Origin: Phytohabitans maris
GTDB taxonomy: Bacteria > Actinomycetota > Actinomycetes > Mycobacteriales > Micromonosporaceae
NCBI RefSeq assembly: GCF_031085175.1
Contig: NZ_JAVHUY010000032.1
Span: forward strand, 1-64,000
Length of the DNA: 64,000 bases
Reading direction: 5' to 3'
Part shown: positions 1-64,000 of the stretch, one piece after another
Position numbering within the stretch: the stretch's first letter is position 1
Layout: the number at the start of each line of letters is the position of its first letter
Notes under the pieces: generated by a model
Databases searched by the model: none
What the model was told of the DNA's origin: nothing
Seen by the model: only the letters and a program-made list of their open reading frames with translations
Made by a program: the position numbers and the translations under genes

Positions 1-25
1 GACCAGCGGCCGAAGGCCGCCGGTC
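1..25. terminator. GC-rich hairpin at window edge
   Basis: A near-perfect hairpin: GACC pairs with GGTC, one mismatch, then GCGGCC pairs with GGCCGC around a GAA loop. No T-tract follows. It lies downstream of the TetR gene at 217-954, on that gene's 3' side, and may end its transcript or that of a gene outside the window. I see no gene in 26-216. Confidence 0.4.
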
Positions 26-216
26 ACCCGGTGAACGTTGGTGGCCACCGCACTGATGTGGCTGAAGGGCGGGCCCGCCGCCTTTCGGTTGGTCCGCCCT
101 TTCACACGCCGAGCGGCAGGGCCCGTCGCCGCGGCGGCCTTCGGCCCTTGCTCGCTGGTCGGCAAGCCGCCGGGGTGCGGGTCTGCGCCGCTGGTGCCCT
201 CGGGTCGGCTGCCCCC

Positions 217-954
217 TCACTCGCTCTCGGGCAGGCCCGCCGCCGCGGCGGCCGCCTTCGGGCCGACGAACGGTGCGAGCACCACATAGCTCAGCTCCGG
301 CAGCCGGCCCGGCAGCTCCGCCGCCCGCCCGGTCGAGACGTGGTCGAAGATCACCCCGTAGACGCCGGCGATGACCGCCTCCACCGCCACCCGGGGTACC
401 TCCGGCTGGCCGGCGCGGCGCGGCGCCTCGGCGAAGAAGCCCAGGTAGCTGGCGAGCAGCTGCCGCCGGCAGGCGAGCGCCTTGGGGCCGGCGGCCAGCA
501 CCTCGACGACCGCGAGCGAGGCGAACGCCGGCTCGGCCGCGAGGATGTGCAGCAACGTGCCGAGCCCACGCCGCATCCGCTCCGGCCACCGCCCCGGCTG
601 CCCGTACGCCACGGCGACGCTCTTTTGCAGCAGCTCCACACCGAGCTCGAACGCCGCGAGGAAGCACGTCTCCTTGTCCGGAAAGTGCTGGTAGTACGCC
701 CGCGTGGAGACCCCGGCCGCCGCGCAGACGTCGCCGAGGGAGGTGCCCACGTATCCCTTCTCCGCGACGGTGCGCGCCATCGCGTCGATGAGCCGGTCTC
801 GCTGGGTGCGGGCGACGAACTCGCGCGGCAGGTCGTGCCGCCCCCGGGGCAGCCGCCGGTCGGGGGAGTTGGCCGACCGCGAGCCCGGGATCCCCGTGCC
901 GAGCGCGGCGGTCCACTCCGACACCCCACCGCTCGGTGCTGCTGCGCTCGACAT
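217..954 (-). CDS. TetR/AcrR family transcriptional regulator
   Basis: This is a one-component repressor of about 245 residues. The N-terminal helix-turn-helix is clear (ARTQRDRLIDAMARTVAEKGYVGTSLGDVCAAAGVSTRAYYQHF split across the domain, with the family signature GVSTRAYYQHFPDKETCFLAAF). The C-terminal ligand domain is of the general TetR_C type and does not name a ligand. It lies on the same strand and downstream of the acyl-CoA dehydrogenase gene, separated by 332 bases containing two palindromes, so it may regulate that fatty-acyl operon. The start is the ATG at 954; its AGGGG is immediately adjacent, which is tight, so a downstream GTG (the GGVSEW valine) is possible. Family is sure; target is inferred from position. 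Confidence 0.85.
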   Translation of the reverse strand: MSSAAAPSGGVSEWTAALGTGIPGSRSANSPDRRLPRGRHDLPREFVARTQRDRLIDAMARTVAEKGYVGTSLGDVCAAAGVSTRAYYQHFPDKETCFLAAFELGVELLQKSVAVAYGQPGRWPERMRRGLGTLLHILAAEPAFASLAVVEVLAAGPKALACRRQLLASYLGFFAEAPRRAGQPEVPRVAVEAVIAGVYGVIFDHVSTGRAAELPGRLPELSYVVLAPFVGPKAAAAAAGLPESE

Positions 955-1101
955 CCCCTCATAGTGCCGCACGCCCGCACCCCCCAACCCCTCCGTCCGG
1001 CCCGACCCCACGTGCGCCCCCGCCTCCGTGACGCCGGCGGTCGTGACGGCCTGGAGCGCATACCCACCCGCGCGGACCAACGCCGCGGATCTCGTCGGCG
1101 A

Positions 1102-1171
1102 GTGGGCAATGTCGGGGACATCGCCCACTCGGAGGCGGTGGATGGGGCAATGTCGGGGACATCGCCCCATC
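1102..1171. repeat. Two adjacent GGGCAATGTC-type palindromes
   Basis: Two near-perfect palindromes stand side by side at 1102-1128 and 1141-1171. Each has the core GGGCAATGTC-GGGGACATCGCCC. The same core recurs at 56508-56534 and 62661-62718, so this is a dispersed repeat family. The 955-1286 spacer that holds them has no convincing gene. They could act as operators for the neighbouring TetR protein or be a REP-like element. Confidence 0.7.
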
Positions 1172-1286
1172 CGCGACCGGGGCCCCTCGCCGGCGGCGTC
1201 GGGGACGGGCGCGGCGCGCCCAGCGAAGGGCCGGCGACGCGCCGACCGGCGGCAGATCGCGGGACGGGCGGCGAGGCGGCGGGTGG

Positions 1287-2510
1287 TCAGGCGGGGGGCG
1301 GCGACACCGGTGACGGGCGGTGGCGGCGTAGCTCGCGGCGGGCGAGAGCGGCCCGGTGTACCTCGTCGGGGCCGTCGGCGAGGCGGAGGGTGCGGGCGGC
1401 GGTCCACAGGCGGGCGAGCGGGAAGTCCTGGCTGACCCCGCCACCGCCGTGGGCCTGGATCGCCTTGTCGAGCACCCATTCCGCCATCGCCGGCGTCACG
1501 ATCTTGATGGCCTGGATCTCGGCGTGCGCGGCCTTGTTGCCGGCGGTGTCCATCAGCCACGCGGTCTTCAGGACCAGGAGGCGGGCCTGCTCGATCCGTA
1601 CCCGGGACTCGGCGATCCAGTCGGCCACCACGCCGTGCTCCGCGATCGGCCGCCCGAACGCCACGCGCCTGCTCGCCCGCCCGCACATCAGGGCCAACGC
1701 CCGTTCGGCCATGCCGATCAGCCGCATGCAGTGGTGGATCCGGCCGGGACCGAGCCGCGCCTGGGCGATCGCGAAGCCGTCACCCTCGCCGGCGATCAGA
1801 TTCGAGGCGGGTACGCGTACGTCGTCGAAGGAGATCTCCGCGTGGCCGCCGTGACCCCCGTCGTCGTACCCGAAGACTGTCATGCCGCGCCGCACGGTGA
1901 CGCCGGGGGTGTCGCGGGGTACCAGGATCATGCTCTGCTGGCGGTGCCGCGGCGCCGCCGGGTCCGTGCGGCCCATGACCACGAGGATCTCGCAGCGGGG
2001 GTTCATCGCGCCGGTGGACCACCACTTGCGGCCGTTCACGACGTAGTCGTCGCCGTCGCGGGCGATGCTGGTGGCGATGTTGGTGGCGTCGGAGGAGGCC
2101 ACCTCGGGCTCGGTCATGCAGAACGCGGAGCGGATCCGCCCGTCCAGCAACGGCTCCAGCCACCGCTCCCGCTGCGCCGGGCTGCCGAACTCGGCGAGCA
2201 GTTCCATGTTGCCGGTGTCCGGGGCCGAGCAGTTGAGCGCCTCGGGGGCGAGCAGCGGGCTGTGGCCGGTGATCTCGGCGAGCGGCGCGTACTGCAGGTT
2301 GGTGAGGCCGATCGACGGGAGGAAGAGGTTCCAGAGGCCGCGTTCGCGGGCCCGCGCCTTCAGTTCCTCCACAATGGGCGGAGTAGTCCACTGTGGACCA
2401 GCGGCCTCCTGCTCATCGAGGAGCGCCTCGGCCGGGTACACGTGATCGTCCATGAAGGACAGTAGACGTGCGCGCAGCTCTTCGGTCTTGTCGTCGTACC
2501 CGAAGTCCAT
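1287..2510 (-). CDS. Acyl-CoA dehydrogenase family protein
   Basis: A 407-residue FAD enzyme that introduces the alpha-beta double bond into an acyl-CoA. The three ACAD regions are present: an N-terminal helical domain, the middle beta domain with the [15 protein letters not shown] and KWWSTGA segments that hold flavin and substrate, and the C-terminal helical domain with the [12 protein letters not shown] stretch. The architecture is closest to the ACAD10/11-like group, which in actinomycetes travels with an APH-type phosphotransferase gene, as here. The ATG at 2510 shares one base with the TGA of the upstream phosphotransferase gene, so the two are translationally coupled. Chain-length preference cannot be read from the sequence. 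Confidence 0.93.
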
Positions 2511-3601
2511 CAGGCCTCCTCCGAGAGCGTGGCGTGGCCGTACGCGACCAGGGGTTGGACGATCTGGCCGAGCCGCTCGAAGCCGGCGCCGACGGTCTGG
2601 CCGCGAGTGAAGCGGTAGTGGATGCCCTCGGCGATGACGGCGAGCTTGAAGAAGCCGAACGCGGTGTACCACGGCAGGTGGGTGAGGTCGGCGCCGCGCC
2701 GCTCCGCGTAGCGGGCGGCGAGCGCGCGGCCGGGCGGGAAGCCGGCGGCCGGGTTGACCGCGGTGGCCACCGCGTTGCCGCCGATGCGGGCCAGCCCGTC
2801 CCAGTAGACGACGAGCAGGCCGAGGTCGGCGAGCGGGTCGCCGAGGGTGGCCATCTCCCAGTCGAGTACGGCGGCGACGTGGCCGCCCGCGTCCACGACC
2901 ACGTTGTCGAGGCGGTAGTCGCCGTGCACCACGCCCGCGCCGCTCTCCGGCGGCACCTTCCCGGCGAGGCGGGCGTGCAACTCGTCGATGCCGGGCAGGT
3001 CGCGGCTGCGGGAGGCGTCGAGCTGCCCCTTCCAGCGGCGCACCTGCCGCGCCAGGTAGCCGGCCGGATGCCCGAAGTCGCCCAGCCCCACCGCGGCCGG
3101 GTCGACCTCGTGGAGGTCGGCGAGGACGTCGACCAGCGTGTACGCGAGGGTGCGCGCCCGCTCCTCGCCCAGTGTCGCGGTCTGCTCGGCGGTGCGGTAG
3201 ACGGTGCCGTCGACGTACTCCATGACGTAGAAGGGCGCGCCGATCACCTCCGGGTCCGCACAGAGCAGCACCGTGCCGGGCACGGGTACGGCGGTGGGGG
3301 CGAGCGCGCTGATCACCCGGTGCTCGCGGGCCATGTCGTGCGCGGTGCGCAACACGTGCCCGAGCGGCGGGCGGCGCAGGACCCAGGTGTGGGTGGCGTC
3401 CCGCAACGTGTACGTGAGGTTGGAACGGCCGCCCGGGATCAGCTCCGCGCGCAGGTCGCCCTCGCGCAGCCCGGGATGCTCCCCATCGAGGTACGCCCGC
3501 AGCCGCGCGACGTCGAGCCCCGGCGGCTCGGTCGCCGGGTGCCCGCTCGGCGGTGGTGGCGGCTTGGTCACCGGTTGCCCGTTCGGCGGCGGCTTGGTCA
3601 C
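2510..3601 (-). CDS. APH-fold phosphotransferase family protein (acyl-CoA dehydrogenase-associated)
   Basis: A 363-residue kinase-like protein with the aminoglycoside phosphotransferase fold. Visible motifs are the nucleotide loop [13 protein letters not shown], the catalytic loop [12 protein letters not shown] and the metal-binding [12 protein letters not shown]. In ACAD10/11 the same domain phosphorylates 4-hydroxyacyl-CoAs before the dehydrogenase domain eliminates phosphate; a similar role here is an inference from being coupled to the acyl-CoA dehydrogenase gene. The first 25 residues are proline-rich and probably disordered. The GTG start overlaps the TGA of the upstream SDR gene by four bases. 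Antibiotic resistance is unlikely given the context. Confidence 0.9.
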
Positions 3602-4353
3602 AGGTTGCCCAGCAGGGTGAGGCCGCCGTCGACCACCAGCGTCTGCCCGGTGATCCAGGCGGCGTCCGGCGAGGCGAGGAACGCCACCGCGCCGGCCACG
3701 TCGGTCGGGTCGCCCAGCCGCCCCAGCGGGTAGCCGGCGGCCACCTCCTCCTCCCGCCCGGCGAAGAGCGCGGTCGCGAACCGCGTCTTCACCACGGCCG
3801 GCGCCACGGCGTTGACCCGTACCGCGGGCGCGAGCTCGACCGCGAGCTGGGCGGTGACCTGGACGAGGGCGGCCTTGCTCGCCGCGTACGCGCCGAGGCC
3901 GGGTGCCGCGCCGAGCCCGGCGATCGACGACATGTTGACGATCGCGCCGCCGTTCTTGCCCAGCCAGGCGTCGTACACGTGGCGGACCCAGCCGAGCGCG
4001 GCGAAGACGTTCACCTCGAAGATCTTGCGCACCGCGCCCGGGTCGGTCTCCAGCAGCGGGCCGAACGTGGGGTTGATGCCGGTGTTGTTGACCAGGATGT
4101 CCAGGCTTCCGAACGACTCCACCGCCCGCACCACGGCCTCGGCCTGGTGCTCCGGGTCGTCCGCCTTGCCGGCGACCGCGATCGCCCGCTCCGGGCCGCC
4201 GAGCGCGGTGGCCGCCTCGAGGAGCGGCTCGGCGTTGCGGGCGGTCACGCAGACCCGCGCGCCCTCCGCGACGAGCCGCTGCGCCACCGCGTACCCGATG
4301 CCCCGGCTCGCGCCGGTGACCAGCGCGACCTTCCCCTCCAGCCGACGCTCCAC
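3598..4353 (-). CDS. SDR family oxidoreductase
   Basis: A 251-residue classical short-chain dehydrogenase/reductase. It shows the cofactor motif TGASRGIG near the N-terminus, the NNTG motif (NNAG in most relatives), the catalytic Ser of NMSSIAGLG, and YAASK with the catalytic Tyr and Lys; the C-terminal [11 protein letters not shown] is typical. Substrate is unknown, but as the first gene of an operon with a hydroxyacyl kinase-like protein and an acyl-CoA dehydrogenase it probably oxidises or reduces a hydroxyacyl or related intermediate. I chose the GTG at 4353 because GGGAGG lies seven bases upstream; a GTG at 4380 in the same frame lacks this. Confidence 0.92.
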
Positions 4354-4678
4354 CCGGTCGCCTCCCGCCTCGTCGCGCACCCTCCGCCGTATGTTACTGC
4401 CCAGTCAACCCAGCACCTCCATACACGCCTGGAGCTTCCCGGTGCGATGCGGGCTACCCAACCCCTCTCCAGCCCTCAACGATGGTGGCTTGTCAATGTC
4501 TGATAACGGACACCGCCTTCTTTTGGCTACTTGTCTAGGTGGATGGCTATTCTTTGAAATTGCCACGAGGCTCCCGGTCGAAGGGTGATGCGGCCAGTTG
4601 CGTTGGCGCATACGGTCGTAACGAACGGTGATTTGATGGCTGTGGAGTGAGACTCGGCCGGTGAAGGGGAGCTGAGCC
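4354..4678. promoter_or_regulatory. Divergent intergenic region, acyl-CoA operon and defence island
   Basis: This 325-base gap separates the leftward SDR operon from the rightward ParA gene, so it must hold both promoters. At 4394-4408 the sequence TTACTG-CC-CAGTcAA is a rough inverted repeat and a possible TetR operator; on the minus strand it includes TTGACT. From about 4480 the composition becomes clearly more A+T-rich, marking the left edge of the island. I see no tRNA, integrase or obvious attachment repeat. AAGGGGAG precedes the GTG at 4679. Confidence 0.45.
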
Positions 4679-5596
4679 GTGAAGGTGATCTCAATCATCA
4701 ACTTCAAGGGTGGCGTAGGTAAGACCACACTCACGGCTAACATCGGTGCTGGCCTGGCCGCGCGAGGTCTTCGCGTGCTCATTATCGATCTCGACCCGCA
4801 GGCGAGTCTCACCTTCTCCTTCTTCCGGCCCGAGGAGTGGTACGAGAATCTCGCCAACAAGCGCACCATCAAGCAGTGGTACGACAGTGCGGGTCAGGGC
4901 CGTACGCCGACGAGCCTGGCAAGTCTCGTGTCCACACCGCCCCGGGTGGCGCACCTGATCAGCGGGTCAGGTGGCTGGCTGGACATCATCGCATCACACC
5001 TAGATCTGCTCAGCGTCGACCTGTTGCTCGCTTCGGCGCTCGATCCCCGCTCCGGTCAAGTGCCACCGCGTCGATTCGTCAAGGTTCACCAGCGGCTTGC
5101 GGACGGTCTGGCGGAGGGAGTGGGCGACTATGACATCGTGCTGATTGACTGTGCGCCCAACTTCAACTTGGTGACGAAGAACGCTGTAGTAGCGAGCGAC
5201 TTCATGTTGATTCCGACCCGACCTGACTTCCTCTCCACCCGCGGTATCGATCATCTGGGTGGTCAGGCCCGCAGCCTGGTGCGCCGCTACAACGAGCACG
5301 CTGCAGAGGGTGGTGACGGGATCATCAAAGAGCCGAGCTTCGCCGTGGTATTCACCATGGTCACGTTCAGGTCGGACGAGCCCATTGAGGCTCACGCCAC
5401 TTACATTGCCCAAACCCGAGGGCTAGGCGTGCCAACATTCTCGACTCTGGTGCGTGATCGCAAAGCAGTGTACTCGGCCATACCCGAGTCCGGGGTGCCG
5501 GTGGTGCTGGCCGGCTCGGCGCCGCGTGCGGCGCGGCAGGAGACGCGGCAGCTTGTTGACGAATTCAGGAACTGGATCGAAGGGAACGCCCTATGA
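4679..5596 (+). CDS. ParA family ATPase
   Basis: A 305-residue deviant Walker-type ATPase. KGGVGKTT (residues 10-17) is the deviant Walker A motif with the signature lysine, LIIDLDPQASL is the A' motif and VLIDCAPNF the Walker B. Its length equals a stand-alone ParA/Soj. There is no ParB nearby and no plasmid replication gene, so ordinary chromosome or plasmid partitioning is unlikely. The gene's ATGA overlap with the next small gene makes the pair one translational unit. Base composition is lower in G+C than the flanks. ParA-like ATPases do occur as switch or localisation modules in defence islands; that role here is inferred only from the neighbours. Confidence 0.88.
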   Translation: MKVISIINFKGGVGKTTLTANIGAGLAARGLRVLIIDLDPQASLTFSFFRPEEWYENLANKRTIKQWYDSAGQGRTPTSLASLVSTPPRVAHLISGSGGWLDIIASHLDLLSVDLLLASALDPRSGQVPPRRFVKVHQRLADGLAEGVGDYDIVLIDCAPNFNLVTKNAVVASDFMLIPTRPDFLSTRGIDHLGGQARSLVRRYNEHAAEGGDGIIKEPSFAVVFTMVTFRSDEPIEAHATYIAQTRGLGVPTFSTLVRDRKAVYSAIPESGVPVVLAGSAPRAARQETRQLVDEFRNWIEGNAL

Positions 5597-6018
5597 GTCA
5601 TCCCGCCGCGCTAGCCGCGTCCGCGCTGAAGCAGATCTTCCAGGCCCTCGGACGGCTCACCGAGGAGGAACTAACGGACCTCGCCGAGGGCCGGGTTCGG
5701 GTGCAGTTGACCGCACGTCCTGCCCTAACTGCGGCCGGGGCAACTCCTACCAGAAGCCGCTCCAAGGCGAAGGTGGATGTCGAGAGGGTTGCGGAGACCA
5801 TCCGGGATCTCCATACCACGGAGGAAATCGAGGCGTACCTCGAAGAGAACGACAAGGTCTTTACGGTCTCGGTTCTCAAAGAAATCGCGAAGGCTCTCGG
5901 CCCCACTGTTTCCAAGGCGGGAACGCGGAAGGCGGACATTAAGCAGAACATCGTACGAGGGACGATCGGCTTTCGGCAGAGTTCGGCGATGGTCGGCACC
6001 GGCGCGTACCTGGCGTGA
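5593..6018 (+). CDS. Small protein, possible HeH/SAP-like partner of the ParA ATPase
   Basis: I do not recognise this 141-residue protein with certainty. Its N-terminal half is helical (ALKQIFQALGRLTEEELTDLAEG), a basic Ser/Arg/Lys linker follows near residue 55, and the second half contains two short helix motifs (HTTEEIEAYLEEN and LKEIAKALGPTVSKAGTRKADIKQNIV). The last resembles the HeH/LEM/SAP-type fold used for nucleic-acid binding, in which a conserved KADI or KADL ends the motif. The start overlaps the ParA stop by four bases. The stop codon abuts the stop codon of the convergent HEPN gene with no spacer. A ParB-like adaptor role is possible but unproven. Confidence 0.7.
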   Translation: MSHPAALAASALKQIFQALGRLTEEELTDLAEGRVRVQLTARPALTAAGATPTRSRSKAKVDVERVAETIRDLHTTEEIEAYLEENDKVFTVSVLKEIAKALGPTVSKAGTRKADIKQNIVRGTIGFRQSSAMVGTGAYLA

Positions 6019-7188
6019 TCAACCCTGGTCGAGCACGATAAGGATGGCTTCCACGACCTGGTCGATCCAGTCGATCGTCTGCATCGTGCTCGCGGCGTCG
6101 ATGTCCCGCTTGGCAGGACTCTGGGCCGGGTCCTCGTCGTACTCGTGTGCGATCTTGTTGCGGCGGCGCACCGCATCGCCGAGGCGGCGCCTAATTTCCG
6201 CGCCTGTGAATGTACTGGAGTCGCCAGAGCGTTCGCTCAGGACGGTGGCCACTCGTTGCCACAGGTTGCTTACGTCCGCGACCAAGCGCAAGCCGTCACG
6301 GATCTTGTCGGGATTCTGGTAAGTCGCGAATGCGAGCGTGCTGCGCAGGTGTCCGTCAACAGCGTCATGTAGCGTGCGCTTTCCAGCTTGGACGTCCTCC
6401 ACGGCTTCCAGAGGCAACTCGAACCGACGATAACTTTCGGGACGCGTCCGAGAAGGATCGCCCACCATTGCGAGCATCCTCTCGTGGATCTCCTGCCGTA
6501 CCCAGTGGTCCAGTGCCGCCACAGCCTGCACCCAGGCTGCGCGGTAGACATCCTTGACCTCGAAACCGGTAACGCCAAGCCGTTCCAAATGGGAACCTGC
6601 CGTGGCCAGGCTGCGGGCGTAACTGAGGTTTCGCCGGAGGTTGTCCGCCGCACGAAACTCGCCCGATACTTCTGACACCTTCGCGTTCCGTCCCGGGGGC
6701 GGCAAATCCGCAGGCGCCACTGACCCGCTCACAGACAGAAGGCGATCCGTCGCGTCCGGCCTGCTGATCCGGTAGATCGCCGTGAGTGCGGGCGCGGTCG
6801 CCAGGTCTGCGCCGATCTCACTGAGTCGGACGTCCCGCCGCAGCCATCGCACGGGGCGGGTATGGCTTGCCGGCAGGTCGGGACGGTATACATAGTCCCC
6901 AACGATTTCCCCAACGGCAACCTCGGGTGCTCGTGCCCGCAGCAGGACGACCAAGTCGCCGCGTCGCATGGAACTACGCAAGGCCCATAGCTGTGGGGCA
7001 TAGGTGTCTCGGGTCTGCGGCTGTACGCTTCGGTACGCTTCCGCGACGAGGCGTCGGATGTCGCTGATCTTGGTCTGCTCCGAGAGGTCACCTACTTGTC
7101 GCCAGCCCACAGCGATGAGGTCTTCTGAGAAGGCGACGTCCTCGTACTCGTCGTTTCGGCCCGCCCGGACGATCCACGCCTGCGTCAC
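6019..7188 (-). CDS. PUA/EVE-like N-terminal domain fused to a C-terminal HEPN domain
   Basis: A 389-residue two-domain protein. Residues 1 to about 130 (WIVRAGR...VGWRQVGDL...GDLVVLLRA...VAVGEIVGDY) resemble the N-terminal domain of predicted Mrr-type restriction enzymes (COG4127), a PUA/EVE-like fold. Residues about 195-385 are all-helical and end with RRNKIAHEY, giving the HEPN signature R343-x4-H348 typical of HEPN ribonuclease toxins. No PD-(D/E)xK motif is visible. The gene is 12 bases behind the DUF262/HNH gene, so the two are an operon. A modified-base sensor triggering RNA cleavage is a reasonable inference. Start is GTG at 7188. Confidence 0.75.
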   Translation of the reverse strand: MTQAWIVRAGRNDEYEDVAFSEDLIAVGWRQVGDLSEQTKISDIRRLVAEAYRSVQPQTRDTYAPQLWALRSSMRRGDLVVLLRARAPEVAVGEIVGDYVYRPDLPASHTRPVRWLRRDVRLSEIGADLATAPALTAIYRISRPDATDRLLSVSGSVAPADLPPPGRNAKVSEVSGEFRAADNLRRNLSYARSLATAGSHLERLGVTGFEVKDVYRAAWVQAVAALDHWVRQEIHERMLAMVGDPSRTRPESYRRFELPLEAVEDVQAGKRTLHDAVDGHLRSTLAFATYQNPDKIRDGLRLVADVSNLWQRVATVLSERSGDSSTFTGAEIRRRLGDAVRRRNKIAHEYDEDPAQSPAKRDIDAASTMQTIDWIDQVVEAILIVLDQG

Positions 7189-7200
7189 GACTCTTAGGCC

Positions 7201-9222
7201 TCACTCTGTGCTGGTGACAGGGAACGTAATCGGCGGCGCTCCGAGCCACGGGGCCTCCGGGACTGACGGCAACGTTGACAGCGGTCGGGGAAGCGTCGAC
7301 TCGCGCTCGATCACTTGACGCCACTGATCGGGTGTTCCAGTGACCAGGAACGGTCCGACCTGGACCTGGATGGCCTCTTCTACGACCTGGACTGGCACGG
7401 TCTCGCCAGCGATGCGGACATCTCCGTCGATGCCAACGACGCTTGCATCGGTGATCGCCTGCTGGAATTCCGCCATCGCCGCTGACCCGGTCCACCGTAT
7501 GCCGTCACCACTGGCGGTGAAGAGCAGCCGCCCCGGATCCCAGGTGCTGGCGTATAGCACAAGGGACAGCGCATAGCCGTCTATCGGTGCCGCTGGCGAC
7601 GTCGGCAGCCGATCCAGCCACGTGGGCCGAAACTGGGCGAGTAGTTGGTTCATTGATGCCGCCAGCAACCTCCGGCGCTCTTCGAGGAAGGCCGGGTACG
7701 CCTCCGGTTTCCAAAGCGTCTCGGTGAGCGGTATGAGATGAGCGGTCAGCTCCTCAACGTCCAACTGTGGGAAGTACTCGGCCGGCGTTTTTGTGCCGAT
7801 TCTGCGGTTGGCTCGACCAGAGATAAAGACGAGGTTTGCTAGGTCATTGATCTCGGTCTTGTCGTACTGGCCGTCGAGAGTCGCCATTGGATGTACGTGG
7901 TGTGTCTCCAGCTTGCGGTCGCCGTCCGCTCCGGGCAGGATCTCCGTCCCGTACCACCAATCGCGCGCGCCGTTGAGCTGGGCCGCGAGCAGGCTGAGAA
8001 AGGCATAGGGACTCTCCTTCGTTCGGCCCGTGAGAGACTGAACGGTCACCTGAGGGGTGTTCGTCAGGAGGTCGAGATTGCCCAGTAGCGCCTGCATCGG
8101 GTCCGGGCGCCTAGCGGCGCGAATGTCGCGGCTGAGGGTCGTGTCGGTGGACCCGCCGTACCGGCCCTGCATAGTGGCGACTAGCAGCCAGTAGATGACA
8201 CCGTCGCTCAGTTCTTTGTCAAGCGGGGCATCCGGCCGTTCTCCGAGAAACACGACAAGGGGGATCAGGGCGAGCATCGAGGGAAGCGGCCCAGACCCAG
8301 TGAGCTTTAGATTGGCGCGTAGCAGCGCCGCGACATGTCTCAGTCCGCGGCACACTGTGGCCCATCCTTGATCGAGATCCTCGTCCGACGCCGTCGCCAG
8401 CCTTCCATGGGACCACCCGGACAGACCGCCCCCAAGGACCACACCGGCCAGCGCCCTCGACAGAAAGTTCACGTCGATATCGGCGTAGCCTTGGCGACGC
8501 CAGTAGTCGGCCTGACCCTGGAGCTTTTCCAGCACCCCTGGCCATCGTGCTGACAGGGTTGCCATCGCGAGATCCAAGGTCCCGAGACGCCGTCCGCCGC
8601 TGTTGACGCGTACGAAGATCTCAGCCACCGTCTCGTATGGAAACCCCTTGAGGATCTCCATGTGGAAGCGGTGCTCCCGAAACTGCCGGATCCGCCCGAG
8701 ACGCTGTTCGATCTCGGTGTCCTCAAGCTGGCTACCTGCGTCGATCAGTCTCTTGGTGAGCCTCAGCATGCTGGCCTTCGGATCCAGCACCTCCGACAGT
8801 TTGATCCAGCGTGGATCTTGCCGCGTGGCCGCGCTCTGGTTCTGGAACCTTTCCCGTTCGATGTTGAAGACGATCTGTGCGTCGGGGTGGTCAGCGAACA
8901 CGCGATGTAGGGATGTCAGGCGCTGCTGCCCATCGAGCAGATAGAGCGGAGGCCGGACCGGTGTGACCGCGACGTCCGTGATAGCCATTTCTCGGACGAC
9001 CGGAGCGTCCTCGGCCTGCCAGAAGAGTAGCGAGCCGGAGGGAAAACTCCGGTACAGCGAGTCCATCAACTTGGCGATCTGGGTGGGCTTCCAAACGAAA
9101 TCACGCTGCAGTTCGGGCAGCTTGATCTCGGCACGCCCTATCTGGTCGATCAACTCTCCGACAGAACGTTCCGTCTTCTCCACGTGCACGTGGGCCGCCT
9201 CGGCATCATCGACTATGGGCAC
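7201..9222 (-). CDS. DUF262 and HNH (GmrSD-type) restriction protein
   Basis: A 673-residue protein of the GmrSD/type IV restriction class. The N-terminal DUF262 (GmrS-like, ParB-nuclease-related) domain shows IKLPELQRDFVW at 33-44, LLDGQQRLTSL around 97-104 and VRVNSGG near 207. A second nuclease region at about 437-485 has ETHHVHP, then NDLANLVF and a downstream N-R-I-G-x-K-x-P-x-E-Y pattern, matching the HNH-like DUF1524 (GmrD) module. Family members use nucleotide hydrolysis to cut DNA with modified cytosines. A C-terminal extension of about 130 residues is unfamiliar. The chosen GTG at 9222 has a poor ribosome site, but a 10-codon frame with a strong site overlaps it. Confidence 0.88.
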   Translation of the reverse strand: MPIVDDAEAAHVHVEKTERSVGELIDQIGRAEIKLPELQRDFVWKPTQIAKLMDSLYRSFPSGSLLFWQAEDAPVVREMAITDVAVTPVRPPLYLLDGQQRLTSLHRVFADHPDAQIVFNIERERFQNQSAATRQDPRWIKLSEVLDPKASMLRLTKRLIDAGSQLEDTEIEQRLGRIRQFREHRFHMEILKGFPYETVAEIFVRVNSGGRRLGTLDLAMATLSARWPGVLEKLQGQADYWRRQGYADIDVNFLSRALAGVVLGGGLSGWSHGRLATASDEDLDQGWATVCRGLRHVAALLRANLKLTGSGPLPSMLALIPLVVFLGERPDAPLDKELSDGVIYWLLVATMQGRYGGSTDTTLSRDIRAARRPDPMQALLGNLDLLTNTPQVTVQSLTGRTKESPYAFLSLLAAQLNGARDWWYGTEILPGADGDRKLETHHVHPMATLDGQYDKTEINDLANLVFISGRANRRIGTKTPAEYFPQLDVEELTAHLIPLTETLWKPEAYPAFLEERRRLLAASMNQLLAQFRPTWLDRLPTSPAAPIDGYALSLVLYASTWDPGRLLFTASGDGIRWTGSAAMAEFQQAITDASVVGIDGDVRIAGETVPVQVVEEAIQVQVGPFLVTGTPDQWRQVIERESTLPRPLSTLPSVPEAPWLGAPPITFPVTSTE

Positions 9223-9238
9223 AGATCCGCAGGTGCAT

Positions 9239-9841
9239 TCTCTCCCCTGAGGAACGCCCGTGTCGTGGCAGAAATCAGACAGTTTCGCCGAGCCGTCGAC
9301 CTCCGCCCCAGCTGTTCCACAGACGCCCTGGGGTGATCCGAGGAGCGTGACGGCGAAACGAGGAGGTGGCCTCGCTGGTCGAGGACGACGCCGAGTTCGT
9401 CATCCACGGGATACAGCGGGCAAGGCGCTCTCGTGCCGACCGCCGTGCCGAACAAAGGTGGACTGAGGCGAACTATCCCGCGACGGAAGCTGGCCAGTCT
9501 TAGAGACAGACGAGACCCTGGCGAGGGTCTATACGCAGCCGGGCGGAGCCGGTAGCCAACACGGGTGCAGACGTTAGCACACTCCGCTCGACACGAGGTC
9601 GGGCCGTGTTCAGCGGCGACGGGGCGCTGGTGCTCACGTACGCGCTCTAGGTCGAAGGTCTTTGCCAACTCGACAATTACGGCACGACCATCTGGCGGTG
9701 TAGGCGTACCCATTGCTCCTGCAGGCGATGCTCGACATGGTCTCAGCGACGACCAACCCGGCGAAGGCACCGGCCGACACTCAGCCCAGCCGCACGCGCG
9801 GGTGTGGTCCACAGTAGATCCGAGCCGATAGCATGTGCTCG
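9239..9841. other. Intergenic region of 603 bases, island right edge
   Basis: No convincing gene is visible. CAGGGGAGA at the left end is a strong minus-strand ribosome site for a 10-codon frame (9206-9238). A minus-strand frame around 9600-9720 reads MGTPTPPDGRAVIVELAKTF and then degrades, which may be a gene remnant but matches nothing I know. Composition returns towards the high-G+C background to the right. No terminal repeats, tRNA or transposase could be recognised. Confidence 0.4.
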
Positions 9842-10285
9842 ATGGCTGACGACGGAGGTGCCGGGCGCAAGCCGCCACTGCGGCCGCGTTACCGGCGGCC
9901 CGAGCCGGAGCGGCCGGCCAGCCGGCCCGCGTCGGTCTGGGTCGTGTCGGTGCTGCTGGTCCTCTTCGGGGTGCTGGGCGCGGTGCTCGGCGTGCTGCTC
10001 GTGCGGGACGCGGTCGCCCACGGCGAGGAGGACGAGGTCGTCGCGGCCGGGGTGTTCGCCGTGCTGCTGGCCGCCGCGCAGGTGGTGTCGGGCGTGGGCG
10101 TCTTCGCCGGCTGGGCCCGCGGCCGGGTGCTGGCGATGCTGGTCTGCGCCGCCAACGTCGTGCTGGTCATCGTCGGCGCCGCCACCGACCGGGTCGGCTC
10201 GGGGCAGTCGTGGCTGGCGATCGCGTTCTACGGCGCGCTGCTCTTCGGCCTCGCCGGCCCGAAGATCAGCGACTGGTGCAAGTAG
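9842..10285 (+). CDS. Small integral membrane protein, function unknown
   Basis: A 147-residue protein with a charged proline/arginine-rich cytoplasmic leader of about 30 residues followed by roughly four hydrophobic segments (VWVVSVLLVLFGVLGAVLGV, VVAAGVFAVLLAAAQVVSGV, VLAMLVCAANVVLVIV, WLAIAFYGALLFGLAG). No conserved catalytic motif is apparent. Such short proteins are common in actinomycetes and mostly uncharacterised. Two in-frame ATGs exist at 9833 and 9842; neither has a strong ribosome site, and I took the second. It ends shortly before a palindromic element that separates it from the convergent kinase-like gene. Confidence 0.7.
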   Translation: MADDGGAGRKPPLRPRYRRPEPERPASRPASVWVVSVLLVLFGVLGAVLGVLLVRDAVAHGEEDEVVAAGVFAVLLAAAQVVSGVGVFAGWARGRVLAMLVCAANVVLVIVGAATDRVGSGQSWLAIAFYGALLFGLAGPKISDWCK

Positions 10286-10303
10286 CGCCGCCCCTAAGTC
10301 AGG

Positions 10304-10357
10304 GTGATCGAAGCTCCTCTCACGTCGTTCTAACGACTTGAGAGGAGCTTCGATCAC
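10304..10357. repeat. Family 1 palindrome (GTGATCGAAGCTCC), bidirectional terminator
   Basis: A long hairpin whose outer arms are GTGATCGAAGCTCC and its complement, with an inner CGTTcta-AACG loop region. It lies between two convergent genes. Near-identical hairpins occur at 16339-16392 and 26564-26617, each also between convergent genes, so this is a dispersed element that probably works as a bidirectional terminator. Confidence 0.85.
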
Positions 10358-10374
10358 AGGCGGGGACCGCGAGG

Positions 10375-11058
10375 TCAGTCGCGAAGGTCCCGGGCGCTGT
10401 GGACGACCAGGGCGCCGGCCTCGTCCACCCGGGCGACCTCGGTGGGGGTGAGCGTCGGATTGGCGGCGCGGATCCCGGCCGCCGTGTCGAGCTGGCCGAG
10501 GGGGTGGCCGCCGGCGTACGCGAGGAAGGACACGAGCAGCGCGCGGGCCGCCTCGGCCAGTTGCCGCGCGGGGTCGACGGCGACCTCGGCGCAGATCAGC
10601 GCGGTCATGGCCAGGTCGAGGTCGGGCGGGCCGCAGAGGGCGTCGCGCCAGTCGATCACGTACGGGCCGTGCGGGGTCAGCACGACGTTCTCGGGGTGCA
10701 GGTCGCGGTGGACGACGGCGGTGCCGGGCGGGGCGGCGGCCGGTGGCGGCAGCGCGTGCAGGCGGGTGTGCAGGTCGGCGAGGATCCGCGCGCCCTCCTC
10801 GGCGGGGAGGGTGCCGGCGACGAACGCGCCCAGCATCGTCGGGCCGTCGAGGCGGTCCATCACCAGGTCCGGACCGCGGGTGGCGTACACCGTGGGCACC
10901 GGGTACCCGTGGGTGGCCACGTGCGCCATGACGGCGGCCTCCGGCGCGGTGTCGACGTCGCCGTCCCGGTACCGCCGCAGCACCCGGCCGCCGCCGAGGT
11001 CGTAGACGTCGGCGTCACGGCCGGCGGCGAAGGGGGCCCCGAGGCCGGACGCCGTCAC
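10375..11058 (-). CDS. APH-fold phosphotransferase family protein
   Basis: A short (227-residue) kinase-like protein. It has the catalytic loop VVHRDLHPENVVL and the metal-binding YVIDWRDALCGPP of the aminoglycoside/choline kinase fold, and an N-terminal nucleotide loop in LGAPFAAGRDADVYDLG. It is shorter than typical resistance enzymes (about 260-300), so its substrate is probably a small metabolite or it is a minimal kinase. The GTG start overlaps the stop of the DUF6510 gene by four bases, placing it last in the redox operon. Function within that operon is not evident. Confidence 0.85.
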   Translation of the reverse strand: MTASGLGAPFAAGRDADVYDLGGGRVLRRYRDGDVDTAPEAAVMAHVATHGYPVPTVYATRGPDLVMDRLDGPTMLGAFVAGTLPAEEGARILADLHTRLHALPPPAAAPPGTAVVHRDLHPENVVLTPHGPYVIDWRDALCGPPDLDLAMTALICAEVAVDPARQLAEAARALLVSFLAYAGGHPLGQLDTAAGIRAANPTLTPTEVARVDEAGALVVHSARDLRD

Positions 11059-11336
11059 ATCGGGATGCGGAGTGCGACCGTGCCGCGCAGGTCGAGCCAG
11101 GCGGCGTCCGGGGTGCGGACCACGCGCAGCACCACCTCCTCGCAGGCGGGGCAGCGGGCGACCATGCCGGGCGCGTTCGCGCTCGCGTAGACGTGCAGGG
11201 CGGCCAGGGCGCCGGCCAGGCCGCAGGCGGCGCAGCGGCTGGTCGCGGCCGTGACGTCCACGGCGAAGATCTCCCGCAGCGGCCCGGCGAGCGCGTTGCC
11301 GTCCAGGTGCGGGCCGAGGTCGAGCTGTTCGGTCAT
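11055..11336 (-). CDS. DUF6510 family zinc-ribbon protein
   Basis: A 93-residue protein with two CxxC pairs (CAACGL and CPACEE) about 25 residues apart, which form a likely zinc ribbon. The N-terminal LDLGPHLDGNALAGPLREIFAVD is characteristic of the actinobacterial DUF6510 family. In many actinomycetes this gene is the partner of a ferredoxin-reductase-type flavoprotein and a sulfite-oxidase-like molybdoenzyme, which is exactly the order here. The molecular role is unknown; assembly or electron transfer for the molybdoenzyme is a guess from context. Confidence 0.82.
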   Translation of the reverse strand: MTEQLDLGPHLDGNALAGPLREIFAVDVTAATSRCAACGLAGALAALHVYASANAPGMVARCPACEEVVLRVVRTPDAAWLDLRGTVALRIPM

Positions 11337-11434
11337 GTCAACCTCCAGTCAGAGCGAAGCGCATGTCAGCCTCCAGTCGCAGCGAAGCGCACGCGCGGCG
11401 CACCCATCAGCCTCCAGTCGGGCCGAAGCGCTCG
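11336..11434. repeat. Tandem copies of the flavoprotein gene's 3' end
   Basis: A 28-base unit (TGTCARCCTCCAGTC...GAAGCGCA) is present twice head to tail at 11336-11363 and 11364-11391. A third related copy at 11407-11434 is the actual 3' end of the flavoprotein gene, encoding RFGPTGG and the stop. The spare copies would also encode RF-x-x-TGG-stop on the minus strand, so the end of the gene has been duplicated twice. Confidence 0.75.
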
Positions 11435-12159
11435 GTGCGTAGCCGGCGGGGCTCGTGGCCGAGCGCGACGAGGATGTCGGCCACCGCCTCGACGAAGCCG
11501 GTCGGGCCGCACACGTAGCAGTCCGGGGTGAGGGCGGGCGGCCAGCCGTTGGTGTTGACGTCGGCGACGCCGATCCGGCGCGGCGGGTGCGGCCAACCCT
11601 CGGGCACCTCCCGCGTGTACGCGAACGTGACGTCGAGGCCGGCGTCGTCGCGGGCCCGGCGGCGCAGCTCGTCGCCGTAGTAGACGTCGCCGGGCGTGCG
11701 CACCGAGTAGATCAGGCGGAACGGGACGCGGCTGCCGGCCGCCCGCCGCGCCCGGATCATCGCCATCAGCGGCACGATGCCGGAGCCGCCCGCCACCAGC
11801 AGCACCGGGTCCATGGCCGCGGGGCGCCACACGAACCACCCGCCGACCGGGCCGCGCACCTCCACCGGGTCGCCGGGGGAGAAGACCTCGGTCAGGTACG
11901 GGGAGACCTCACCCTCCGGTACCGCCTGGATGGTGAGCTCGACCCGCTCGCCGTCGGCCGGGGCGGCGATCGAGTAGCTGCGCTGGGTGCTGTAGCCGTC
12001 GTCGGCGGTCAGCCGCACGTCGACGTGCTGCCCGGGAAGGTGGCCGGGCCAGCCGGGCACGTCGAGCACCAGCGTGCGGGCGGTCGGGGTCTCGGCGCGG
12101 GCCTCCGCCAGCCGGCCGACCCGCCAGGTCAGTCGCCCTGGTACCGCTGCTCGCGCCAC
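11407..12159 (-). CDS. FAD/NAD(P)-binding ferredoxin reductase-type oxidoreductase
   Basis: A 250-residue flavoprotein of the ferredoxin-NADP reductase superfamily. FAD motif RSYSIA (RxYS) follows the beta-barrel, the NAD(P) domain starts with LLVAGGSGIVPLMAM, and the C-terminus has YVCGPTGFVEAV. There is no iron-sulfur domain, so an external acceptor is needed; the adjacent molybdoenzyme gene, which it overlaps by 31 bases, encodes the obvious candidate. The GTG at 12159 is the only sensible upstream start; RBS is weak, consistent with translational coupling. The exact electron flow is inferred. Confidence 0.9.
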   Translation of the reverse strand: MARAAVPGRLTWRVGRLAEARAETPTARTLVLDVPGWPGHLPGQHVDVRLTADDGYSTQRSYSIAAPADGERVELTIQAVPEGEVSPYLTEVFSPGDPVEVRGPVGGWFVWRPAAMDPVLLVAGGSGIVPLMAMIRARRAAGSRVPFRLIYSVRTPGDVYYGDELRRRARDDAGLDVTFAYTREVPEGWPHPPRRIGVADVNTNGWPPALTPDCYVCGPTGFVEAVADILVALGHEPRRLRTERFGPTGG

Positions 12160-12728
12160 GGGTCACCGTAGTCGTGGTAGCCGGCCGTCTCCCAGAACCC
12201 GGGCTCGTCGTCGAAGCGCAGCTGGATGCCGCGCACCCACTTGGCCGACTTCCAGAAGTACAGGTGCGGGACGAGCAGCCGGGCCGGGCCGCCGTGCTCG
12301 GGGTGCAGGTCTTCGCCGTCGAACCGGTACGCCACCCAGGCCTGCCCGTCGAGCAGGTCGGCGAGGGGGAGGTTGGTGGTGTAGCCGCCGTACGAGTGGA
12401 CGAGCGCGTAGTCGGCGGCGGTGTCCACATCGGACATCAGCGTGTCGAGCGAGACGCCCTGCCAGCTGGTGCCGAGCTTGGACCACTTGGTCACGCAGTG
12501 GATGTCGACGGTCGGCGTGTCGCTGGGCAGCGCCATGAGGTCGGCCCAGGTCCAGCGGTGCTCCCGGGACGTCTCCGTCGTGATCACGAACTCCCAGCGG
12601 TCCATCGGCACCCGGGGCGTGGGGCCGGCGGAGAGGACCGGAAAGTCTTCGGTCAGGTATTGCCCCGGCGGCAGCGTGACCCCCGACGCCCGCGGCCGCC
12701 CGTGAAACCCAGGAGAGACGATTCCCAC
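12129..12728 (-). CDS. Molybdopterin-dependent oxidoreductase, sulfite oxidase family
   Basis: A 199-residue protein covering just the molybdopterin-binding core of the SUOX/YedY family. The HCVTKWS motif carries the cysteine that ligates molybdenum, and GGYTTNLPLADL, GGPARLLVPHLYFWKSAKWVRGI follow in the family order. No signal peptide or Tat motif is seen, so it is probably cytoplasmic, unlike YedY (MsrP). Together with the flavoprotein and DUF6510 protein it forms a conserved actinobacterial redox unit with unknown substrate. The start is GTG at 12728. Confidence 0.92.
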   Translation of the reverse strand: MGIVSPGFHGRPRASGVTLPPGQYLTEDFPVLSAGPTPRVPMDRWEFVITTETSREHRWTWADLMALPSDTPTVDIHCVTKWSKLGTSWQGVSLDTLMSDVDTAADYALVHSYGGYTTNLPLADLLDGQAWVAYRFDGEDLHPEHGGPARLLVPHLYFWKSAKWVRGIQLRFDDEPGFWETAGYHDYGDPWREQRYQGD

Positions 12729-12737
12729 GCGAGCAGA

Positions 12738-13637
12738 CTACGCGGCGGCGATGATCTCTTGGGCGGTTTGGGCGGCGCGCTCGATCGGGATGGCGAAGCC
12801 GATGCCGATGTTGCCGTTGCCGTCGATGGTGGCGATCGCGGTGTTCACCCCGACGACCTGGCCACGGGCGTTGACCAGCGGCCCGCCGGAGTTGCCCGGG
12901 TTGATCGAGGCGTCGGTCTGTACCGCCGACTGCCGCCCCGCGTTCCCCATCCGCACCTGGCGGTCGACGGCGCTCACGATGCCGGCGGTGACGCTGCCGG
13001 AGAGGCCGAGCGGCGAACCGACCGCCAGCACCGGCTCGCCCACCTTGAGGTCCGTGCTCCGGCCGAGGGTGAGCGCCCGGAGCGTCTCCGCGCCGTCGCC
13101 CACCTGCAACACCGCGATGTCGGTCCGGGCGACCCGGCCGACCAGCCGCGCGCCGCGTTCCTCGCCGTCCTGGCCGACCACGGTGATCCGGCCGCCGGAG
13201 GCGACGACGTGGTTGTTGGTCACGATGTGGCCCTGGTCGTCGATGACGAACCCGGAGCCCGACGAGGCCTCCTCGTCACCCACCACCTCGATCGACACCA
13301 CCCCGGGCAGCGCCTCCTCGGCGGCGCCGACCAGCGCCTGCGGCACCGCGGCGTCCGCGGCGAGGCGCGGCGTCTGGACGTTGGCCCACAGCGACGCGTA
13401 CCAGCCGGCGGCGCCACCCGACGCGGCCGAGAACGCGGCGACGAGCAGGCCGGCGAGCAGCAGCCGCCCCGGCCCGCGGCGGCGGGGCCGCTCCGCCGGG
13501 GTCTCGTCCCAGACCGTGCCCGGGGGCAGGTCGGCCCGGTGCCGCGGGTACGTGCGCGGCCCCGGCCAGGGCTCGTAGCGCTGGCCGGGCGGGTGGTACT
13601 GGCCACCCGGATCGTCGTAGCCCAGCATCGCCGTCAT
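12738..13637 (-). CDS. Membrane-anchored HtrA/trypsin-like serine protease without PDZ domain
   Basis: A 299-residue protein. About 55 cytoplasmic residues rich in Pro, Tyr and Arg precede one transmembrane helix (residues 58-80), then a trypsin-like domain outside the membrane. The catalytic triad is visible: His143 in TNNHVV, Asp173 in RTDIAVL and Ser250 in GNSGGPL. The C-terminus ends directly after the protease domain, so the PDZ domain of DegP-type proteins is missing. A role in envelope protein quality control or activation of secreted proteins is typical of the family. Ten bases separate it from the molybdoenzyme gene. Confidence 0.92.
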   Translation of the reverse strand: MTAMLGYDDPGGQYHPPGQRYEPWPGPRTYPRHRADLPPGTVWDETPAERPRRRGPGRLLLAGLLVAAFSAASGGAAGWYASLWANVQTPRLAADAAVPQALVGAAEEALPGVVSIEVVGDEEASSGSGFVIDDQGHIVTNNHVVASGGRITVVGQDGEERGARLVGRVARTDIAVLQVGDGAETLRALTLGRSTDLKVGEPVLAVGSPLGLSGSVTAGIVSAVDRQVRMGNAGRQSAVQTDASINPGNSGGPLVNARGQVVGVNTAIATIDGNGNIGIGFAIPIERAAQTAQEIIAAA

Positions 13638-13760
13638 GCCCCCAGATACGGACGGCGGGCGTCGCCGGCTGAACGGAAACGAGAAATTTTCCCGGCCTGA
13701 TCATCTTTCCGGGCCCGCGCTCCGTACTCCGGCACAGCGTCTGAGGTCGTTGGGGGACCG

Positions 13761-14414
13761 ATGAACGTACCAGGGCTCACCTATGTGTTCGATGGCTACT
13801 GCGCGTGGTCGTACGGCTTCGCTCAGACCATGGTGGACATCGCTTCCGCGTATCCCGAGATCCCCGTCGAAGTCCTCTGTGGAGGGTTGTACGTGGGCTC
13901 GGCGCGGGTGCCGATCCGGCGGCTCGCCGACGTACCCGGCACCAACCGGCGGATCGCCGAGCTGACCGGCGCCTGGTTCGGCGACGGGTACGAGCGGCTG
14001 ACCGCGGACGGCTCGTTCGTGATGAACTCCACCGCCGCCGCCCGTGGCTTCGCGGCGCTGCGCCGGGCCGCGCCGGACCGGACCGTGGAGCTGGCGGCGG
14101 CGCTGCAGGAGGCGTTCTTCGTCGAGGGGCGCAGCCTCGCCGAGCCGGAGACGCACCGGTGGATCGCCGGCGAGTACGGGCTGGACGGCGAGGCGGTCGT
14201 CGCCGGGTTCGACCACCCGTGGTCGCTGCGGGCAGCGGAGGCGGACTTCGCCCGGGTACGGCGGATGGGCGTGGCCGCGTTCCCGACGCTGCTGGTCACC
14301 TCGGGCGACCGGCCGCCGGTACCGGTGATGGCGGGTTCGGCCACCGCCCGGCAGGTGGAGGAACGGCTGTCCGCGCTGCTCAGCCGGGCCGGAAGGCAGG
14401 CCGGACCGGCGTGA
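13761..14414 (+). CDS. DsbA family (thioredoxin-fold) protein with CxxS motif
   Basis: A 217-residue protein of the DsbA/FrnE/HCCA-isomerase superfamily: an N-terminal YVFDGYCAWSYGF, a helical insertion, and a C-terminal GVAAFPTLLV with the conserved cis-proline. The active site is C14-A-W-S17 instead of CPWC, so it has one cysteine and cannot form an internal disulfide; it may act as a monothiol, isomerase or glutathione-linked enzyme. No signal peptide is present, so it is cytoplasmic. GGGGGA lies before the ATG at 13761. It stands alone between the protease and the sigma factor genes. Confidence 0.85.
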   Translation: MNVPGLTYVFDGYCAWSYGFAQTMVDIASAYPEIPVEVLCGGLYVGSARVPIRRLADVPGTNRRIAELTGAWFGDGYERLTADGSFVMNSTAAARGFAALRRAAPDRTVELAAALQEAFFVEGRSLAEPETHRWIAGEYGLDGEAVVAGFDHPWSLRAAEADFARVRRMGVAAFPTLLVTSGDRPPVPVMAGSATARQVEERLSALLSRAGRQAGPA

Positions 14415-14547
14415 CGGCTGGGGCTGGTGGGACGCAAGTTGCATCCGAATTATGGACACGGGGCGTTCAATAAACTAGCTTGCCGTACGGACGGCGACGG
14501 TCACCGTGTGGGGACGGAGACGGCCGCGACCCGGCGAGGTGGTGTCG

Positions 14548-16332
14548 ATGGGCAGGCACGCGCGGCTGGAGGTGGTGGTCGACGCCGCCACGGTCACCGC
14601 GGCCCGCGACGGTGACAAGCGGTCGTTGGACGACCTGGTCACCGAGCATCTGCCGCTGGTGTACAACATCGTCGGCCGGGCGCTCGACGGCCACCCGGAC
14701 GTGGACGACGTCGTGCAGGAGACGATGCTGCGGGTCGTCCGCAAGCTGAAGAGCCTGCGCGACAGCAGCCGCTTCCGGGCCTGGCTGGTCGCGATCGCCA
14801 TGCAGCAGGTACGGGCCCGGGCCCGGGCGCGCCGGGAGATGCTCGCCAGCGGCCTCGAGGACGTCCGCGAGCTGGCCGACCCGACCGCCGACTTCGTCGA
14901 CGCGACCATCGCCGAGCTGGGGCTGACCGGGCAGCGCCGGGAGGTCGCCGAGGCCACCCGCTGGCTCGACCCGGCCGACCGGCGGCTGCTCGCGCTCTGG
15001 TGGCAGGAGGCCGCCGGCGAGCTCAGCCGCGCCCAGCTCGCCGCCGCGCTCGGCCTCACCGCGCCGCACGCGGCGGTCCGGGTACAGCGGATGAAGAGCC
15101 AGCTCCAGGGCGCCCGCGCGGTGGTCCGGGCGCTCTGGTCGGACCGGCACTGCACCGGCCTCATCGACCTGCTCGAAGGCTGGGACGCCAAGCCCAGTCC
15201 ACTGTGGCGCAAGCGGCTGATCCGGCACACCCGCGGCTGCGCCGAGTGCGGCCACCACTGGGCCGACCAGGTGCCGGCCGAGCGGCTGCTGGCCGGGGTG
15301 GCGCTGCTGCCGGTACCCCTGGAACTGTCGGCCCGGCTCGGTGGCGCGCACGGGGTCGTCACCGGGACCACCGCGGAGGTCGCCCGCGCCGGCGCCGTCG
15401 AGCGCCTGCTGGAGACGGTTTCCGCGCGTCCCGGCGTCCGCGGCGGGCTGCTGGCCGGCGCGGTGGTCCTGGCCGTCGGCATCGTGTACCTGATCGTGCC
15501 GCACGAGCCGTCCGGACCCGCGGAGGTGGCCGCGCCGCCGCCGGCCGTCGCGCCCCCGGTCGAGCGGTCGCCGAGCCCGTGGGAGCCGAAGCCCGGGGCG
15601 CCCCGGCCGGTCGCGCAGGAGCGGGCGCCGGTACCCGCGCGGATCGCACCCAAGCCGTCATACGGGAGCAATGTGGACAGTCCGGATCCGGTGCCGCCGG
15701 CCGACCGCGTGCCCGGCGAGCTCCCGCGCCGCCCCGAGGGGCGCGCCGTGGTGCCGGTGGATGGCGAGTTCGACCGCTTCGGGTCCGGCCGGAGCGGCAC
15801 GGTGCTCCTGCGCGAGCGCGGCCACCAGGTCACGGTCGAGGGGCAGGGGTACTTCGCGGTGCGCTGGCAGGTCTCGTTCCACCGGTGCGGCGGCGAGATC
15901 GCGATGCCCACCTGGACCGGCCTGACCGGCAAGCTCTTCCACGCCGGCTCCGGCGGCGGGCGGCGCCTCGACGACCGGGTGCCCGGCGCCGCGCCCGGCA
16001 TGACCTGGATGGGCGTACCGGAGCGGGATCCGGCCCGGGTGCCGGCCGGCGCGCAGCAGATGTGGCAGGTCGAGTTCTACTACCTCGACGGCACGGTCAC
16101 CCTGCACCACAACGAGGTACGCCGCTCCACCGCCGACTACGACCTCGCGGTCGCGCCGACCACGTGGCGTGCGGTGAACGCGGACCTGACCCGGGCGCCG
16201 CGCGCGCGGTGGGGCGTGCAGCGCTACGGCAAGGTCCGCGACACCGGCACCGACCGCGCGCCCGTTCCGCAGTACCTGACCAGGTCCAGCCCGGCCGACC
16301 CGCGGCGGGTGCCGCAGCGCTCGGCGCTCTGA
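14548..16332 (+). CDS. ECF sigma factor fused to zinc finger, membrane anchor and outer domain
   Basis: A 594-residue fusion. Residues about 15-190 form an ECF sigma-70 factor: region 2 includes HPDVDDVVQETMLRVVRKLKS and SSRFRAWLVAIA, and region 4 is the helix-turn-helix LSRAQLAAALGLTAPHAAVRVQRM. Then comes H227-x3-C231-x2-C234, the signature of zinc-binding anti-sigma domains, one transmembrane helix at about 301-318, a proline-rich linker and a C-terminal domain of about 190 residues that would be outside the cell. ECF families with built-in regulatory extensions are known in actinomycetes. The outer domain has no match I can name. An ATG at 14548 with AGG upstream is preferred over a GTG at 14506. 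Confidence 0.85.
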   Translation: MGRHARLEVVVDAATVTAARDGDKRSLDDLVTEHLPLVYNIVGRALDGHPDVDDVVQETMLRVVRKLKSLRDSSRFRAWLVAIAMQQVRARARARREMLASGLEDVRELADPTADFVDATIAELGLTGQRREVAEATRWLDPADRRLLALWWQEAAGELSRAQLAAALGLTAPHAAVRVQRMKSQLQGARAVVRALWSDRHCTGLIDLLEGWDAKPSPLWRKRLIRHTRGCAECGHHWADQVPAERLLAGVALLPVPLELSARLGGAHGVVTGTTAEVARAGAVERLLETVSARPGVRGGLLAGAVVLAVGIVYLIVPHEPSGPAEVAAPPPAVAPPVERSPSPWEPKPGAPRPVAQERAPVPARIAPKPSYGSNVDSPDPVPPADRVPGELPRRPEGRAVVPVDGEFDRFGSGRSGTVLLRERGHQVTVEGQGYFAVRWQVSFHRCGGEIAMPTWTGLTGKLFHAGSGGGRRLDDRVPGAAPGMTWMGVPERDPARVPAGAQQMWQVEFYYLDGTVTLHHNEVRRSTADYDLAVAPTTWRAVNADLTRAPRARWGVQRYGKVRDTGTDRAPVPQYLTRSSPADPRRVPQRSAL

Positions 16333-16338
16333 CGACCT

Positions 16339-16392
16339 GTGATCGAAGCTCCCCTCATGTCGTTCTAACGACTTGAAGGGAGCTTCGATCAC
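16339..16392. repeat. Family 1 palindrome embedding a stop codon
   Basis: The second copy of the GTGATCGAAGCTCC hairpin. It fills the gap between the convergent sigma-fusion gene and the TetR gene at 16389-17012. Read on the minus strand, the TGA inside GTGATCGAAG is the stop codon of the TetR gene, so the element provides both stop codon and terminator-like hairpin. Confidence 0.85.
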
Positions 16393-17012
16393 GGGGTTGG
16401 GCTGCCGCGCAGGCCGGTCAGGACCATGTCGACGAGGTTGTCGACGTACCGCTCGGTGCGGGCGGTGACGTCTTCGCCCGGCGCGGGCGGCTCCATCGAG
16501 ACCTGGACCGTGGCGACGCCGAACATCGTGCCGAGGACCAGCGCGGGCGCGGTCCCCTCGGGCAGCTCGCCCCGGTCGACCGCCGCGGCGATCATCGCCT
16601 CGACCGTGCGGACGCTGCCGAAGAGGTAGAAGTCACGCAGATCGGCGAAGAGGTCGGGGTAGGTGCGGGCGTCCAGCCACAGCCGCATGATCGCCAGGCC
16701 GGCCCAGCCCCAGTACATCTGGAAGACGAACCGCGCCATGGCCTTGAGGTCTTCGCGCAGGTCGCCGGTGTGGGTCCAGCCCTGGAACGGCTCCAGCCGG
16801 TCGCGCATCGCGGCGAGCAGCAGCTCCCGCTTGTCGCGCCAGCGCAGGTAGACCGAGGCCTTGCCGACGCCGGAGCGGCGGGCCACCTCGTCCAGCGTGA
16901 ACCCCGCCCAGCCCTTTTCGGCGAAGACCAGGACGACGACGCTGTAGACCCGCGCCTCCATGTCGGGGTCGCGGGGACGGCCACGCCGCCGTAACGCCCC
17001 CGAATCATCCAC
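16389..17012 (-). CDS. TetR/AcrR family transcriptional regulator
   Basis: A 207-residue repressor. The DNA-binding domain is RRGRPRDPDMEARVYSVV followed by FTLDEVARRSGVGKASVYLRW, with the usual RDKRELLLAAM. The C-terminal half resembles the TetR_C_11/C_16-type domains (WAGLAIMRLWLDARTYPDLFADLRDF). No target is obvious; the divergently oriented neighbour is the GGDEF-EAL gene 500 bases away. I chose the GTG at 17012 because the next 41 residues upstream lack family character. The C-terminal GSPTP and stop run into the family 1 palindrome. Confidence 0.85.
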   Translation of the reverse strand: MDDSGALRRRGRPRDPDMEARVYSVVVLVFAEKGWAGFTLDEVARRSGVGKASVYLRWRDKRELLLAAMRDRLEPFQGWTHTGDLREDLKAMARFVFQMYWGWAGLAIMRLWLDARTYPDLFADLRDFYLFGSVRTVEAMIAAAVDRGELPEGTAPALVLGTMFGVATVQVSMEPPAPGEDVTARTERYVDNLVDMVLTGLRGSPTP

Positions 17013-17516
17013 CGCGCGAGCGTACCGGGCGGGCGTTCCGCAGCTCGTACCGGCTCTGGGTCCGCAGTGCCCTGTGGGTGCCAGGTCACGGCGGGTATCT
17101 GGTAGAACCGCGTCGATACGCCCCGCAGTCGTCATCGATGGGCCGCGTCGGCTCGAAACCAGTGGTGCTGATGTGACGTGAGCTGGGTAAAGTGCCGGTT
17201 GAGGGTTACTCCGCGTGGCCTCGCGCCAGGTTGTGAGCGTCCGTAGGTGGTTGCGGAGCGTGGCGTGAATCCGACGGAACGTTACAGATCCGCCTGAATA
17301 GGCTCAGTGTGGTGCAAGGGACGTTTTAACCTTCCTTTCCAGGGCGAACTCTCCCTACCGTGTCCGTGGGCGACGCGGAGGGAGGGCGGCCATGCGAAAC
17401 AACTGGGACTGGGGCTGACATATCACGGGGCTGTCGATCTCACTCACTGCTGCGGTAACCTGACCGAATGTCGACCGGTCGATGGAAACCTTCCACAGTG
17501 GAGAGAGCGGGCCGAC
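17013..17516. promoter_or_regulatory. Divergent regulatory gap with a possible 8-residue leader ORF
   Basis: A 504-base gap between the divergent TetR and GGDEF-EAL genes. At 17392-17418 an ATG with GGAGGGAGGGCGG just upstream opens a tiny frame, MRNNWDWG, that ends in TGA 98 bases before the large gene. It has two Trp codons among eight. I found no c-di-GMP riboswitch signature. Nothing else in the gap reads as a gene. Confidence 0.35.
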
Positions 17517-20006
17517 GTGCGGAAGGGTGAGACCGGGCAGCTGCGGCTGTTGACCGGTCTCGTCCTGTTTCTGGCCGCCGGGTGCGTGACCTGGGCGGCC
17601 ACCCACCTGGTCGCGCCGTCACCGGCCGAGTGGCTCTACCTCGTCATCGCCGTCGGCCTCGTCATCGTCGCCACCGCGTGTTCCGCGCCGGTGCAGATCC
17701 GCAGCCAGATGCGGTTTACCGCCACCTCGGCCGCGGTGCTCGTGCTCGCCGTGATCCTGCCACCGGCCTGGGCCATCCTCTGCGCGGCCACCGGCGTCAC
17801 CGCCGGCCGGCTCGCCGCCCGGCACGCCGGTGTCTCGTTTCACAAGGCCCTGCACAACAGCGGCAAGGACGTCCTGGCCGCCACCGCCGCGTCGTACGCG
17901 GCGTGGCTGGCCGGTGTCCGGCCCGGCGTCGAGGGCGAGCTGCTCACCCAGGGCTGGGTCACGTACGTGGTGGCGCTGTCGCTGGCCGCCGCCGCGTTCG
18001 CCGCGGTCGAGGAGATCGTCATGCCGGCCACGCTGGTGCTCGCCACCGGCCGGTCGTGGGGCCAGATCTGGCGCACCGACTGGGACGTGCGGCTCGCCGT
18101 CAACCTCGCGAGCATCCTGCTCGCCGGCGCCGCCCTCGGCCTGCTCGCGCTCGACCCCCGGCTCATGATCGCGATACCCCTGGCCCAGCTCGTCCTCTAC
18201 CTGCTCTACATGCACCGCCTGCACCTGCGCGCCGAGCGCACCACCTGGGAGCAGCTCGCCGCCGCCACCGACGCGCTCAACGGCGTCGACCTCACCGGCG
18301 TGCTGCACACCGCCGCCCGGGGCGCCGTGGCGGTCTTCAACGCCCGGCAGGCGCAGGTCGAGCTCTGGGACGTCGAGCCCTGCCGGCTGGTCCGCGCCGA
18401 CGCCACCCGCGTGCTGTACGACGGCCCCTCCAGCCAGGCGCCGCCGCCGGCCGAGCTGACCGCCAGCCGCTTCCTCGGCGGGCGCGACGGCAGCGCGATC
18501 GGGGTGCTGCGGCTCGCCCTGCCGGCGACCACCGGCGGCATCCACGGGCGGGAGGAGAGCACGCTGCGGGCCTTCGGCGCCTCGCTGACCACCGCGATCC
18601 TCAACGCCCGGGCGTACGCGGAGCTGACCGAGGAGCGCGACCGGCACGCCGAGGACGCCCGCCACGACCCGCTCACCGGCCTCGCCAACCGGCGCGCCCT
18701 GCTCGACCGCCTCGGCGCGGCGCCGGAGCAGCCGGCCAGCGGCACCCGCGCGCTCGCGCTGGTCGACCTCAACCGGTTCAAGGAGGTCAACGACACGCTC
18801 GGCCACGCCTTCGGCGACCAGCTCCTGGTCGAGCTGGGTGGCCGGCTGCACGCGGCGGCCGACGAGAACGGCGCGGTGGTGGCCCGGCTGGGCGGCGACG
18901 AGTTCGCGATCGTGCTCGACAACCTGCCCGCACCGGCCACCGCGATCCACCGCGCCCGCCGCATCCTCGACTGCCTGCGCGATCCGGTCGCCCTCGCCGG
19001 CATGCAGGTCACCGTGCAGGCCAGCGCCGGCATCGCCCTCGCCGGACCGGGCGTGGCCGCCGGCGAGCTGCTGCGCCGCGCCGACGTCGCGATGTACCAG
19101 GCCAAGCGCGCCGGTGTGTCCATCGTGGACTACCAGCACGGCCGGGACACCGCCGACCACCGGCAGCTCTCCCTCGGCGGCGAGCTGGCCCGCGCGGTGG
19201 AGGAGGGCGAGTTCACCGTCCGCTTCCAGCCGATCGTCGACCTGGGCAGCGGCGAGGCGGTCGCGGCCGAGGCGCTCACCCGCTGGCAGCACCCCCGCCA
19301 CGGCGTGCTGCTGCCCAAGCAGTGGCTCCCGATCGTGGAGCGCTCCGACCTGCTCGGCGCGTTCACCGCCCGGGTGCTCCGCCAGGCGCTGCTCGGCCTG
19401 CGCGAGTGGAAGGCGGCCGGCTTCGACCTGACCGTCGCGCTCAACGTGTCACCGCACAGCCTGCTCGACCCCGCGTTCCCGGCGATGGTCCTCGACGAGC
19501 TGCGCGCCCGCCGCCTCGACCCGGGCTCGCTGATGCTGGAGCTGGCCGAGACTACCTCGGTGGGGCAGCTCCAGGCCGTCGAGCGGGTGCTGACCACCCT
19601 GCGTTCGGCCGGCGTTCGGCTGGCGCTGGACGACTTCGGCACCGGCCACTCGTCGCTCTCCGTCGTCTCCGAGGTCGCGGTCCACGAGCTGAAGATCGAC
19701 CGTACCTTCGTCGCCGCGATGCGCACCTCGGCCCAGGCGGCCGCCGCCGTCCGCTCCACGGTCGAGCTGGGCCGCTCGCTCGGCCTGGCGCTGGTCGCCG
19801 AGGGCGTGGAGACCGCCGACCAGCGCCAGGCGCTGTGGGAGCTGGGCTGCACGGCCGGCCAGGGCCACCTCTTCGGCCGCCCGATGAAGGCCGGCGAGCT
19901 CCTGGAAGCCCTGCGCGACGGCGCCGACGGCGTACGCGGCTCCCTCGCCGCCAGCCTCCACCCCGGCGCCACGGTGATCGCCCTCCGAAACCGCCCACCC
20001 GCCTGA
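17517..20006 (+). CDS. Membrane GGDEF-EAL protein (c-di-GMP synthesis and breakdown)
   Basis: An 829-residue protein. The first 200 residues are hydrophobic, with about six membrane spans, like a MASE-type sensor. A weak GAF-like stretch follows (about 210-365). The GGDEF domain has the intact RLGGDEFAIVLD (459-463 GGDEF) but no RxxD inhibitory site five residues before it. The EAL domain has E585-A-L, LALDDFGTGHSSLSV, ELKIDRTFV and AEGVETADQ, all intact, so both activities are possible. The architecture is common in actinomycetes. Of several in-frame starts I chose the GTG at 17517 preceded by GGAGAGAG, since the preceding 70 residues look non-coding. Confidence 0.92.
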   Translation: MRKGETGQLRLLTGLVLFLAAGCVTWAATHLVAPSPAEWLYLVIAVGLVIVATACSAPVQIRSQMRFTATSAAVLVLAVILPPAWAILCAATGVTAGRLAARHAGVSFHKALHNSGKDVLAATAASYAAWLAGVRPGVEGELLTQGWVTYVVALSLAAAAFAAVEEIVMPATLVLATGRSWGQIWRTDWDVRLAVNLASILLAGAALGLLALDPRLMIAIPLAQLVLYLLYMHRLHLRAERTTWEQLAAATDALNGVDLTGVLHTAARGAVAVFNARQAQVELWDVEPCRLVRADATRVLYDGPSSQAPPPAELTASRFLGGRDGSAIGVLRLALPATTGGIHGREESTLRAFGASLTTAILNARAYAELTEERDRHAEDARHDPLTGLANRRALLDRLGAAPEQPASGTRALALVDLNRFKEVNDTLGHAFGDQLLVELGGRLHAAADENGAVVARLGGDEFAIVLDNLPAPATAIHRARRILDCLRDPVALAGMQVTVQASAGIALAGPGVAAGELLRRADVAMYQAKRAGVSIVDYQHGRDTADHRQLSLGGELARAVEEGEFTVRFQPIVDLGSGEAVAAEALTRWQHPRHGVLLPKQWLPIVERSDLLGAFTARVLRQALLGLREWKAAGFDLTVALNVSPHSLLDPAFPAMVLDELRARRLDPGSLMLELAETTSVGQLQAVERVLTTLRSAGVRLALDDFGTGHSSLSVVSEVAVHELKIDRTFVAAMRTSAQAAAAVRSTVELGRSLGLALVAEGVETADQRQALWELGCTAGQGHLFGRPMKAGELLEALRDGADGVRGSLAASLHPGATVIALRNRPPA

Positions 20007-20021
20007 CCCGACTCGCCCGCC

Positions 20022-20092
20022 GCTTGATCGTTCGCCCGTTCTCCGCGTGAAACGCCGTGGAGAGCGTGGTTTTCGGGCGAACGATCAAGCGG
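20022..20092. repeat. Family 2 palindrome (GATCGTTCGCCCG), left copy
   Basis: A hairpin with outer arms CTTGATCGTTCGCCCG and CGGGCGAACGATCAAG. It separates the convergent GGDEF-EAL and DUF559 genes. Its right arm contains the stop codon of the DUF559 gene (TGA of TTGATCG read leftwards). A second copy at 21113-21178 lies on the other side of that gene. Confidence 0.85.
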
Positions 20093-21002
20093 CTCGTCGG
20101 CGGGCAGCGGCGAGGACTTCCAGGACCTCCCGCCGTACCGCATCCGGCTCGCGAAACAGCCGGCGGTGGGTAAACCGGACCACCTGGATGCCGAGCGCTG
20201 CCAGCGCGGCGTCCCGTCGCAGGTCCGCCTCGCGCCGCTCGGGCGCCGCGTGCCACGCCGCGCCGTCCAGTTCGAAGTCGACGCGCTCCCTCGGCGCCCA
20301 CACGTCGAGATAGCACGCCCGACCGTCGACGCGCACCGCCACCTGGCGTTCGAACCGCGGCATGCCCGGCCCGGTGAACACCTGGTCGTGGCCCCAGATC
20401 TCCAGCGGGCTGTGACAGCCGCTGGCCAGCCGGTCCAGCAGCGCTCGGATCCCGGCGCGGTCGGCGAGCCGGGGTACGGCCTCCAGCGCCGCCAAGACCC
20501 TTTCCGGCGTGGTCCACCGCTCGCGGACGGCCTTGATCAGCGGTGCGGGTCGCTCCTCCCGCCGGAGCAGCGGCCACGCGTCGACCAGTGTGGTCTCCAG
20601 GCGCGTGACCGGCAGTCCGGACCGCGTGACCACGTCCGGCGGCTCGATCCGCAGGCCCCTGCGTTGGTGCACCACCACTGGCGGGTGCGAACGCAGCCGG
20701 ACGTCGAAGGGGACGCGGAGATGCACGGGCTCGTCCCGATCCGCGGGGCGCAGCCCCCACACGTCCAGAGCGGTGGTGTGGCTGAGCGTCCCGCGGCCCC
20801 CGGCGTACCGGACGGCGGCGCGCCGGAGCACGGCGGGCTGGTCGGCGAGGGCGGCCTCGGCGTACACGCCGGGCAGGAGCCGGTGCACGTGACCGGAGCG
20901 CACGGCCCACTCCAGCGCCCGGATCGAGACGACCTGGTCCACCTCGTTCCGTCCCGCCACACCATGGCCGTGGGCGAGCAGGGCTCGCAGCGTCGCGTTC
21001 AT
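20085..21002 (-). CDS. AbiEi-like N-terminal domain and DUF559 endonuclease-like domain protein
   Basis: A 305-residue protein. The first 90 residues (VVSIRALEWAVRSGHVHRLLPGVYAEA) match the winged-helix domain of AbiEi-type antitoxins, and the middle resembles the AbiEi core. The last 110 residues form a DUF559/Vsr-like PD-(D/E)xK domain: RACYLDVWAPRERVDFELDG with a D-x(n)-E-x-D arrangement and DLRRDAALAALGIQVVRFTHRRLF. This combination is frequent as a stand-alone gene in actinobacteria, often many copies per genome. No AbiEii toxin gene is adjacent, so it is an orphan. It is bracketed by two family 2 palindromes. Confidence 0.85.
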   Translation of the reverse strand: MNATLRALLAHGHGVAGRNEVDQVVSIRALEWAVRSGHVHRLLPGVYAEAALADQPAVLRRAAVRYAGGRGTLSHTTALDVWGLRPADRDEPVHLRVPFDVRLRSHPPVVVHQRRGLRIEPPDVVTRSGLPVTRLETTLVDAWPLLRREERPAPLIKAVRERWTTPERVLAALEAVPRLADRAGIRALLDRLASGCHSPLEIWGHDQVFTGPGMPRFERQVAVRVDGRACYLDVWAPRERVDFELDGAAWHAAPERREADLRRDAALAALGIQVVRFTHRRLFREPDAVRREVLEVLAAARRRAA

Positions 21003-21112
21003 GCCGCGATGCTCGCCCATCCGGCCGGCGCGCTCGACGCGCCGATCGTCGATCTGTGGACGGCGGTCGACGCTGTGGAAAGCCACCGCGACGGCGACGG
21101 ATCTGCTATGGC

Positions 21113-21178
21113 GCTCGATCGTTCGCCCGAAAACCACGCTCCGGGCGGCGTTTCCCGCGGAAAGCGGGCGAACGATCA
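21113..21178. repeat. Family 2 palindrome, right copy
   Basis: The same GATCGTTCGCCCG hairpin as at 20022-20092, with a longer inner loop. Its right arm overlaps the TGA stop of the TPP enzyme gene (21176-21178), which ends in TGATCGTTCGCC read leftwards. It lies between the start of the DUF559 gene and the end of the TPP enzyme gene. Confidence 0.85.
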
Positions 21179-22783
21179 GTGGCCGCGGAAGGCTTCCTCG
21201 AGCCACCACGACGGCTCGTGCGACGTCACCTTGGCGTCCACGACCAGAGGGGTGTCGCGCGGGCCGGCGAGCCACTCGCGTACCCCATCCAGGTCTTCCG
21301 GGGTGCGGACGGTGAGTGACGCGCAGCCGAAGCCGCGCGCGGTGGCGGCCAGGTCCGTGTCCGGAAACGTGACCGTGTCGAGCGGGTGGCCGTGCGGGCC
21401 GAAGTGGTGGACCTCGGCGCCGTAGGCGGCGTCGTCGTAGACGACGACCAGCAGGGGGAGGCCCAGCCGGACGGCGGTGGTGAGCTCGGCCACCGACATC
21501 AGGAAGCCGCCGTCGCCGAGCGCGGCCACCGTGAGGCGGTCGGGGCGGGCGACCGCGGCGCCCAGCGCGGAGGCGAGGCCGAGCCCGATCGACTGGAACG
21601 CCTGGGTGAAGCAGAAGCCGGCCGCGTCCGGCACCGAGAGGTACATCGACGGGTAGCCCATGAAGTTGCCCGAGTCGACGACCACCGTGCGCTGCGCCGG
21701 GAGCAGGTCGTCGAGCGCGGCGCTCAGCGTGCGCGGGTCGACGCGGCCGCCGCCGGTCGCGTCCTCGTACGGCACGTCGCGCCACCGCCCCGCCGCGGCG
21801 ATCCGGGCCCGCAGCGACGCGGTGCGCCAGCCCTCGTCGCGGCCGAGGCCGGCGGCGCAGGCGCGGGCGACCTCGACCACGTCGCCGGTCACCGCCACGT
21901 CGACCGGGCGGTGGCGACCCAGCGCGGCCGGGTCGAGGTCGACCTGGGCGACCGTGGTGCCGGGGCGGATCAGGCGGCCGTGCCGGGTGGTCCACATGTT
22001 GAGCGCGCAGCCCCAGGCGACGACGAGGTCGGCACCGCCGATCAGCTCGGCGGCGAGCGGGGTGGCGAAGCCGCCGGAGACGTCCAGGTACCAGGGGTCG
22101 CCGGCGAAGAGGCCGCGGGCGGCGGCGGAGACGGCCAGGAGCGCGCCGCGGCGGTCGGCGAGCGCGGCGATCGCGGTGCGGGCGGCCGCGCCCCGGCGGG
22201 CGGCGCCCCGGCCGGCGACGAAGACCGGGCGCCGGGCGGCCCCGAGAGCGTCCACAAGGGACCCGACGTCGGGGGTGGCGGTCGGGGGCGGCGGCGCGCC
22301 GGGCGCCGGTGGGCCGGCCGGCTGGGCCTGGACGTCCAGCGGGAGGCCCAACACCACCGTCCGGCCGGCGGCGCAGGCCCGCGCCACGTCCGCGTACACG
22401 GAGGCAGCCGCCACCCGGTGGAAGGCCGCGCCCACCGACCCGGCCAGGGCGGGCAGGTCGACGTGGAAGTTGGAGTGCGGGCTCGTCGCCTCCGGGGCCA
22501 GGACCACCAACGGGGTACGGCTCTTCGCCGCCTCGGCGACCCCGGTCAGCGCGTTGGTCACGCCCGGGCCCTGGTGCACGGTGAGCACGCCGAGGCGGCC
22601 GGAGACCCGGGCGTACCCGTCGGCCATGCTCGCCGCGCCACCCTCGTGGGCCGCGGCGTGGAAGCGGGCGCCGGCGGCGACGAGCGCGTTCGTGACGTGG
22701 AAGTTGCCGCTGCCGACCACGCCGAAGACGTCCCGCACGCCGTGGGCGGCCAGGGCCTGAGCGACGGCGGAGGCGACGTTCAC
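21176..22783 (-). CDS. Thiamine pyrophosphate-dependent enzyme, acetolactate synthase-like
   Basis: A 535-residue ThDP enzyme with the three standard domains: PYR domain with the cofactor-activating glutamate in AAAHEGGAASMADGYAR, a central domain, and a PP domain with GDGGFLMSVAELTTAVRLGLPLLVVVYDD. The FMNL/FAD contacts of true acetolactate synthases are not evident, and the gene is not next to ilvN or ilvC, so a 2-oxo acid decarboxylase or carboligase of unknown substrate fits better. Its GTG start overlaps the stop of the upstream cyclase gene by four bases, so the two act together. Confidence 0.88.
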   Translation of the reverse strand: MNVASAVAQALAAHGVRDVFGVVGSGNFHVTNALVAAGARFHAAAHEGGAASMADGYARVSGRLGVLTVHQGPGVTNALTGVAEAAKSRTPLVVLAPEATSPHSNFHVDLPALAGSVGAAFHRVAAASVYADVARACAAGRTVVLGLPLDVQAQPAGPPAPGAPPPPTATPDVGSLVDALGAARRPVFVAGRGAARRGAAARTAIAALADRRGALLAVSAAARGLFAGDPWYLDVSGGFATPLAAELIGGADLVVAWGCALNMWTTRHGRLIRPGTTVAQVDLDPAALGRHRPVDVAVTGDVVEVARACAAGLGRDEGWRTASLRARIAAAGRWRDVPYEDATGGGRVDPRTLSAALDDLLPAQRTVVVDSGNFMGYPSMYLSVPDAAGFCFTQAFQSIGLGLASALGAAVARPDRLTVAALGDGGFLMSVAELTTAVRLGLPLLVVVYDDAAYGAEVHHFGPHGHPLDTVTFPDTDLAATARGFGCASLTVRTPEDLDGVREWLAGPRDTPLVVDAKVTSHEPSWWLEEAFRGH

Positions 22784-23541
22784 CGCTCGACCAGCGCCAG
22801 CACCCGGCACGGGCTGCCCGAACCGTCCACAATGGGCAGCGGCCCGGCCACCAGCACCGCGCCGGTGGGCGGCAGCAGGGCGAGGTTGCGCAGCTGGGTG
22901 AGGCCGTACTTGCCGGCGCCCAGCAGGTACGAGTGGCAGGGGAACGGCGGGTCGAACGAGTGCGCCGCCCCCGCGTCGGTCCCCACCGTCTCCACGCCCA
23001 CGCCGCGCACCGGCGCCTCCTCGGCCAGCCACTTGGCGCAGGCCACCGACATGCCCGGGGTGCGGCCCGCGTTGAGGTACGCCGTGTCGTCGTCGCTGCG
23101 CGCGTCCCACCCGGTGCGGACCAGCAGCCACCCGCCGGCCGGGAGCGGGCCGTGCTCCTCCTGCCACGCCTCGATGTCGGCGACCTCCAGCAGCGCGTCC
23201 GGGTCGTCGGCCACCCGCGCGGTGAAGTCGAGCACCACCGCCGGCGCGAGCAGGTCGCGGGCCGGGACGCGGGAGACATCCGGCAGGTCACGCCCGGTCA
23301 CCCAGTGGATCGGCGCGTCGAAGTGGGTGCCGGTGTGCTCACCGGTGGTGAAGTTGTTCCAGTACCAGGCGGGGCCCGCGTCGTCGTACCGGCTGATCTC
23401 GGCCAGCCCGAAGCGGCTGGTCTGCCCGAACTGCTCGGGCAGCGCGATGATCGGGGTCGCCGGGGAGAGCGGAGCGGTGAGGTCGACCACCTCGATCGTG
23501 CCGGCGTCGAGGGCGGCCACGAGGTCCGAGAGCAGCGTCAT
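22780..23541 (-). CDS. Cyclase family protein (kynurenine formamidase-like)
   Basis: A 253-residue metal-dependent hydrolase of the cyclase superfamily (PF04199). The metal motif H-x-G-T-H-x-D-x-P-x-H is present as EHTGTHFDAPIHW near residue 70, and DLTAPLSPATPI is the typical N-terminal strand. Relatives include KynB, polyketide cyclase-like and isatin hydrolases. No other kynurenine pathway gene is nearby. Coupled to the ThDP enzyme, it may open a ring or amide to give a 2-oxo acid for that enzyme; this is an inference. Confidence 0.9.
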   Translation of the reverse strand: MTLLSDLVAALDAGTIEVVDLTAPLSPATPIIALPEQFGQTSRFGLAEISRYDDAGPAWYWNNFTTGEHTGTHFDAPIHWVTGRDLPDVSRVPARDLLAPAVVLDFTARVADDPDALLEVADIEAWQEEHGPLPAGGWLLVRTGWDARSDDDTAYLNAGRTPGMSVACAKWLAEEAPVRGVGVETVGTDAGAAHSFDPPFPCHSYLLGAGKYGLTQLRNLALLPPTGAVLVAGPLPIVDGSGSPCRVLALVER

Positions 23542-23742
23542 GGGTGGACCGTAGAGTCACGGCGCTGGCCGGGCAAGAGCCCAGACCGGATCGCCCGCCC
23601 GCGGCCTGCCGGCCATGCTCTGTCCATATTGGACGGTAGGCTTCCCTTCCGCCCGTTTCCGCGCGAGATCGCGCTATCGACCGTGTGGGGTCGGCATCGG
23701 CCGGCCCCGACGTCGGCGTCACGCTCCGGCGAGCGATCCGGC

Positions 23743-23767
23743 GAGGTCCGGACCGTTGCTCCCGCGG
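23743..23767 (+). repeat. Solo end of the GGTCCGGACCGTTGC element
   Basis: GGTCCGGACCGTTGCTCCCG matches the left ends of the elements at 36846 and 56344. A right-end partner was not found within the following 400 bases, but a family 3 palindrome does follow at 24059, as in both complete elements. This looks like a decayed third copy. Confidence 0.65.
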
Positions 23768-23835
23768 CCCCGCCCTCCGCGTCGACTTCACCTCCTGAGG
23801 GCGCGGCCGCCGTCGCCAGTGGCCATTGTGGACCA

Positions 23836-24018
23836 GGGCCTGTTTCGAGAATCCTTGCCGGGCTGCGCCGGGCCCAGACGACGACCGGCGGCGCCGGCGA
23901 GCTTGCCGAGTCGCCGGCGCCGCGCGAGCATGAAGCCCGTACGGACGTGCCGGCGAGTCGGCTGGCTCGCAGCCTCCCTGGACCTCGGCTCGCCTCGACA
24001 ATCCGTTTGAAACAGGCC
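23836..24018. repeat. Inverted repeat with GGCCTGTTTC arms
   Basis: Arms GGGCCTGTTTCGAGAATCC and its imperfect complement (ATCCGTTTGAAACAGGCC) bracket about 150 bases of G+C-rich sequence that itself contains CCGGCGGCGCCGGCG-type symmetry. No coding frame is credible. It may be a small non-autonomous element or a decayed insertion sequence end pair. Confidence 0.6.
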
Positions 24019-24058
24019 GTAGCCCGTGATGCGGGCCTTCCGGATGCTGGGAAAGGAA

Positions 24059-24110
24059 CAGATCGTGGTACGTAGATGCCCCTGGAGGGGCAGGAAAGTA
24101 CCACGATCTG
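24059..24110. repeat. Family 3 palindrome (GATCGTGGTA...TACCACGATC)
   Basis: A hairpin with arms CAGATCGTGGTAC and GTACCACGATCTG and an inner GCCCCTGGAGGGGC stem. Related copies lie at 37098-37145 and 56597-56644. It has no adjacent stop codon here. Confidence 0.8.
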
Positions 24111-24234
24111 CTCCGCGGCACGGCTCGTGCTCAACCTGCGGCGCCGCCGCGAGAACGACGCGCTTGCGCGGCGCCGGCACGAGAACGGCGCGCCGGCGCG
24201 AGAACGGCGCGTCCGCGCGGCGCCGGCGCCCGGG

Positions 24235-25164
24235 TCAGGCGCTGGCGCAGGCGGTGCCGTTGACCGTGCAGGCGGTGGGGGCGATGTCGCGGCCCCACCG
24301 CTCGAACTGGACGCGCAGCGCCAGCTTGCCGCGGGCGGTGACCGGGGTGCGGCCGGTGAAGACGTAGGCGCCGCCGAGGCGGTCGAATTCGGGCGGGGGC
24401 GCGCCGTCGACCCAGAAGGTCTGCAGGCGCCCCACGCCGCGCGGGAACTCCAGCCGCACCGTCCACTCGCGCTGGTTGGCGGCGGGGTTGGTGACCAGCA
24501 CCTGGCCGATGAAGCCGTCGCGGTAGGTGTCGACCAGCGAGTAGCGGCCGGTCACCGGGGGCGGTGCCGGGGGAGGCGGCGGCGTGGTGCGGGGCTTGGC
24601 GGTGGTGGGTCTGGCGGATGGGGACAGCGGCGGCAGCGTGTTGGGCGGCGGCGGGGGCGAGGGCGCGCGGGTCGTGGTGGCGACGGCGGGCGTGTAGTCG
24701 GCGACCGGCGGGGTCCAGGCGTAGTCGATGGAGGCGCGCGGGGCCGGGCCGGCGCCGGAGCCGCGGGTGACCGCGACCGCCGCGATGATGACCAGGGCCA
24801 CCGTCACGCCGAGCGCGGTCGGTGCCCAGAGCAGCAGCACCTCGGACGCGCTGGGCCGGCGGAGGCCGAAGGGCGCGGCGCGGCGCGGCACCGGTCCGCC
24901 GGGCGGTGAGGTGGGGCTGGCGGGCAGGGTGCGGCGCGGCACCGGGCCGGCGGGTGGCGAGGTGGGGCTGGCGGGTAGGGCGCGGCGCGGCACCGGGCCG
25001 GCGGGTGGCGAGGTGGGGCTGGCGGGTAGGGCGCGGCGCGGCACCGGGCCGGCGGGCGGTGAGGTGGGGCTGGCGGGTAGGGCGCGGCGCCGGCCGGGCT
25101 CGACGGTGGGCGCGTCAGCCGGCCTCGCGGGGCGGGGGCCAGGGTGGTCCGGGCGGCTGGGCAC
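24235..25164 (-). CDS. Membrane protein with CBM2-like extracellular domain
   Basis: A 309-residue protein. The cytoplasmic N-terminus carries four tandem 17-residue repeats (RRALPASPTSPPAGPVP), then one transmembrane helix (LLLWAPTALGVTVALVIIAAVAV, about 110-132), a Pro/Thr-rich linker, and a C-terminal domain of about 105 residues resembling cellulose-binding CBM2 (YSLVDTYRDGFIGQVLVTNPA...W...C-x5-C). The domain ends with two cysteines rather than the usual N- and C-terminal pair. It probably holds the cell to polysaccharide or senses it. It diverges from the pectate lyase gene, sharing the intervening regulatory region. Start GTG at 25164. Confidence 0.8.
   Translation of the reverse strand: MPSRPDHPGPRPARPADAPTVEPGRRRALPASPTSPPAGPVPRRALPASPTSPPAGPVPRRALPASPTSPPAGPVPRRTLPASPTSPPGGPVPRRAAPFGLRRPSASEVLLLWAPTALGVTVALVIIAAVAVTRGSGAGPAPRASIDYAWTPPVADYTPAVATTTRAPSPPPPPNTLPPLSPSARPTTAKPRTTPPPPPAPPPVTGRYSLVDTYRDGFIGQVLVTNPAANQREWTVRLEFPRGVGRLQTFWVDGAPPPEFDRLGGAYVFTGRTPVTARGKLALRVQFERWGRDIAPTACTVNGTACASA
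24893..25096. repeat. Four tandem 51-base coding repeats
   Basis: Within the CBM2-like gene a 51-base unit is repeated four times with few differences, encoding the 17-residue repeat before the membrane helix. The near-identity of the copies at DNA level points to recent expansion by slippage or recombination; copy number may vary between strains. Confidence 0.85.
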
Positions 25165-25286
25165 TCAGTCTCCCTGCGGGCGGCACGGCGGGGTCGCCCG
25201 AGTGGGGGCCGGGCGGAGGGGGTCCGGCGGTGCCGCCGGCGCGGCCAAAGCCTAACCCTTTCGGGCGCAAACCGGCATCCCCTCGG

Positions 25287-25338
25287 TTGACAGAATTCAT
25301 GGGCATCTATACGGTAAGGAACTGGAAAGCGTTTTCCT
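25287..25338 (+). promoter_or_regulatory. Pectate lyase promoter with LacI-type operator
   Basis: TTGACA at 25287-25292 is a consensus -35 box; TACGGT at 25310-25315, 17 bases later, fits the actinomycete -10 pattern. Immediately downstream, 25324-25337 reads GGAAAGCGTTTTCC, an inverted repeat with central CG as bound by LacI-family repressors. It overlaps the expected transcription start, the ideal position for repression. The lyase start codon is about 110 bases downstream. Sugar-controlled expression is inferred. Confidence 0.6.
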
Positions 25339-25430
25339 GTCTCCGGGCTACCGCTTGCCGCCGCGCCCGCCGGTGCTGATCTGCCTCGCTCCGGCCCGCC
25401 CGGCGCACCGTCCCCACGGGAGGTTCCCCC

Positions 25431-26414
25431 ATGACGCTCCACCGCACCGACCAAGCCGAGCGCCCACGCCCGCGCCGCTGGCGCGGGCCGGCGATCGGTG
25501 TGGCCGCACTGGCGCTCGCCGCGGCCGGGGCACTGGTCGCGATGCCGGACGCGTCCGCCGCCACGTTCAACTTGCAGGGCTGGGCCACGCAGGGCGGCGG
25601 CACGACCGGCGGCGGCAGCGCCTCGCCGGTGACCGTCACGAGCTCGTCGGCCCTGATCAGCAACATGCAGGCCAGCGGCGCCCGGGTGATCCGGGTGTCC
25701 GGCACGATCTCGATCAGCGGCATGCAGAAGGTGGCGGCCAACAAGACCATCATCGGCGTCGGGAGCGGCGCCACGATCACCGGTGGCGGGCTCAACGTCT
25801 CCGAGGTGTCCAATGTGATCATCCGGAACGTCAACTTCCGGGGCTGGGGTGACGACGCGATCAACGTGCAGTACTCCACCCGGGTCTGGATCGACCACAA
25901 CAGCTTCAGTGACGGCAGCGACGGCGCGGTCGACATCAAGCGCGCCTCCGACTACGTCACGGTCTCGTGGAACCGCTTCTTCGACCACGACAAGACCGCG
26001 CTGCTCGGCCACTCCGACGGCAACGGCGGCGAGGACCGCGGCCACCTGCGGGTGACGTACAACAACAACTGGTTCGACGGCACCAACCAGCGGCACCCGC
26101 GGGTGCGCTTCGGCAACCCCGTCCACGTGTTCAACAACTACTACAGCAACATCGGCAGCTACGGCGTCGCCTCCACCTGCGAGGCGGGCGTCCTCGTCGA
26201 GGGCAACTACTTCGAGAACGTCGAGGACCCGTTCCACCGCGGCGAGGGCAGCTCGCCGGATGGCAACCTGGTCGCGCGCAACAACCACTTCGTCAACTCC
26301 GGTAGCGGGGAGACGGGCGGCAGCGTGGCCGGCATCCCGTACTCGTACCAGATGGACAGCGCGAGCAGCGTCAAGGCGTCGGTGACCAGCGGCGCCGGCA
26401 CCGGGAAGATCTGA
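25431..26414 (+). CDS. Secreted pectate lyase, polysaccharide lyase family 1
   Basis: A 327-residue secreted enzyme that cleaves polygalacturonate by beta-elimination. A twin-arginine-like signal (RPRPRRWRG then a hydrophobic stretch, cleavage near ASA at 43) starts the protein; the mature domain has the PL1 right-handed beta helix with calcium-binding aspartates in VWIDHNSFSDGSDGAVDIK and the RHPRVR motif (221-226) holding the catalytic arginine. Length fits a single-domain PL1. The regulatory region upstream has a LacI-type operator. It diverges from the CBM2-like gene and is followed by its own hairpin terminator. Confidence 0.94.
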   Translation: MTLHRTDQAERPRPRRWRGPAIGVAALALAAAGALVAMPDASAATFNLQGWATQGGGTTGGGSASPVTVTSSSALISNMQASGARVIRVSGTISISGMQKVAANKTIIGVGSGATITGGGLNVSEVSNVIIRNVNFRGWGDDAINVQYSTRVWIDHNSFSDGSDGAVDIKRASDYVTVSWNRFFDHDKTALLGHSDGNGGEDRGHLRVTYNNNWFDGTNQRHPRVRFGNPVHVFNNYYSNIGSYGVASTCEAGVLVEGNYFENVEDPFHRGEGSSPDGNLVARNNHFVNSGSGETGGSVAGIPYSYQMDSASSVKASVTSGAGTGKI

Positions 26415-26423
26415 TTTCCCAGC

Positions 26424-26450
26424 GGGCGGCGGGCGGTTGGCCCGCCGCCC
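26424..26450 (+). terminator. Hairpin terminator after the pectate lyase gene
   Basis: GGGCGGCGGGC, a GGTTG loop and GCCCGCCGCCC form a perfect 11-base-pair stem ten bases past the stop codon. No T-tract follows, as usual in this genus-level G+C range. Confidence 0.75.
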
Positions 26451-26520
26451 GCCCCCGGTGATGGCAGCTACCCGGAACGCGGTCCCCCGGCGGGCCGGGG
26501 GGGTCGCTCACGGCCCGGGG

Positions 26521-26562
26521 CCCCCCGGGGGGGGGGGGGGGGGGCCCCCCCCCCCCCCCCCC
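26521..26562. repeat. Homopolymer block C6-G18-C18
   Basis: Six C, eighteen G and eighteen C occur in a row, preceded by GGCCCGGGG. This makes a perfect G18/C18 palindrome directly before a family 1 palindrome. It is noncoding. Such a block is rarely stable and is a classic site of sequencing or assembly error. Confidence 0.9.
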
Positions 26563-26563
26563 G

Positions 26564-26617
26564 GTGATCGAAGCTCCCGTCAAGTCGTTCCAGCGGCGTG
26601 ACGGGAGCTTCGATCAC
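26564..26617. repeat. Family 1 palindrome embedding a stop codon
   Basis: The third copy of the GTGATCGAAGCTCC hairpin, between the convergent pectate lyase and MarR genes. The MarR gene's TGA stop (26616-26614 on the minus strand) lies inside GTGATCGAAG, exactly as for the TetR gene at the second copy. Confidence 0.85.
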
Positions 26618-27075
26618 GGAAGCGGGGTGAGGCGGGCGAGGATGAGCGCGCTGATCTCGTCGAGCTGGGCGACCTGCTCCGGGGTGAGGGCGTCGAAGAC
26701 CACCGACCGCACCTTCGCCACGTGGCCGGGCGCGGTCTCGACCACCTTCCGGTACCCCTCGTCGGTGAGCACGGCCAGGTAGCCTCGGCCGTCCTCCGGG
26801 GTCCGCTCGCGCCGCACCCACCCGCGCTCCTCGAGCCGGCCGACCAGGTGGGAGAGGCGGGACTGGGAGCCGTTGGAGAGCGTGGCCAGCTCGCTCATCC
26901 GCAGCGCGCGGTCGGGCGCCTCGGAGAGCATCGCCAGCACCCAGTACCCGAAGTGGGTGAGGTTTGCGTCCTGCTGCAGCTGGGCGTCGAGCGCGCCGGG
27001 CAGCTGCGTCACCACGGCCGCGAACCGCCGCCAGGCACGCTGCTGCTCGGCCGTCAGCCAGCGCGTCTCCTCCAT
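26614..27075 (-). CDS. MarR family transcriptional regulator
   Basis: A 153-residue winged-helix regulator. The recognition region is LRMSELATLSNGSQSRLSHLVGRLEERGWVRRERTPEDGRGYLAVLTDEG, with the family's wing arginine. Ligand is unknown. It is divergent from the MetE-like gene 108 bases away, and may control that gene and itself. The start ATG at 27075 overlaps TGATCAGATTTTA on the other side, an A+T-rich promoter-like patch. The stop codon is inside a family 1 palindrome. Confidence 0.9.
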   Translation of the reverse strand: MEETRWLTAEQQRAWRRFAAVVTQLPGALDAQLQQDANLTHFGYWVLAMLSEAPDRALRMSELATLSNGSQSRLSHLVGRLEERGWVRRERTPEDGRGYLAVLTDEGYRKVVETAPGHVAKVRSVVFDALTPEQVAQLDEISALILARLTPLP

Positions 27076-27171
27076 GATCAGATTTTACCGGCAGCGCGGG
27101 CCCGGCCACGCCCGCCTCGGGTTCGGGAAACCGGGCGCGACGAGGTGACGGGGCGCGGCTACATCGAGGTC

Positions 27172-27184
27172 TATCGTTAGCGGA
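27172..27184 (+). promoter_or_regulatory. Possible leaderless promoter of the MetE-like gene
   Basis: TATCGT at 27172-27177 fits the TAnnnT -10 pattern and would place +1 on the A of the ATG at 27184. No Shine-Dalgarno sequence precedes that ATG, consistent with a leaderless transcript, which is common in actinomycetes. A clear -35 box is not visible. Confidence 0.3.
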
Positions 27185-28305
27185 TGGATGCGCGTAACCG
27201 CCCACCATTCCGCGCCGACCACGTCGGCAGCCTGTTGCGACCCGCCGCGTTGCTGCGCGCGCGGGAGGACCGTGCCGCCGGCTGCATCACCGCCGACGAG
27301 CTCCGCGCGGTCGAGGACGAGGCGATCACCGAGGTCGTTCGCATGCAGGAGGAGGTCGGCCTGCGCTCGGCCACCGACGGCGAGTTTCGCCGGACCTCCT
27401 GGCACATGGACTTCATCTACCAGCTCGGCGGCATCGACCCCGCCGACGAGAAGCTGACCGTGCGGTTCTTCAACGACGAGGGGACGCTCGAGTTCAGCTC
27501 GGCCGCCCTCCGCGTGCACGACCGCGTCTGGCTCGCCAAGCCCATCTTCACCGACGCCTTCACCTACCTGCGGTCCCAGGTCAAGACGAACGTCCCCAAG
27601 CTCACCATCCCGTCGCCCAGCATGGTCCACTACCGGGGCGGCCGCGCGGCGATCGACGCGCGGGTCTACCCGGACCTGGACCAGTTCTGGGACGACCTCT
27701 CCGCCGCGTACGCCGAGGAGGTGCGCCAGCTCGGCCTGCTCGGCTGCACCTACCTGCAGCTCGACGACACCAGCCTCGCCTACCTCAACGACCCCCGGCA
27801 GCGCGAGCTGGTCGCCGCCCACGGTGGCGACCCGATGCACCAGCACGAGCGGTACATCCGGCAGATCAACGCCGCCCTCGCCGGGCGGCCGGCCGACATG
27901 GCCGTGACCACCCACATGTGCCGGGGCAACTTCCGGTCGTCGTGGGCGGCCGAGGGCGGGTACGACTTCGTCGCCGAGGCCCTGTTCACCCAGCTCGACG
28001 TCGATGGCTTCTTCCTGGAGTACGACGACGAGCGCTCCGGCGGCTTCGGCCCGCTCCGCTTCGTACCGCCCGGCAAGATGGTGGTGCTCGGCCTCGTCAC
28101 CACCAAGCGCGGCGAGCTGGAGAGCAAAGACGACCTCAAGCGCCGCATCGACGAGGCGGCCCGGCACGTACCGCTGGAGCAGCTCTGCCTCTCCCCGCAG
28201 TGCGGCTTCTCGTCCACAGTGGAGGGAAACGCCCTCGGCTACGACGAGCAGGTCGCCAAGCTGCGGCTGGTGGTGGAGACCGCGCGAGAGGTCTGGGGTG
28301 AGTGA
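27184..28305 (+). CDS. Cobalamin-independent methionine synthase-like protein (MetE C-terminal domain family)
   Basis: A 373-residue protein equal to the C-terminal catalytic half of MetE, like Bacillus YxjG/YxjH. ADHVGSLLRP is the typical N-terminal strand. Zinc ligands can be read: His and Cys in THMCRGN, Glu in the FFLEYDD region and Cys in QCGFSS. Without the N-terminal MetE half, the methyl donor may not be folate polyglutamate; YxjG-like proteins are thought to transfer methyl groups in sulfur recycling. It is followed, with an 8-base overlap, by a lipoprotein binding protein gene, hinting at a transported substrate or product. Confidence 0.88.
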   Translation: MDARNRPPFRADHVGSLLRPAALLRAREDRAAGCITADELRAVEDEAITEVVRMQEEVGLRSATDGEFRRTSWHMDFIYQLGGIDPADEKLTVRFFNDEGTLEFSSAALRVHDRVWLAKPIFTDAFTYLRSQVKTNVPKLTIPSPSMVHYRGGRAAIDARVYPDLDQFWDDLSAAYAEEVRQLGLLGCTYLQLDDTSLAYLNDPRQRELVAAHGGDPMHQHERYIRQINAALAGRPADMAVTTHMCRGNFRSSWAAEGGYDFVAEALFTQLDVDGFFLEYDDERSGGFGPLRFVPPGKMVVLGLVTTKRGELESKDDLKRRIDEAARHVPLEQLCLSPQCGFSSTVEGNALGYDEQVAKLRLVVETAREVWGE

Positions 28306-29251
28306 CGTGCGCCGCTTCCTCGCCTTCGCGCTGGTCGCCTGCCTCGTGGCCGGCTGTGGCTCCGACCCGCCCGCCTCCTCCGACGAGGGCCCGGACCGGG
28401 TCGATGTCGGGGTCATCGCGATCCTCGACGTGGCCCCGATCTACCTCGGCAAGGAGAAGGGCTTCTTCGCCAGCCGCGGCATCGACCTCACGCTGACCCC
28501 CGCGCAGGGCGGCGCCGCGATCGTGCCGGCGGTGGTCAGCGGCCAGTACCAGTTCGGCTTCAGCAACGTGGTGTCGCTGCTGCTGGCCCGCTCCGAGCGG
28601 CTGCCGCTCAAGGTGGTGAGCAACGGCAACAACTCCACCGGCGTGGACGGCGCCGACTTCGGCAGCGTGCTGGTCCGCGGCGACAGCCCGATCCGTACCG
28701 CCGCCGACCTGCCCGGCCACGACATCGCCGTCAACACCCTGCGCAACATCGTCGACACCACGGTCCGCGCCTCGGTCCGCAAGGCCGGCGCCGACCCGGC
28801 CGCGCTGAGGTTCACCGAGCTGCCGTTCCCGGACATGCCCGCGGCGCTGCGGAGCGGCAAGGTGGACGCGGCGTTCATGGTCGAGCCGTTCCAGTCGGCG
28901 GCCCGCGCGCAGGGCGCCCGCTCGGTGGCGTCGAGCTATGTGGACGCCGCGCCCGACCTGACCGTCGCGGTCTACTTCACCTCGCAGCCGCTGGTGGAGC
29001 GCGACCCCGACCTGGTCCGGCGGTTCGGCGAGGCCATGCGCGAGTCCCTGGCCTACGCCGACGCCCACCCGGACGAGGCGAGGCGCGTCATCGGCACGTA
29101 CACGAAGATCGCACCCGAGGTGATCGCGCAGGTCACCCTCCCGAAGTGGCCGCCGGAGGTCAACCGCGCCTCGGTACAGACCCTCGCCGACCTGGCCCTG
29201 CGGGACGGGCTGATCGACTCCCCGGTCGACGTCGGCGCGCTGCTCCCGTAG
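28298..29251 (+). CDS. Lipoprotein ABC substrate-binding protein, NMT1/SsuA-like
   Basis: A 317-residue solute-binding protein. The signal peptide ends in the lipobox VAGC, so it is a lipoprotein. The core (VAPIYLGKEKGFFASRGIDLTLTPAQGGAAIVPAVVSGQYQFGFSNVVS) is the NMT1/THI5/TauA-SsuA family pattern that binds pyrimidine precursors, sulfonates or nitrate. No permease or ATPase gene is adjacent, so it must use a transporter encoded elsewhere. GTG at 28298 has GAGAGG six bases upstream and overlaps the preceding stop; a second GTG at 28307 is possible. Link to the MetE-like enzyme suggests a sulfur compound. Confidence 0.88.
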   Translation: MSDVRRFLAFALVACLVAGCGSDPPASSDEGPDRVDVGVIAILDVAPIYLGKEKGFFASRGIDLTLTPAQGGAAIVPAVVSGQYQFGFSNVVSLLLARSERLPLKVVSNGNNSTGVDGADFGSVLVRGDSPIRTAADLPGHDIAVNTLRNIVDTTVRASVRKAGADPAALRFTELPFPDMPAALRSGKVDAAFMVEPFQSAARAQGARSVASSYVDAAPDLTVAVYFTSQPLVERDPDLVRRFGEAMRESLAYADAHPDEARRVIGTYTKIAPEVIAQVTLPKWPPEVNRASVQTLADLALRDGLIDSPVDVGALLP

Positions 29252-29259
29252 TGACACGA

Positions 29260-29288
29260 GGGCCCCGCCGCCGGTCGCGGCGGGGCCC
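29260..29288. terminator. Bidirectional hairpin terminator
   Basis: GGGCCCCGCCGC and GCGGCGGGGCCC form a perfect 12-base-pair stem with a CGGTC loop, followed by TTCTC. It stands between the convergent binding-protein and mannanase genes and can serve both. Confidence 0.85.
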
Positions 29289-29305
29289 CTTCTCGACCGT
29301 GCGGG

Positions 29306-30700
29306 TCAGCTGGCGGTACAGGTCGGGGTCGGGTTGGTGTTGGTGCCGTTCCAGGAGCCGATGAAGCCGAACGCGGTGGTCGCGCCGGCGCCGAGGCTGC
29401 CGTTGTAGCTCACGTTCCGGGCGGTCACGTTCGCGCCGCTGGAGGTGATCGTGGCGTTCCAGGACTGGTTGACGGTCTGGCCGGACGGGAACGACCAGCT
29501 GACCGTCCAGCCGCTGATCGCCGAGCTGCCGGCGGTCACCCGGACCTCGCCCTGGAAGCCGCCCTGCCACTGGCCGATCACCGAGTACGCGACCGTGCAG
29601 CTGCGCCCGGCCGGGGGCGGCGAGGTGGTGGGCGCCGTGGTCGGCGGGGTCGTGGGCGGCGTCGTCGGCGGGGTGGTCGGCGGGCGGGTGGTCGGGCCGG
29701 TGGTCGGGTTGGTGCCGCCGAACCAGCTCAGCTCGCGCGAGGTCTGCCGGATGCCGTTGGCGCCGTTGAAGATCCGCTGACCCCAGGAGGTGAGCTGGGC
29801 CGGGTCGAAGTTGGTGACCATGTCGAGGTACTCGACGCCGCCACCGTTGCCGCTCCAGCTCCAGCCGATGTAGCCGATCCCGTTCGCCTGCGTGTACGAC
29901 ATGATCGTGTCTTCGTCCGGGTTGCCGTCGGAGTGGTTGTGGCCGAACTCGCCGACCACGATCGGCAGCCCCGCCGTGCGGAAGCGGCCCAGGTAGTCCT
30001 GGATCTCCGCGGCGGTGTCGAAGACGCCGTACATGTGGATGGAGAAGACGGTGTTGCGCTGCGGGTCGGCGTTGAAGACCGTCTGCGCGTTGTCCCGCAT
30101 GATGAACCGCCAGTCCTGCCCCCACATCGGCGCGTCGACCATGATGAGGTGCTCGAAGCCGGCGTTGCGCAGCCGGCCGATCGCGCTGGACGTGGCGGTC
30201 GGCCAGGTGGCCGAGACGCTCTCGTTGTTGCCGAACGGCTCGTTGCCGATGTTGATGACGATGAAGTTCTCGGTGCCGGCGAGCACGCTGCGCTGGCTGA
30301 TCCAGTAGCTGGCGGCCTGGTCGAGGGTGGCCGCCGCGCCCTCCTCGCCGTACCCGGTGGTGTCGTGCGCCTCCAGCACGCAGAGCAGGCGGTTGGTGCG
30401 GCACAGGCTGACCACGGTGGCGAGGTCGTTGCTCGGGCCCCAGCGCTGGCCGCTGCCGAGCACCACCCGTACGGTGTTGGCGCCCAGCGCCTTGATGTTG
30501 GCGAACGAGCTGGTCTGGCTCGTGTACCAGACGTGCGGGTGGCTGACCCCGCGCATGACGACGTTGGTGCCGTTGGCCTCGACGATGCGGCCGCCGCTGA
30601 CCCGCAGGCCCACGGCGGCGTCGGCCGGCTTGACGAAGACGAGGACGGACGCGAGCAGGGCGACGGCCGCCGCGCAGACTATCGCGATCTTTCGTTTCAT
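29306..30700 (-). CDS. Secreted GH5 beta-mannanase with CBM2
   Basis: A 464-residue secreted glycosidase. A Sec signal peptide ends near residue 28. The catalytic domain (about 30-325) matches the GH5 subfamily 8 mannanases of Streptomyces (VMRGVSHPHVWY, CVLEAHDTTGYGE, WSWSGNGGGVEYLD); the acid/base is Glu154 of INIGNEPFG and the nucleophile Glu251 of VVGEFGHN. A PTTPPTTPP linker (about 330-358) leads to a C-terminal CBM2 of about 105 residues with its two terminal cysteines and exposed Trp residues, which binds cellulose. It is thus suited to mannan in plant cell walls. A possible operator AACCGGTT lies upstream. Confidence 0.93.
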   Translation of the reverse strand: MKRKIAIVCAAAVALLASVLVFVKPADAAVGLRVSGGRIVEANGTNVVMRGVSHPHVWYTSQTSSFANIKALGANTVRVVLGSGQRWGPSNDLATVVSLCRTNRLLCVLEAHDTTGYGEEGAAATLDQAASYWISQRSVLAGTENFIVINIGNEPFGNNESVSATWPTATSSAIGRLRNAGFEHLIMVDAPMWGQDWRFIMRDNAQTVFNADPQRNTVFSIHMYGVFDTAAEIQDYLGRFRTAGLPIVVGEFGHNHSDGNPDEDTIMSYTQANGIGYIGWSWSGNGGGVEYLDMVTNFDPAQLTSWGQRIFNGANGIRQTSRELSWFGGTNPTTGPTTRPPTTPPTTPPTTPPTTAPTTSPPPAGRSCTVAYSVIGQWQGGFQGEVRVTAGSSAISGWTVSWSFPSGQTVNQSWNATITSSGANVTARNVSYNGSLGAGATTAFGFIGSWNGTNTNPTPTCTAS

Positions 30701-30817
30701 GGATCACCTCGGAAAAGGAGCCCGGAGGGCATCGGACGGGGGCTTGCCCAAAGCCCCACGACGACCACCCGGCTCCCAGGGTGACGGCATCAGCGTAGAT
30801 GAATGGCTGGCGGGAAA

Positions 30818-30829
30818 TCAACCGGTTAA
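30818..30829 (-). promoter_or_regulatory. Candidate operator upstream of the mannanase gene
   Basis: TCAACCGGTTAA is an inverted repeat around AACCGGTT with a central CG, the general layout of LacI-family operators. It sits about 120 bases upstream of the mannanase start. It differs from the pectate lyase operator, so it would need another repressor. Weak evidence. Confidence 0.3.
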
Positions 30830-30954
30830 GTAACCGCCGGCGGGAGGTCAGGCCGGCTGTGCCGCACACCCCCCAAAGGTGAGGCGGATACACCCACCGG
30901 AGGTCAGGTAGATATAGTGCAACCGCTGCAAAGGGGGGAGCGGAGGGAGGCTCG

Positions 30955-31542
30955 GTGTCGCATCAGGGCGCCCAGGCTTCCCGGGTCCTGACCATTCCGA
31001 ACGGGATCAGCTTCGTCCGGCTGCTCGGCGTGCCGCTGTTCCTCTACCTCCTGCTCGGCCCGCACTCCGACGTCGCCGCGGTCGTCGTCCTCGCCATCGG
31101 CGGCACCACCGACTGGGTCGACGGGTACGTGGCCCGCCGCCTCGGCCAGGTCAGCCGCCTCGGCGAGCTGCTCGACCCCGCCGTCGACCGGCTCTACATC
31201 CTCGCCACGCTCGTCGCGTTCACCGCGCGCGAGGTGGTGCCCTGGCAGTACACGGCCGCGCTGCTCGCCCGCGAGCTGGTGCTGGTCGCCAGCCTGGCGG
31301 TGCTGCGCCGGTACGGGTACGGGCCGCCGCCGGTGCACTACGTGGGCAAGACGGCCACGTTCATCATCCTGGCCGCGTTCCCGGTGCTGCTGCTCGCGCA
31401 CGCCTCGGACGGGGCGGCGCCGGTGGCCTTCCCGATCGGCTGGGGACTGGCCTGGTGGGGCCTGGTCCTCTACTGGGTAGCTGCCGCGTTCTACGTGGTG
31501 CAGACCACCCAGCTCGTCCGGCGACGGATGGTCCAGCGGTGA
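30955..31542 (+). CDS. pgsA: CDP-alcohol phosphatidyltransferase (PgsA-like)
   Basis: A 195-residue polytopic enzyme that joins CDP-diacylglycerol to an alcohol. The signature D-G-x2-A-R-x8-G-x3-D-x3-D is present in DWVDGYVARRLGQVSRLGELLDPAVDR (written here across the motif). Several hydrophobic helices surround it. The position before DUF881, sbp and DUF881 genes corresponds to mycobacterial pgsA2 (Rv1822), so phosphatidylglycerophosphate synthesis or a related cardiolipin step is likely. GGAGGGAGG lies just before the GTG start. The next gene overlaps its stop by four bases. Confidence 0.9.
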   Translation: MSHQGAQASRVLTIPNGISFVRLLGVPLFLYLLLGPHSDVAAVVVLAIGGTTDWVDGYVARRLGQVSRLGELLDPAVDRLYILATLVAFTAREVVPWQYTAALLARELVLVASLAVLRRYGYGPPPVHYVGKTATFIILAAFPVLLLAHASDGAAPVAFPIGWGLAWWGLVLYWVAAAFYVVQTTQLVRRRMVQR

Positions 31543-32405
31543 ACGACAAGACCAGGGTGTACGCGCCGGACTTCCTCACCGAGCTGTTTCGCAACCCGCT
31601 CGACCCCGGGTACGCCGACGCGGCCCGGCGCAAGGCCATCGCCGGCGAGCCGCGCGGTTGGCGGGGCACCGGCGTACGGCTGGTGAGCGCGCTCACGCTG
31701 GTCGCGGTGGGTTTCCTGCTCGTCGTGGCGTACCGGCAGACGATGGCCGACGAGCCGTCCCGCACCCAGGCCCGGGCCGGCCTGGTCGACCAGATCGAGC
31801 AGCGCCAGGCGGTCACCGACGACCTGCAGAGCGAGGCCGACCAGCTGCGCGACGAGGTGGCCCGGCAGCGCGACGCGGTGCTCGACGACCGCGACGCGGC
31901 CCGGCTGCGCGACCAGGAGGCGGCCGCCGGGCTGGCCCGGGTGCGCGGCGACGGCGTGGAGGTGCGGCTGGACGACGCGCCGGACGCGGTCGACGCGGTC
32001 ACCGGCGCCGGCAAGCCCGACCTCGGCCGGGTGCTCGACCGGGACCTGCAGGACATCGCGAACGCGCTGTGGAGCGCCGGCGCCGAGGCCATCTCGATCA
32101 ACGACCAGCGGCTGACCGCCACCTCGACCATCCGCGCCGCCGGTTCGGCTATCCTGGTCGACTTCCGGCCGGTCACCCGCCCGTACGTGGTGCGCGCGAT
32201 CGGACCGGGCGACATGGAGGACGACTTCAAGGACAGCGCGACCGCGCGGCTCTTCCGGGCGCTGGTCGAGGACGAGGGCATGTCCTTCTCGGTACGCGGC
32301 GTCGACGACCTCACCCTCCCGGCCGCGTCCGAGCCGCAGCTGCGCTTCGCGACGCCCTCGCCCACCGCCACGCCCACCCCTCGCACCACGGAAGGCGGGA
32401 AATGA
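31539..32405 (+). CDS. DUF881 family membrane protein (first copy)
   Basis: A 288-residue protein with a cytoplasmic N-terminus, one transmembrane helix (about 45-66), a coiled coil (QIEQRQAVTDDLQSEADQL, about 85-130) and the DUF881 domain (GVEVRLDDAP...DLQDIANALWSAGAEAISINDQRL). In mycobacteria the paralog pair flanks sbp in the same order. DUF881 proteins occur beside division and cell-wall genes, and their function is not established. The GTG start overlaps the pgsA stop (GTGA). Confidence 0.9.
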   Translation: MNDKTRVYAPDFLTELFRNPLDPGYADAARRKAIAGEPRGWRGTGVRLVSALTLVAVGFLLVVAYRQTMADEPSRTQARAGLVDQIEQRQAVTDDLQSEADQLRDEVARQRDAVLDDRDAARLRDQEAAAGLARVRGDGVEVRLDDAPDAVDAVTGAGKPDLGRVLDRDLQDIANALWSAGAEAISINDQRLTATSTIRAAGSAILVDFRPVTRPYVVRAIGPGDMEDDFKDSATARLFRALVEDEGMSFSVRGVDDLTLPAASEPQLRFATPSPTATPTPRTTEGGK

Positions 32406-32439
32406 AGCACCCCACGACGGCGCCCCGCGGGGGGTCGGC

Positions 32440-32772
32440 ATGATCGCGGTACTCGCCCTGGCCGTCGGCGTCGTGCTCGGCGTCCTGCTGGACCCGACGG
32501 TGCCGGCCGCCCTCCAGCCGTACCTGCCGATCGCGGTGGTGGCCGCGCTCGACGCCGTGTTCGGGGGCGTGCGGGCCCGGCTCGACGGGATCTTCGACGA
32601 CAAGCAGTTCGTGATCTCGTTCATCTCGAACGTGCTGGTCGCCGCCCTGATCGTCTACCTGGGCGACCAGCTCGGCGTGGGCGGGCAGCTCTCCACGGGC
32701 GTCGTCGTCGTGCTCGGCGTGCGGATCTTCGGCAACGTGGCGGCCATCCGCCGGCGGCTCTTCAAGGCTTAA
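32440..32772 (+). CDS. sbp: Small basic protein, DUF1290 (Sbp)
   Basis: A 110-residue membrane protein with three hydrophobic helices (IAVLALAVGVVLGVLL, IAVVAALDAVFGGVRARL, FISNVLVAALIVYLGDQL) and the family motif DAVFGGVRARLDGIFDDKQFVISFISN. It is a homolog of Bacillus Sbp and mycobacterial Rv1824. It sits between two DUF881 genes and is one of the most conserved parts of the block. Function is unknown; partner of DUF881 proteins is a reasonable inference from fixed synteny. Confidence 0.92.
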   Translation: MIAVLALAVGVVLGVLLDPTVPAALQPYLPIAVVAALDAVFGGVRARLDGIFDDKQFVISFISNVLVAALIVYLGDQLGVGGQLSTGVVVVLGVRIFGNVAAIRRRLFKA

Positions 32773-32775
32773 ACC

Positions 32776-33657
32776 ATGACAGAACACAAGCCATCGGGTA
32801 CGGGCTGGCCCGAACCCGGCGCCGGGACGCCCGACGCCGAGGCGGCCCAGACCCGCACCGAACCCGAGCCGGAGTCCGTGACCGGGGACGCGTCGCCCGT
32901 ACCCGATGGTGGGTCTTCCGAAGATCTGGCGCCCGCGGAGGACGAGCGGCCGGCGGCGGCCAAGCGGCGGCTCACCTCGGCCGGCGTGGTGATCGCGGTG
33001 TTGCTGGCGCTGCTCGGCTTCACGCTGGTGGTGCAGGTCAAGAGCAACTCGACCGACTCCGGGCTCGCCTCGGCGCGGCAGGAGGACCTGGTCCGCATCC
33101 TCTCCGATCTGGAGGCGCGCGAGGAGCGGCTGCGCGACGAGATCGCCGACCTGGAGGAGAGCCAGCGGCAGCTCACCTCCGGCGCGGAGGGGCGGCAGGC
33201 GGCGCTCGACGAGGCGACCCGCCGCGCGGACGAGCTCGGCGTGCTGGCCGGCACGCTGCCGGCGCGCGGGCCGGGGCTGACCGTGCTCTTCCAGGAGGGT
33301 TCGGAGCGGCTGGCGGCGTCGGCGGTCCTGGACGCGGTGCAGGAGCTGCGCGGCGCCGGCGCGGAGGCGATGCAGATCGCCGGCAGCGACGGCACGGCGG
33401 TGCGGATCGTGGCCTCGACCTGGTTTCTGGACGCGGACGGTGGCATCGCGGTCGACGGGCGGCGGCTCTCCGCCCCGTACACGGTCACGGTGATCGGCGA
33501 GCCGCGGACCATGGAGACCGCGCTGAAGATACCTGGCGGGGTGGTGGAGTCGGTGGAGAACGACAACGGTACGGTGATCGTCCAGGAGCACGAAGTGGTC
33601 GACGTGTCGGCCCTGCGCGCCCCGACCAGCCTGCAGCACGCCCGACCGACCTCCTGA
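32776..33657 (+). CDS. DUF881 family membrane protein (second copy)
   Basis: A 293-residue paralog of the first DUF881 protein. An acidic, disordered N-terminus of about 65 residues leads to a transmembrane helix (AGVVIAVLLALLGFTLVVQV), a coiled coil (RILSDLEAREERLRDEIADLEESQRQL) and the DUF881 domain (GPGLTVLFQEG...AVLDAVQELRGAGAEAMQIAG). It starts three bases after the sbp stop, so all three genes are one transcript. The sister of mycobacterial Rv1825. Confidence 0.9.
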   Translation: MTEHKPSGTGWPEPGAGTPDAEAAQTRTEPEPESVTGDASPVPDGGSSEDLAPAEDERPAAAKRRLTSAGVVIAVLLALLGFTLVVQVKSNSTDSGLASARQEDLVRILSDLEAREERLRDEIADLEESQRQLTSGAEGRQAALDEATRRADELGVLAGTLPARGPGLTVLFQEGSERLAASAVLDAVQELRGAGAEAMQIAGSDGTAVRIVASTWFLDADGGIAVDGRRLSAPYTVTVIGEPRTMETALKIPGGVVESVENDNGTVIVQEHEVVDVSALRAPTSLQHARPTS

Positions 33658-33717
33658 TCCCCGTCGCTCTCGTCCCCTCTCGAACGTCTCGTCCCCTCCC
33701 GAAGTGAAGGAACGTCT

Positions 33718-34098
33718 GTGATTCCCGAGGATCTGCGCTACACGGCCGAGCACGAGTGGGTGGCCGCGGCGAGCGGTGGGCCGGTGCGGGTGGGTATCAC
33801 CCATTTCGCCCAGGACGCGCTCGGCGACATCGTCTACGTCCAGCTCCCCGACCCGGGCGCGGCCGTGGCGGCGGGGGAGGCGTTCGGCGAGGTGGAGTCG
33901 ACCAAGAGCGTGTCGGAGATCTACGCGCCGCTCACGGGTACGGTGGTCGCCCGTAACGACAAGCTCGCCGAGGAGCCGGAGGTGATCAACACCGACCCGT
34001 ACGGCGAGGGCTGGCTGGTCGAGATCGAGCCGGCCGATCGGGCGGCCGTGGAGGGGCTGCTGACCGCCTCGGCGTACCGTGATCTGACGGCGAGCTGA
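33718..34098 (+). CDS. gcvH: Glycine cleavage system H protein
   Basis: A 126-residue lipoyl carrier of the glycine cleavage complex. The lipoylation site is Lys63 in VESTKSVSEI, and EDLRYTAEHEWV is the standard N-terminus. It shuttles the aminomethyl group from GcvP to GcvT. gcvP is in the window at 38452, in the same direction but behind its own riboswitch; gcvT is not here. AAGGAA precedes the GTG start. Confidence 0.96.
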   Translation: MIPEDLRYTAEHEWVAAASGGPVRVGITHFAQDALGDIVYVQLPDPGAAVAAGEAFGEVESTKSVSEIYAPLTGTVVARNDKLAEEPEVINTDPYGEGWLVEIEPADRAAVEGLLTASAYRDLTAS

Positions 34099-34244
34099 CA
34101 CCGCGTGGCTTTGCCCGCGCGTCCGGTTGACCCTGTATTTCGGCGCTGGCTAGGCTCGCCCAGTCGAGCGGGAACCGTGCCCAGCGACGTTCCATCCGCT
34201 GCTCCCCGCGCACGCGGGGGCGGTCCGATCCGTGAGGTGGTCAG

Positions 34245-34691
34245 ATGACTCGCCCAGACGACGAGTTCCCCCCACTCGACGTCACGTCCACGCTGAACCT
34301 CGGTTCGCTCGACGAGGTCCTCGAGGGTCCGGACGCGGACGTGGTGCCGAGTCGGATGTCCGGCTCGCTGCCGCCGGGCATGGCGCTGCTCGTCGTCCGG
34401 CGCGGGCCGAACGCGGGCGCCCGCTTCCTGCTCGACCACGACGTGACGACCAGCGGGCGCCACCCGGACAGTGACATCTTCCTCGACGACGTGACGGTCT
34501 CCCGGCGGCACGCGGAGTTCCACCGCGACGGCGGCACCTTCACCGTCCGCGACGTGGGGAGCCTCAACGGCACGTACGTCAACCGCGAGCGGGTCGAGGC
34601 GGCCACCCTCAGCAACGGCGACGAGGTGCAGATCGGCAAGTTCCGGCTGGTGTTCATCGCCGGGCCGCGCCCGGACGAGGACACCCGGTAG
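34245..34691 (+). CDS. garA: FHA-domain regulator GarA/OdhI
   Basis: A 148-residue protein with an N-terminal tail holding TSTLNLGS, in the place of the phosphorylated Thr motif of GarA/OdhI, and a C-terminal FHA domain (GRHPDSDIFLDDVTVSRRHAEF...VGSLNGTYVNRE). In relatives, kinase PknG/PknB phosphorylates the tail, which then folds onto the FHA domain and stops inhibition of 2-oxoglutarate dehydrogenase and glutamate dehydrogenase. The tail here lacks the exact ETTS, so which Thr is used is uncertain. The order gcvH-garA-ftsR is as in mycobacteria. Confidence 0.92.
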   Translation: MTRPDDEFPPLDVTSTLNLGSLDEVLEGPDADVVPSRMSGSLPPGMALLVVRRGPNAGARFLLDHDVTTSGRHPDSDIFLDDVTVSRRHAEFHRDGGTFTVRDVGSLNGTYVNRERVEAATLSNGDEVQIGKFRLVFIAGPRPDEDTR

Positions 34692-34694
34692 GTC

Positions 34695-35393
34695 GTGTCG
34701 GTTTCGCCAGCGTCGTCGGCGGGCTCGCCTTCGCCTCCGCCGGCTCTGATGAGCATCGGCGAGGTGCTGGCCGAGCTGCGCGCGGAGTTTCCCGACACCA
34801 CCATCTCCAAGCTGCGCTTCCTGGAGGCCGAAGGGCTGGTCGAGCCGCGCCGCACCGCCGCCGGTTACCGCAAGTACAGCTGGGACGACGTCGCCCGCCT
34901 GCGCTTCGTGCTGAGCGCCCAGCGTGACCAGTACCTGCCGTTGCGGGTGATCCGCGAGCAGCTCGCCTCGCGCGATGCCGCCCCGCTGCGCCTGGTGTCC
35001 GTGGGGACCGCGCCGGAGGGTGACTCACGACTCAGCCGCGAGCAGCTGGTCGAGCGCTCCGGGCTGGACGAGGTCACCCTCGCCGAGGTGGAGCGGCTGG
35101 GGCTGCTGGCGCCGATCGCCCCCGGGCGGTACGACGCGGACGCGCTCGCCGTGGCGACCGCGGTGGCCGGGCTGGCCGCGTTCGGGCTGGAGCCGCGCCA
35201 CCTGCGCGCGTACCGGGCCGCCGCCGACCGCGAGGTGGGGCTTTTCGCCCAGCTGGTGGCGCCGCTGGCGCGCCAGAACGACCCGGCGGCCCGGGCCCGC
35301 GCCGGCCAGACCGCCGACGACCTGGTGCGCCTCTCGCAGCAGTTGCACGCGGCGCTCGTGCGGGCCGGGCTCCGCGAGGCGTTGGGACGGTGA
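34695..35393 (+). CDS. ftsR: MerR family regulator, FtsR-like
   Basis: A 232-residue MerR-type activator. SIGEVLAELRAEFPDTTISKLRFLEAEGLVEPRRTAAGYRKYSWDDVARLRFVL is the DNA-binding domain; the rest is helical with a second MerR-like region. It follows garA by three bases, as in Mycobacterium (Rv1828) and Corynebacterium, where FtsR activates ftsZ transcription. Function is therefore inferred from orthology and synteny. The GTG at 34695 is chosen; an ATG at 34749 is possible because the first 18 residues are low complexity. Confidence 0.9.
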   Translation: MSVSPASSAGSPSPPPALMSIGEVLAELRAEFPDTTISKLRFLEAEGLVEPRRTAAGYRKYSWDDVARLRFVLSAQRDQYLPLRVIREQLASRDAAPLRLVSVGTAPEGDSRLSREQLVERSGLDEVTLAEVERLGLLAPIAPGRYDADALAVATAVAGLAAFGLEPRHLRAYRAAADREVGLFAQLVAPLARQNDPAARARAGQTADDLVRLSQQLHAALVRAGLREALGR

Positions 35394-35508
35394 GTTTTTT
35401 CGGGTCAACGGGTACGTGTCCTTGACACAAACCGTGGGGGACGGGCCACCGGCGGTCCGTGTACCGTGACGGTGAGGGCGGGAAAGACACAACCACACGG
35501 AGGCGGCG

Positions 35509-35973
35509 GTGCGCGAGCTGAGCGTGGTCGGGGTGCGGGTGGAGCTGCCCAGCAACCAGCCGATCGTGCTGCTCAGGGAGGTCGAGGGCGACCGTTACCT
35601 GCCGATCTGGATCGGTGCGGTCGAAGCCACCGCGATCGCGTACGAGCAGCAGGGCGTCAAACCGGCCCGGCCACTCACCCACGACCTGCTGCGCGACATC
35701 CTGGCGGCCCTCAAGGCCCCGCTGCGCGCGGTCGAGATCACCGAGCTGAAGGAAAACGTGTTCTACGCCGACCTGCTGATCGGTGACGGCCTGCGCGTCT
35801 CGGCCCGGCCGAGCGACTCGATCGCTCTCGCGCTCCGCGTGGGTGCCCCGATCCGCTGCTCCGACCAGGTCCTGAGCGAGGCCGGCATCGTGATTCCGGA
35901 CGAGCAGGAAGACGAGGTGGAGAAGTTCCGGGAGTTCCTGGAGCAGGTGCGGCCGGAGGATTTCGCGGGTTAG
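35509..35973 (+). CDS. Bifunctional nuclease family protein (DUF151)
   Basis: A 154-residue protein of the DUF151/BFN family. MRELSVVGVRVE, LPIWIGAVEATAIAYEQQG and RPSDSIALALRVGAPI are the conserved segments. The plant BFN1-type and Thermotoga members have nuclease activity reported or proposed, with wound or stress roles; the actinobacterial role is unknown. It matches mycobacterial Rv1829 in its position between two MerR genes. ACGGAGG lies nine bases before the GTG. Confidence 0.92.
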   Translation: MRELSVVGVRVELPSNQPIVLLREVEGDRYLPIWIGAVEATAIAYEQQGVKPARPLTHDLLRDILAALKAPLRAVEITELKENVFYADLLIGDGLRVSARPSDSIALALRVGAPIRCSDQVLSEAGIVIPDEQEDEVEKFREFLEQVRPEDFAG

Positions 35974-36129
35974 CGGTGTGACTCGTCGCCCGTGGGCGGC
36001 GTGTCGCGCGAATGCCTCCCCGGCAACCCTCCAGGTGCGCTATAGGGTTGGCGCCGTTGGCCGGCTCGGAACGGCTTTCGCGGGCGTAGCGAGCTCTGGT
36101 CAGCACAGCCCCGTTTGGGAGGTTGCCAC

Positions 36130-36702
36130 ATGGATGAGGGTTCCTCCTCCGCCGCCGTGAGTGGCGTAGAGGTCGACACCGTCGGATATCGCGGCGTGAC
36201 CGCCTGCCACGCGGTCGGGATCAGCTACCGCCAGCTGGACTACTGGGCGCGTACCGCCCTGGTGGTGCCGAGCATCCGGGACGCCTCGGGGTCGGGCACG
36301 CAGCGCCTGTACTCGTTCCGCGACCTGGTCGTGCTCAAGGTGGTCAAGCGGCTGCTCGACGCCGGCGTCTCCCTGCAAAACATCCGCAAGGCCATCGAGA
36401 CCCTCCGCTCCCGTGGCGTCGAGGACCTGGCCGGCATCACGCTCATCTCCGACGGCACGACGGTGTACGAGTGCCGCTCGCCCGAGGAGGTCGTCGACCT
36501 GCTGCAGGGCGGGCAGGGCGTGTTCGGCATCGCGATCGGCGGCGCGTTCAAGGAGATCCAGGGCTCGCTGTCACACCTGCCCGCCGAGCCGGCCGCCGGC
36601 GCCCCGGTGACCACCGAGGTGGTCGAGGCCGACGACGCGGGCGACTCCGGCGTCGTGGGCGACGAGCTGGCCGCCCGCCGCGCCCGCCGCCGCGCCGGCT
36701 GA
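36130..36702 (+). CDS. MerR family transcriptional regulator (Rv1830-like)
   Basis: A 190-residue MerR protein. GYRGVTACHAVGISYRQLDYWARTALVVPSIRDASGSGTQRLYSFRDLVVLKVVKRLLDAG is the winged-helix region, and a dimer helix follows. It is the syntenic equivalent of mycobacterial Rv1830, a MerR regulator linked to division. GGGAGG seven bases before the ATG at 36130 fixes the start. The last 20 residues are an Ala/Arg-rich tail. Confidence 0.92.
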   Translation: MDEGSSSAAVSGVEVDTVGYRGVTACHAVGISYRQLDYWARTALVVPSIRDASGSGTQRLYSFRDLVVLKVVKRLLDAGVSLQNIRKAIETLRSRGVEDLAGITLISDGTTVYECRSPEEVVDLLQGGQGVFGIAIGGAFKEIQGSLSHLPAEPAAGAPVTTEVVEADDAGDSGVVGDELAARRARRRAG

Positions 36703-36845
36703 GCCTGCCCTGCGCTGTCGCGGCCTTGCGCCATCGCGGCCTTGCGCCGCCGCGGCCTTTGCGGACCGCCGCACCGATCTCCCCACTCGCTGTCCCTGGC
36801 GTGCTCGTTCCGGCGCTGTTCAAGACACCGATCTGAGCTGCCGCG

Positions 36846-37192
36846 ACGCCCGCGGTGGTCCGGACCGTTGCTCCCGCGGCCGCACCCTCCGCGTCGCACG
36901 ACCCGCACGGCCGACGGTCCGGCAGGCTCTGTGCGGGCCGGGCTCCCAGCCACGCTCCCGACCGGCGACCTCACCGCGACCAACGCGGTCTCGTGGCCTA
37001 CGCCCAAATCAAGCTCTGGCGCTGCCGCGCTCGCTCCCTCCACCACCTCCACCTCCGCTGGGGTAGGCGGATTCCATGATCGGCGCTGGCGTTGGTAGAT
37101 CGTGGTACGCCGGTGCCCTTCCAGGGGCAGCTAAATACCACGATCACAAGGACAAAGCTGGGGCACCGCGCAACGGTCTTGACCACGGCGGG
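36846..37192. repeat. MITE-like inverted-repeat element, copy 1
   Basis: The left end GCCCGCGGTGGTCCGGACCG (plus TTGC) is matched in inverse orientation by GCAACGGTCTTGACCACGGC at the right end. The element spans about 345 bases, has no coding frame, and holds a family 3 palindrome (37098-37145) near its right end. The left end is exactly shared with the element at 56344 over about 26 bases. No transposase is present; a non-autonomous element is likely. Confidence 0.7.
37098..37145. repeat. Family 3 palindrome
   Basis: Arms GATCGTGGTA and TACCACGATC with an inner TGCCCTTCCAGGGGCA stem, nearly the same as the copy at 24059-24110. It lies within the MITE-like element. Confidence 0.8.
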
Positions 37193-37241
37193 CGCCGCGG
37201 CAGCTCGAATCTGTCTGTTGCCGATGGACCGCCCGGGCGTC

Positions 37242-38234
37242 CTACTCCGTCGCGTACTTGTCGATCTCCGCGAGCTCGTCGTCGGTGAAGGCCAGGTTGT
37301 CCAGGGCGGCGACGTTCGCCTCCAGCTGGGCGACGCTGCTGGCGCCGATGATGAGGCTGGTCATCCGCGGGTCGCGCAGTGCCCAGGCGAGCGCGAGCTG
37401 GGCGAGCGTCTGCCCCCGCCGGCCGGCGATCTCGCCCAGCGCGCGGACCTTGCCCATGGTCGCCTCGGTCAGCGCGCTCTCCTTGAGGAACCCGCCGGTC
37501 GCGATCCGCGAGTCGCCCGGGATGCCGCTCAGGTAGCGGTCGGTGAGCAGGCCCTGGGCGAGCGGGCTGAACGCGATGCACCCCGCGCCCGCCTCGTCGA
37601 GGGTGCCGAGCAGCCCGTCCCGCTCGATCCACCGGTTGACCATCGAGTACGAGGGCTGGTGGATCAGCAGCGGCGTACCCAGGTCGCGCAGCACCGCCGC
37701 GGCGGCCGCGGTCTGCTCGGAGCGGTAGTTGGAGATGCCGACGTAGAGGGCCTTGCCGGAGCGGACGATGTGGTCGAGCGCCGACATCGTCTCCTCGACC
37801 GGAGTGTCCGGGTCTGGGCGGTGGTGGTAGAAGATGTCCACGTAGTCGAGCCCCATCCGGCGCAGCGACTGGTCGAGCGAGGAGACCAGGTACTTGCGGG
37901 AGCCCCACTCGCCGTACGGGCCGGGCCACATGTAGTAGCCGGCCTTCGAGGAGATGACCAGCTCGTCCCGGTACGCCCGGAGGTCGGTCGCTAGGACCCG
38001 CCCGAAGTTCTCCTCGGCGGCGCCGGCCGGCGGCCCGTAGTTGTTGGCCAGGTCGAAGTGGGTCACGCCGAGGTCGAACGCGCGGCGCAGGATCGCCCGC
38101 TGCGTCTCCAGGGGGCGGCCGTGGCCGAAGTTGTGCCACAGCCCGAGCGAGATCGCCGGCAGCCGGAGCCCGCTGCGCCCGACGCGGCGGTAGGTCATCG
38201 ATTGGTAGCGGTCGTCCGCGGCAACGAAGGTCAC
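37242..38234 (-). CDS. Aldo/keto reductase, YghZ-like
   Basis: A 330-residue NADPH-dependent reductase. The catalytic tetrad can be read as Asp and Tyr of [12 protein letters not shown], Lys of [19 protein letters not shown] and His of YHHRPD. The sequence follows E. coli YghZ (L-glyceraldehyde 3-phosphate reductase) very closely in [28 protein letters not shown], so detoxification of methylglyoxal-related aldehydes is likely. The GTG at 38234 has GGTGGGG upstream. It diverges from gcvP. Confidence 0.92.
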
Positions 38235-38304
38235 GCGCCCCACCGTAGTGCCGTCACTCGCGCGAAACAGCGCCGCTGGTAGGTTGGACACGCCGGTACC
38301 ACCC

Positions 38305-38451
38305 GCGCGGGAGAGACCGTCACGACGGCGCCGAAGGGGCAAATCCTCCCCGGAACCTCTCAGGCAAAAGGACCGCGAGGGCAGGCGACTCTGGAGCGCA
38401 CGAGGTGCGACAGAGGGGGAGGTTGGAGCACCGACCTTCCCGGGAGCCGCC
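38305..38451 (+). promoter_or_regulatory. Glycine riboswitch (single aptamer) with expression platform
   Basis: 38305-38399 is a clear glycine aptamer: GCGGGAGAGACC, then CGCCGAAGGGGCAA, then CTCTCAGGCAAAAGGACCG and ACTCTGGAG in the family order. Only one aptamer is seen. Downstream 38416-38442 can fold GGGGAGGTTGG with CCGACCTTCCC; the hairpin ends just before GGGAG, the ribosome site of gcvP. Known glycine riboswitches turn on glycine cleavage genes when glycine is abundant, which fits the gene behind it. Confidence 0.93.
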
Positions 38452-41226
38452 ATGAGTTTCGCCGCCCGCCACATCGGACCCTCCGCCGCCGAGCAGCGGC
38501 GGATGCTGGAGACCGTGGGGTACGGCTCGCTCGACGAGCTGATGGACGCCGCGATCCCCGAGGTCATCCGCTGGCACGAGGAGCTCGACCTGCCACCGGC
38601 CGCCAGCGAGGAGGAGGCGCTCGCCGAACTGCGCGCGCTCGCCTCCCGCAACACCGTGGCGGTCTCGATGATCGGGCTCGGCTACCACGGCACCCACACG
38701 CCGGCCGTGATCCGCCGCAACGTGCTGGAAAACCCCGCCTGGTACACCGCGTACACGCCGTACCAGCCGGAGATCAGCCAGGGCCGCCTGGAGGCGCTGC
38801 TCAACTTCCAGACCATGGTCGCCGACCTCACCGGCCTCAAGACCGCCAACGCCTCGATGCTCGACGAGGCCACCGCCGCGGCCGAGGCGATGACCCTCGC
38901 CCGCCGCGCGAGCAAGAGCACCAGCCGGGTGTACGTGGTGGACGCCGACGCCCTGCCCCAGACCATTGCCGTCATCCGCACCCGGGCCGAGCCGCTCGGC
39001 ATCGACGTGCGCGTGGTCGACCTCGACCGTGAGCCGCTGCCGGACGAGTTCTTCGGGCTCCACCTCCAGTACCCGGGCGCCTCGGGCGTGGTCCGCGACC
39101 ACGCCGCGCTGGTCGACGGCGCGCACGCGGTCGGCGCTCTGGTGACCGTCGCCGCCGACCTGCTCGCGCTCACCCTGCTCCGCCCGCCGGGCGAGATCGG
39201 CGCCGACATCGCCGCCGGCACGACCCAGCGCTTCGGCGTACCCATGGGGTACGGCGGCCCGCACGCCGGCTACCTGGTGGTCCGCGCGGGCCTGGAGCGG
39301 ATGCTGCCCGGCCGGCTGGTCGGGGTCTCCCGCGACGCCGACGGCGCCCCCGCGTACCGGCTGGCGCTACAGACCCGCGAGCAGCACATCCGCCGCGAGA
39401 AGGCGACCAGCAACATCTGCACCGCCCAGGTGCTGCTCGCCGTGATGGCCAGCATGTACGCGGTCTACCACGGCCCGGACGGCCTGCGCGCGATCGCCTC
39501 CCGGGTGGCCGGCCGGGCCGCCACGCTCGCGGCCGGCCTGCGCGCCGGCGGGGTCACGCTCGCCTCGGACGACTTCTTCGACACGGTCACCGCGCTGGTG
39601 CCGGACCGGGCCGCGTCGGTCGTCGAGGCCGCCGCGTCCCGCGGGGTCAACCTGCGGCTCGTCTCGCCGGATGCCGTGGGGATCGCGTGCGACGAGACGA
39701 CGACCCTCTCGCACCTCTCCGCCGTGTGGGCCGCCTTCGGCGTCGACCCGGCCGAGCCGGTGGCCGCCACGGTGCCGCTGGCACGCACGTCGGAGTACCT
39801 GACCCACCCGGTCTTCCACAGCCACCACTCCGAGACCGCGATGCTGCGCTACCTGCGGCGCCTCGCCGACCTGGACTACGCGCTCGACCGCGGGATGATC
39901 CCGCTCGGCTCCTGCACGATGAAGCTCAACGCCACCACCGAGATGGAGCCGGTGACCTGGCCCGAGTTCGCCGACCTGCACCCGTTCGCGCCGGCCGCCC
40001 AGGCGGCCGGCTACACCGAGATGATCAGCCGGCTGGAGGGGTGGCTGGCCGAGATCACCGGGTACGACGCGGTGAGCGTCCAGCCCAACGCCGGCTCCCA
40101 GGGTGAGCTGGCCGGGCTGCTCGCCATCCGCGCGTACCACCTGTCCCGCGGCGACACCGGGCGGGACGTCTGCCTGATCCCGTCCAGCGCCCACGGCACC
40201 AACGCGGCCAGCGCGGTGATGGCCGGCATGCGCGTGGTCGTGGTGGCCTGCGACGCCGACGGCAACGTCGACCTTGTTGACCTGGAGCGGAGGCTTTTGG
40301 AGGTGGGCGACTCGCTGGCCGCGGTGATGGTCACCTACCCGTCGACCCACGGCGTGTACGAGACCGGCATCGCCTCGCTCTGCGCCAAGGTGCACGACGC
40401 CGGCGGCCAGGTGTACGTGGACGGCGCCAACCTCAACGCCCTCGTCGGGTACGCCAAGCCCGGCCGGTTCGGGGCGGACGTGTCCCACCTCAACCTGCAC
40501 AAGACGTTCTGCATCCCGCACGGTGGCGGCGGGCCGGGCGTGGGACCGGTGGCGGTGCGGTCTCACCTCGCCCCGTTCCTGCCCTCGACCGACGGGCCCG
40601 GCCTGGTCTCGGCGGCCCCGTACGGCTCGGCGGGCATCCTGCCGATCTCCTGGGCGTACCTGCGGATGATGGGCCCGGACGGCCTCACCCGGGCGACCGG
40701 CGCCGCCGTGCTGGCCGCCAACTACGTGGCCGCCCGGCTGCGCGAGCACTACCCGGTGCTGTACGCGGGCAACAAGGGCCTGGTCGCCCACGAGTGCATC
40801 CTCGACCTGCGCCCGCTCACGAAGCAGACCGGCGTCACCGTCGACGACGTGGCCAAGCGCCTGATCGACTACGGCTTCCACGCGCCGACGATGTCCTTCC
40901 CGGTGGCCGGCACGCTGATGGTCGAGCCCACCGAGTCCGAAGACCTGGCCGAGCTCGACCGCTTCTGCGACGCGATGATCGCCATCCGCCAGGAGATCGA
41001 GTCGGTCGCCTCCTGGGGCGCCGACAACCCGCTCGCCAACGCCCCGCACACCGCGTCGATGGTCACCGCGGACGAGTGGAGTCACCCGTACCCGCGTTCA
41101 CTGGCGGCGTACCCGCCAGGCGTGGACCGCACGGCCAAGTACTGGCCCCCGGTCCGCCGCATCGACGGCGCCTTCGGCGACCGCAACCTGGTCTGCGCCT
41201 GCCCACCCGTCGACTCGTACGCCTGA
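38452..41226 (+). CDS. gcvP: Glycine dehydrogenase (decarboxylating), P protein
   Basis: A 924-residue PLP enzyme that decarboxylates glycine and loads the aminomethyl group on lipoyl-GcvH. It has the two fused halves (GcvPA and GcvPB) typical of this length. [17 protein letters not shown] is the standard start; the PLP lysine is Lys684 in [25 protein letters not shown] seven bases upstream supports ATG at 38452. Control by the glycine riboswitch is direct from the leader. gcvH lies 4.4 kb upstream in the pgsA-merR block, as in mycobacteria (gcvB). Confidence 0.97.
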
Positions 41227-41845
41227 CCCGCCTCTCCGGCCCCTCGCCGTGGGCCGGCAGCCGCCGCGGGCCTCGTCGCTCGCGGTGGGGACGGTGGTCG
41301 GCCGTCCCAGCGCCCCGGGGTCGCGTGATGATGCGGCCGGCGGACGTGGGGGCTTGGGCGCCGGCCGTCCGGGGCCGGCGAGCGGGCCGGGGCGTGGGCG
41401 TGCGCGGATGAGGCCACTGAGAGCGCCCCGCCCCCGACGGCGCGTCTGCCCGGGGCGCACGGTGAGACCTGGACGGCCTATCTGGGCGGCCGGGGCCCCA
41501 CGTCGGGCCGACCGCCTGTCGCGGACGCCGGCGCCCGTACGGGGCGCGTGGTGGGCCTTTCGCGGCCTGTGCGGCGCGCGGTCGGGCCTGTCGCCGGCGG
41601 CGGAGGCTGATGCGGGCCGCGTGACAGCGGCCTTGAGCGGCCGATCCGGGCACGCGGAAGGCTGGCGCTGGCGCCCGCGGGCGGTGCTGGCGGCAGGGGA
41701 GGGGCTGGATGGGGGGCACGACGGCATGGCCGCGCGGTGAGGCGGCCTTACCGACGAGGGACGACGGTGTCCGTCGAGAGCCTCAGCCCGCGAACGTTGG
41801 GGGCGAGGCGGATGGCATGCTCACTCAGATGGAGCGTGCCAGGTC
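41227..41845. other. Intergenic region of 619 bases, no gene seen
   Basis: Between convergent gcvP and DUF5999 genes. It is extremely G+C-rich and reads open in several frames, but each gives Arg/Pro/Ala-rich sequence without domain character. No palindrome of the dispersed families was found here. Confidence 0.6.
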
Positions 41846-42046
41846 TCAGGCGGCGAGGGCGTGGCGCGCCGGGCCGCGGTGCGGGGCGATGGACCTGCCG
41901 TCGGGCAGGAGCTCGCCGGTGTCTTCGAAGACGATCACGCCGTTGCAGAGCAGGCTCCAGCCTTGCTCCGGGAAACACGCGACGACGCGTGCGGCGTCCC
42001 GATCGGTGGCTTCAGCTGAGGGGCAGGACGGTTGGTGCGGACACAT
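41846..42046 (-). CDS. DUF5999 family small protein
   Basis: A 66-residue protein: CPHQPSCPSAEATDRDAARVV then PEQGWSLLCNGVIVFEDTGELLPDG and IAPHR. This matches the short DUF5999 family widespread in Streptomyces and relatives, with cysteines and histidine at the N-terminus that could bind metal. Function is unknown. I chose the ATG at 42046 with CGGAG upstream over an ATG at 42079 because family members begin MC-x-HQP. Confidence 0.88.
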   Translation of the reverse strand: MCPHQPSCPSAEATDRDAARVVACFPEQGWSLLCNGVIVFEDTGELLPDGRSIAPHRGPARHALAA

Positions 42047-42169
42047 CGGGTTCTCCGGGCTGTGGGGGTGCTGTGTCACGGTTCACATGACCAGTGACGC
42101 ACGCTACCAAGCAGAACGACACTCTTTCGAACAAGTAATGGCACTAACACGGGAGAATCCACCCTTCGG

Positions 42170-43570
42170 ATGAGGCACTTCGGACCGGTTGTACTGGGAA
42201 CGCTCCCAATTCAGTCCAACGTTGTCAGCGGGGCGCATCCTTCCCGTTACGGGGCGTTTAGGGAGCGTTCTCGGGTCGAGTGGCGGATCGGCGACGGCGA
42301 CGATCCCTTCAATCTTCTCCAAGCGTTCCTCGACCATCACGGACTGCCGGTGCGGGATCTGGGTCGGATCGGCGACACGCCGTGCCGTGCGGGAGCCGCC
42401 GTCGGCGCGTCGGTCTTCGTCTCGGCCGCCGCCGGGGCCTGGGTCGCCGGCGCGCCGATCGGCCCGCCCAGCCCGGCGCCCGCCGTGCCCGACCTGGTCG
42501 CCGTCGTCTACGACCCCGCCGGGGAGCCCGAGTGCGGCGCGGCCACCGGCCCCGCCGGCCCCGGCCGGGGCAGCGCCGGCGCCCTGTCCCACGGCATCAC
42601 CGAGCGTCCCGTCTCCGGCACACCAGAGCGCCTCGCCCAGGGGGGCCCGGCCGGCGACGACACCAGCGGGAAAGCTGCCGAGCGCGGCGGGCGCGCGGCC
42701 GGAAGCAGCGGCCTCGGCCCGTGGCGGCTGGGGGAGTGGCGGGCCAGCTGGAGCCCGGCCGCCCACGCCGACGCCGTCCGGAAGGTGCGGGCGGCCATCT
42801 CCCGCGGCGACGTCTACCAGGTGAACGTGGTCGGCCACGCCGCCGCCCCCTACTTCGGCGACCCGCTGCCGGCGCTGCGGCGACTGGCCGGGCTGCGTGG
42901 CGCGCGGTACGCGGGCGTGCTCACCGGCGCCGGCTGGGCGGTCGGGTGCGCGTCGCCGGAGACGCTGGTGGAGGTGTCCGGCGGGCGGATCGTGACCCGG
43001 CCGATCAAGGGGACGCGCCCGGCGACCGGGGCGGGTCGGCGGGAGCTGCTGGAGTCGGCCAAGGAGCGGGCCGAGCACGTGATGATCGTCGACCTGGAGC
43101 GCAACGACCTGGCCCGGGTCGCGCGGACCGGCTCGGTGCGGGTCGACGAGCTGTACGCGATCCGGCGCTGGTGCGACCTCTGGCAGGCCGAGTCCGTGGT
43201 GTCCGCGGCGCCGGCGGCGGGCCTGGGCCTCGCCGACCTGCTGCGCGCGATGTGCCCGGGCGGCTCGGTGACCGGCGCCCCCAAGCTCGCCGCGCTCGCC
43301 GAGATCGCGGCGCTGGAGCCGGTCGGCCGTGGTCCCAGCATGGGCGCGCTCGGCTGGGTCGGCCACGACCGGATCGACCTGGGGCTGACCATCCGCACCG
43401 CGGCCGCCGACGGGGAGCGGATGCACCTCTGGGCCGGCGGCGGCATCACCTGGGGCAGCGACCCCGAGGCCGAGGTGGCCGAGGCGGTCGCCAAGGCGGC
43501 CCCCCTCCGCGCCGCCCTGGTCTGGACGCCCGGACCGGCCCAGGACGAGATGGAGCTTGAGCACCCCTGA
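42170..43570 (+). CDS. pabB: Chorismate-binding enzyme, aminodeoxychorismate synthase component I (PabB-like)
   Basis: A protein of up to 466 residues in the anthranilate/para-aminobenzoate synthase component I family. The C-terminal chorismate-binding domain is clear: RGDVYQVNVV, RPIKGTRPATG, SAKERAEHVMIVDLERNDLARV, PGGSVTGAPK, and GGGITWGSDPEAEVAE. The middle (about 110-175) has a low-complexity Gly/Pro insertion. It would make aminodeoxychorismate for folate. The start is uncertain: the ATG at 42170 has no ribosome site, and a CebR-like box lies at 42195-42208 inside the first codons, so translation may start further on. Confidence 0.88.
   Translation: MRHFGPVVLGTLPIQSNVVSGAHPSRYGAFRERSRVEWRIGDGDDPFNLLQAFLDHHGLPVRDLGRIGDTPCRAGAAVGASVFVSAAAGAWVAGAPIGPPSPAPAVPDLVAVVYDPAGEPECGAATGPAGPGRGSAGALSHGITERPVSGTPERLAQGGPAGDDTSGKAAERGGRAAGSSGLGPWRLGEWRASWSPAAHADAVRKVRAAISRGDVYQVNVVGHAAAPYFGDPLPALRRLAGLRGARYAGVLTGAGWAVGCASPETLVEVSGGRIVTRPIKGTRPATGAGRRELLESAKERAEHVMIVDLERNDLARVARTGSVRVDELYAIRRWCDLWQAESVVSAAPAAGLGLADLLRAMCPGGSVTGAPKLAALAEIAALEPVGRGPSMGALGWVGHDRIDLGLTIRTAAADGERMHLWAGGGITWGSDPEAEVAEAVAKAAPLRAALVWTPGPAQDEMELEHP
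42195..42208 (+). promoter_or_regulatory. CebR-like operator sequence
   Basis: TGGGAACGCTCCCA differs by one base from TGGGAGCGCTCCCA, the site bound by the cellobiose-responsive LacI-family repressor CebR in Streptomyces. It lies at the 5' end of the PabB-like frame. If functional it would imply that the real start of that gene is further downstream. Possibly a chance palindrome. Confidence 0.4.
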
Positions 43571-43616
43571 CGCCCGTCGCGGCCCGGCACCGGACCCGCC
43601 GCGCCCCGGTCCGGCC

Positions 43617-43775
43617 GTGGAGCCGGCCCGACCGCGGAGCCGGCGCCGTACCGGGGGTCGGCCCCGGCCGGCCCCGCACTGGAGTCGGCCCGGCGGTGGA
43701 GCCGGCCGGGTCGTGGAGCCGGCGCCGTACCCGGAGTCGGCGCAGCCGGCCCGCACCGGAGCGGACCCGCCAAAG
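43617..43775. repeat. Two tandem copies of a 79-base unit
   Basis: A unit beginning GTGGAGCCGGCC and containing GGAGCCGGCGCCGTAC is repeated with period 79 at 43617 and 43696, with scattered differences. It fills the gap between pabB and def and encodes nothing recognisable. Confidence 0.65.
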
Positions 43776-43848
43776 CCGGCGCCGGGTCGCGAGTGTGGAG
43801 AAGGCGGCGGTACGGCGGGCGGGTAAGGAAGCGGATAGCCTGGCGGCC

Positions 43849-44346
43849 ATGACGATGCGGCCCATCCGGCTGCTGGGCGACGCGGTGCTGCGTACGCCGG
43901 CCGAACCGATCACCTCCTTCGACGCCGAGCTCCACTCGCTGGTCACCGACCTCATGGACACGCTGCTCGGCGCGCCCGGCCGGGCCGGTGTGGCGGCGCC
44001 GCAGATCGGCGTGAGCGCGCGCGTGTTCGTGTACGACGCGGACGGCGAAGTGGGGCACGTGGTCAACCCGACGATCGAGCTCTCCGACGACATGCAGGAC
44101 GGCGACGAGGGCTGCCTGTCGATCCCGGAGCTGTACTTTCCGACGCCGCGCGCCATGTCCGCCACCGTGCACGGGTTCGACCAGTACGGGACGCCGCTGA
44201 CCGTGGGCGGGAGTGGCTTCCTGGCTCGGGCACTGCAGCACGAGACCGACCACCTCGACGGCAAGCTCTACATCGACACGCTCCGGGGCGACACCCGTCG
44301 CCAGGCGCTGCGCGACATCAGAGCGGCGGCCTGGTCGCGCCGCTGA
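43849..44346 (+). CDS. def: Peptide deformylase
   Basis: A 165-residue metalloenzyme that removes the formyl group from nascent proteins. All three motifs are intact: GVAAPQIG (47-54), EGCLS (87-91, metal-binding Cys89) and HETDH (131-135, two metal His and catalytic Glu). The ATG at 43849 gives the usual N-terminus MTMRPIRLLGDAVLRTPA. It stands alone behind pabB. Actinomycetes often have several def genes, so essentiality cannot be claimed. Confidence 0.95.
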   Translation: MTMRPIRLLGDAVLRTPAEPITSFDAELHSLVTDLMDTLLGAPGRAGVAAPQIGVSARVFVYDADGEVGHVVNPTIELSDDMQDGDEGCLSIPELYFPTPRAMSATVHGFDQYGTPLTVGGSGFLARALQHETDHLDGKLYIDTLRGDTRRQALRDIRAAAWSRR

Positions 44347-44858
44347 CGCGTCGAGCGACAGCCGCAAGGCCCGCGGGCGCGAGCCCGCAGGCGCGAGCAC
44401 CACCCCCGCACAAGCGGACGGCCCGCGAAGGCCCCGCGCGCCACCCCAGGCCCGCGAGCGACCTCGCGCGAAAAGCCCGCGCGCGAGCACCAGCCCCCCG
44501 AAAGGGCGCACGCGACCCCAAGCCCGCGGCGACGCCTCCGAAGAGCCCGCGCGACCGCGAATCCCCGCGAAACCCGTGCGACCCCGGGGCCCGGACAAGC
44601 GACGGCCCGCGAGAGCCCATACGCGAGCCCTCAGGCCTCGCGAAGTCCAAACGCGACCCCCAGGCCCGCGCGAGCGATGACCGCGAAACCGGCGCGACCC
44701 AAGACGGCGCGAGCGACGGCCAGCGAAAGCCGCACCGGAAGAGCCCGCGAAGCAGCGCGCGGAATGATGGCCAGCACAACCAGGGTGTGCAAACCCCGAG
44801 ACGGCCCGATGGGGGCGGCCCGCCCGAGCCGCCCCCATCTGTCCCCCGCCGGGGCATC
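44347..44858. other. Intergenic low-complexity region of 512 bases
   Basis: No gene. The sequence repeats short AGCCCGCGCGAGC / GACGGCCCGCGA units with many variations, giving an irregular satellite-like stretch between the convergent def and ABC permease genes. Open frames through it are Arg/Ala/Pro-rich artefacts. Confidence 0.65.
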
Positions 44859-44931
44859 GAACCTCTCTCAACCTCCCCGTGCGGCCCGCGCGGCCGCGCC
44901 AGCGGCGCGCGGGCCCGGTGGAGAGAGGTTC
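44859..44931. terminator. Long hairpin at the end of the ABC permease gene
   Basis: GAACCTCTCTC pairs with GAGAGAGGTTC at the outside and CGGCCCGCGC-type arms pair within. The right arm overlaps the permease stop codon (minus-strand TGAACC). It separates convergent def and ABC genes. Confidence 0.8.
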
Positions 44932-47479
44932 ATTCGTGGGCGATCGCGCCGAGCACGTTGAGCCGTGCGGCGCGGATCGCGGGCAGGATCGCGGCGACCA
45001 CTCCTACGATCGCTGCCAGCACCACGGCCAGCCCCATCTGGGACCAGGGAAGGACGAGCTCGGTGATGCCGTCGTCCTTGAGGGCTCGGACCACCGCCGC
45101 GCCGAGACCGGTGCCGACCACGATGCCGAGGATCGCCCCGAACATCGAGATCACCACGGCCTCGACCGTGATCATGCGCATCGTCTGGGCCCGGCGCAGG
45201 CCGATCGCGCGGAGCAGCCCCAGCTCGCGGGTCCGCTCCAGCACCGACAGCGCCAGCGTGTTGACGATGCCGAGCACGGCGATCAGGATCGCCAGCGCCA
45301 GCAGGATCTGGATCATCGTGAGGATCTGGTCGAAGCCGCTGGTCTGCTGCTCGATGAACTTGCTCCGGTCGGCCACCGACACCTCGGGGCTGTCCGCGAG
45401 CAACCGGTCGACCTGCGGCTCCACCTGGCTCGCGGTGGTGCCGGGATCGAGCTGGATGTAACCCTGGGTCGGCTGCGGGATCGCGAAGTCCTTCGTCGCC
45501 TGTACCGGCAGCACGAACCCGCCGTACAGGTCGGACTCCTTGTAGATGCCCGACAGCGTGTACGTCTGGGCGTCACCGCGGGACAGCTGCACGGTCAGCC
45601 GGGAGCCGACCGACAGCCCCATGTCGGACGCGGTCTTGGAGTCGACCAGCATCTGGTCGGGGCCGATCGTGCCGATGTCGCCGGCGGAGGGCTCGGCCCG
45701 GTAGACGTCCTTGAGCGCGGCGATGTCGCTGACCGCGGTGAGGTACTCGCGGTCGCCGTTGACCTCGCCGAGGTCGCCGTACGTACCGGTCGCGGCCCGC
45801 ACCCCCGGGATGGCCTTGACCTCGTCGAGCACCACCGGGTCGAAGCTCGGCGGGCGCGGCCCGCTCTGCGCCCCGGAGATGACCAGGTCGGCGTTGATGG
45901 TGTCCTCGGCGAGCTTGGTGATGCTCGACTTGGCCGAGCCGAGCAGCACCGTGACGCCGGTGACCAGCGCGATGCCGACCATCAGCGCGGCCGCCGTGAT
46001 GGCGGTGCGGCGCGGGTTGCGGCCGGAGTTGAGGCGGCCCAGCTTGCCCGGCACCGACCAGGAGAAGATCCGGCCGAGCAGGCTCACCACCGGCTTGCTC
46101 ACCAGCGGGGTCAGCAGCGCCACGCCGATGAACGTGACCAGCACGCCACCCAGGATCGTCCACAGTGTGCTGTCGCCGGCGTTGCCGCTCAGGCCGAGCG
46201 CGAGCAGTGCGCCGCCGGCGGCGCCGACGACGGCGCCGGCCACGGTGATCTTCGTGAGTGGACGGTCGGGCGTCGCGACGTCCTGCATCGCGGCGACCGG
46301 CGGGATGCGCGAGGCGCGCAGCGCCGGCAGCACCGCGGCGACCACGGTCACCAGCAGGCCGACCGCGAAGGAGCTGATGACCGCGGCGGCCGGTACGCCG
46401 ACCGAGGCCATCTCCAGCCCGCCGCCGACGCTGCCGAAGACGAACGCCAGCAGCGCGCCCACCCCGACGCCGGCGCCGAGGCCGAGCACGGACGCGACCA
46501 GGCCGATCACGACCGCCTCGATGAGCACCGAACCGATCATCTGCTTGCGGCTCGCGCCGACCGCGCGCATCAGCGCCAGCTCGCGGGTCCGCTGCGCCAC
46601 GATGATCGAGAACGTGTTGAGGATCAGGAAGATGCCGACGAACAGCGCCACGCCGGCGAAGCCGAGCAGGATGTTGTTGAAGAAGCTCAGCCCCTGCTTG
46701 AGCGCGCCGGACGCCTCGTCGGCGAGCTGCTGGCCGGTCTTCACCTCGTACCCGTCGCCGAGCTGCGCGGCGATGTCGTCGCGCAGCTGGTCGTGCGAGA
46801 CGCCGCTGGCGGCTTTGACGGTGATGCCGTTCCACACGCCGGTCTCGCCGAGCATCAGCTTCTGCGCCACCGGTGGCGTGAACTCCACCTGCTGCACCCC
46901 GCCGAGGCTGTCCCGGTCACCGCTGTAGCCGAAGATGCCGACGATCGTGAAGTCCTGCCGGGGCTCCCGGGTCAGGACGCCGACCTTGTCGCCCACCGCG
47001 ACCTTGGCCGCGTCGGCGAGCGTCACGTTGATCGCGATCTCGTTGTCGGCGGTCGGGCCGCGCCCCTCGCGCAGCTCGGTGAGGCCGTCGTCCGGGTTCC
47101 AGCTCTCGCCGAGCTGCGGTGGCCCGAACGAGGTGACCGCCTTGCCGTTGTCGCCGATGAGGCGGGCGCCGTCGGTGGAGACGAAGCCGGTGGCCTTGGC
47201 CACGCCCGGCACCGCCGCCACCTTGTCCACAGTGGAGGTCGGGAACGGCGCGGCCGCCTCCTCGCCCTCGAACTCGTCGACGTCGACCTTGGGCTTGGCG
47301 GCCACGCCGACGTCGGTCTGCGAGTACGCCGTGGAGAAGACCTGGTCGAAGGAGCGGCCGAGCGTGTCGGTGAGCACGAACGCCCCCGACACGAACATCA
47401 CGCCGAGCACGACCGCCAGCCCCGACAGCACCAGCCGGAGCTTGCGGGCGAGCAGGCTCTTGAGCGTCGCCCGGAGCAT
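44930..47479 (-). CDS. FtsX-family ABC transporter permease
   Basis: An 849-residue permease with two FtsX-like domains. The arrangement is: one N-terminal transmembrane helix (LVLSGLAVVLGVMFVSGAFVLT), a large outer domain, three helices (about 260-400), a second set starting near residue 470, another outer domain and three C-terminal helices. This is the layout of the lipoprotein/antimicrobial exporter group (MacB/LolCE-like with duplicated FtsX). The ATG shares one base with the stop of the ATPase gene (TGATG). Substrate unknown; nearby HK-RR genes suggest a Bce-like or stress-response link. Confidence 0.92.
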   Translation of the reverse strand: MLRATLKSLLARKLRLVLSGLAVVLGVMFVSGAFVLTDTLGRSFDQVFSTAYSQTDVGVAAKPKVDVDEFEGEEAAAPFPTSTVDKVAAVPGVAKATGFVSTDGARLIGDNGKAVTSFGPPQLGESWNPDDGLTELREGRGPTADNEIAINVTLADAAKVAVGDKVGVLTREPRQDFTIVGIFGYSGDRDSLGGVQQVEFTPPVAQKLMLGETGVWNGITVKAASGVSHDQLRDDIAAQLGDGYEVKTGQQLADEASGALKQGLSFFNNILLGFAGVALFVGIFLILNTFSIIVAQRTRELALMRAVGASRKQMIGSVLIEAVVIGLVASVLGLGAGVGVGALLAFVFGSVGGGLEMASVGVPAAAVISSFAVGLLVTVVAAVLPALRASRIPPVAAMQDVATPDRPLTKITVAGAVVGAAGGALLALGLSGNAGDSTLWTILGGVLVTFIGVALLTPLVSKPVVSLLGRIFSWSVPGKLGRLNSGRNPRRTAITAAALMVGIALVTGVTVLLGSAKSSITKLAEDTINADLVISGAQSGPRPPSFDPVVLDEVKAIPGVRAATGTYGDLGEVNGDREYLTAVSDIAALKDVYRAEPSAGDIGTIGPDQMLVDSKTASDMGLSVGSRLTVQLSRGDAQTYTLSGIYKESDLYGGFVLPVQATKDFAIPQPTQGYIQLDPGTTASQVEPQVDRLLADSPEVSVADRSKFIEQQTSGFDQILTMIQILLALAILIAVLGIVNTLALSVLERTRELGLLRAIGLRRAQTMRMITVEAVVISMFGAILGIVVGTGLGAAVVRALKDDGITELVLPWSQMGLAVVLAAIVGVVAAILPAIRAARLNVLGAIAHE

Positions 47480-48249
47480 CAGACCCCCGCCTCACCGCTG
47501 AGCACGTCGAGGCGCTTCATCGTGTCGAGCACCGACTCGGGCGTCGGCTCGAAGAGCTCGGAGACGATCGAGCCGTCGGCGAGGAAGACCACGCGGTCCG
47601 CGTACGACGCGGCGACCGGGTCGTGGGTCACCATCACGATGGTCTGCCCGTACTCCCGGACGGAGCGCCGCAGGAACGCGAGCACCTCGGCGCCGGAGCG
47701 GGAGTCGAGGTTGCCGGTCGGCTCGTCGGCGAAGACCACCTCGGGCCGGGCGACCAGCGCGCGGGCGCAGGCCACCCGCTGCTGCTGCCCGCCGGAGAGC
47801 TGGGACGGGCGGTGGCCGAGCCGGTCGCCGAGCCCCACCGTCGCGATCACCGTGTCGAACCACGCCTTGTCCGGCTTGCGCCCGGCGATGGAGAGCGGCA
47901 GCAGGATGTTTTCCATCGCCGACAGCGTGGGCAGCAGGTTGAACTGCTGGAAGATGAAGCCCACCTTGTCGCGGCGGAGCTTGGTCAGCCCCGAGTCGCC
48001 GAGCCCGGTGACGACCGTGTCGCCGATCGCCACCTGCCCGCGGGTCACCGAGTCGAGACCCGCGAGGCAGTGCATCAGCGTGGACTTGCCGGACCCGGAG
48101 GGTCCCATGATCGCGGTGAACCGCCCGCGCTCGAACTCGGCGCTGACCCCCCGCAGCGCGACCACCTGGGCCTCGCCCGTGCCGTACACCTTCCACACGT
48201 CGGTGGCACGGGCCGCCACATGCGTGTCGCGGGCTACCGTCGTCGTCAC
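47479..48249 (-). CDS. ABC transporter ATP-binding protein (LolD/MacB type)
   Basis: A 256-residue ATPase. Walker A is GPSGSGKST (49-57), the signature LSGGQQQRVACARAL and Walker B VVFADEPTGNLDSRSG, followed by the family His in VTHD. The DEPTGNLD form is that of MacB/LolD ATPases, in agreement with the FtsX permease downstream. GTG at 48249 preceded by AGGGGGAAGA is used; a longer frame exists upstream but has no family sequence. Confidence 0.94.
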   Translation of the reverse strand: MTTTVARDTHVAARATDVWKVYGTGEAQVVALRGVSAEFERGRFTAIMGPSGSGKSTLMHCLAGLDSVTRGQVAIGDTVVTGLGDSGLTKLRRDKVGFIFQQFNLLPTLSAMENILLPLSIAGRKPDKAWFDTVIATVGLGDRLGHRPSQLSGGQQQRVACARALVARPEVVFADEPTGNLDSRSGAEVLAFLRRSVREYGQTIVMVTHDPVAASYADRVVFLADGSIVSELFEPTPESVLDTMKRLDVLSGEAGV

Positions 48250-48420
48250 TCTTCCCCCTCGTGGCGATCCGCGCCCGGGGCGATGCCCGGGCGCGGGAAA
48301 TCTGGTCCGGCCGGCCACGTGGACCGGCCGGCAGCATCCATGGTGGGGGCCGCGGGCCGCGGAGTCGTCCGCCCGCGGGGGGAACTGGAGACCCACCTTT
48401 GGATGCGGGCCGCCCCGGAG

Positions 48421-48448
48421 GCGCGCTCAGGGTTGCCCCTGAGCGCGC
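48421..48448. terminator. Hairpin between response regulator and ABC genes
   Basis: GCGCGCTCAGG and CCTGAGCGCGC form a perfect 11-base-pair stem with a short loop. It lies 168 bases past the response regulator stop and 172 bases before the ABC ATPase start, both on the minus strand, so it probably ends the regulator transcript and splits the two units. Confidence 0.75.
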
Positions 48449-48615
48449 CCGCGCACATGGCCTCTGACGAGGCCATCCCCCGAATGCTGGTCACGGCTAC
48501 TCACGCTAGGTCACCGAAGGGCCCGCGCCGTCGTGCTCGCGGAGACTCTTCGGGTACGCCCGCCGTCGTGCGCCCGGCCCCGCGCATCCCCCCAGAGGAG
48601 TACGCGCCCGTCCCC

Positions 48616-54333
<5,718 letters not shown>

Positions 54334-54484
54334 GGAATGCACCGCTGCTCGGCGGGCATTACCACCACTGCTCACCCGCCGATACAGATCAAGAGTCAGT
54401 GACGAGGGTGTTGCGTAGGTTCGATTAGCCGTAACAGCGGTTAGTGTTATGGCAGTACGTTCAAGCCCCCCGGGGAGGTGGGAC

Positions 54485-56266
54485 GTGGCACGCAGCGACG
54501 ACGCGGACTCGCGCGCCGCACGGTGGGAGAAGGAGGCCCACGATCTCTCCACTCAGGTCGCGTTCCTTCAAGAGGAACTCGCTCTGGTGCGGCGCAAGCT
54601 GACCGAAAGCCCACGACACGTCCGGCAGCTCGAGGAGCGGCTAGCGGCAACGCAGGCGCAGCTGGCCCGACTGACCGAAAACAACGAGCGGCTCGTGAGC
54701 ACTCTCAAGGAGGCTCGGGCCCAGATCGTCACGCTCAAGGAGGAGATCGACCGCCTGGCGCAGCCGCCGAGCGGCTACGGCGTCTTCCTGGCCAAGCACG
54801 ACGACGGCACCGTCGACGTGTTCACGGGCGGGCGAAAGCTCCGGGTGGCGGTGTCCCCGTCACTCGAGGTCGACGAGCTGCGGCGCGGGCAGGAGGTCCT
54901 GCTCAACGACGCGCTCAACATCGTCGACGCGTTCGGCTACGAGCGGGTCGGCGAGGTGGTCATGCTCAAGGAGGTGCTGGAGCACCCCGCCGGCGGTCCG
55001 GGTGACCGGGCGCTGGTGGTGTCGCACGCCGACGAGGAGCGGATCGTGCACCTCGCGGAGACGCTCATCGGCGCCCCGCTGCGCGCGGGTGACTCGCTGA
55101 TGATCGAGCCCCGCTCGGCGTACGCGTACGAGCGGATCCCCAAGAGCGAGGTGGAGGAGCTCGTCCTGGAGGAGGTGCCCGACGTCGGATACGAGGACAT
55201 CGGCGGCCTGCACTCCCAGATCGAGCAGATCCGCGACGCGGTCGAGCTGCCGTTCCTGCACTCCGACCTCTTCCGGGAGCACCAGCTGCGCCCGCCGAAG
55301 GGCATCCTGCTCTACGGCCCGCCCGGCTGCGGCAAGACCATGATCGCCAAGGCGGTGGCCAACTCGCTGGCCAAGAAGATCGCCGAGGGGCGCGGCGAGG
55401 AAAAGCACACCAGCTACTTCCTCAACATCAAGGGCCCCGAGCTGCTCAACAAGTACGTCGGCGAGACCGAGCGGCACATCCGGTTGATCTTCCAGCGGGC
55501 CCGCGAGAAGGCGGGCGAGGGCACGCCGGTGATCGTGTTCTTCGACGAGATGGACTCCGTCTTCCGCACCCGCGGCTCGGGCGTCTCCTCCGACGTGGAA
55601 AACACGATCGTCCCGCAGCTGCTCAGCGAGATCGACGGCGTGGAGGGGCTGGAAAACGTCATCGTGATCGGCGCCTCCAACCGCGAGGACATGATCGACC
55701 CGGCCATCCTCCGCCCCGGCCGCCTCGACGTGAAGATCAAGATCGAGCGCCCGGACGCCGAGGCCGCGAAGGACATCTTCTCGAAGTACATCCTGACCGG
55801 CCTCCCGCTGCACCCCGACGACCTCACCGAGCACGGCGGCGACTCGCAGGCGACTGTGGCCGCGATGATCGAGGCGGTCGTGCTGCGGATGTACTCGGAG
55901 ACCGAGGAAAACCGCTTCCTCGAGGTCACGTACGCCAACGGCGACAAGGAGGTCCTGTACTTCAAGGACTTCAACTCCGGCGCCATGATCCAAAACATCG
56001 TCGACCGCGGCAAGAAGATGGCGATCAAGGAGTTCCTGTCGTCGGGGCGCAAGGGCCTGCGGCTGCAGCACCTGCTGGACGCCTGCGTCGACGAGTTCCG
56101 GGAAAACGAGGACCTGCCCAACACCACCAACCCGGACGACTGGGCCCGCATCTCCGGCAAGAAGGGCGAGCGGATCGTCTACATCCGCACGCTCGTCTCC
56201 GGCGGCAAGGGCGCCGAGGCCGGCCGTTCCATCGACACCGTCAGCAACACGGGCCAGTACCTGTAG
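54485..56266 (+). CDS. mpa: Proteasome-associated ATPase Mpa/ARC
   Basis: A 593-residue AAA ATPase that unfolds pupylated proteins and feeds them into the 20S proteasome. The N-terminal coiled coil (about 10-92) binds Pup; two OB domains follow; the AAA domain has GPPGCGKT (278-285), [10 protein letters not shown] (Walker B, near 349) and the arginine fingers. The C-terminus is GQYL, the docking motif with a penultimate tyrosine that opens the proteasome gate. The GTG at 54485 has GGGGAGG six bases upstream. A strong terminator follows. Confidence 0.97.
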
Positions 56267-56280
56267 AGCCCGCACTCTTC

Positions 56281-56317
56281 GAAAGGCCCCGCACGCTCCG
56301 TGCGGGGCCTTTCCGTT
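56281..56317 (+). terminator. Intrinsic terminator after mpa
   Basis: GAAAGGCCCCGCAC and GTGCGGGGCCTTTC form a 14-base-pair stem with a short loop, followed by CGTTTTC. This is the best intrinsic terminator in the window and separates mpa from dop. Confidence 0.92.
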
Positions 56318-56507
56318 TTCCGGACGAGGGCTAACGCGACGCCCGCGGTGGTCCGGACCGTCGCGCGGGGCCCGGGGAAACGTGGAGCGTTTTCTTGGGG
56401 GGGCGTTCCGCGGCCTCACCCCCCGCGTCCCGACAACCCCCCCGCCCCGAGGCCGGCGGCCCGGCGATCACATCTCGCCCCGGCAAGCCCTCGCTCGACG
56501 CCACCCA

Positions 56508-56534
56508 GTGGGCAATGTCCCGGACATTGCCCAC
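56508..56534. repeat. GGGCAATGTC-type palindrome
   Basis: GTGGGCAATGTCC-CGGACATTGCCCAC, a perfect 27-base palindrome around a central base pair, of the same family as 1102-1171 and 62661-62718. Confidence 0.85.
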
Positions 56535-56596
56535 TCGTCCGCTTGGCCCGGCCCGCCATGAGGCGGGCGGATCCCATGATCGACGCGGGGCAGGTG

Positions 56597-56644
56597 GATC
56601 GTGGACGTCTGGTGTAGCTCCGGCGACAGCGAAGGGCCACGATC
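56597..56644. repeat. Family 3 palindrome (diverged)
   Basis: Arms GATCGTGG and CCACGATC with a diverged inner part. It occupies the same relative place in element copy 2 as the family 3 palindrome in copy 1. Confidence 0.7.
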
Positions 56645-56860
56645 GCCGTCAGCCCTCGCAGGCTCTCGCCGATCGTGGGCGTGACGCGACATTTCGGGCA
56701 AGCGGAAGGGGCGGCGCGGCGGGTGAGCGCGTCCGGCGCTGGCCCGGCGCGCGGTGGTCGCGGGGAGGGTGTGGAGCGCGGACGGTGAGGCCGCAGGAAC
56801 GCAGCCCCAAGAAACGCTCCACCGTTTCCCCGGGGGCCCCGCGCAACGGTCTGGACCACC

Positions 56861-58120
56861 CTAGCCGCTGGCGCCGGGGGAGGGCGCGGGATCGGCCGCG
56901 GGTCTCTGGAAGGCGGGCAGCAGGCCCTTCGCGACCCGGTCGAAGAGCACCGCCACCGCCACCACCAGGGCGGGCAGCATCGGCAGCTCGTAGCGGAACA
57001 TGGTCATGAAGGGCGCGATGAGGAAGATGCCCGTGGCCCCGACCCACGCGGACGCCACCAGCCACGGCACCACCGTGCGCCAGGCGACCACGCTGGCCAC
57101 CAGCGACAGCACCAGCAGCAGCACCAGCGGCCAGCTGGAGAGCACGATGGTGGCCTCCTTGGAGAGGGCCTCCGGCACCGCCTCGCGGTACCAGGGCAGC
57201 GCCTCGCCCAGCGTGCGGGCCCGGCCGCCGGTCATGCTGAAGAAGTGGTCGCGGCTGCTCAGCGGCGCGCTCACCAGCTTGCTCCAGATGGCACCGGCCA
57301 CCACGCCGGCCGCGGCGCCGGCGGCGGCCGCGGTCCAGGAGCGCCAGCGGCCGCGGTCGCGCCACATCGCCCAGAGCCAGACCGCGGCGACCGTCGCCAC
57401 CGTGTACGGGGTGATGACCCGCGCGGTGCCCACCAGGAACGTGACCAGCGCCAGCCCGGCCACCGTCCACTTGGTCGCCGGCTTGCGCCAGGGAAGCAGC
57501 AGAAGTGTCGCAGTATGCAGCATCAGCGCGAGCGAGTCGGTCAGGCCGCCGACGCACCACTTCGCGATCAGCGGGGACGCGACCGCGAGCACGCCCGCCG
57601 CGACCGACGACGGCACCGAGGCGTGCACGGTGGCGAAGCGGTAGACCAGGTACATCGCCACCACGAACGCGATACCCGGCACCACCACGATGCCGCCCGG
57701 GCCGAAGAGCGCCACCCACGGGATCGACAGCAGCGGCAGCAGCATCCGCGGCCGGTAGCTGAGCGTGAACGGCTTGGACGCCCACAGGTAGTCGTACGGC
57801 TTGAAGGTGCCGTGGTCGCGGATGTAGTCGAGGACGACCTGCTCACCGTGCGCCTTGTCGTACCCCATGTAGTGATACGTGTAGATCAGGTACCACTGCG
57901 AGTCGGGGAAGATCTGGTGCGTCGACGCGTACGTCCAGACCATCGCGGTGGCGGTGGCCGCGAGCACGACCAGCGCGCCCCACGCGAACGGTCCGGACGG
58001 TCCGCGCCATCTCCTGGTCCTCGTCGAGGCCGGGACCGGCGCCTCCTCGGCCGAGGGGGCCGGCGCGGTGGCCTCCTTGTCGTTGGACGGGACGGTTCGC
58101 GTGACCGTCAGCTCACCCAC
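56861..58120 (-). CDS. Polytopic membrane protein, GT-C glycosyltransferase-like
   Basis: A 419-residue protein with about ten hydrophobic helices. After a charged N-terminus of about 45 residues and the first helix, the outer loop reads HQIFPDSQWYLIYTYHYMGYDKA; an acidic residue right after the first helix is the pattern of GT-C (ArnT/PMT-like) glycosyltransferases that use lipid-linked sugars. No closer assignment is possible. It lies on the opposite strand between mpa and dop, which are otherwise collinear, so it is foreign to the proteasome set. The GTG at 58120 is the presumed start. Confidence 0.75.
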   Translation of the reverse strand: MGELTVTRTVPSNDKEATAPAPSAEEAPVPASTRTRRWRGPSGPFAWGALVVLAATATAMVWTYASTHQIFPDSQWYLIYTYHYMGYDKAHGEQVVLDYIRDHGTFKPYDYLWASKPFTLSYRPRMLLPLLSIPWVALFGPGGIVVVPGIAFVVAMYLVYRFATVHASVPSSVAAGVLAVASPLIAKWCVGGLTDSLALMLHTATLLLLPWRKPATKWTVAGLALVTFLVGTARVITPYTVATVAAVWLWAMWRDRGRWRSWTAAAAGAAAGVVAGAIWSKLVSAPLSSRDHFFSMTGGRARTLGEALPWYREAVPEALSKEATIVLSSWPLVLLLVLSLVASVVAWRTVVPWLVASAWVGATGIFLIAPFMTMFRYELPMLPALVVAVAVLFDRVAKGLLPAFQRPAADPAPSPGASG

Positions 58121-58314
58121 CCGCTACGCTCCTCGCCTGGTCGCAATGCCGCGTTTCGCCGTGCGCCGCCCATCGGGCCGCGTCATGATACCGGAGCGTA
58201 GCGCCGGACAGGGGGTACAAGCCCACCCGGTGCGGCGCAGCGCGGAGCGCTACCGGCGGACTACGCTCAACTGGTGGCGCGTACGCACCTGGGCGGCAGT
58301 GAGGTAGGCGAGGC

Positions 58315-59832
58315 ATGAGCGTTCGGCGGATCATGGGCACCGAGGTCGAGTACGGGATATCGGTGCCCGGCCAGCCCGGGGCCAACCCGATGGTCACCTC
58401 GTCACAGGTGGTCAACGCGTATGGTGCCCGTCCCGAGTTGACCCGCGGTGGGCGGGCCCGGTGGGACTACGAGGAGGAGTCGCCGCTGCGCGACGCCCGC
58501 GGCTTCACGTACTCCGGGGCGGCCTACGACCCCGCCGAGGCGCTCGCCGACGAGGATCTGGGCCTGGCCAACGTGATCCTCACCAACGGCGCCCGGCTCT
58601 ACGTCGACCACGCCCACCCGGAGTACTCGACCCCCGAGGTCACCAACCCGCTCGACGTGGTCCGGTGGGACAAGGCGGGGGAGCGGGTCATGGCCGAGGC
58701 GTCGCGGCGGGCCGCGACGATCCCGGGCACGCACCCCATCCACCTGTACAAGAACAACACCGACAACAAGGGCGCCAGCTACGGTTCCCACGAAAACTAC
58801 CTGATGCGCCGCCAGACGGCGTTCGCCGACATCGTGGCCTACCTGACGCCGTTCTTCGTCACCCGGCAGATCGTCTGCGGCGCCGGGCGGGTGGGGATCG
58901 GGCAGGACGGTTCGCAGCCCGGCTTCCAGCTCTCCCAGCGGGCCGACTTCTTCGAGGTCGAGGTCGGGCTGGAGACCACCCTCAAGCGCCCGATCATCAA
59001 CACCCGGGACGAGCCGCACGCCGACGCCGACAAGTACCGGCGGCTGCACGTCATCATCGGCGACGCCAACCTCTCGGAGACCTCCACGTACCTCAAGGTG
59101 GGCACCACCGCGCTCGTGCTCACGATGATCGAGGAAAAGGCGCTCACCCCCGACCTCGGCATCGCCGACCCGGTCTCCGAGCTCAAGGCGGTCAGCCACG
59201 ACCCGGCGCTCGGCCACCTCATGCGGCTGCGCGACGGGCGCCGGCTCACCGCGCTCGACCTGCAGTGGGCCTACTTCGAGCGGGCCAAGTCCTTTGTGGA
59301 CGACCGGTACGGCCGGGACGCCGACGCCGCCACCACCGACGTGCTGACCCGCTGGGAGGGCGTCCTCGACCGCCTCGGCCGCGACCCCATGCTCTGCGCC
59401 GACGAGCTCGACTGGGTGGCCAAGCTGCGGCTGTTGGAGGGCTACCGCGAGCGGGAGAAGCTGGGCTGGGCCTCGCACAAGCTCCAGCTCGTCGACCTGC
59501 AGTATTCGGACGTCCGCCCGGAGAAGGGGCTCTACCACCGGCTGGTCGCCCGCGGCTCGATGAAGACGCTGTTGGACGACGAGCAGACCCGCCGGGCGAT
59601 GGTCGACCCGCCGGAGGACACCCGGGCGTACTTCCGCGGCCGCTGCCTCGCCCAGTACGCCTCCGAGGTGGTCGCCGCCAGCTGGGACTCGGTCATCTTC
59701 GACGTGGGGCGCGAGTCGCTCGTGCGGGTGCCGATGATGGAGCCCGAGCGGGGCACCCGCAAGCACGTCGGTGCCCTCTTCGACCGCTGCGCCAGCGCCA
59801 AGGACCTGCTCGAGGCGATCACCGGCGGGTGA
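58315..59832 (+). CDS. dop: Pup deamidase/depupylase
   Basis: A 505-residue glutamine synthetase-fold enzyme. [15 protein letters not shown] is the N-terminal strand with catalytic Glu and nearby residues, the Dop loop region follows ([27 protein letters not shown]), and [14 protein letters not shown] and [19 protein letters not shown] are family-specific. Dop removes Pup from substrates and, where Pup ends in Gln, deamidates it. Here Pup ends in Glu, so only the depupylase role is needed. Start ATG at 58315. Confidence 0.97.
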
Positions 59833-59924
59833 CCGCTGCGCCCTCCGCGAAACGTCGCGCGTGGTGGGTTCCTCCGTGGCACCGGCGAGGTAGTTTTTCA
59901 GCAAGCGATGTTGAGGAGGACCCG

Positions 59925-60143
59925 ATGGCTACCCGTGATTCCGGCGGTCAGTCGCAGTCCGGCAAGGCCCGCCGCGAGGAGGACGTCGACGCCGGCCCGG
60001 CCCCCGAGGCCAACCCGGAGGTCGCCGAGCGCCACGCCGAGATCACCGAGGACGTCGACGACCTGCTCGACGAGATCGACTCGGTGCTGGAGGAGAACGC
60101 GGAAGAGTTCGTGAGGGGGTACGTGCAGAAAGGGGGGGAATGA
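59925..60143 (+). CDS. pup: Prokaryotic ubiquitin-like protein Pup
   Basis: A 72-residue, acidic, mostly disordered modifier. The N-terminus MATRDSGGQSQSGKARREEDVD is written here in two parts by the reader as MATRDSGGQS and QSGKARREED; the Mpa-binding helix is VAERHAEITEDVDDLLDEID and the C-terminus is VQKGGE. It ends in Glu, so PafA can use it directly. GAGGAGG precedes the ATG. The stop overlaps the ATG of the broken endonuclease gene (ATGA). Confidence 0.96.
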   Translation: MATRDSGGQSQSGKARREEDVDAGPAPEANPEVAERHAEITEDVDDLLDEIDSVLEENAEEFVRGYVQKGGE

Positions 60144-60630
60144 GCAGAATGCCCGATCTGGGGGAGTTGGCGTTCGAGTGGTGCCCCCGATGTGAGCGGA
60201 TCCGTCCGCTCACTGGCTTTCACAGCGACAAGCGACGTCCAGACGGTCGTGCCTTCCACCGCAAGCGTTGTGCGTCAGGCCGCTCCGAGCAGAGCCGGCG
60301 CCGCCGCGGCATGAAGGAGCGACGACGCTCGGGATCGGGATCGAGGACGTCGAGGAGCTCCTCGCCGAGCAGGGCGGTCTCTGTGCGACCTGTGGCGCGC
60401 CCGACCCCGAACACGTCGACCACGACCGCGTGACCGGCTGGATACGCGGGATACTCTGCTTCAACTGCAATGGCGGCCTCGGTCAGTTCCGGGACGACGT
60501 GGAGTATCTTGCCAAGGCGATCACCTATCTGAAGGGAAGCACGTGCCAGCGGGTTTTGATCCATCCCGGCGTCTACCAGACTTTTTCGCGAACCCGGGGA
60601 CGTCCTCCTTCACACAGTTTCTCAGCCTGA
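60140..60630 (+). pseudogene. Endonuclease VII family gene, broken by a deletion and frameshift
   Basis: Two halves of one gene lie in different frames. From 60140 the first frame gives PDLGELAFEWCPRCERIRPLTGFH and [21 protein letters not shown], the N-terminal zinc-binding part of the endonuclease VII-like protein often found between pup and prcB. After about 60330 a shifted frame gives [41 protein letters not shown] and [15 protein letters not shown], the HNH core. Intact relatives have about 60 more residues between, including a second zinc finger. The HNH half may still be translated from a TTG, but it lacks an ATG. Overlaps prcB. Confidence 0.8.
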
Positions 60631-61382
60631 ACGCGCCCGAGCTGCTGCCCGGGCGTCGTCCGCTCCCGCCGGGGTACTCCGCGGACATGGCACCGCACGC
60701 GACCACGGTGGTCTCGATCGTCTGTGCCGGCGGCGTGGTGATGGCCGGTGACCGGCGCGCCACCGCGGGCAACCTCATCGCCAGCCGCGACATCGAAAAG
60801 GTGCACCCGGCCGACCCGTACTCGCTGGTGGGCATGGCCGGCACCGCCGGCGTCGGGATCGAGCTGATCAAGCTGTTCCAGGTGGAGCTGGAGCACTACG
60901 AGAAGATCGAGGGCGCGATGCTCTCGCTCGACGGCAAGGCCAACCGCCTCGCCGCGCTCGTCCGCAACAACCTCGGCGCGGCCATGCAGGGCCTCGCGGT
61001 CGTGCCGATCTTCGCCGGCGTCGACCTGGCCGCCACCGACCCGGCCAAGGTGGGTCGCATCTTCAGCTTCGACGTGGCCGGCGGCCTCTACGAGGAGACC
61101 GGGTACGACGGCATCGGCTCCGGTTCGCTCTTCGCGAAGTCGGCGCTCAAGAAGCGGTACCGCCCGGGCCTGTCGGTCGACGAGGCGGTCACGCTCGGCG
61201 TGGAGGCGCTCTACGACGCCGCCGACGACGATACCGCCACCGGCGGCCCCGACCTCACCCGCAAGATCTACCCGGTGGTCATGAGCGCGACCACCGAGGG
61301 CACCCGCCGCCACACCGACGAGGAGGTCGGCGCGATAGCCGAGGCCGTCGTCGCCCGCCGCATGGAGAACATCGGCGGCTGA
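60543..61382 (+). CDS. prcB: 20S proteasome beta subunit
   Basis: A 279-residue precursor. A propeptide of about 53 residues ([23 protein letters not shown]...) is removed to expose the catalytic Thr54 in HATTVVSIV; the remaining core shows [15 protein letters not shown] and [15 protein letters not shown] of the beta family. It degrades proteins delivered by Mpa. The GTG at 60543 lies inside the HNH reading frame of the broken gene, so translation of prcB may depend on it. prcA follows after 53 bases. Confidence 0.97.
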
Positions 61383-61435
61383 TCCGCCCCATCTGGTCTC
61401 CGCCCCAATATCTCGTCCGAAGGAGAGCCGCCGTC

Positions 61436-62263
61436 GTGGCCATGCAGTTCTACGCCTCGCCCGAGCAGATCATGCGCGACCGCTCGGAGCACGCCCGCAA
61501 GGGCATCTCCCGCGGTCGCAGTGCCGTGGTGCTCACGTACGAGGGCGGGGTGCTGTTCGTCGCGGAAAACCTCACCTCGCTGCGGAAGGTGAGCGAGATC
61601 TACGACCGGATCGGGTTCGCGGCCGTGGGGCGGTACAACGAGTTCGAAAACCTGCGCCGCGCGGGCGTGCGGATGGCCGACCTCAACGGCTACAGCTACG
61701 ACCGCCGTGACGTGAACGGCCGCGCGATCGCCAACGCGTACGCGCACGCGCTCGGCGCGATCTTCACCGAGCAGGTGAAGGCGTACGAGGTGGAGATCTG
61801 CGTCGCCGAGGTGGGCACGAGCCCGGAGGCGGACGAGCTGTACCGCATCACGTACGACGGCTCGGTGCAGGACGAGCCGGGTGTGATGGCGATGGGCGGC
61901 CAGGCCGAGGCGATCTCCGGCGCGCTCAAGGAGGCCCACCGCGCCGACCTGTCGCTCGGCGAGGCGGTGCGGCTGGCCGTGAAGGCGCTGGGCAGCGTGG
62001 GTGGCGAGGGCGGCCAGCCGCGTACGCTCGGCGACGAGCAGCTCGAGGTGGCGGTGCTGGACCGGCGCCGTACGGGCCGCACGTTTCGCCGGATCACCGG
62101 GGTGGCGCTGACGTCGCTGCTGACCGAGGAGCCGCCCGCCGCACCTTCGCCGTCGGCGCCGGCTCCGTCGTCGTCGGCTCCGGCTGGGGAGTCTGGCGGC
62201 TCGGACGACGACCTGGAGATCCTGGACGACATCGACGAGGCCGAGGGCGGGACCAAGGAGTAA
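61436..62263 (+). CDS. prcA: 20S proteasome alpha subunit
   Basis: A 275-residue structural subunit that forms the outer rings and the gate. [42 protein letters not shown] is the standard alpha-subunit N-terminus, and the last 40 residues are an acidic Pro/Ser tail. Two starts compete: GTG at 61436 and ATG at 61442, both behind AAGGAGAG. It receives Mpa's C-terminal motif. No pafA gene follows within the window. Confidence 0.97.
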
Positions 62264-62549
62264 CGCGCCGGTCGTCCGCTCGACCCCGGCCGCGCCGATC
62301 CACTGGTCGCGCTGCCGCGGTCGCGCCGGCTCCGTTTTCGCGCACGCCGGCCGCACCGCCTCCGCGCGCAAGCACGCACTGTGTCCATTGTGGACACGCG
62401 CGACCGGGGCGGCGGGGTGTGATCGTGGCGAAGGGCGCCCGCTGAAGTCGCTACGACGACCAGGCCACCCCTCGCGCGTCGATCAAGGCCTCTGCGGCTG
62501 GAGGCGTCGACATCAGGCGGTGCGCCTGCCGCGCCAGGACCGCGAGGCA

Positions 62550-62611
62550 GCAGAAACCTGGTTTCTGCGGTATCCGCCGCGGTCTGAGACAGCAGAAACC
62601 AGGTTTCTGCT
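62550..62611. repeat. Paired GCAGAAACC-W-GGTTTCTGC palindromes
   Basis: A 19-base palindrome GCAGAAACCTGGTTTCTGC at 62550-62568 is followed 23 bases later by a 21-base version (62591-62611). They can each form a hairpin or pair with each other. No other copy was found in the window. Confidence 0.85.
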
Positions 62612-62660
62612 GCCTCCCCGCGGGCGGGGGCGGTCACGCCTGCCGGGTGAGCGGGCAGAG

Positions 62661-62718
62661 TCCCCGACATTGCCCACTGCCGGCCGCTGGAGTGGGCGAT
62701 GTCGGGGACATTGCCCAC
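62661..62718. repeat. GGGCAATGTC-type palindromes, one and a half copies
   Basis: TCCCCGACATTGCCCAC at 62661-62677 is followed by a complete palindrome GTGGGCGATGTCG-GGGACATTGCCCAC at 62692-62718. The first pairs with the left half of the second. Same family as 1102-1171 and 56508-56534. Confidence 0.85.
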
Positions 62719-62825
62719 CGCGGCGAGCGGCATGGGAGTGGGCGCGCACCCCGGGAGGGCGCCGGCGTCGATCGAGGACAACACCGCGGGCCGGCGAGCT
62801 GGGGATACCCAGGCGGTGGTTGTCC

Positions 62826-63110
62826 TTGATCGGCGAGGCGAGGCCCAGCGAGGCTCGGGACGGCGAGGCCCAGCGAGGCTCGGGACGGCGAGGCACAGCG
62901 GGGCGCGGCGCGGCGCGGCGCGGCGAGGCGCGGCGGGGCGAGGCGCGGCGAGGCGCGGCGGGGCGCGGCGGGGCGCGGCCCGACGAGGCGAGGCACAGCG
63001 CGGCGAGGCACAGCGCGGCGGGGCGCGGGCGCGGGACGGGCCGGGACGGCGAGGCGCGGCGAGGCGCGGCAAGGCCTACGAGGCGGGGCAAAGGCGGGCG
63101 AGGAGGGCGA
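62826..63110. repeat. Satellite-like GGCGAGGC/GCGCGGC block
   Basis: About 285 bases consist almost only of short, irregularly nested units such as GGCGAGGCCCAGCGAGGCTC (repeated at a 25-base period near 62840) and GGCGAGGCGCGGC. The strand shows a strong excess of G over C. Likely generated by slippage. Confidence 0.8.
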
Positions 63111-63170
63111 GAGGCGGCGCCTGCGCACCCGCGAGGGCGCGAGGCGCGGGGCCATACCGGGCGAGCGGGG

Positions 63171-64000
63171 CTAGACCCAGCGGCGGACCGCGCGCCAGTA
63201 CGTGGTCATCAGGGCGTTCAGGAGGCCGACGCCGGGCGGGTTGATGAGCGGGGTGTCGAAGCGGTCGGTCAGCACGCGCATCCACTCGCGGTCGGGGACC
63301 GCGCGTTCGGCCTGGAGGGCGCGGCGGCGGGCGCGTAGGTGGGCGCGGTGGCGCCAGAGCCAGCCGTAGCCGCGCAGCTTGTCCTTGAGCCAGCCCTCCT
63401 TGGCTGCGAGCAGGATCATCACCAGCTCCAGCGCCAGCAGCGGGCCGCCGAGCAGGAGCAGCGCGCGGCCGCCCCAGACGGTGGTGACGAACATGAGGCG
63501 GTTGCGCTCGATCAGGTAGAACTTGAAGCTGACCTTGCTGAACTCGTACCCGTGCAGGGCGACCGCGTCCGGGACGTTGAGCACGCGCAGGCCGAGCCGC
63601 CAGGTGCGCAGGGAGATCTCGGCGTCCTCGACGTACGCGAAGTAGTGCTCGTCGAAGCCGCCCAGGCGGTCCCAGTGCGCGCGGCGGGCGACCACGAAGG
63701 CGCCCATCGCCCCGGCGGTCTCGGTGGGCTCGGTGCGGGTCTCGCGCTCGCGGAAGCCCCCCACCCAGCTGACGCCGAGCACGTGGATCTCGTTGCCCCG
63801 GGAGTTGAGCAGCTCGGGCTCGTCGGCCAGGCGTACCGCCCCGGCGGCCAGCCCGACGCTCTCGTCGCCGAGCACCTCGACCAGGCGGGCGAGGGCGGTG
63901 GGCTCGACGATCGCGTCGCCGTTGACCAGTGCCACGAACTCGCCCGACGCCGCCGCCACGCCCGCGTTGCAGCCGGCGGAGAAGCCGGCGTTCTCCCCGT
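63171..64000 (-). CDS. Glycosyltransferase family 2, rhamnosyltransferase-like (5' end outside window)
   Basis: The 3' part (about 276 residues) of a GT2 enzyme; the frame runs off the right edge, where GENAGFSAGCNAGV, a typical nucleotide-sugar loop, is visible. The variant metal motif is VALVNGDAIV, the acceptor motif GAFVVARRAHWDRLGGFDEHYFAYVEDAEISLRTW is split across the catalytic core, and one or two hydrophobic helices near residues 170-210 anchor it. The pattern resembles WbbL-type rhamnosyltransferases of cell-wall assembly. The C-terminal 60 residues are basic. Confidence 0.9.
   Translation of the reverse strand, partial: GENAGFSAGCNAGVAAASGEFVALVNGDAIVEPTALARLVEVLGDESVGLAAGAVRLADEPELLNSRGNEIHVLGVSWVGGFRERETRTEPTETAGAMGAFVVARRAHWDRLGGFDEHYFAYVEDAEISLRTWRLGLRVLNVPDAVALHGYEFSKVSFKFYLIERNRLMFVTTVWGGRALLLLGGPLLALELVMILLAAKEGWLKDKLRGYGWLWRHRAHLRARRRALQAERAVPDREWMRVLTDRFDTPLINPPGVGLLNALMTTYWRAVRRWV

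What the first reader, a model, noticed from the sequence alone, without database searches (positions are those of the whole stretch)
4679..9222. Compact putative defence island: ParA plus small partner facing a GmrSD-type protein plus reader-HEPN protein
Seen: lower G+C than both flanks, two tight pairs of genes meeting tail to tail with stop codons abutting (TGA then TCA). Known: DUF262/HNH proteins (GmrSD) restrict modified DNA and HEPN proteins are RNase toxins in many defence systems. Inferred: all four genes act together, with DNA restriction backed by RNA-cleaving suicide. I know of no described system with this exact four-gene set.
Basis: partly seen in the sequence, partly recalled or inferred. 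Interest (0 to 1): 0.78.

Follow-up and report, generated by a model that had tools for sequence, protein, structure and literature searches.

The report
ParA-linked DNA/RNA nuclease defence module
A small acquired gene cluster in an actinobacterium joins a predicted DNA-cutting enzyme and a predicted RNA-cutting enzyme to a chromosome-partition-type ATPase and its helper, and comparison with related genomes suggests that the ATPase pair is a dedicated partner of such defence enzymes, which can be tested.

Summary
The four genes are real and intact in sequence: ParA ATPase, small partner, EVE/YTH-like reader fused to HEPN, and BrxU-like GmrSD. They share GC3 of 0.74-0.75 (four flanking genes 0.96-0.98) and lie in a 5.4-kb insert that two of five same-genus genomes lack.

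The exact four-gene set was seen only here: 1 of 150 same-family genomes, and 0 of 11 loci from a pattern-limited scan of other species. Sub-sets recur. ParA-small stands tail to tail with GmrSD alone (two genomes), with reader-HEPN alone (two genomes, two families), or near other nucleases or helicases. GmrSD-HEPN without ParA sits by BREX/Pgl genes.

ParA has the small gene beside it in 62 of 63 called family loci. Partner type follows the ParA tree: 12 changes, against at least 33 in 200 label shuffles.

Best reading: a modification-sensing DNase/RNase defence unit whose ParA-small pair restrains or licenses the nucleases at self DNA. The nuclease half is well supported by sequence; the ParA role is inferred, partly by analogy with published plasmid ParAB work.

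New variant of a known kind.

The parts
4412..9803 (.). Acquired insert between an SDR gene and a 147-aa gene; absent from G091 and G103
   Evidence: blastn of window against the empty sites: left flank matches to 4411, right flank resumes at 9796 (G103) or 9804 (G091); 16 bp (G091) or 170 bp (G103) stand in its place
4679..5596 (+). ParA/MinD-type deviant Walker A ATPase, 305 aa; KGGVGKTT with signature lysine
   Evidence: Pfam AAA_31 7.6e-34; K10 G11 G12 V13 K15 T16 T17, D37, D39, D157 invariant in 19 aligned sequences
5593..6018 (+). Small partner, 141 aa: N-terminal helical part, linker, C-terminal helical domain with a weak SAP-like signal
6019..7188 (-). EVE/YTH-like reader fused to HEPN, 389 aa
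6715..7188 (-). EVE/YTH-like reader domain (residues 1-158)
   Evidence: PADLOC PDC-S02 1.5e-35 at residues 1-154
6145..6162 (-). HEPN motif R343-N-K-I-A-H348 (R-x4-H)
   Evidence: R343 and H348 invariant in 9 aligned sequences; R-x4-6-H as the HEPN motif: PMC3710099 passage
7201..9222 (-). GmrSD/BrxU-type protein, predicted modification-dependent DNA endonuclease, 673 aa
   Evidence: Pfam GmrSD_N 3.1e-24; PADLOC HEC-05 1e-39 (HEC-05 = BrxU per PMC11411939 passage); profile matches structure 7p9k, a DUF262 protein, 8.2e-24 (that 7p9k is BrxU is recalled)
8920..8934 (-). DGQQR motif of DUF262 (residues 97-101)
   Evidence: invariant in 8 aligned sequences
7834..7902 (-). Likely His-Me/HNH (DUF1524-like) residues H441 H442 ... 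N459 ... N463
   Evidence: invariant in 8 aligned sequences; Pfam GmrSD_C only 0.073 at 437-521

Best explanation
The island is one acquired anti-phage/anti-plasmid module. GmrSD cuts incoming modified DNA. The EVE/YTH-HEPN protein is a second effector that uses its reader domain to sense modified (or otherwise marked) nucleic acid and releases RNase activity. The ParA-small pair is not a partition system but a partner-specific control unit: the ParA ATPase, ATP-loaded on the host nucleoid and coupled to a DNA-binding small protein, restrains or licenses the nucleases so that they spare self DNA and are freed on foreign or replicating DNA. Shown here: one insert, intact catalytic motifs, ParA-small pairing, recurrent and ParA-clade-specific linkage to nucleases, and BREX genes beside two close GmrSD-HEPN pairs. 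Inferred: modified-DNA specificity, RNase activity, DNA binding by the small protein, physical contact, and that the ParA effect is restraint rather than activation.
For: Single insert and uniform GC3. Intact motifs in GmrSD, reader-HEPN and ParA. Each pairwise link is seen without the fourth gene: ParA-small with GmrSD (L033, L044), with reader-HEPN (L063; L116 Actinophytocola xanthii, Pseudonocardiaceae), and GmrSD-HEPN alone (L053/L121, L054, L113, L114, L119). ParA-small also lies near other nucleases: an HNH protein with a partial, below-cut-off match to the PT-DNA restriction model (L085), AspBHI_N-Mrr (L035, 621 bp away), a second GmrSD type (L110), RAMA-CBS-HEPN near the DS-11 model (8 loci), PIN_8 (L162, L163). 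Partner type tracks ParA phylogeny: 12 changes against at least 33 in 200 shuffles; partner-bearing rows only, 9 changes (the minimum for 10 states) against at least 15. GmrSD-HEPN lies beside BrxC/PglY and PglZ (L053) and PglX (L054). PMC8544851 (passages read): over-expressed pQBR57 parAB relieved the cost of that plasmid, and mutations of PFLU4242 and of the par repressor were not additive; PMC11637435 (passages read) describes PFLU4242 as GmrSD-like.
Against: 15 of 63 called family rows and 18 of 20 fetched loci of a second family have no nuclease or HelR-type helicase that I recognised beside ParA; 5 of those 20 also lack the small gene. The commonest partner (30 of 63 family rows) is a HelD/HelR-like helicase, not a nuclease. 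GmrSD-HEPN pairs by BREX do without ParA, so ParA is not needed by the nucleases as such. The four-gene set is a single case. The small protein's fold is unsettled. Partner type and ParA phylogeny would also agree by plain vertical inheritance. In PMC8544851 the same parAB gave no benefit for a second plasmid, pQBR103, and may have worsened its cost.
Confidence: 0.5

Rival explanations
1. Two independent units lie side by side: a GmrSD plus EVE-HEPN defence pair as found by BREX genes, and a chromosomal ParA-small pair of unrelated (nucleoid or maintenance) function.
For: The pairs occur apart; such a ParA is common (49 of 150 family genomes) and is often without a nuclease neighbour (15 of 63 family rows and 18 of 20 second-family loci with no partner that I recognised).
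Against: 3 of 8 near-full-length GmrSD homologues and 2 of 7 full-length reader-HEPN lie at a ParA-small pair, against about 0.001 expected under my rough estimate of 1.05 million genes; ParA clades are partner-specific; tail-to-tail abutment recurs.
Confidence: 0.22
2. ParA-small positions or delivers the nucleases (as McdA-McdB positions its cargo, recalled), spreading them over the nucleoid or to foreign DNA: an activator rather than a restraint.
For: ParA keeps its nucleotide-binding residues; the recognised partners are nucleic-acid enzymes, helicases included, which fits delivery better than an antidote; parAB gave no benefit, perhaps harm, with pQBR103 (PMC8544851).
Against: No localisation data; with pQBR57 itself parAB over-expression lowered the cost.
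Confidence: 0.18
3. A toxin-antitoxin or addiction module: HEPN (and GmrSD) as toxins, ParA or the small protein as antitoxin, serving persistence of the insert.
For: PMC3710099 (passages read) proposed ParA/Soj ATPases as antitoxins of HEPN RNases of the MAE_18760 family.
Against: The only Pfam match of the HEPN here is RiboL-PSP, not MAE_18760; the ParA-small operon runs opposite to the nucleases; GmrSD-HEPN pairs exist without ParA beside them.
Confidence: 0.1

Closest known systems
GmrSD / BrxU (HEC-05) type IV restriction enzymes
   Same: DUF262 with DGQQR, likely His-Me residues; PADLOC HEC-05 is the best match; two homologues lie beside BREX/Pgl genes
   Different: The C-terminal Pfam model is below its cut-off; linked to ParA-small and to a reader-HEPN protein
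EVE/YTH-gated effectors (EVE-HNH such as VcaM4I; YTH and HEPN domains in CoCoNuTs)
   Same: Modified-base reader fold placed with a nuclease
   Different: HEPN does not occur in the main text of the EVE census PMC7641849 (0 occurrences); I did not see this fusion in the passages of PMC11090510. Neither paper was read whole
DS-11 (CBS-HEPN, DefensePredictor)
   Same: A RAMA-CBS-HEPN relative (250 bits, cut-off 260) is the partner of ParA-small in 8 loci
   Different: DS-11 is described as a one-protein system; ParA does not occur in that paper's main text (0 occurrences); DS-11 is not in the window
HEPN (MAE_18760)-ParA/Soj dyad proposed in 2013
   Same: ParA-type ATPase beside a HEPN protein
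   Different: Other HEPN family by Pfam, extra small partner, GmrSD added; here the HEPN gene is convergent with ParA-small
ParABS / McdAB positioning systems
   Same: ParA ATPase plus small adjacent partner
   Different: No ParB-like match of the partner; no repeat array in the insert; McdAB comparison is recalled

Membership tests
GmrSD/BrxU type IV restriction | DUF262 domain with DGQQR | tested here: met
   Pfam 3.1e-24; D97-R101 invariant in 8
GmrSD/BrxU type IV restriction | DUF1524/His-Me nuclease domain | tested here: inconclusive
   H441 H442 N459 N463 invariant in 8 and fit the H, N, N pattern, but Pfam GmrSD_C is only 0.073, below cut-off; no structure made
GmrSD/BrxU type IV restriction | cuts modified but not unmodified DNA | not testable with these tools
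   needs biochemistry
HEPN RNase | R-x4-6-H motif | tested here: met
   R343-x4-H348 invariant in 9
HEPN RNase | HEPN fold | tested here: met
EVE/YTH/PUA reader | EVE/YTH fold | tested here: met
EVE/YTH/PUA reader | base-binding pocket | not tested
   no pocket analysis made
ParA/MinD ATPase | deviant Walker A with signature lysine | tested here: met
   K10-G-G-V-x-K15-T-T, 19 of 19
ParABS partition | ParB partner | tested here: inconclusive
   no ParB-like Pfam, NCBIfam or PHROG match for the small protein and no PDB match under E 0.35; small divergent ParB types could be missed
ParABS partition | parS-like repeats | tested here: inconclusive
   only two two-copy direct repeats in 4380-9860, likely chance; a parS motif itself was not searched
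HEPN MAE_18760-ParA dyad | MAE_18760-type HEPN | tested here: inconclusive
   the only Pfam hit up to E 1 is RiboL-PSP, 6e-4
SAP-domain protein (small) | SAP fold | tested here: inconclusive

The most novel reading that the evidence does not exclude
A lineage-restricted ParA-small pair is a general-purpose immune control unit: separate ParA clades are each dedicated to one effector type (GmrSD, EVE-HEPN, RAMA-CBS-HEPN, HNH, methyl-directed Mrr, PIN, HelD-like helicase), and it tells self from non-self by the state of DNA on the nucleoid, so that partition-type ATPases double as immune regulators.
Probability: 0.3. Interest if true: 0.82.

Novelty: new variant of a known kind. Interest (0 to 1): 0.62.

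Why it matters
How cells keep modification-dependent nucleases and HEPN RNases from harming themselves is a standing question. A ParA-type ATPase pair whose clades are each tied to one such enzyme type gives a concrete, genetically testable candidate for that control. It could also bear on the published finding that plasmid ParAB over-expression relieved one plasmid's cost in a strain where a GmrSD-like gene is implicated in that cost. The partners listed here are ready candidate defence effectors in Micromonosporaceae.

Tried and rejected
Simple plasmid or phage remnant: ParA gave no match in plasmids at E 1e-40 or phages at E 1e-20, and the small protein none in plasmids at E 0.01; no tRNA in the window and no integrase noticed among the ORFs (by eye). 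A phage ParA profile does match (phrog_164, 3.9e-50), so a distant phage or plasmid origin is not excluded. A fixed four-gene system: rejected, since only the window has it. Random partner swapping on ParA: not favoured, because partner types follow ParA clades. HEPN tree: does not settle whether the window's reader-HEPN came with the GmrSD lineage. Viral contigs: no reader-HEPN relative, three distant GmrSD relatives at 27-30%. Small-protein profile in 396 phylum genomes: 2 genomes, both of the window's family, but only about 10 of some 75-270 candidates per genome were scored, so absence elsewhere is weak evidence. ParA profile in 246 class genomes: 13 genomes, 2 of this family and 11 of one other, unnamed family; 9 candidates scored per genome.

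Control of neighbours: 36 non-HelR downstream genes gave RAMA 8, CBS 8, GmrSD_N 3, and single AspBHI_N, Endonuclease_1 and AAA_11/12, along with many single metabolic families; 36 upstream neighbours gave ResIII 5, Helicase_C 5, NOV_C 3, N6_Mtase 1 (only the first 25 of 57 and 59 families are shown). The upstream side is thus also rich in defence-type helicases (L035: HmaA 1262.6 bits) and is not a clean negative control.

Paper searches for a ParA-GmrSD or ParA-HEPN defence system: (listings capped). Among the eight papers of which I read passages, only the 2013 proposal and the two plasmid-cost papers bear on it. A listing (not opened) shows a MazF6/Soj-like study, PMC3834876. Most subscription journals are not held.

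Dropped rows: of 67 ParA matches (my count of the list) 64 neighbourhoods were fetched (not G039, G063, G074 C78); one (L041) was missed by the second gene caller, leaving 63. Two rows (L111, L112, near contig ends) were left unlabelled in the tree. Fifteen labels were set by hand, among them four HelR rows where the helicase is not the next gene called (L087, L089, L100, L107). From the neighbour control one L097 gene was left out on each side (36 of 37). My gene caller is home-made, and its profile for the small gene was built partly from the same loci, so starts, gaps and the 62 of 63 are approximate.
Full report
OBSERVATION. G+C in 1-kb windows falls to 0.60-0.66 from 0.70-0.78 on either side (a second dip to 0.67-0.68 lies near 17 kb). 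GC3 of the four genes is 0.74-0.75 against 0.964-0.981 for four flanking genes. Of five other genomes of the genus, two (G091, G103) have the flanking SDR gene and the 147-aa gene adjacent; the other three do not keep the two genes together or lack a match to the second. Alignment puts the extra DNA at 4412-9803, with 16 bp in its place in G091 and 170 bp in G103. The four genes therefore most likely arrived as one block.

NEIGHBOURHOODS. The same 150 genomes of the family were searched with each gene. Reader-HEPN: 22 of 150 genomes at any level, 7 full-length places. GmrSD: 47 of 150, 8 near-full-length places at 44% identity or more. Small: 30 of 150. ParA (E 1e-40): 49 of 150, 67 places. 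Only the window has all four together. Of 64 fetched ParA neighbourhoods 63 were called by my gene finder; 62 of 63 have the small gene next to ParA, L074 being the exception. GmrSD stands tail to tail with the small gene in L033 (G057) and L044 (G114); reader-HEPN does so in L063 (G067) and in L116 (Actinophytocola xanthii, Pseudonocardiaceae). GmrSD-HEPN without ParA beside it is found in G096/L121, G118/L054, and in Micromonospora chokoriensis, lutea and noduli (L113, L114, L119). These five share a divergent neighbour of 1235-1248 aa, so they may be one ancestral event. In L053 (G096) that neighbour is BrxC/PglY (1511.6 bits), followed by PglZ (841.8 bits); in L054 PglX (1721.6 bits) lies on the other side. 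For L113, L114 and L119 I infer the same from size only. GmrSD-family enzymes are reported to complement BREX (PMC12839542, one passage read).

OTHER PARTNERS OF PARA-SMALL. HelD/HelR-like helicases are the commonest, 30 of 63 called family rows. The one scanned (L037) falls far below the curated HelR cut-offs (339 of 1100 and 258 of 750 bits). Of 38 strong matches to it in the 150 genomes, 34 lie within about 3 kb of a ParA hit (counted by hand). RAMA-CBS-HEPN proteins (L079: 250 bits to the DS-11 model, cut-off 260) follow ParA-small in 8 loci, all in the same direction. Of 18 near-full-length DS-11-like matches, 8 of the 9 at 53% identity or more are beside a ParA hit and none of the 9 at 43-46%. 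Single cases: an HNH protein with a partial match to the PT-DNA restriction model (68 of 180 bits; L085), AspBHI_N-Mrr 621 bp away (L035), a full GmrSD with a weak C-terminal alkyltransferase-like match (L110), SF1 helicase-PLD 347 bp away (L104), and, in the second family, PIN_8 in two loci (L162, L163). L035, L085, L104 and L112 have a SNF2/ResIII helicase upstream, with NOV_C in three; in L035 it matches HmaA at 1262.6 bits. Against this, 15 of 63 family rows and 18 of 20 second-family loci have no nuclease or HelR-type helicase that I recognised beside ParA, and 5 of those 20 lack the small gene. In L149 and L152 the facing gene reads, by eye, as a transporter; L164 and L165 have an upstream gene with a weak GmrSD profile score (about 24 bits), not followed.

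IS THE LINK MORE THAN CHANCE? With 62 ParA-small loci and my rough figure of 1.05 million genes in 150 genomes, about 0.001 adjacent GmrSD or reader-HEPN genes are expected; 3 of 8 and 2 of 7 are seen (in the window GmrSD is one gene away). On a ParA tree of 84 rows (82 labelled, some by hand) partner type needs 12 changes; 200 label shuffles need at least 33 (mean 39.7). With partner-bearing rows only, 9 changes for 10 states in 49 rows, the minimum possible, against at least 15. The window's ParA groups with those of L033 and L044 (SH-aLRT 99), that of L063 with that of L116 (99). Several states are single rows, the tree is a quick one with long branches, and vertical inheritance alone would give agreement. 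Still, L063 and L116 come from different families and their flanking genes differ in size and order. Gaps of 12 bp or less are seen in 24 of 32 partner-bearing convergent loci (17 of 25 helicase loci, 7 of 7 others) against 31 of 118 other convergent pairs.

ORIGIN. In the GmrSD tree the window lies between ParA-linked (L033, L044) and HEPN-linked homologues (94/94, just under the star), with L055, L056 and L057 outside a 100/100 branch. L057 itself follows reader-like and CBS-HEPN-like genes. An order ParA-GmrSD, then ParA-HEPN-GmrSD, then HEPN-GmrSD by BREX fits, but the HEPN tree does not confirm it.

MECHANISM. ParA plus its small partner most likely act as a control unit on host DNA. The restraint direction rests on analogy. 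In Pseudomonas fluorescens, over-expression of pQBR57 parAB relieved the cost of that plasmid, and mutations in PFLU4242 and in the par repressor were not additive (PMC8544851, passages read); PFLU4242 was later described as GmrSD-like (PMC11637435, passages read). The same parAB gave no benefit with pQBR103 and may have worsened its cost, so the effect is not general. A ParA/Soj ATPase was proposed as antitoxin of another HEPN family in 2013 (PMC3710099, passages read). The helicase partners fit delivery or positioning better, so that rival stays open.

VERDICT. The four-gene set is one member, the fullest seen, of a modular group. It is ordinary in its nucleases and unusual in its ParA partner.

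Noticed in passing
window 10306-10355, 16341-16390, 26566-26615: A palindromic repeat of about 50-55 bp between genes, three copies in the window. The search of the own genome gave 78 matches; as both strands of a palindrome match, that is roughly 40 or more copies, a REP-like family.
   Followed up: partly
L053 6193-14896, L054: GmrSD plus EVE-HEPN pair beside BREX/Pgl genes (BrxC/PglY and PglZ in L053, PglX in L054); L113, L114 and L119 look alike by gene size. A possible BREX accessory pair.
   Followed up: partly
L072 (own genome, C64) and 29 other called loci: ParA-small near a HelD/HelR-like helicase, mostly tail to tail; the one scanned is far below the curated HelR cut-offs. Function of this recurrent trio unknown.
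   Followed up: partly
L068, L069, L070: Proteins that match the same EVE-like reader at the N-terminus and DS-11-like CBS-HEPN further on: reader exchange between HEPN effectors.
   Followed up: partly
L061 7119-10055: HEPN-only protein (216 aa) followed by a GmrSD with a C-terminal RAMA domain (730 aa): another HEPN-GmrSD pairing.
   Followed up: partly
L034 11829-13523: A weak DndB-like protein (8.5e-5, below cut-off) upstream of a ParA-small pair.
   Followed up: no
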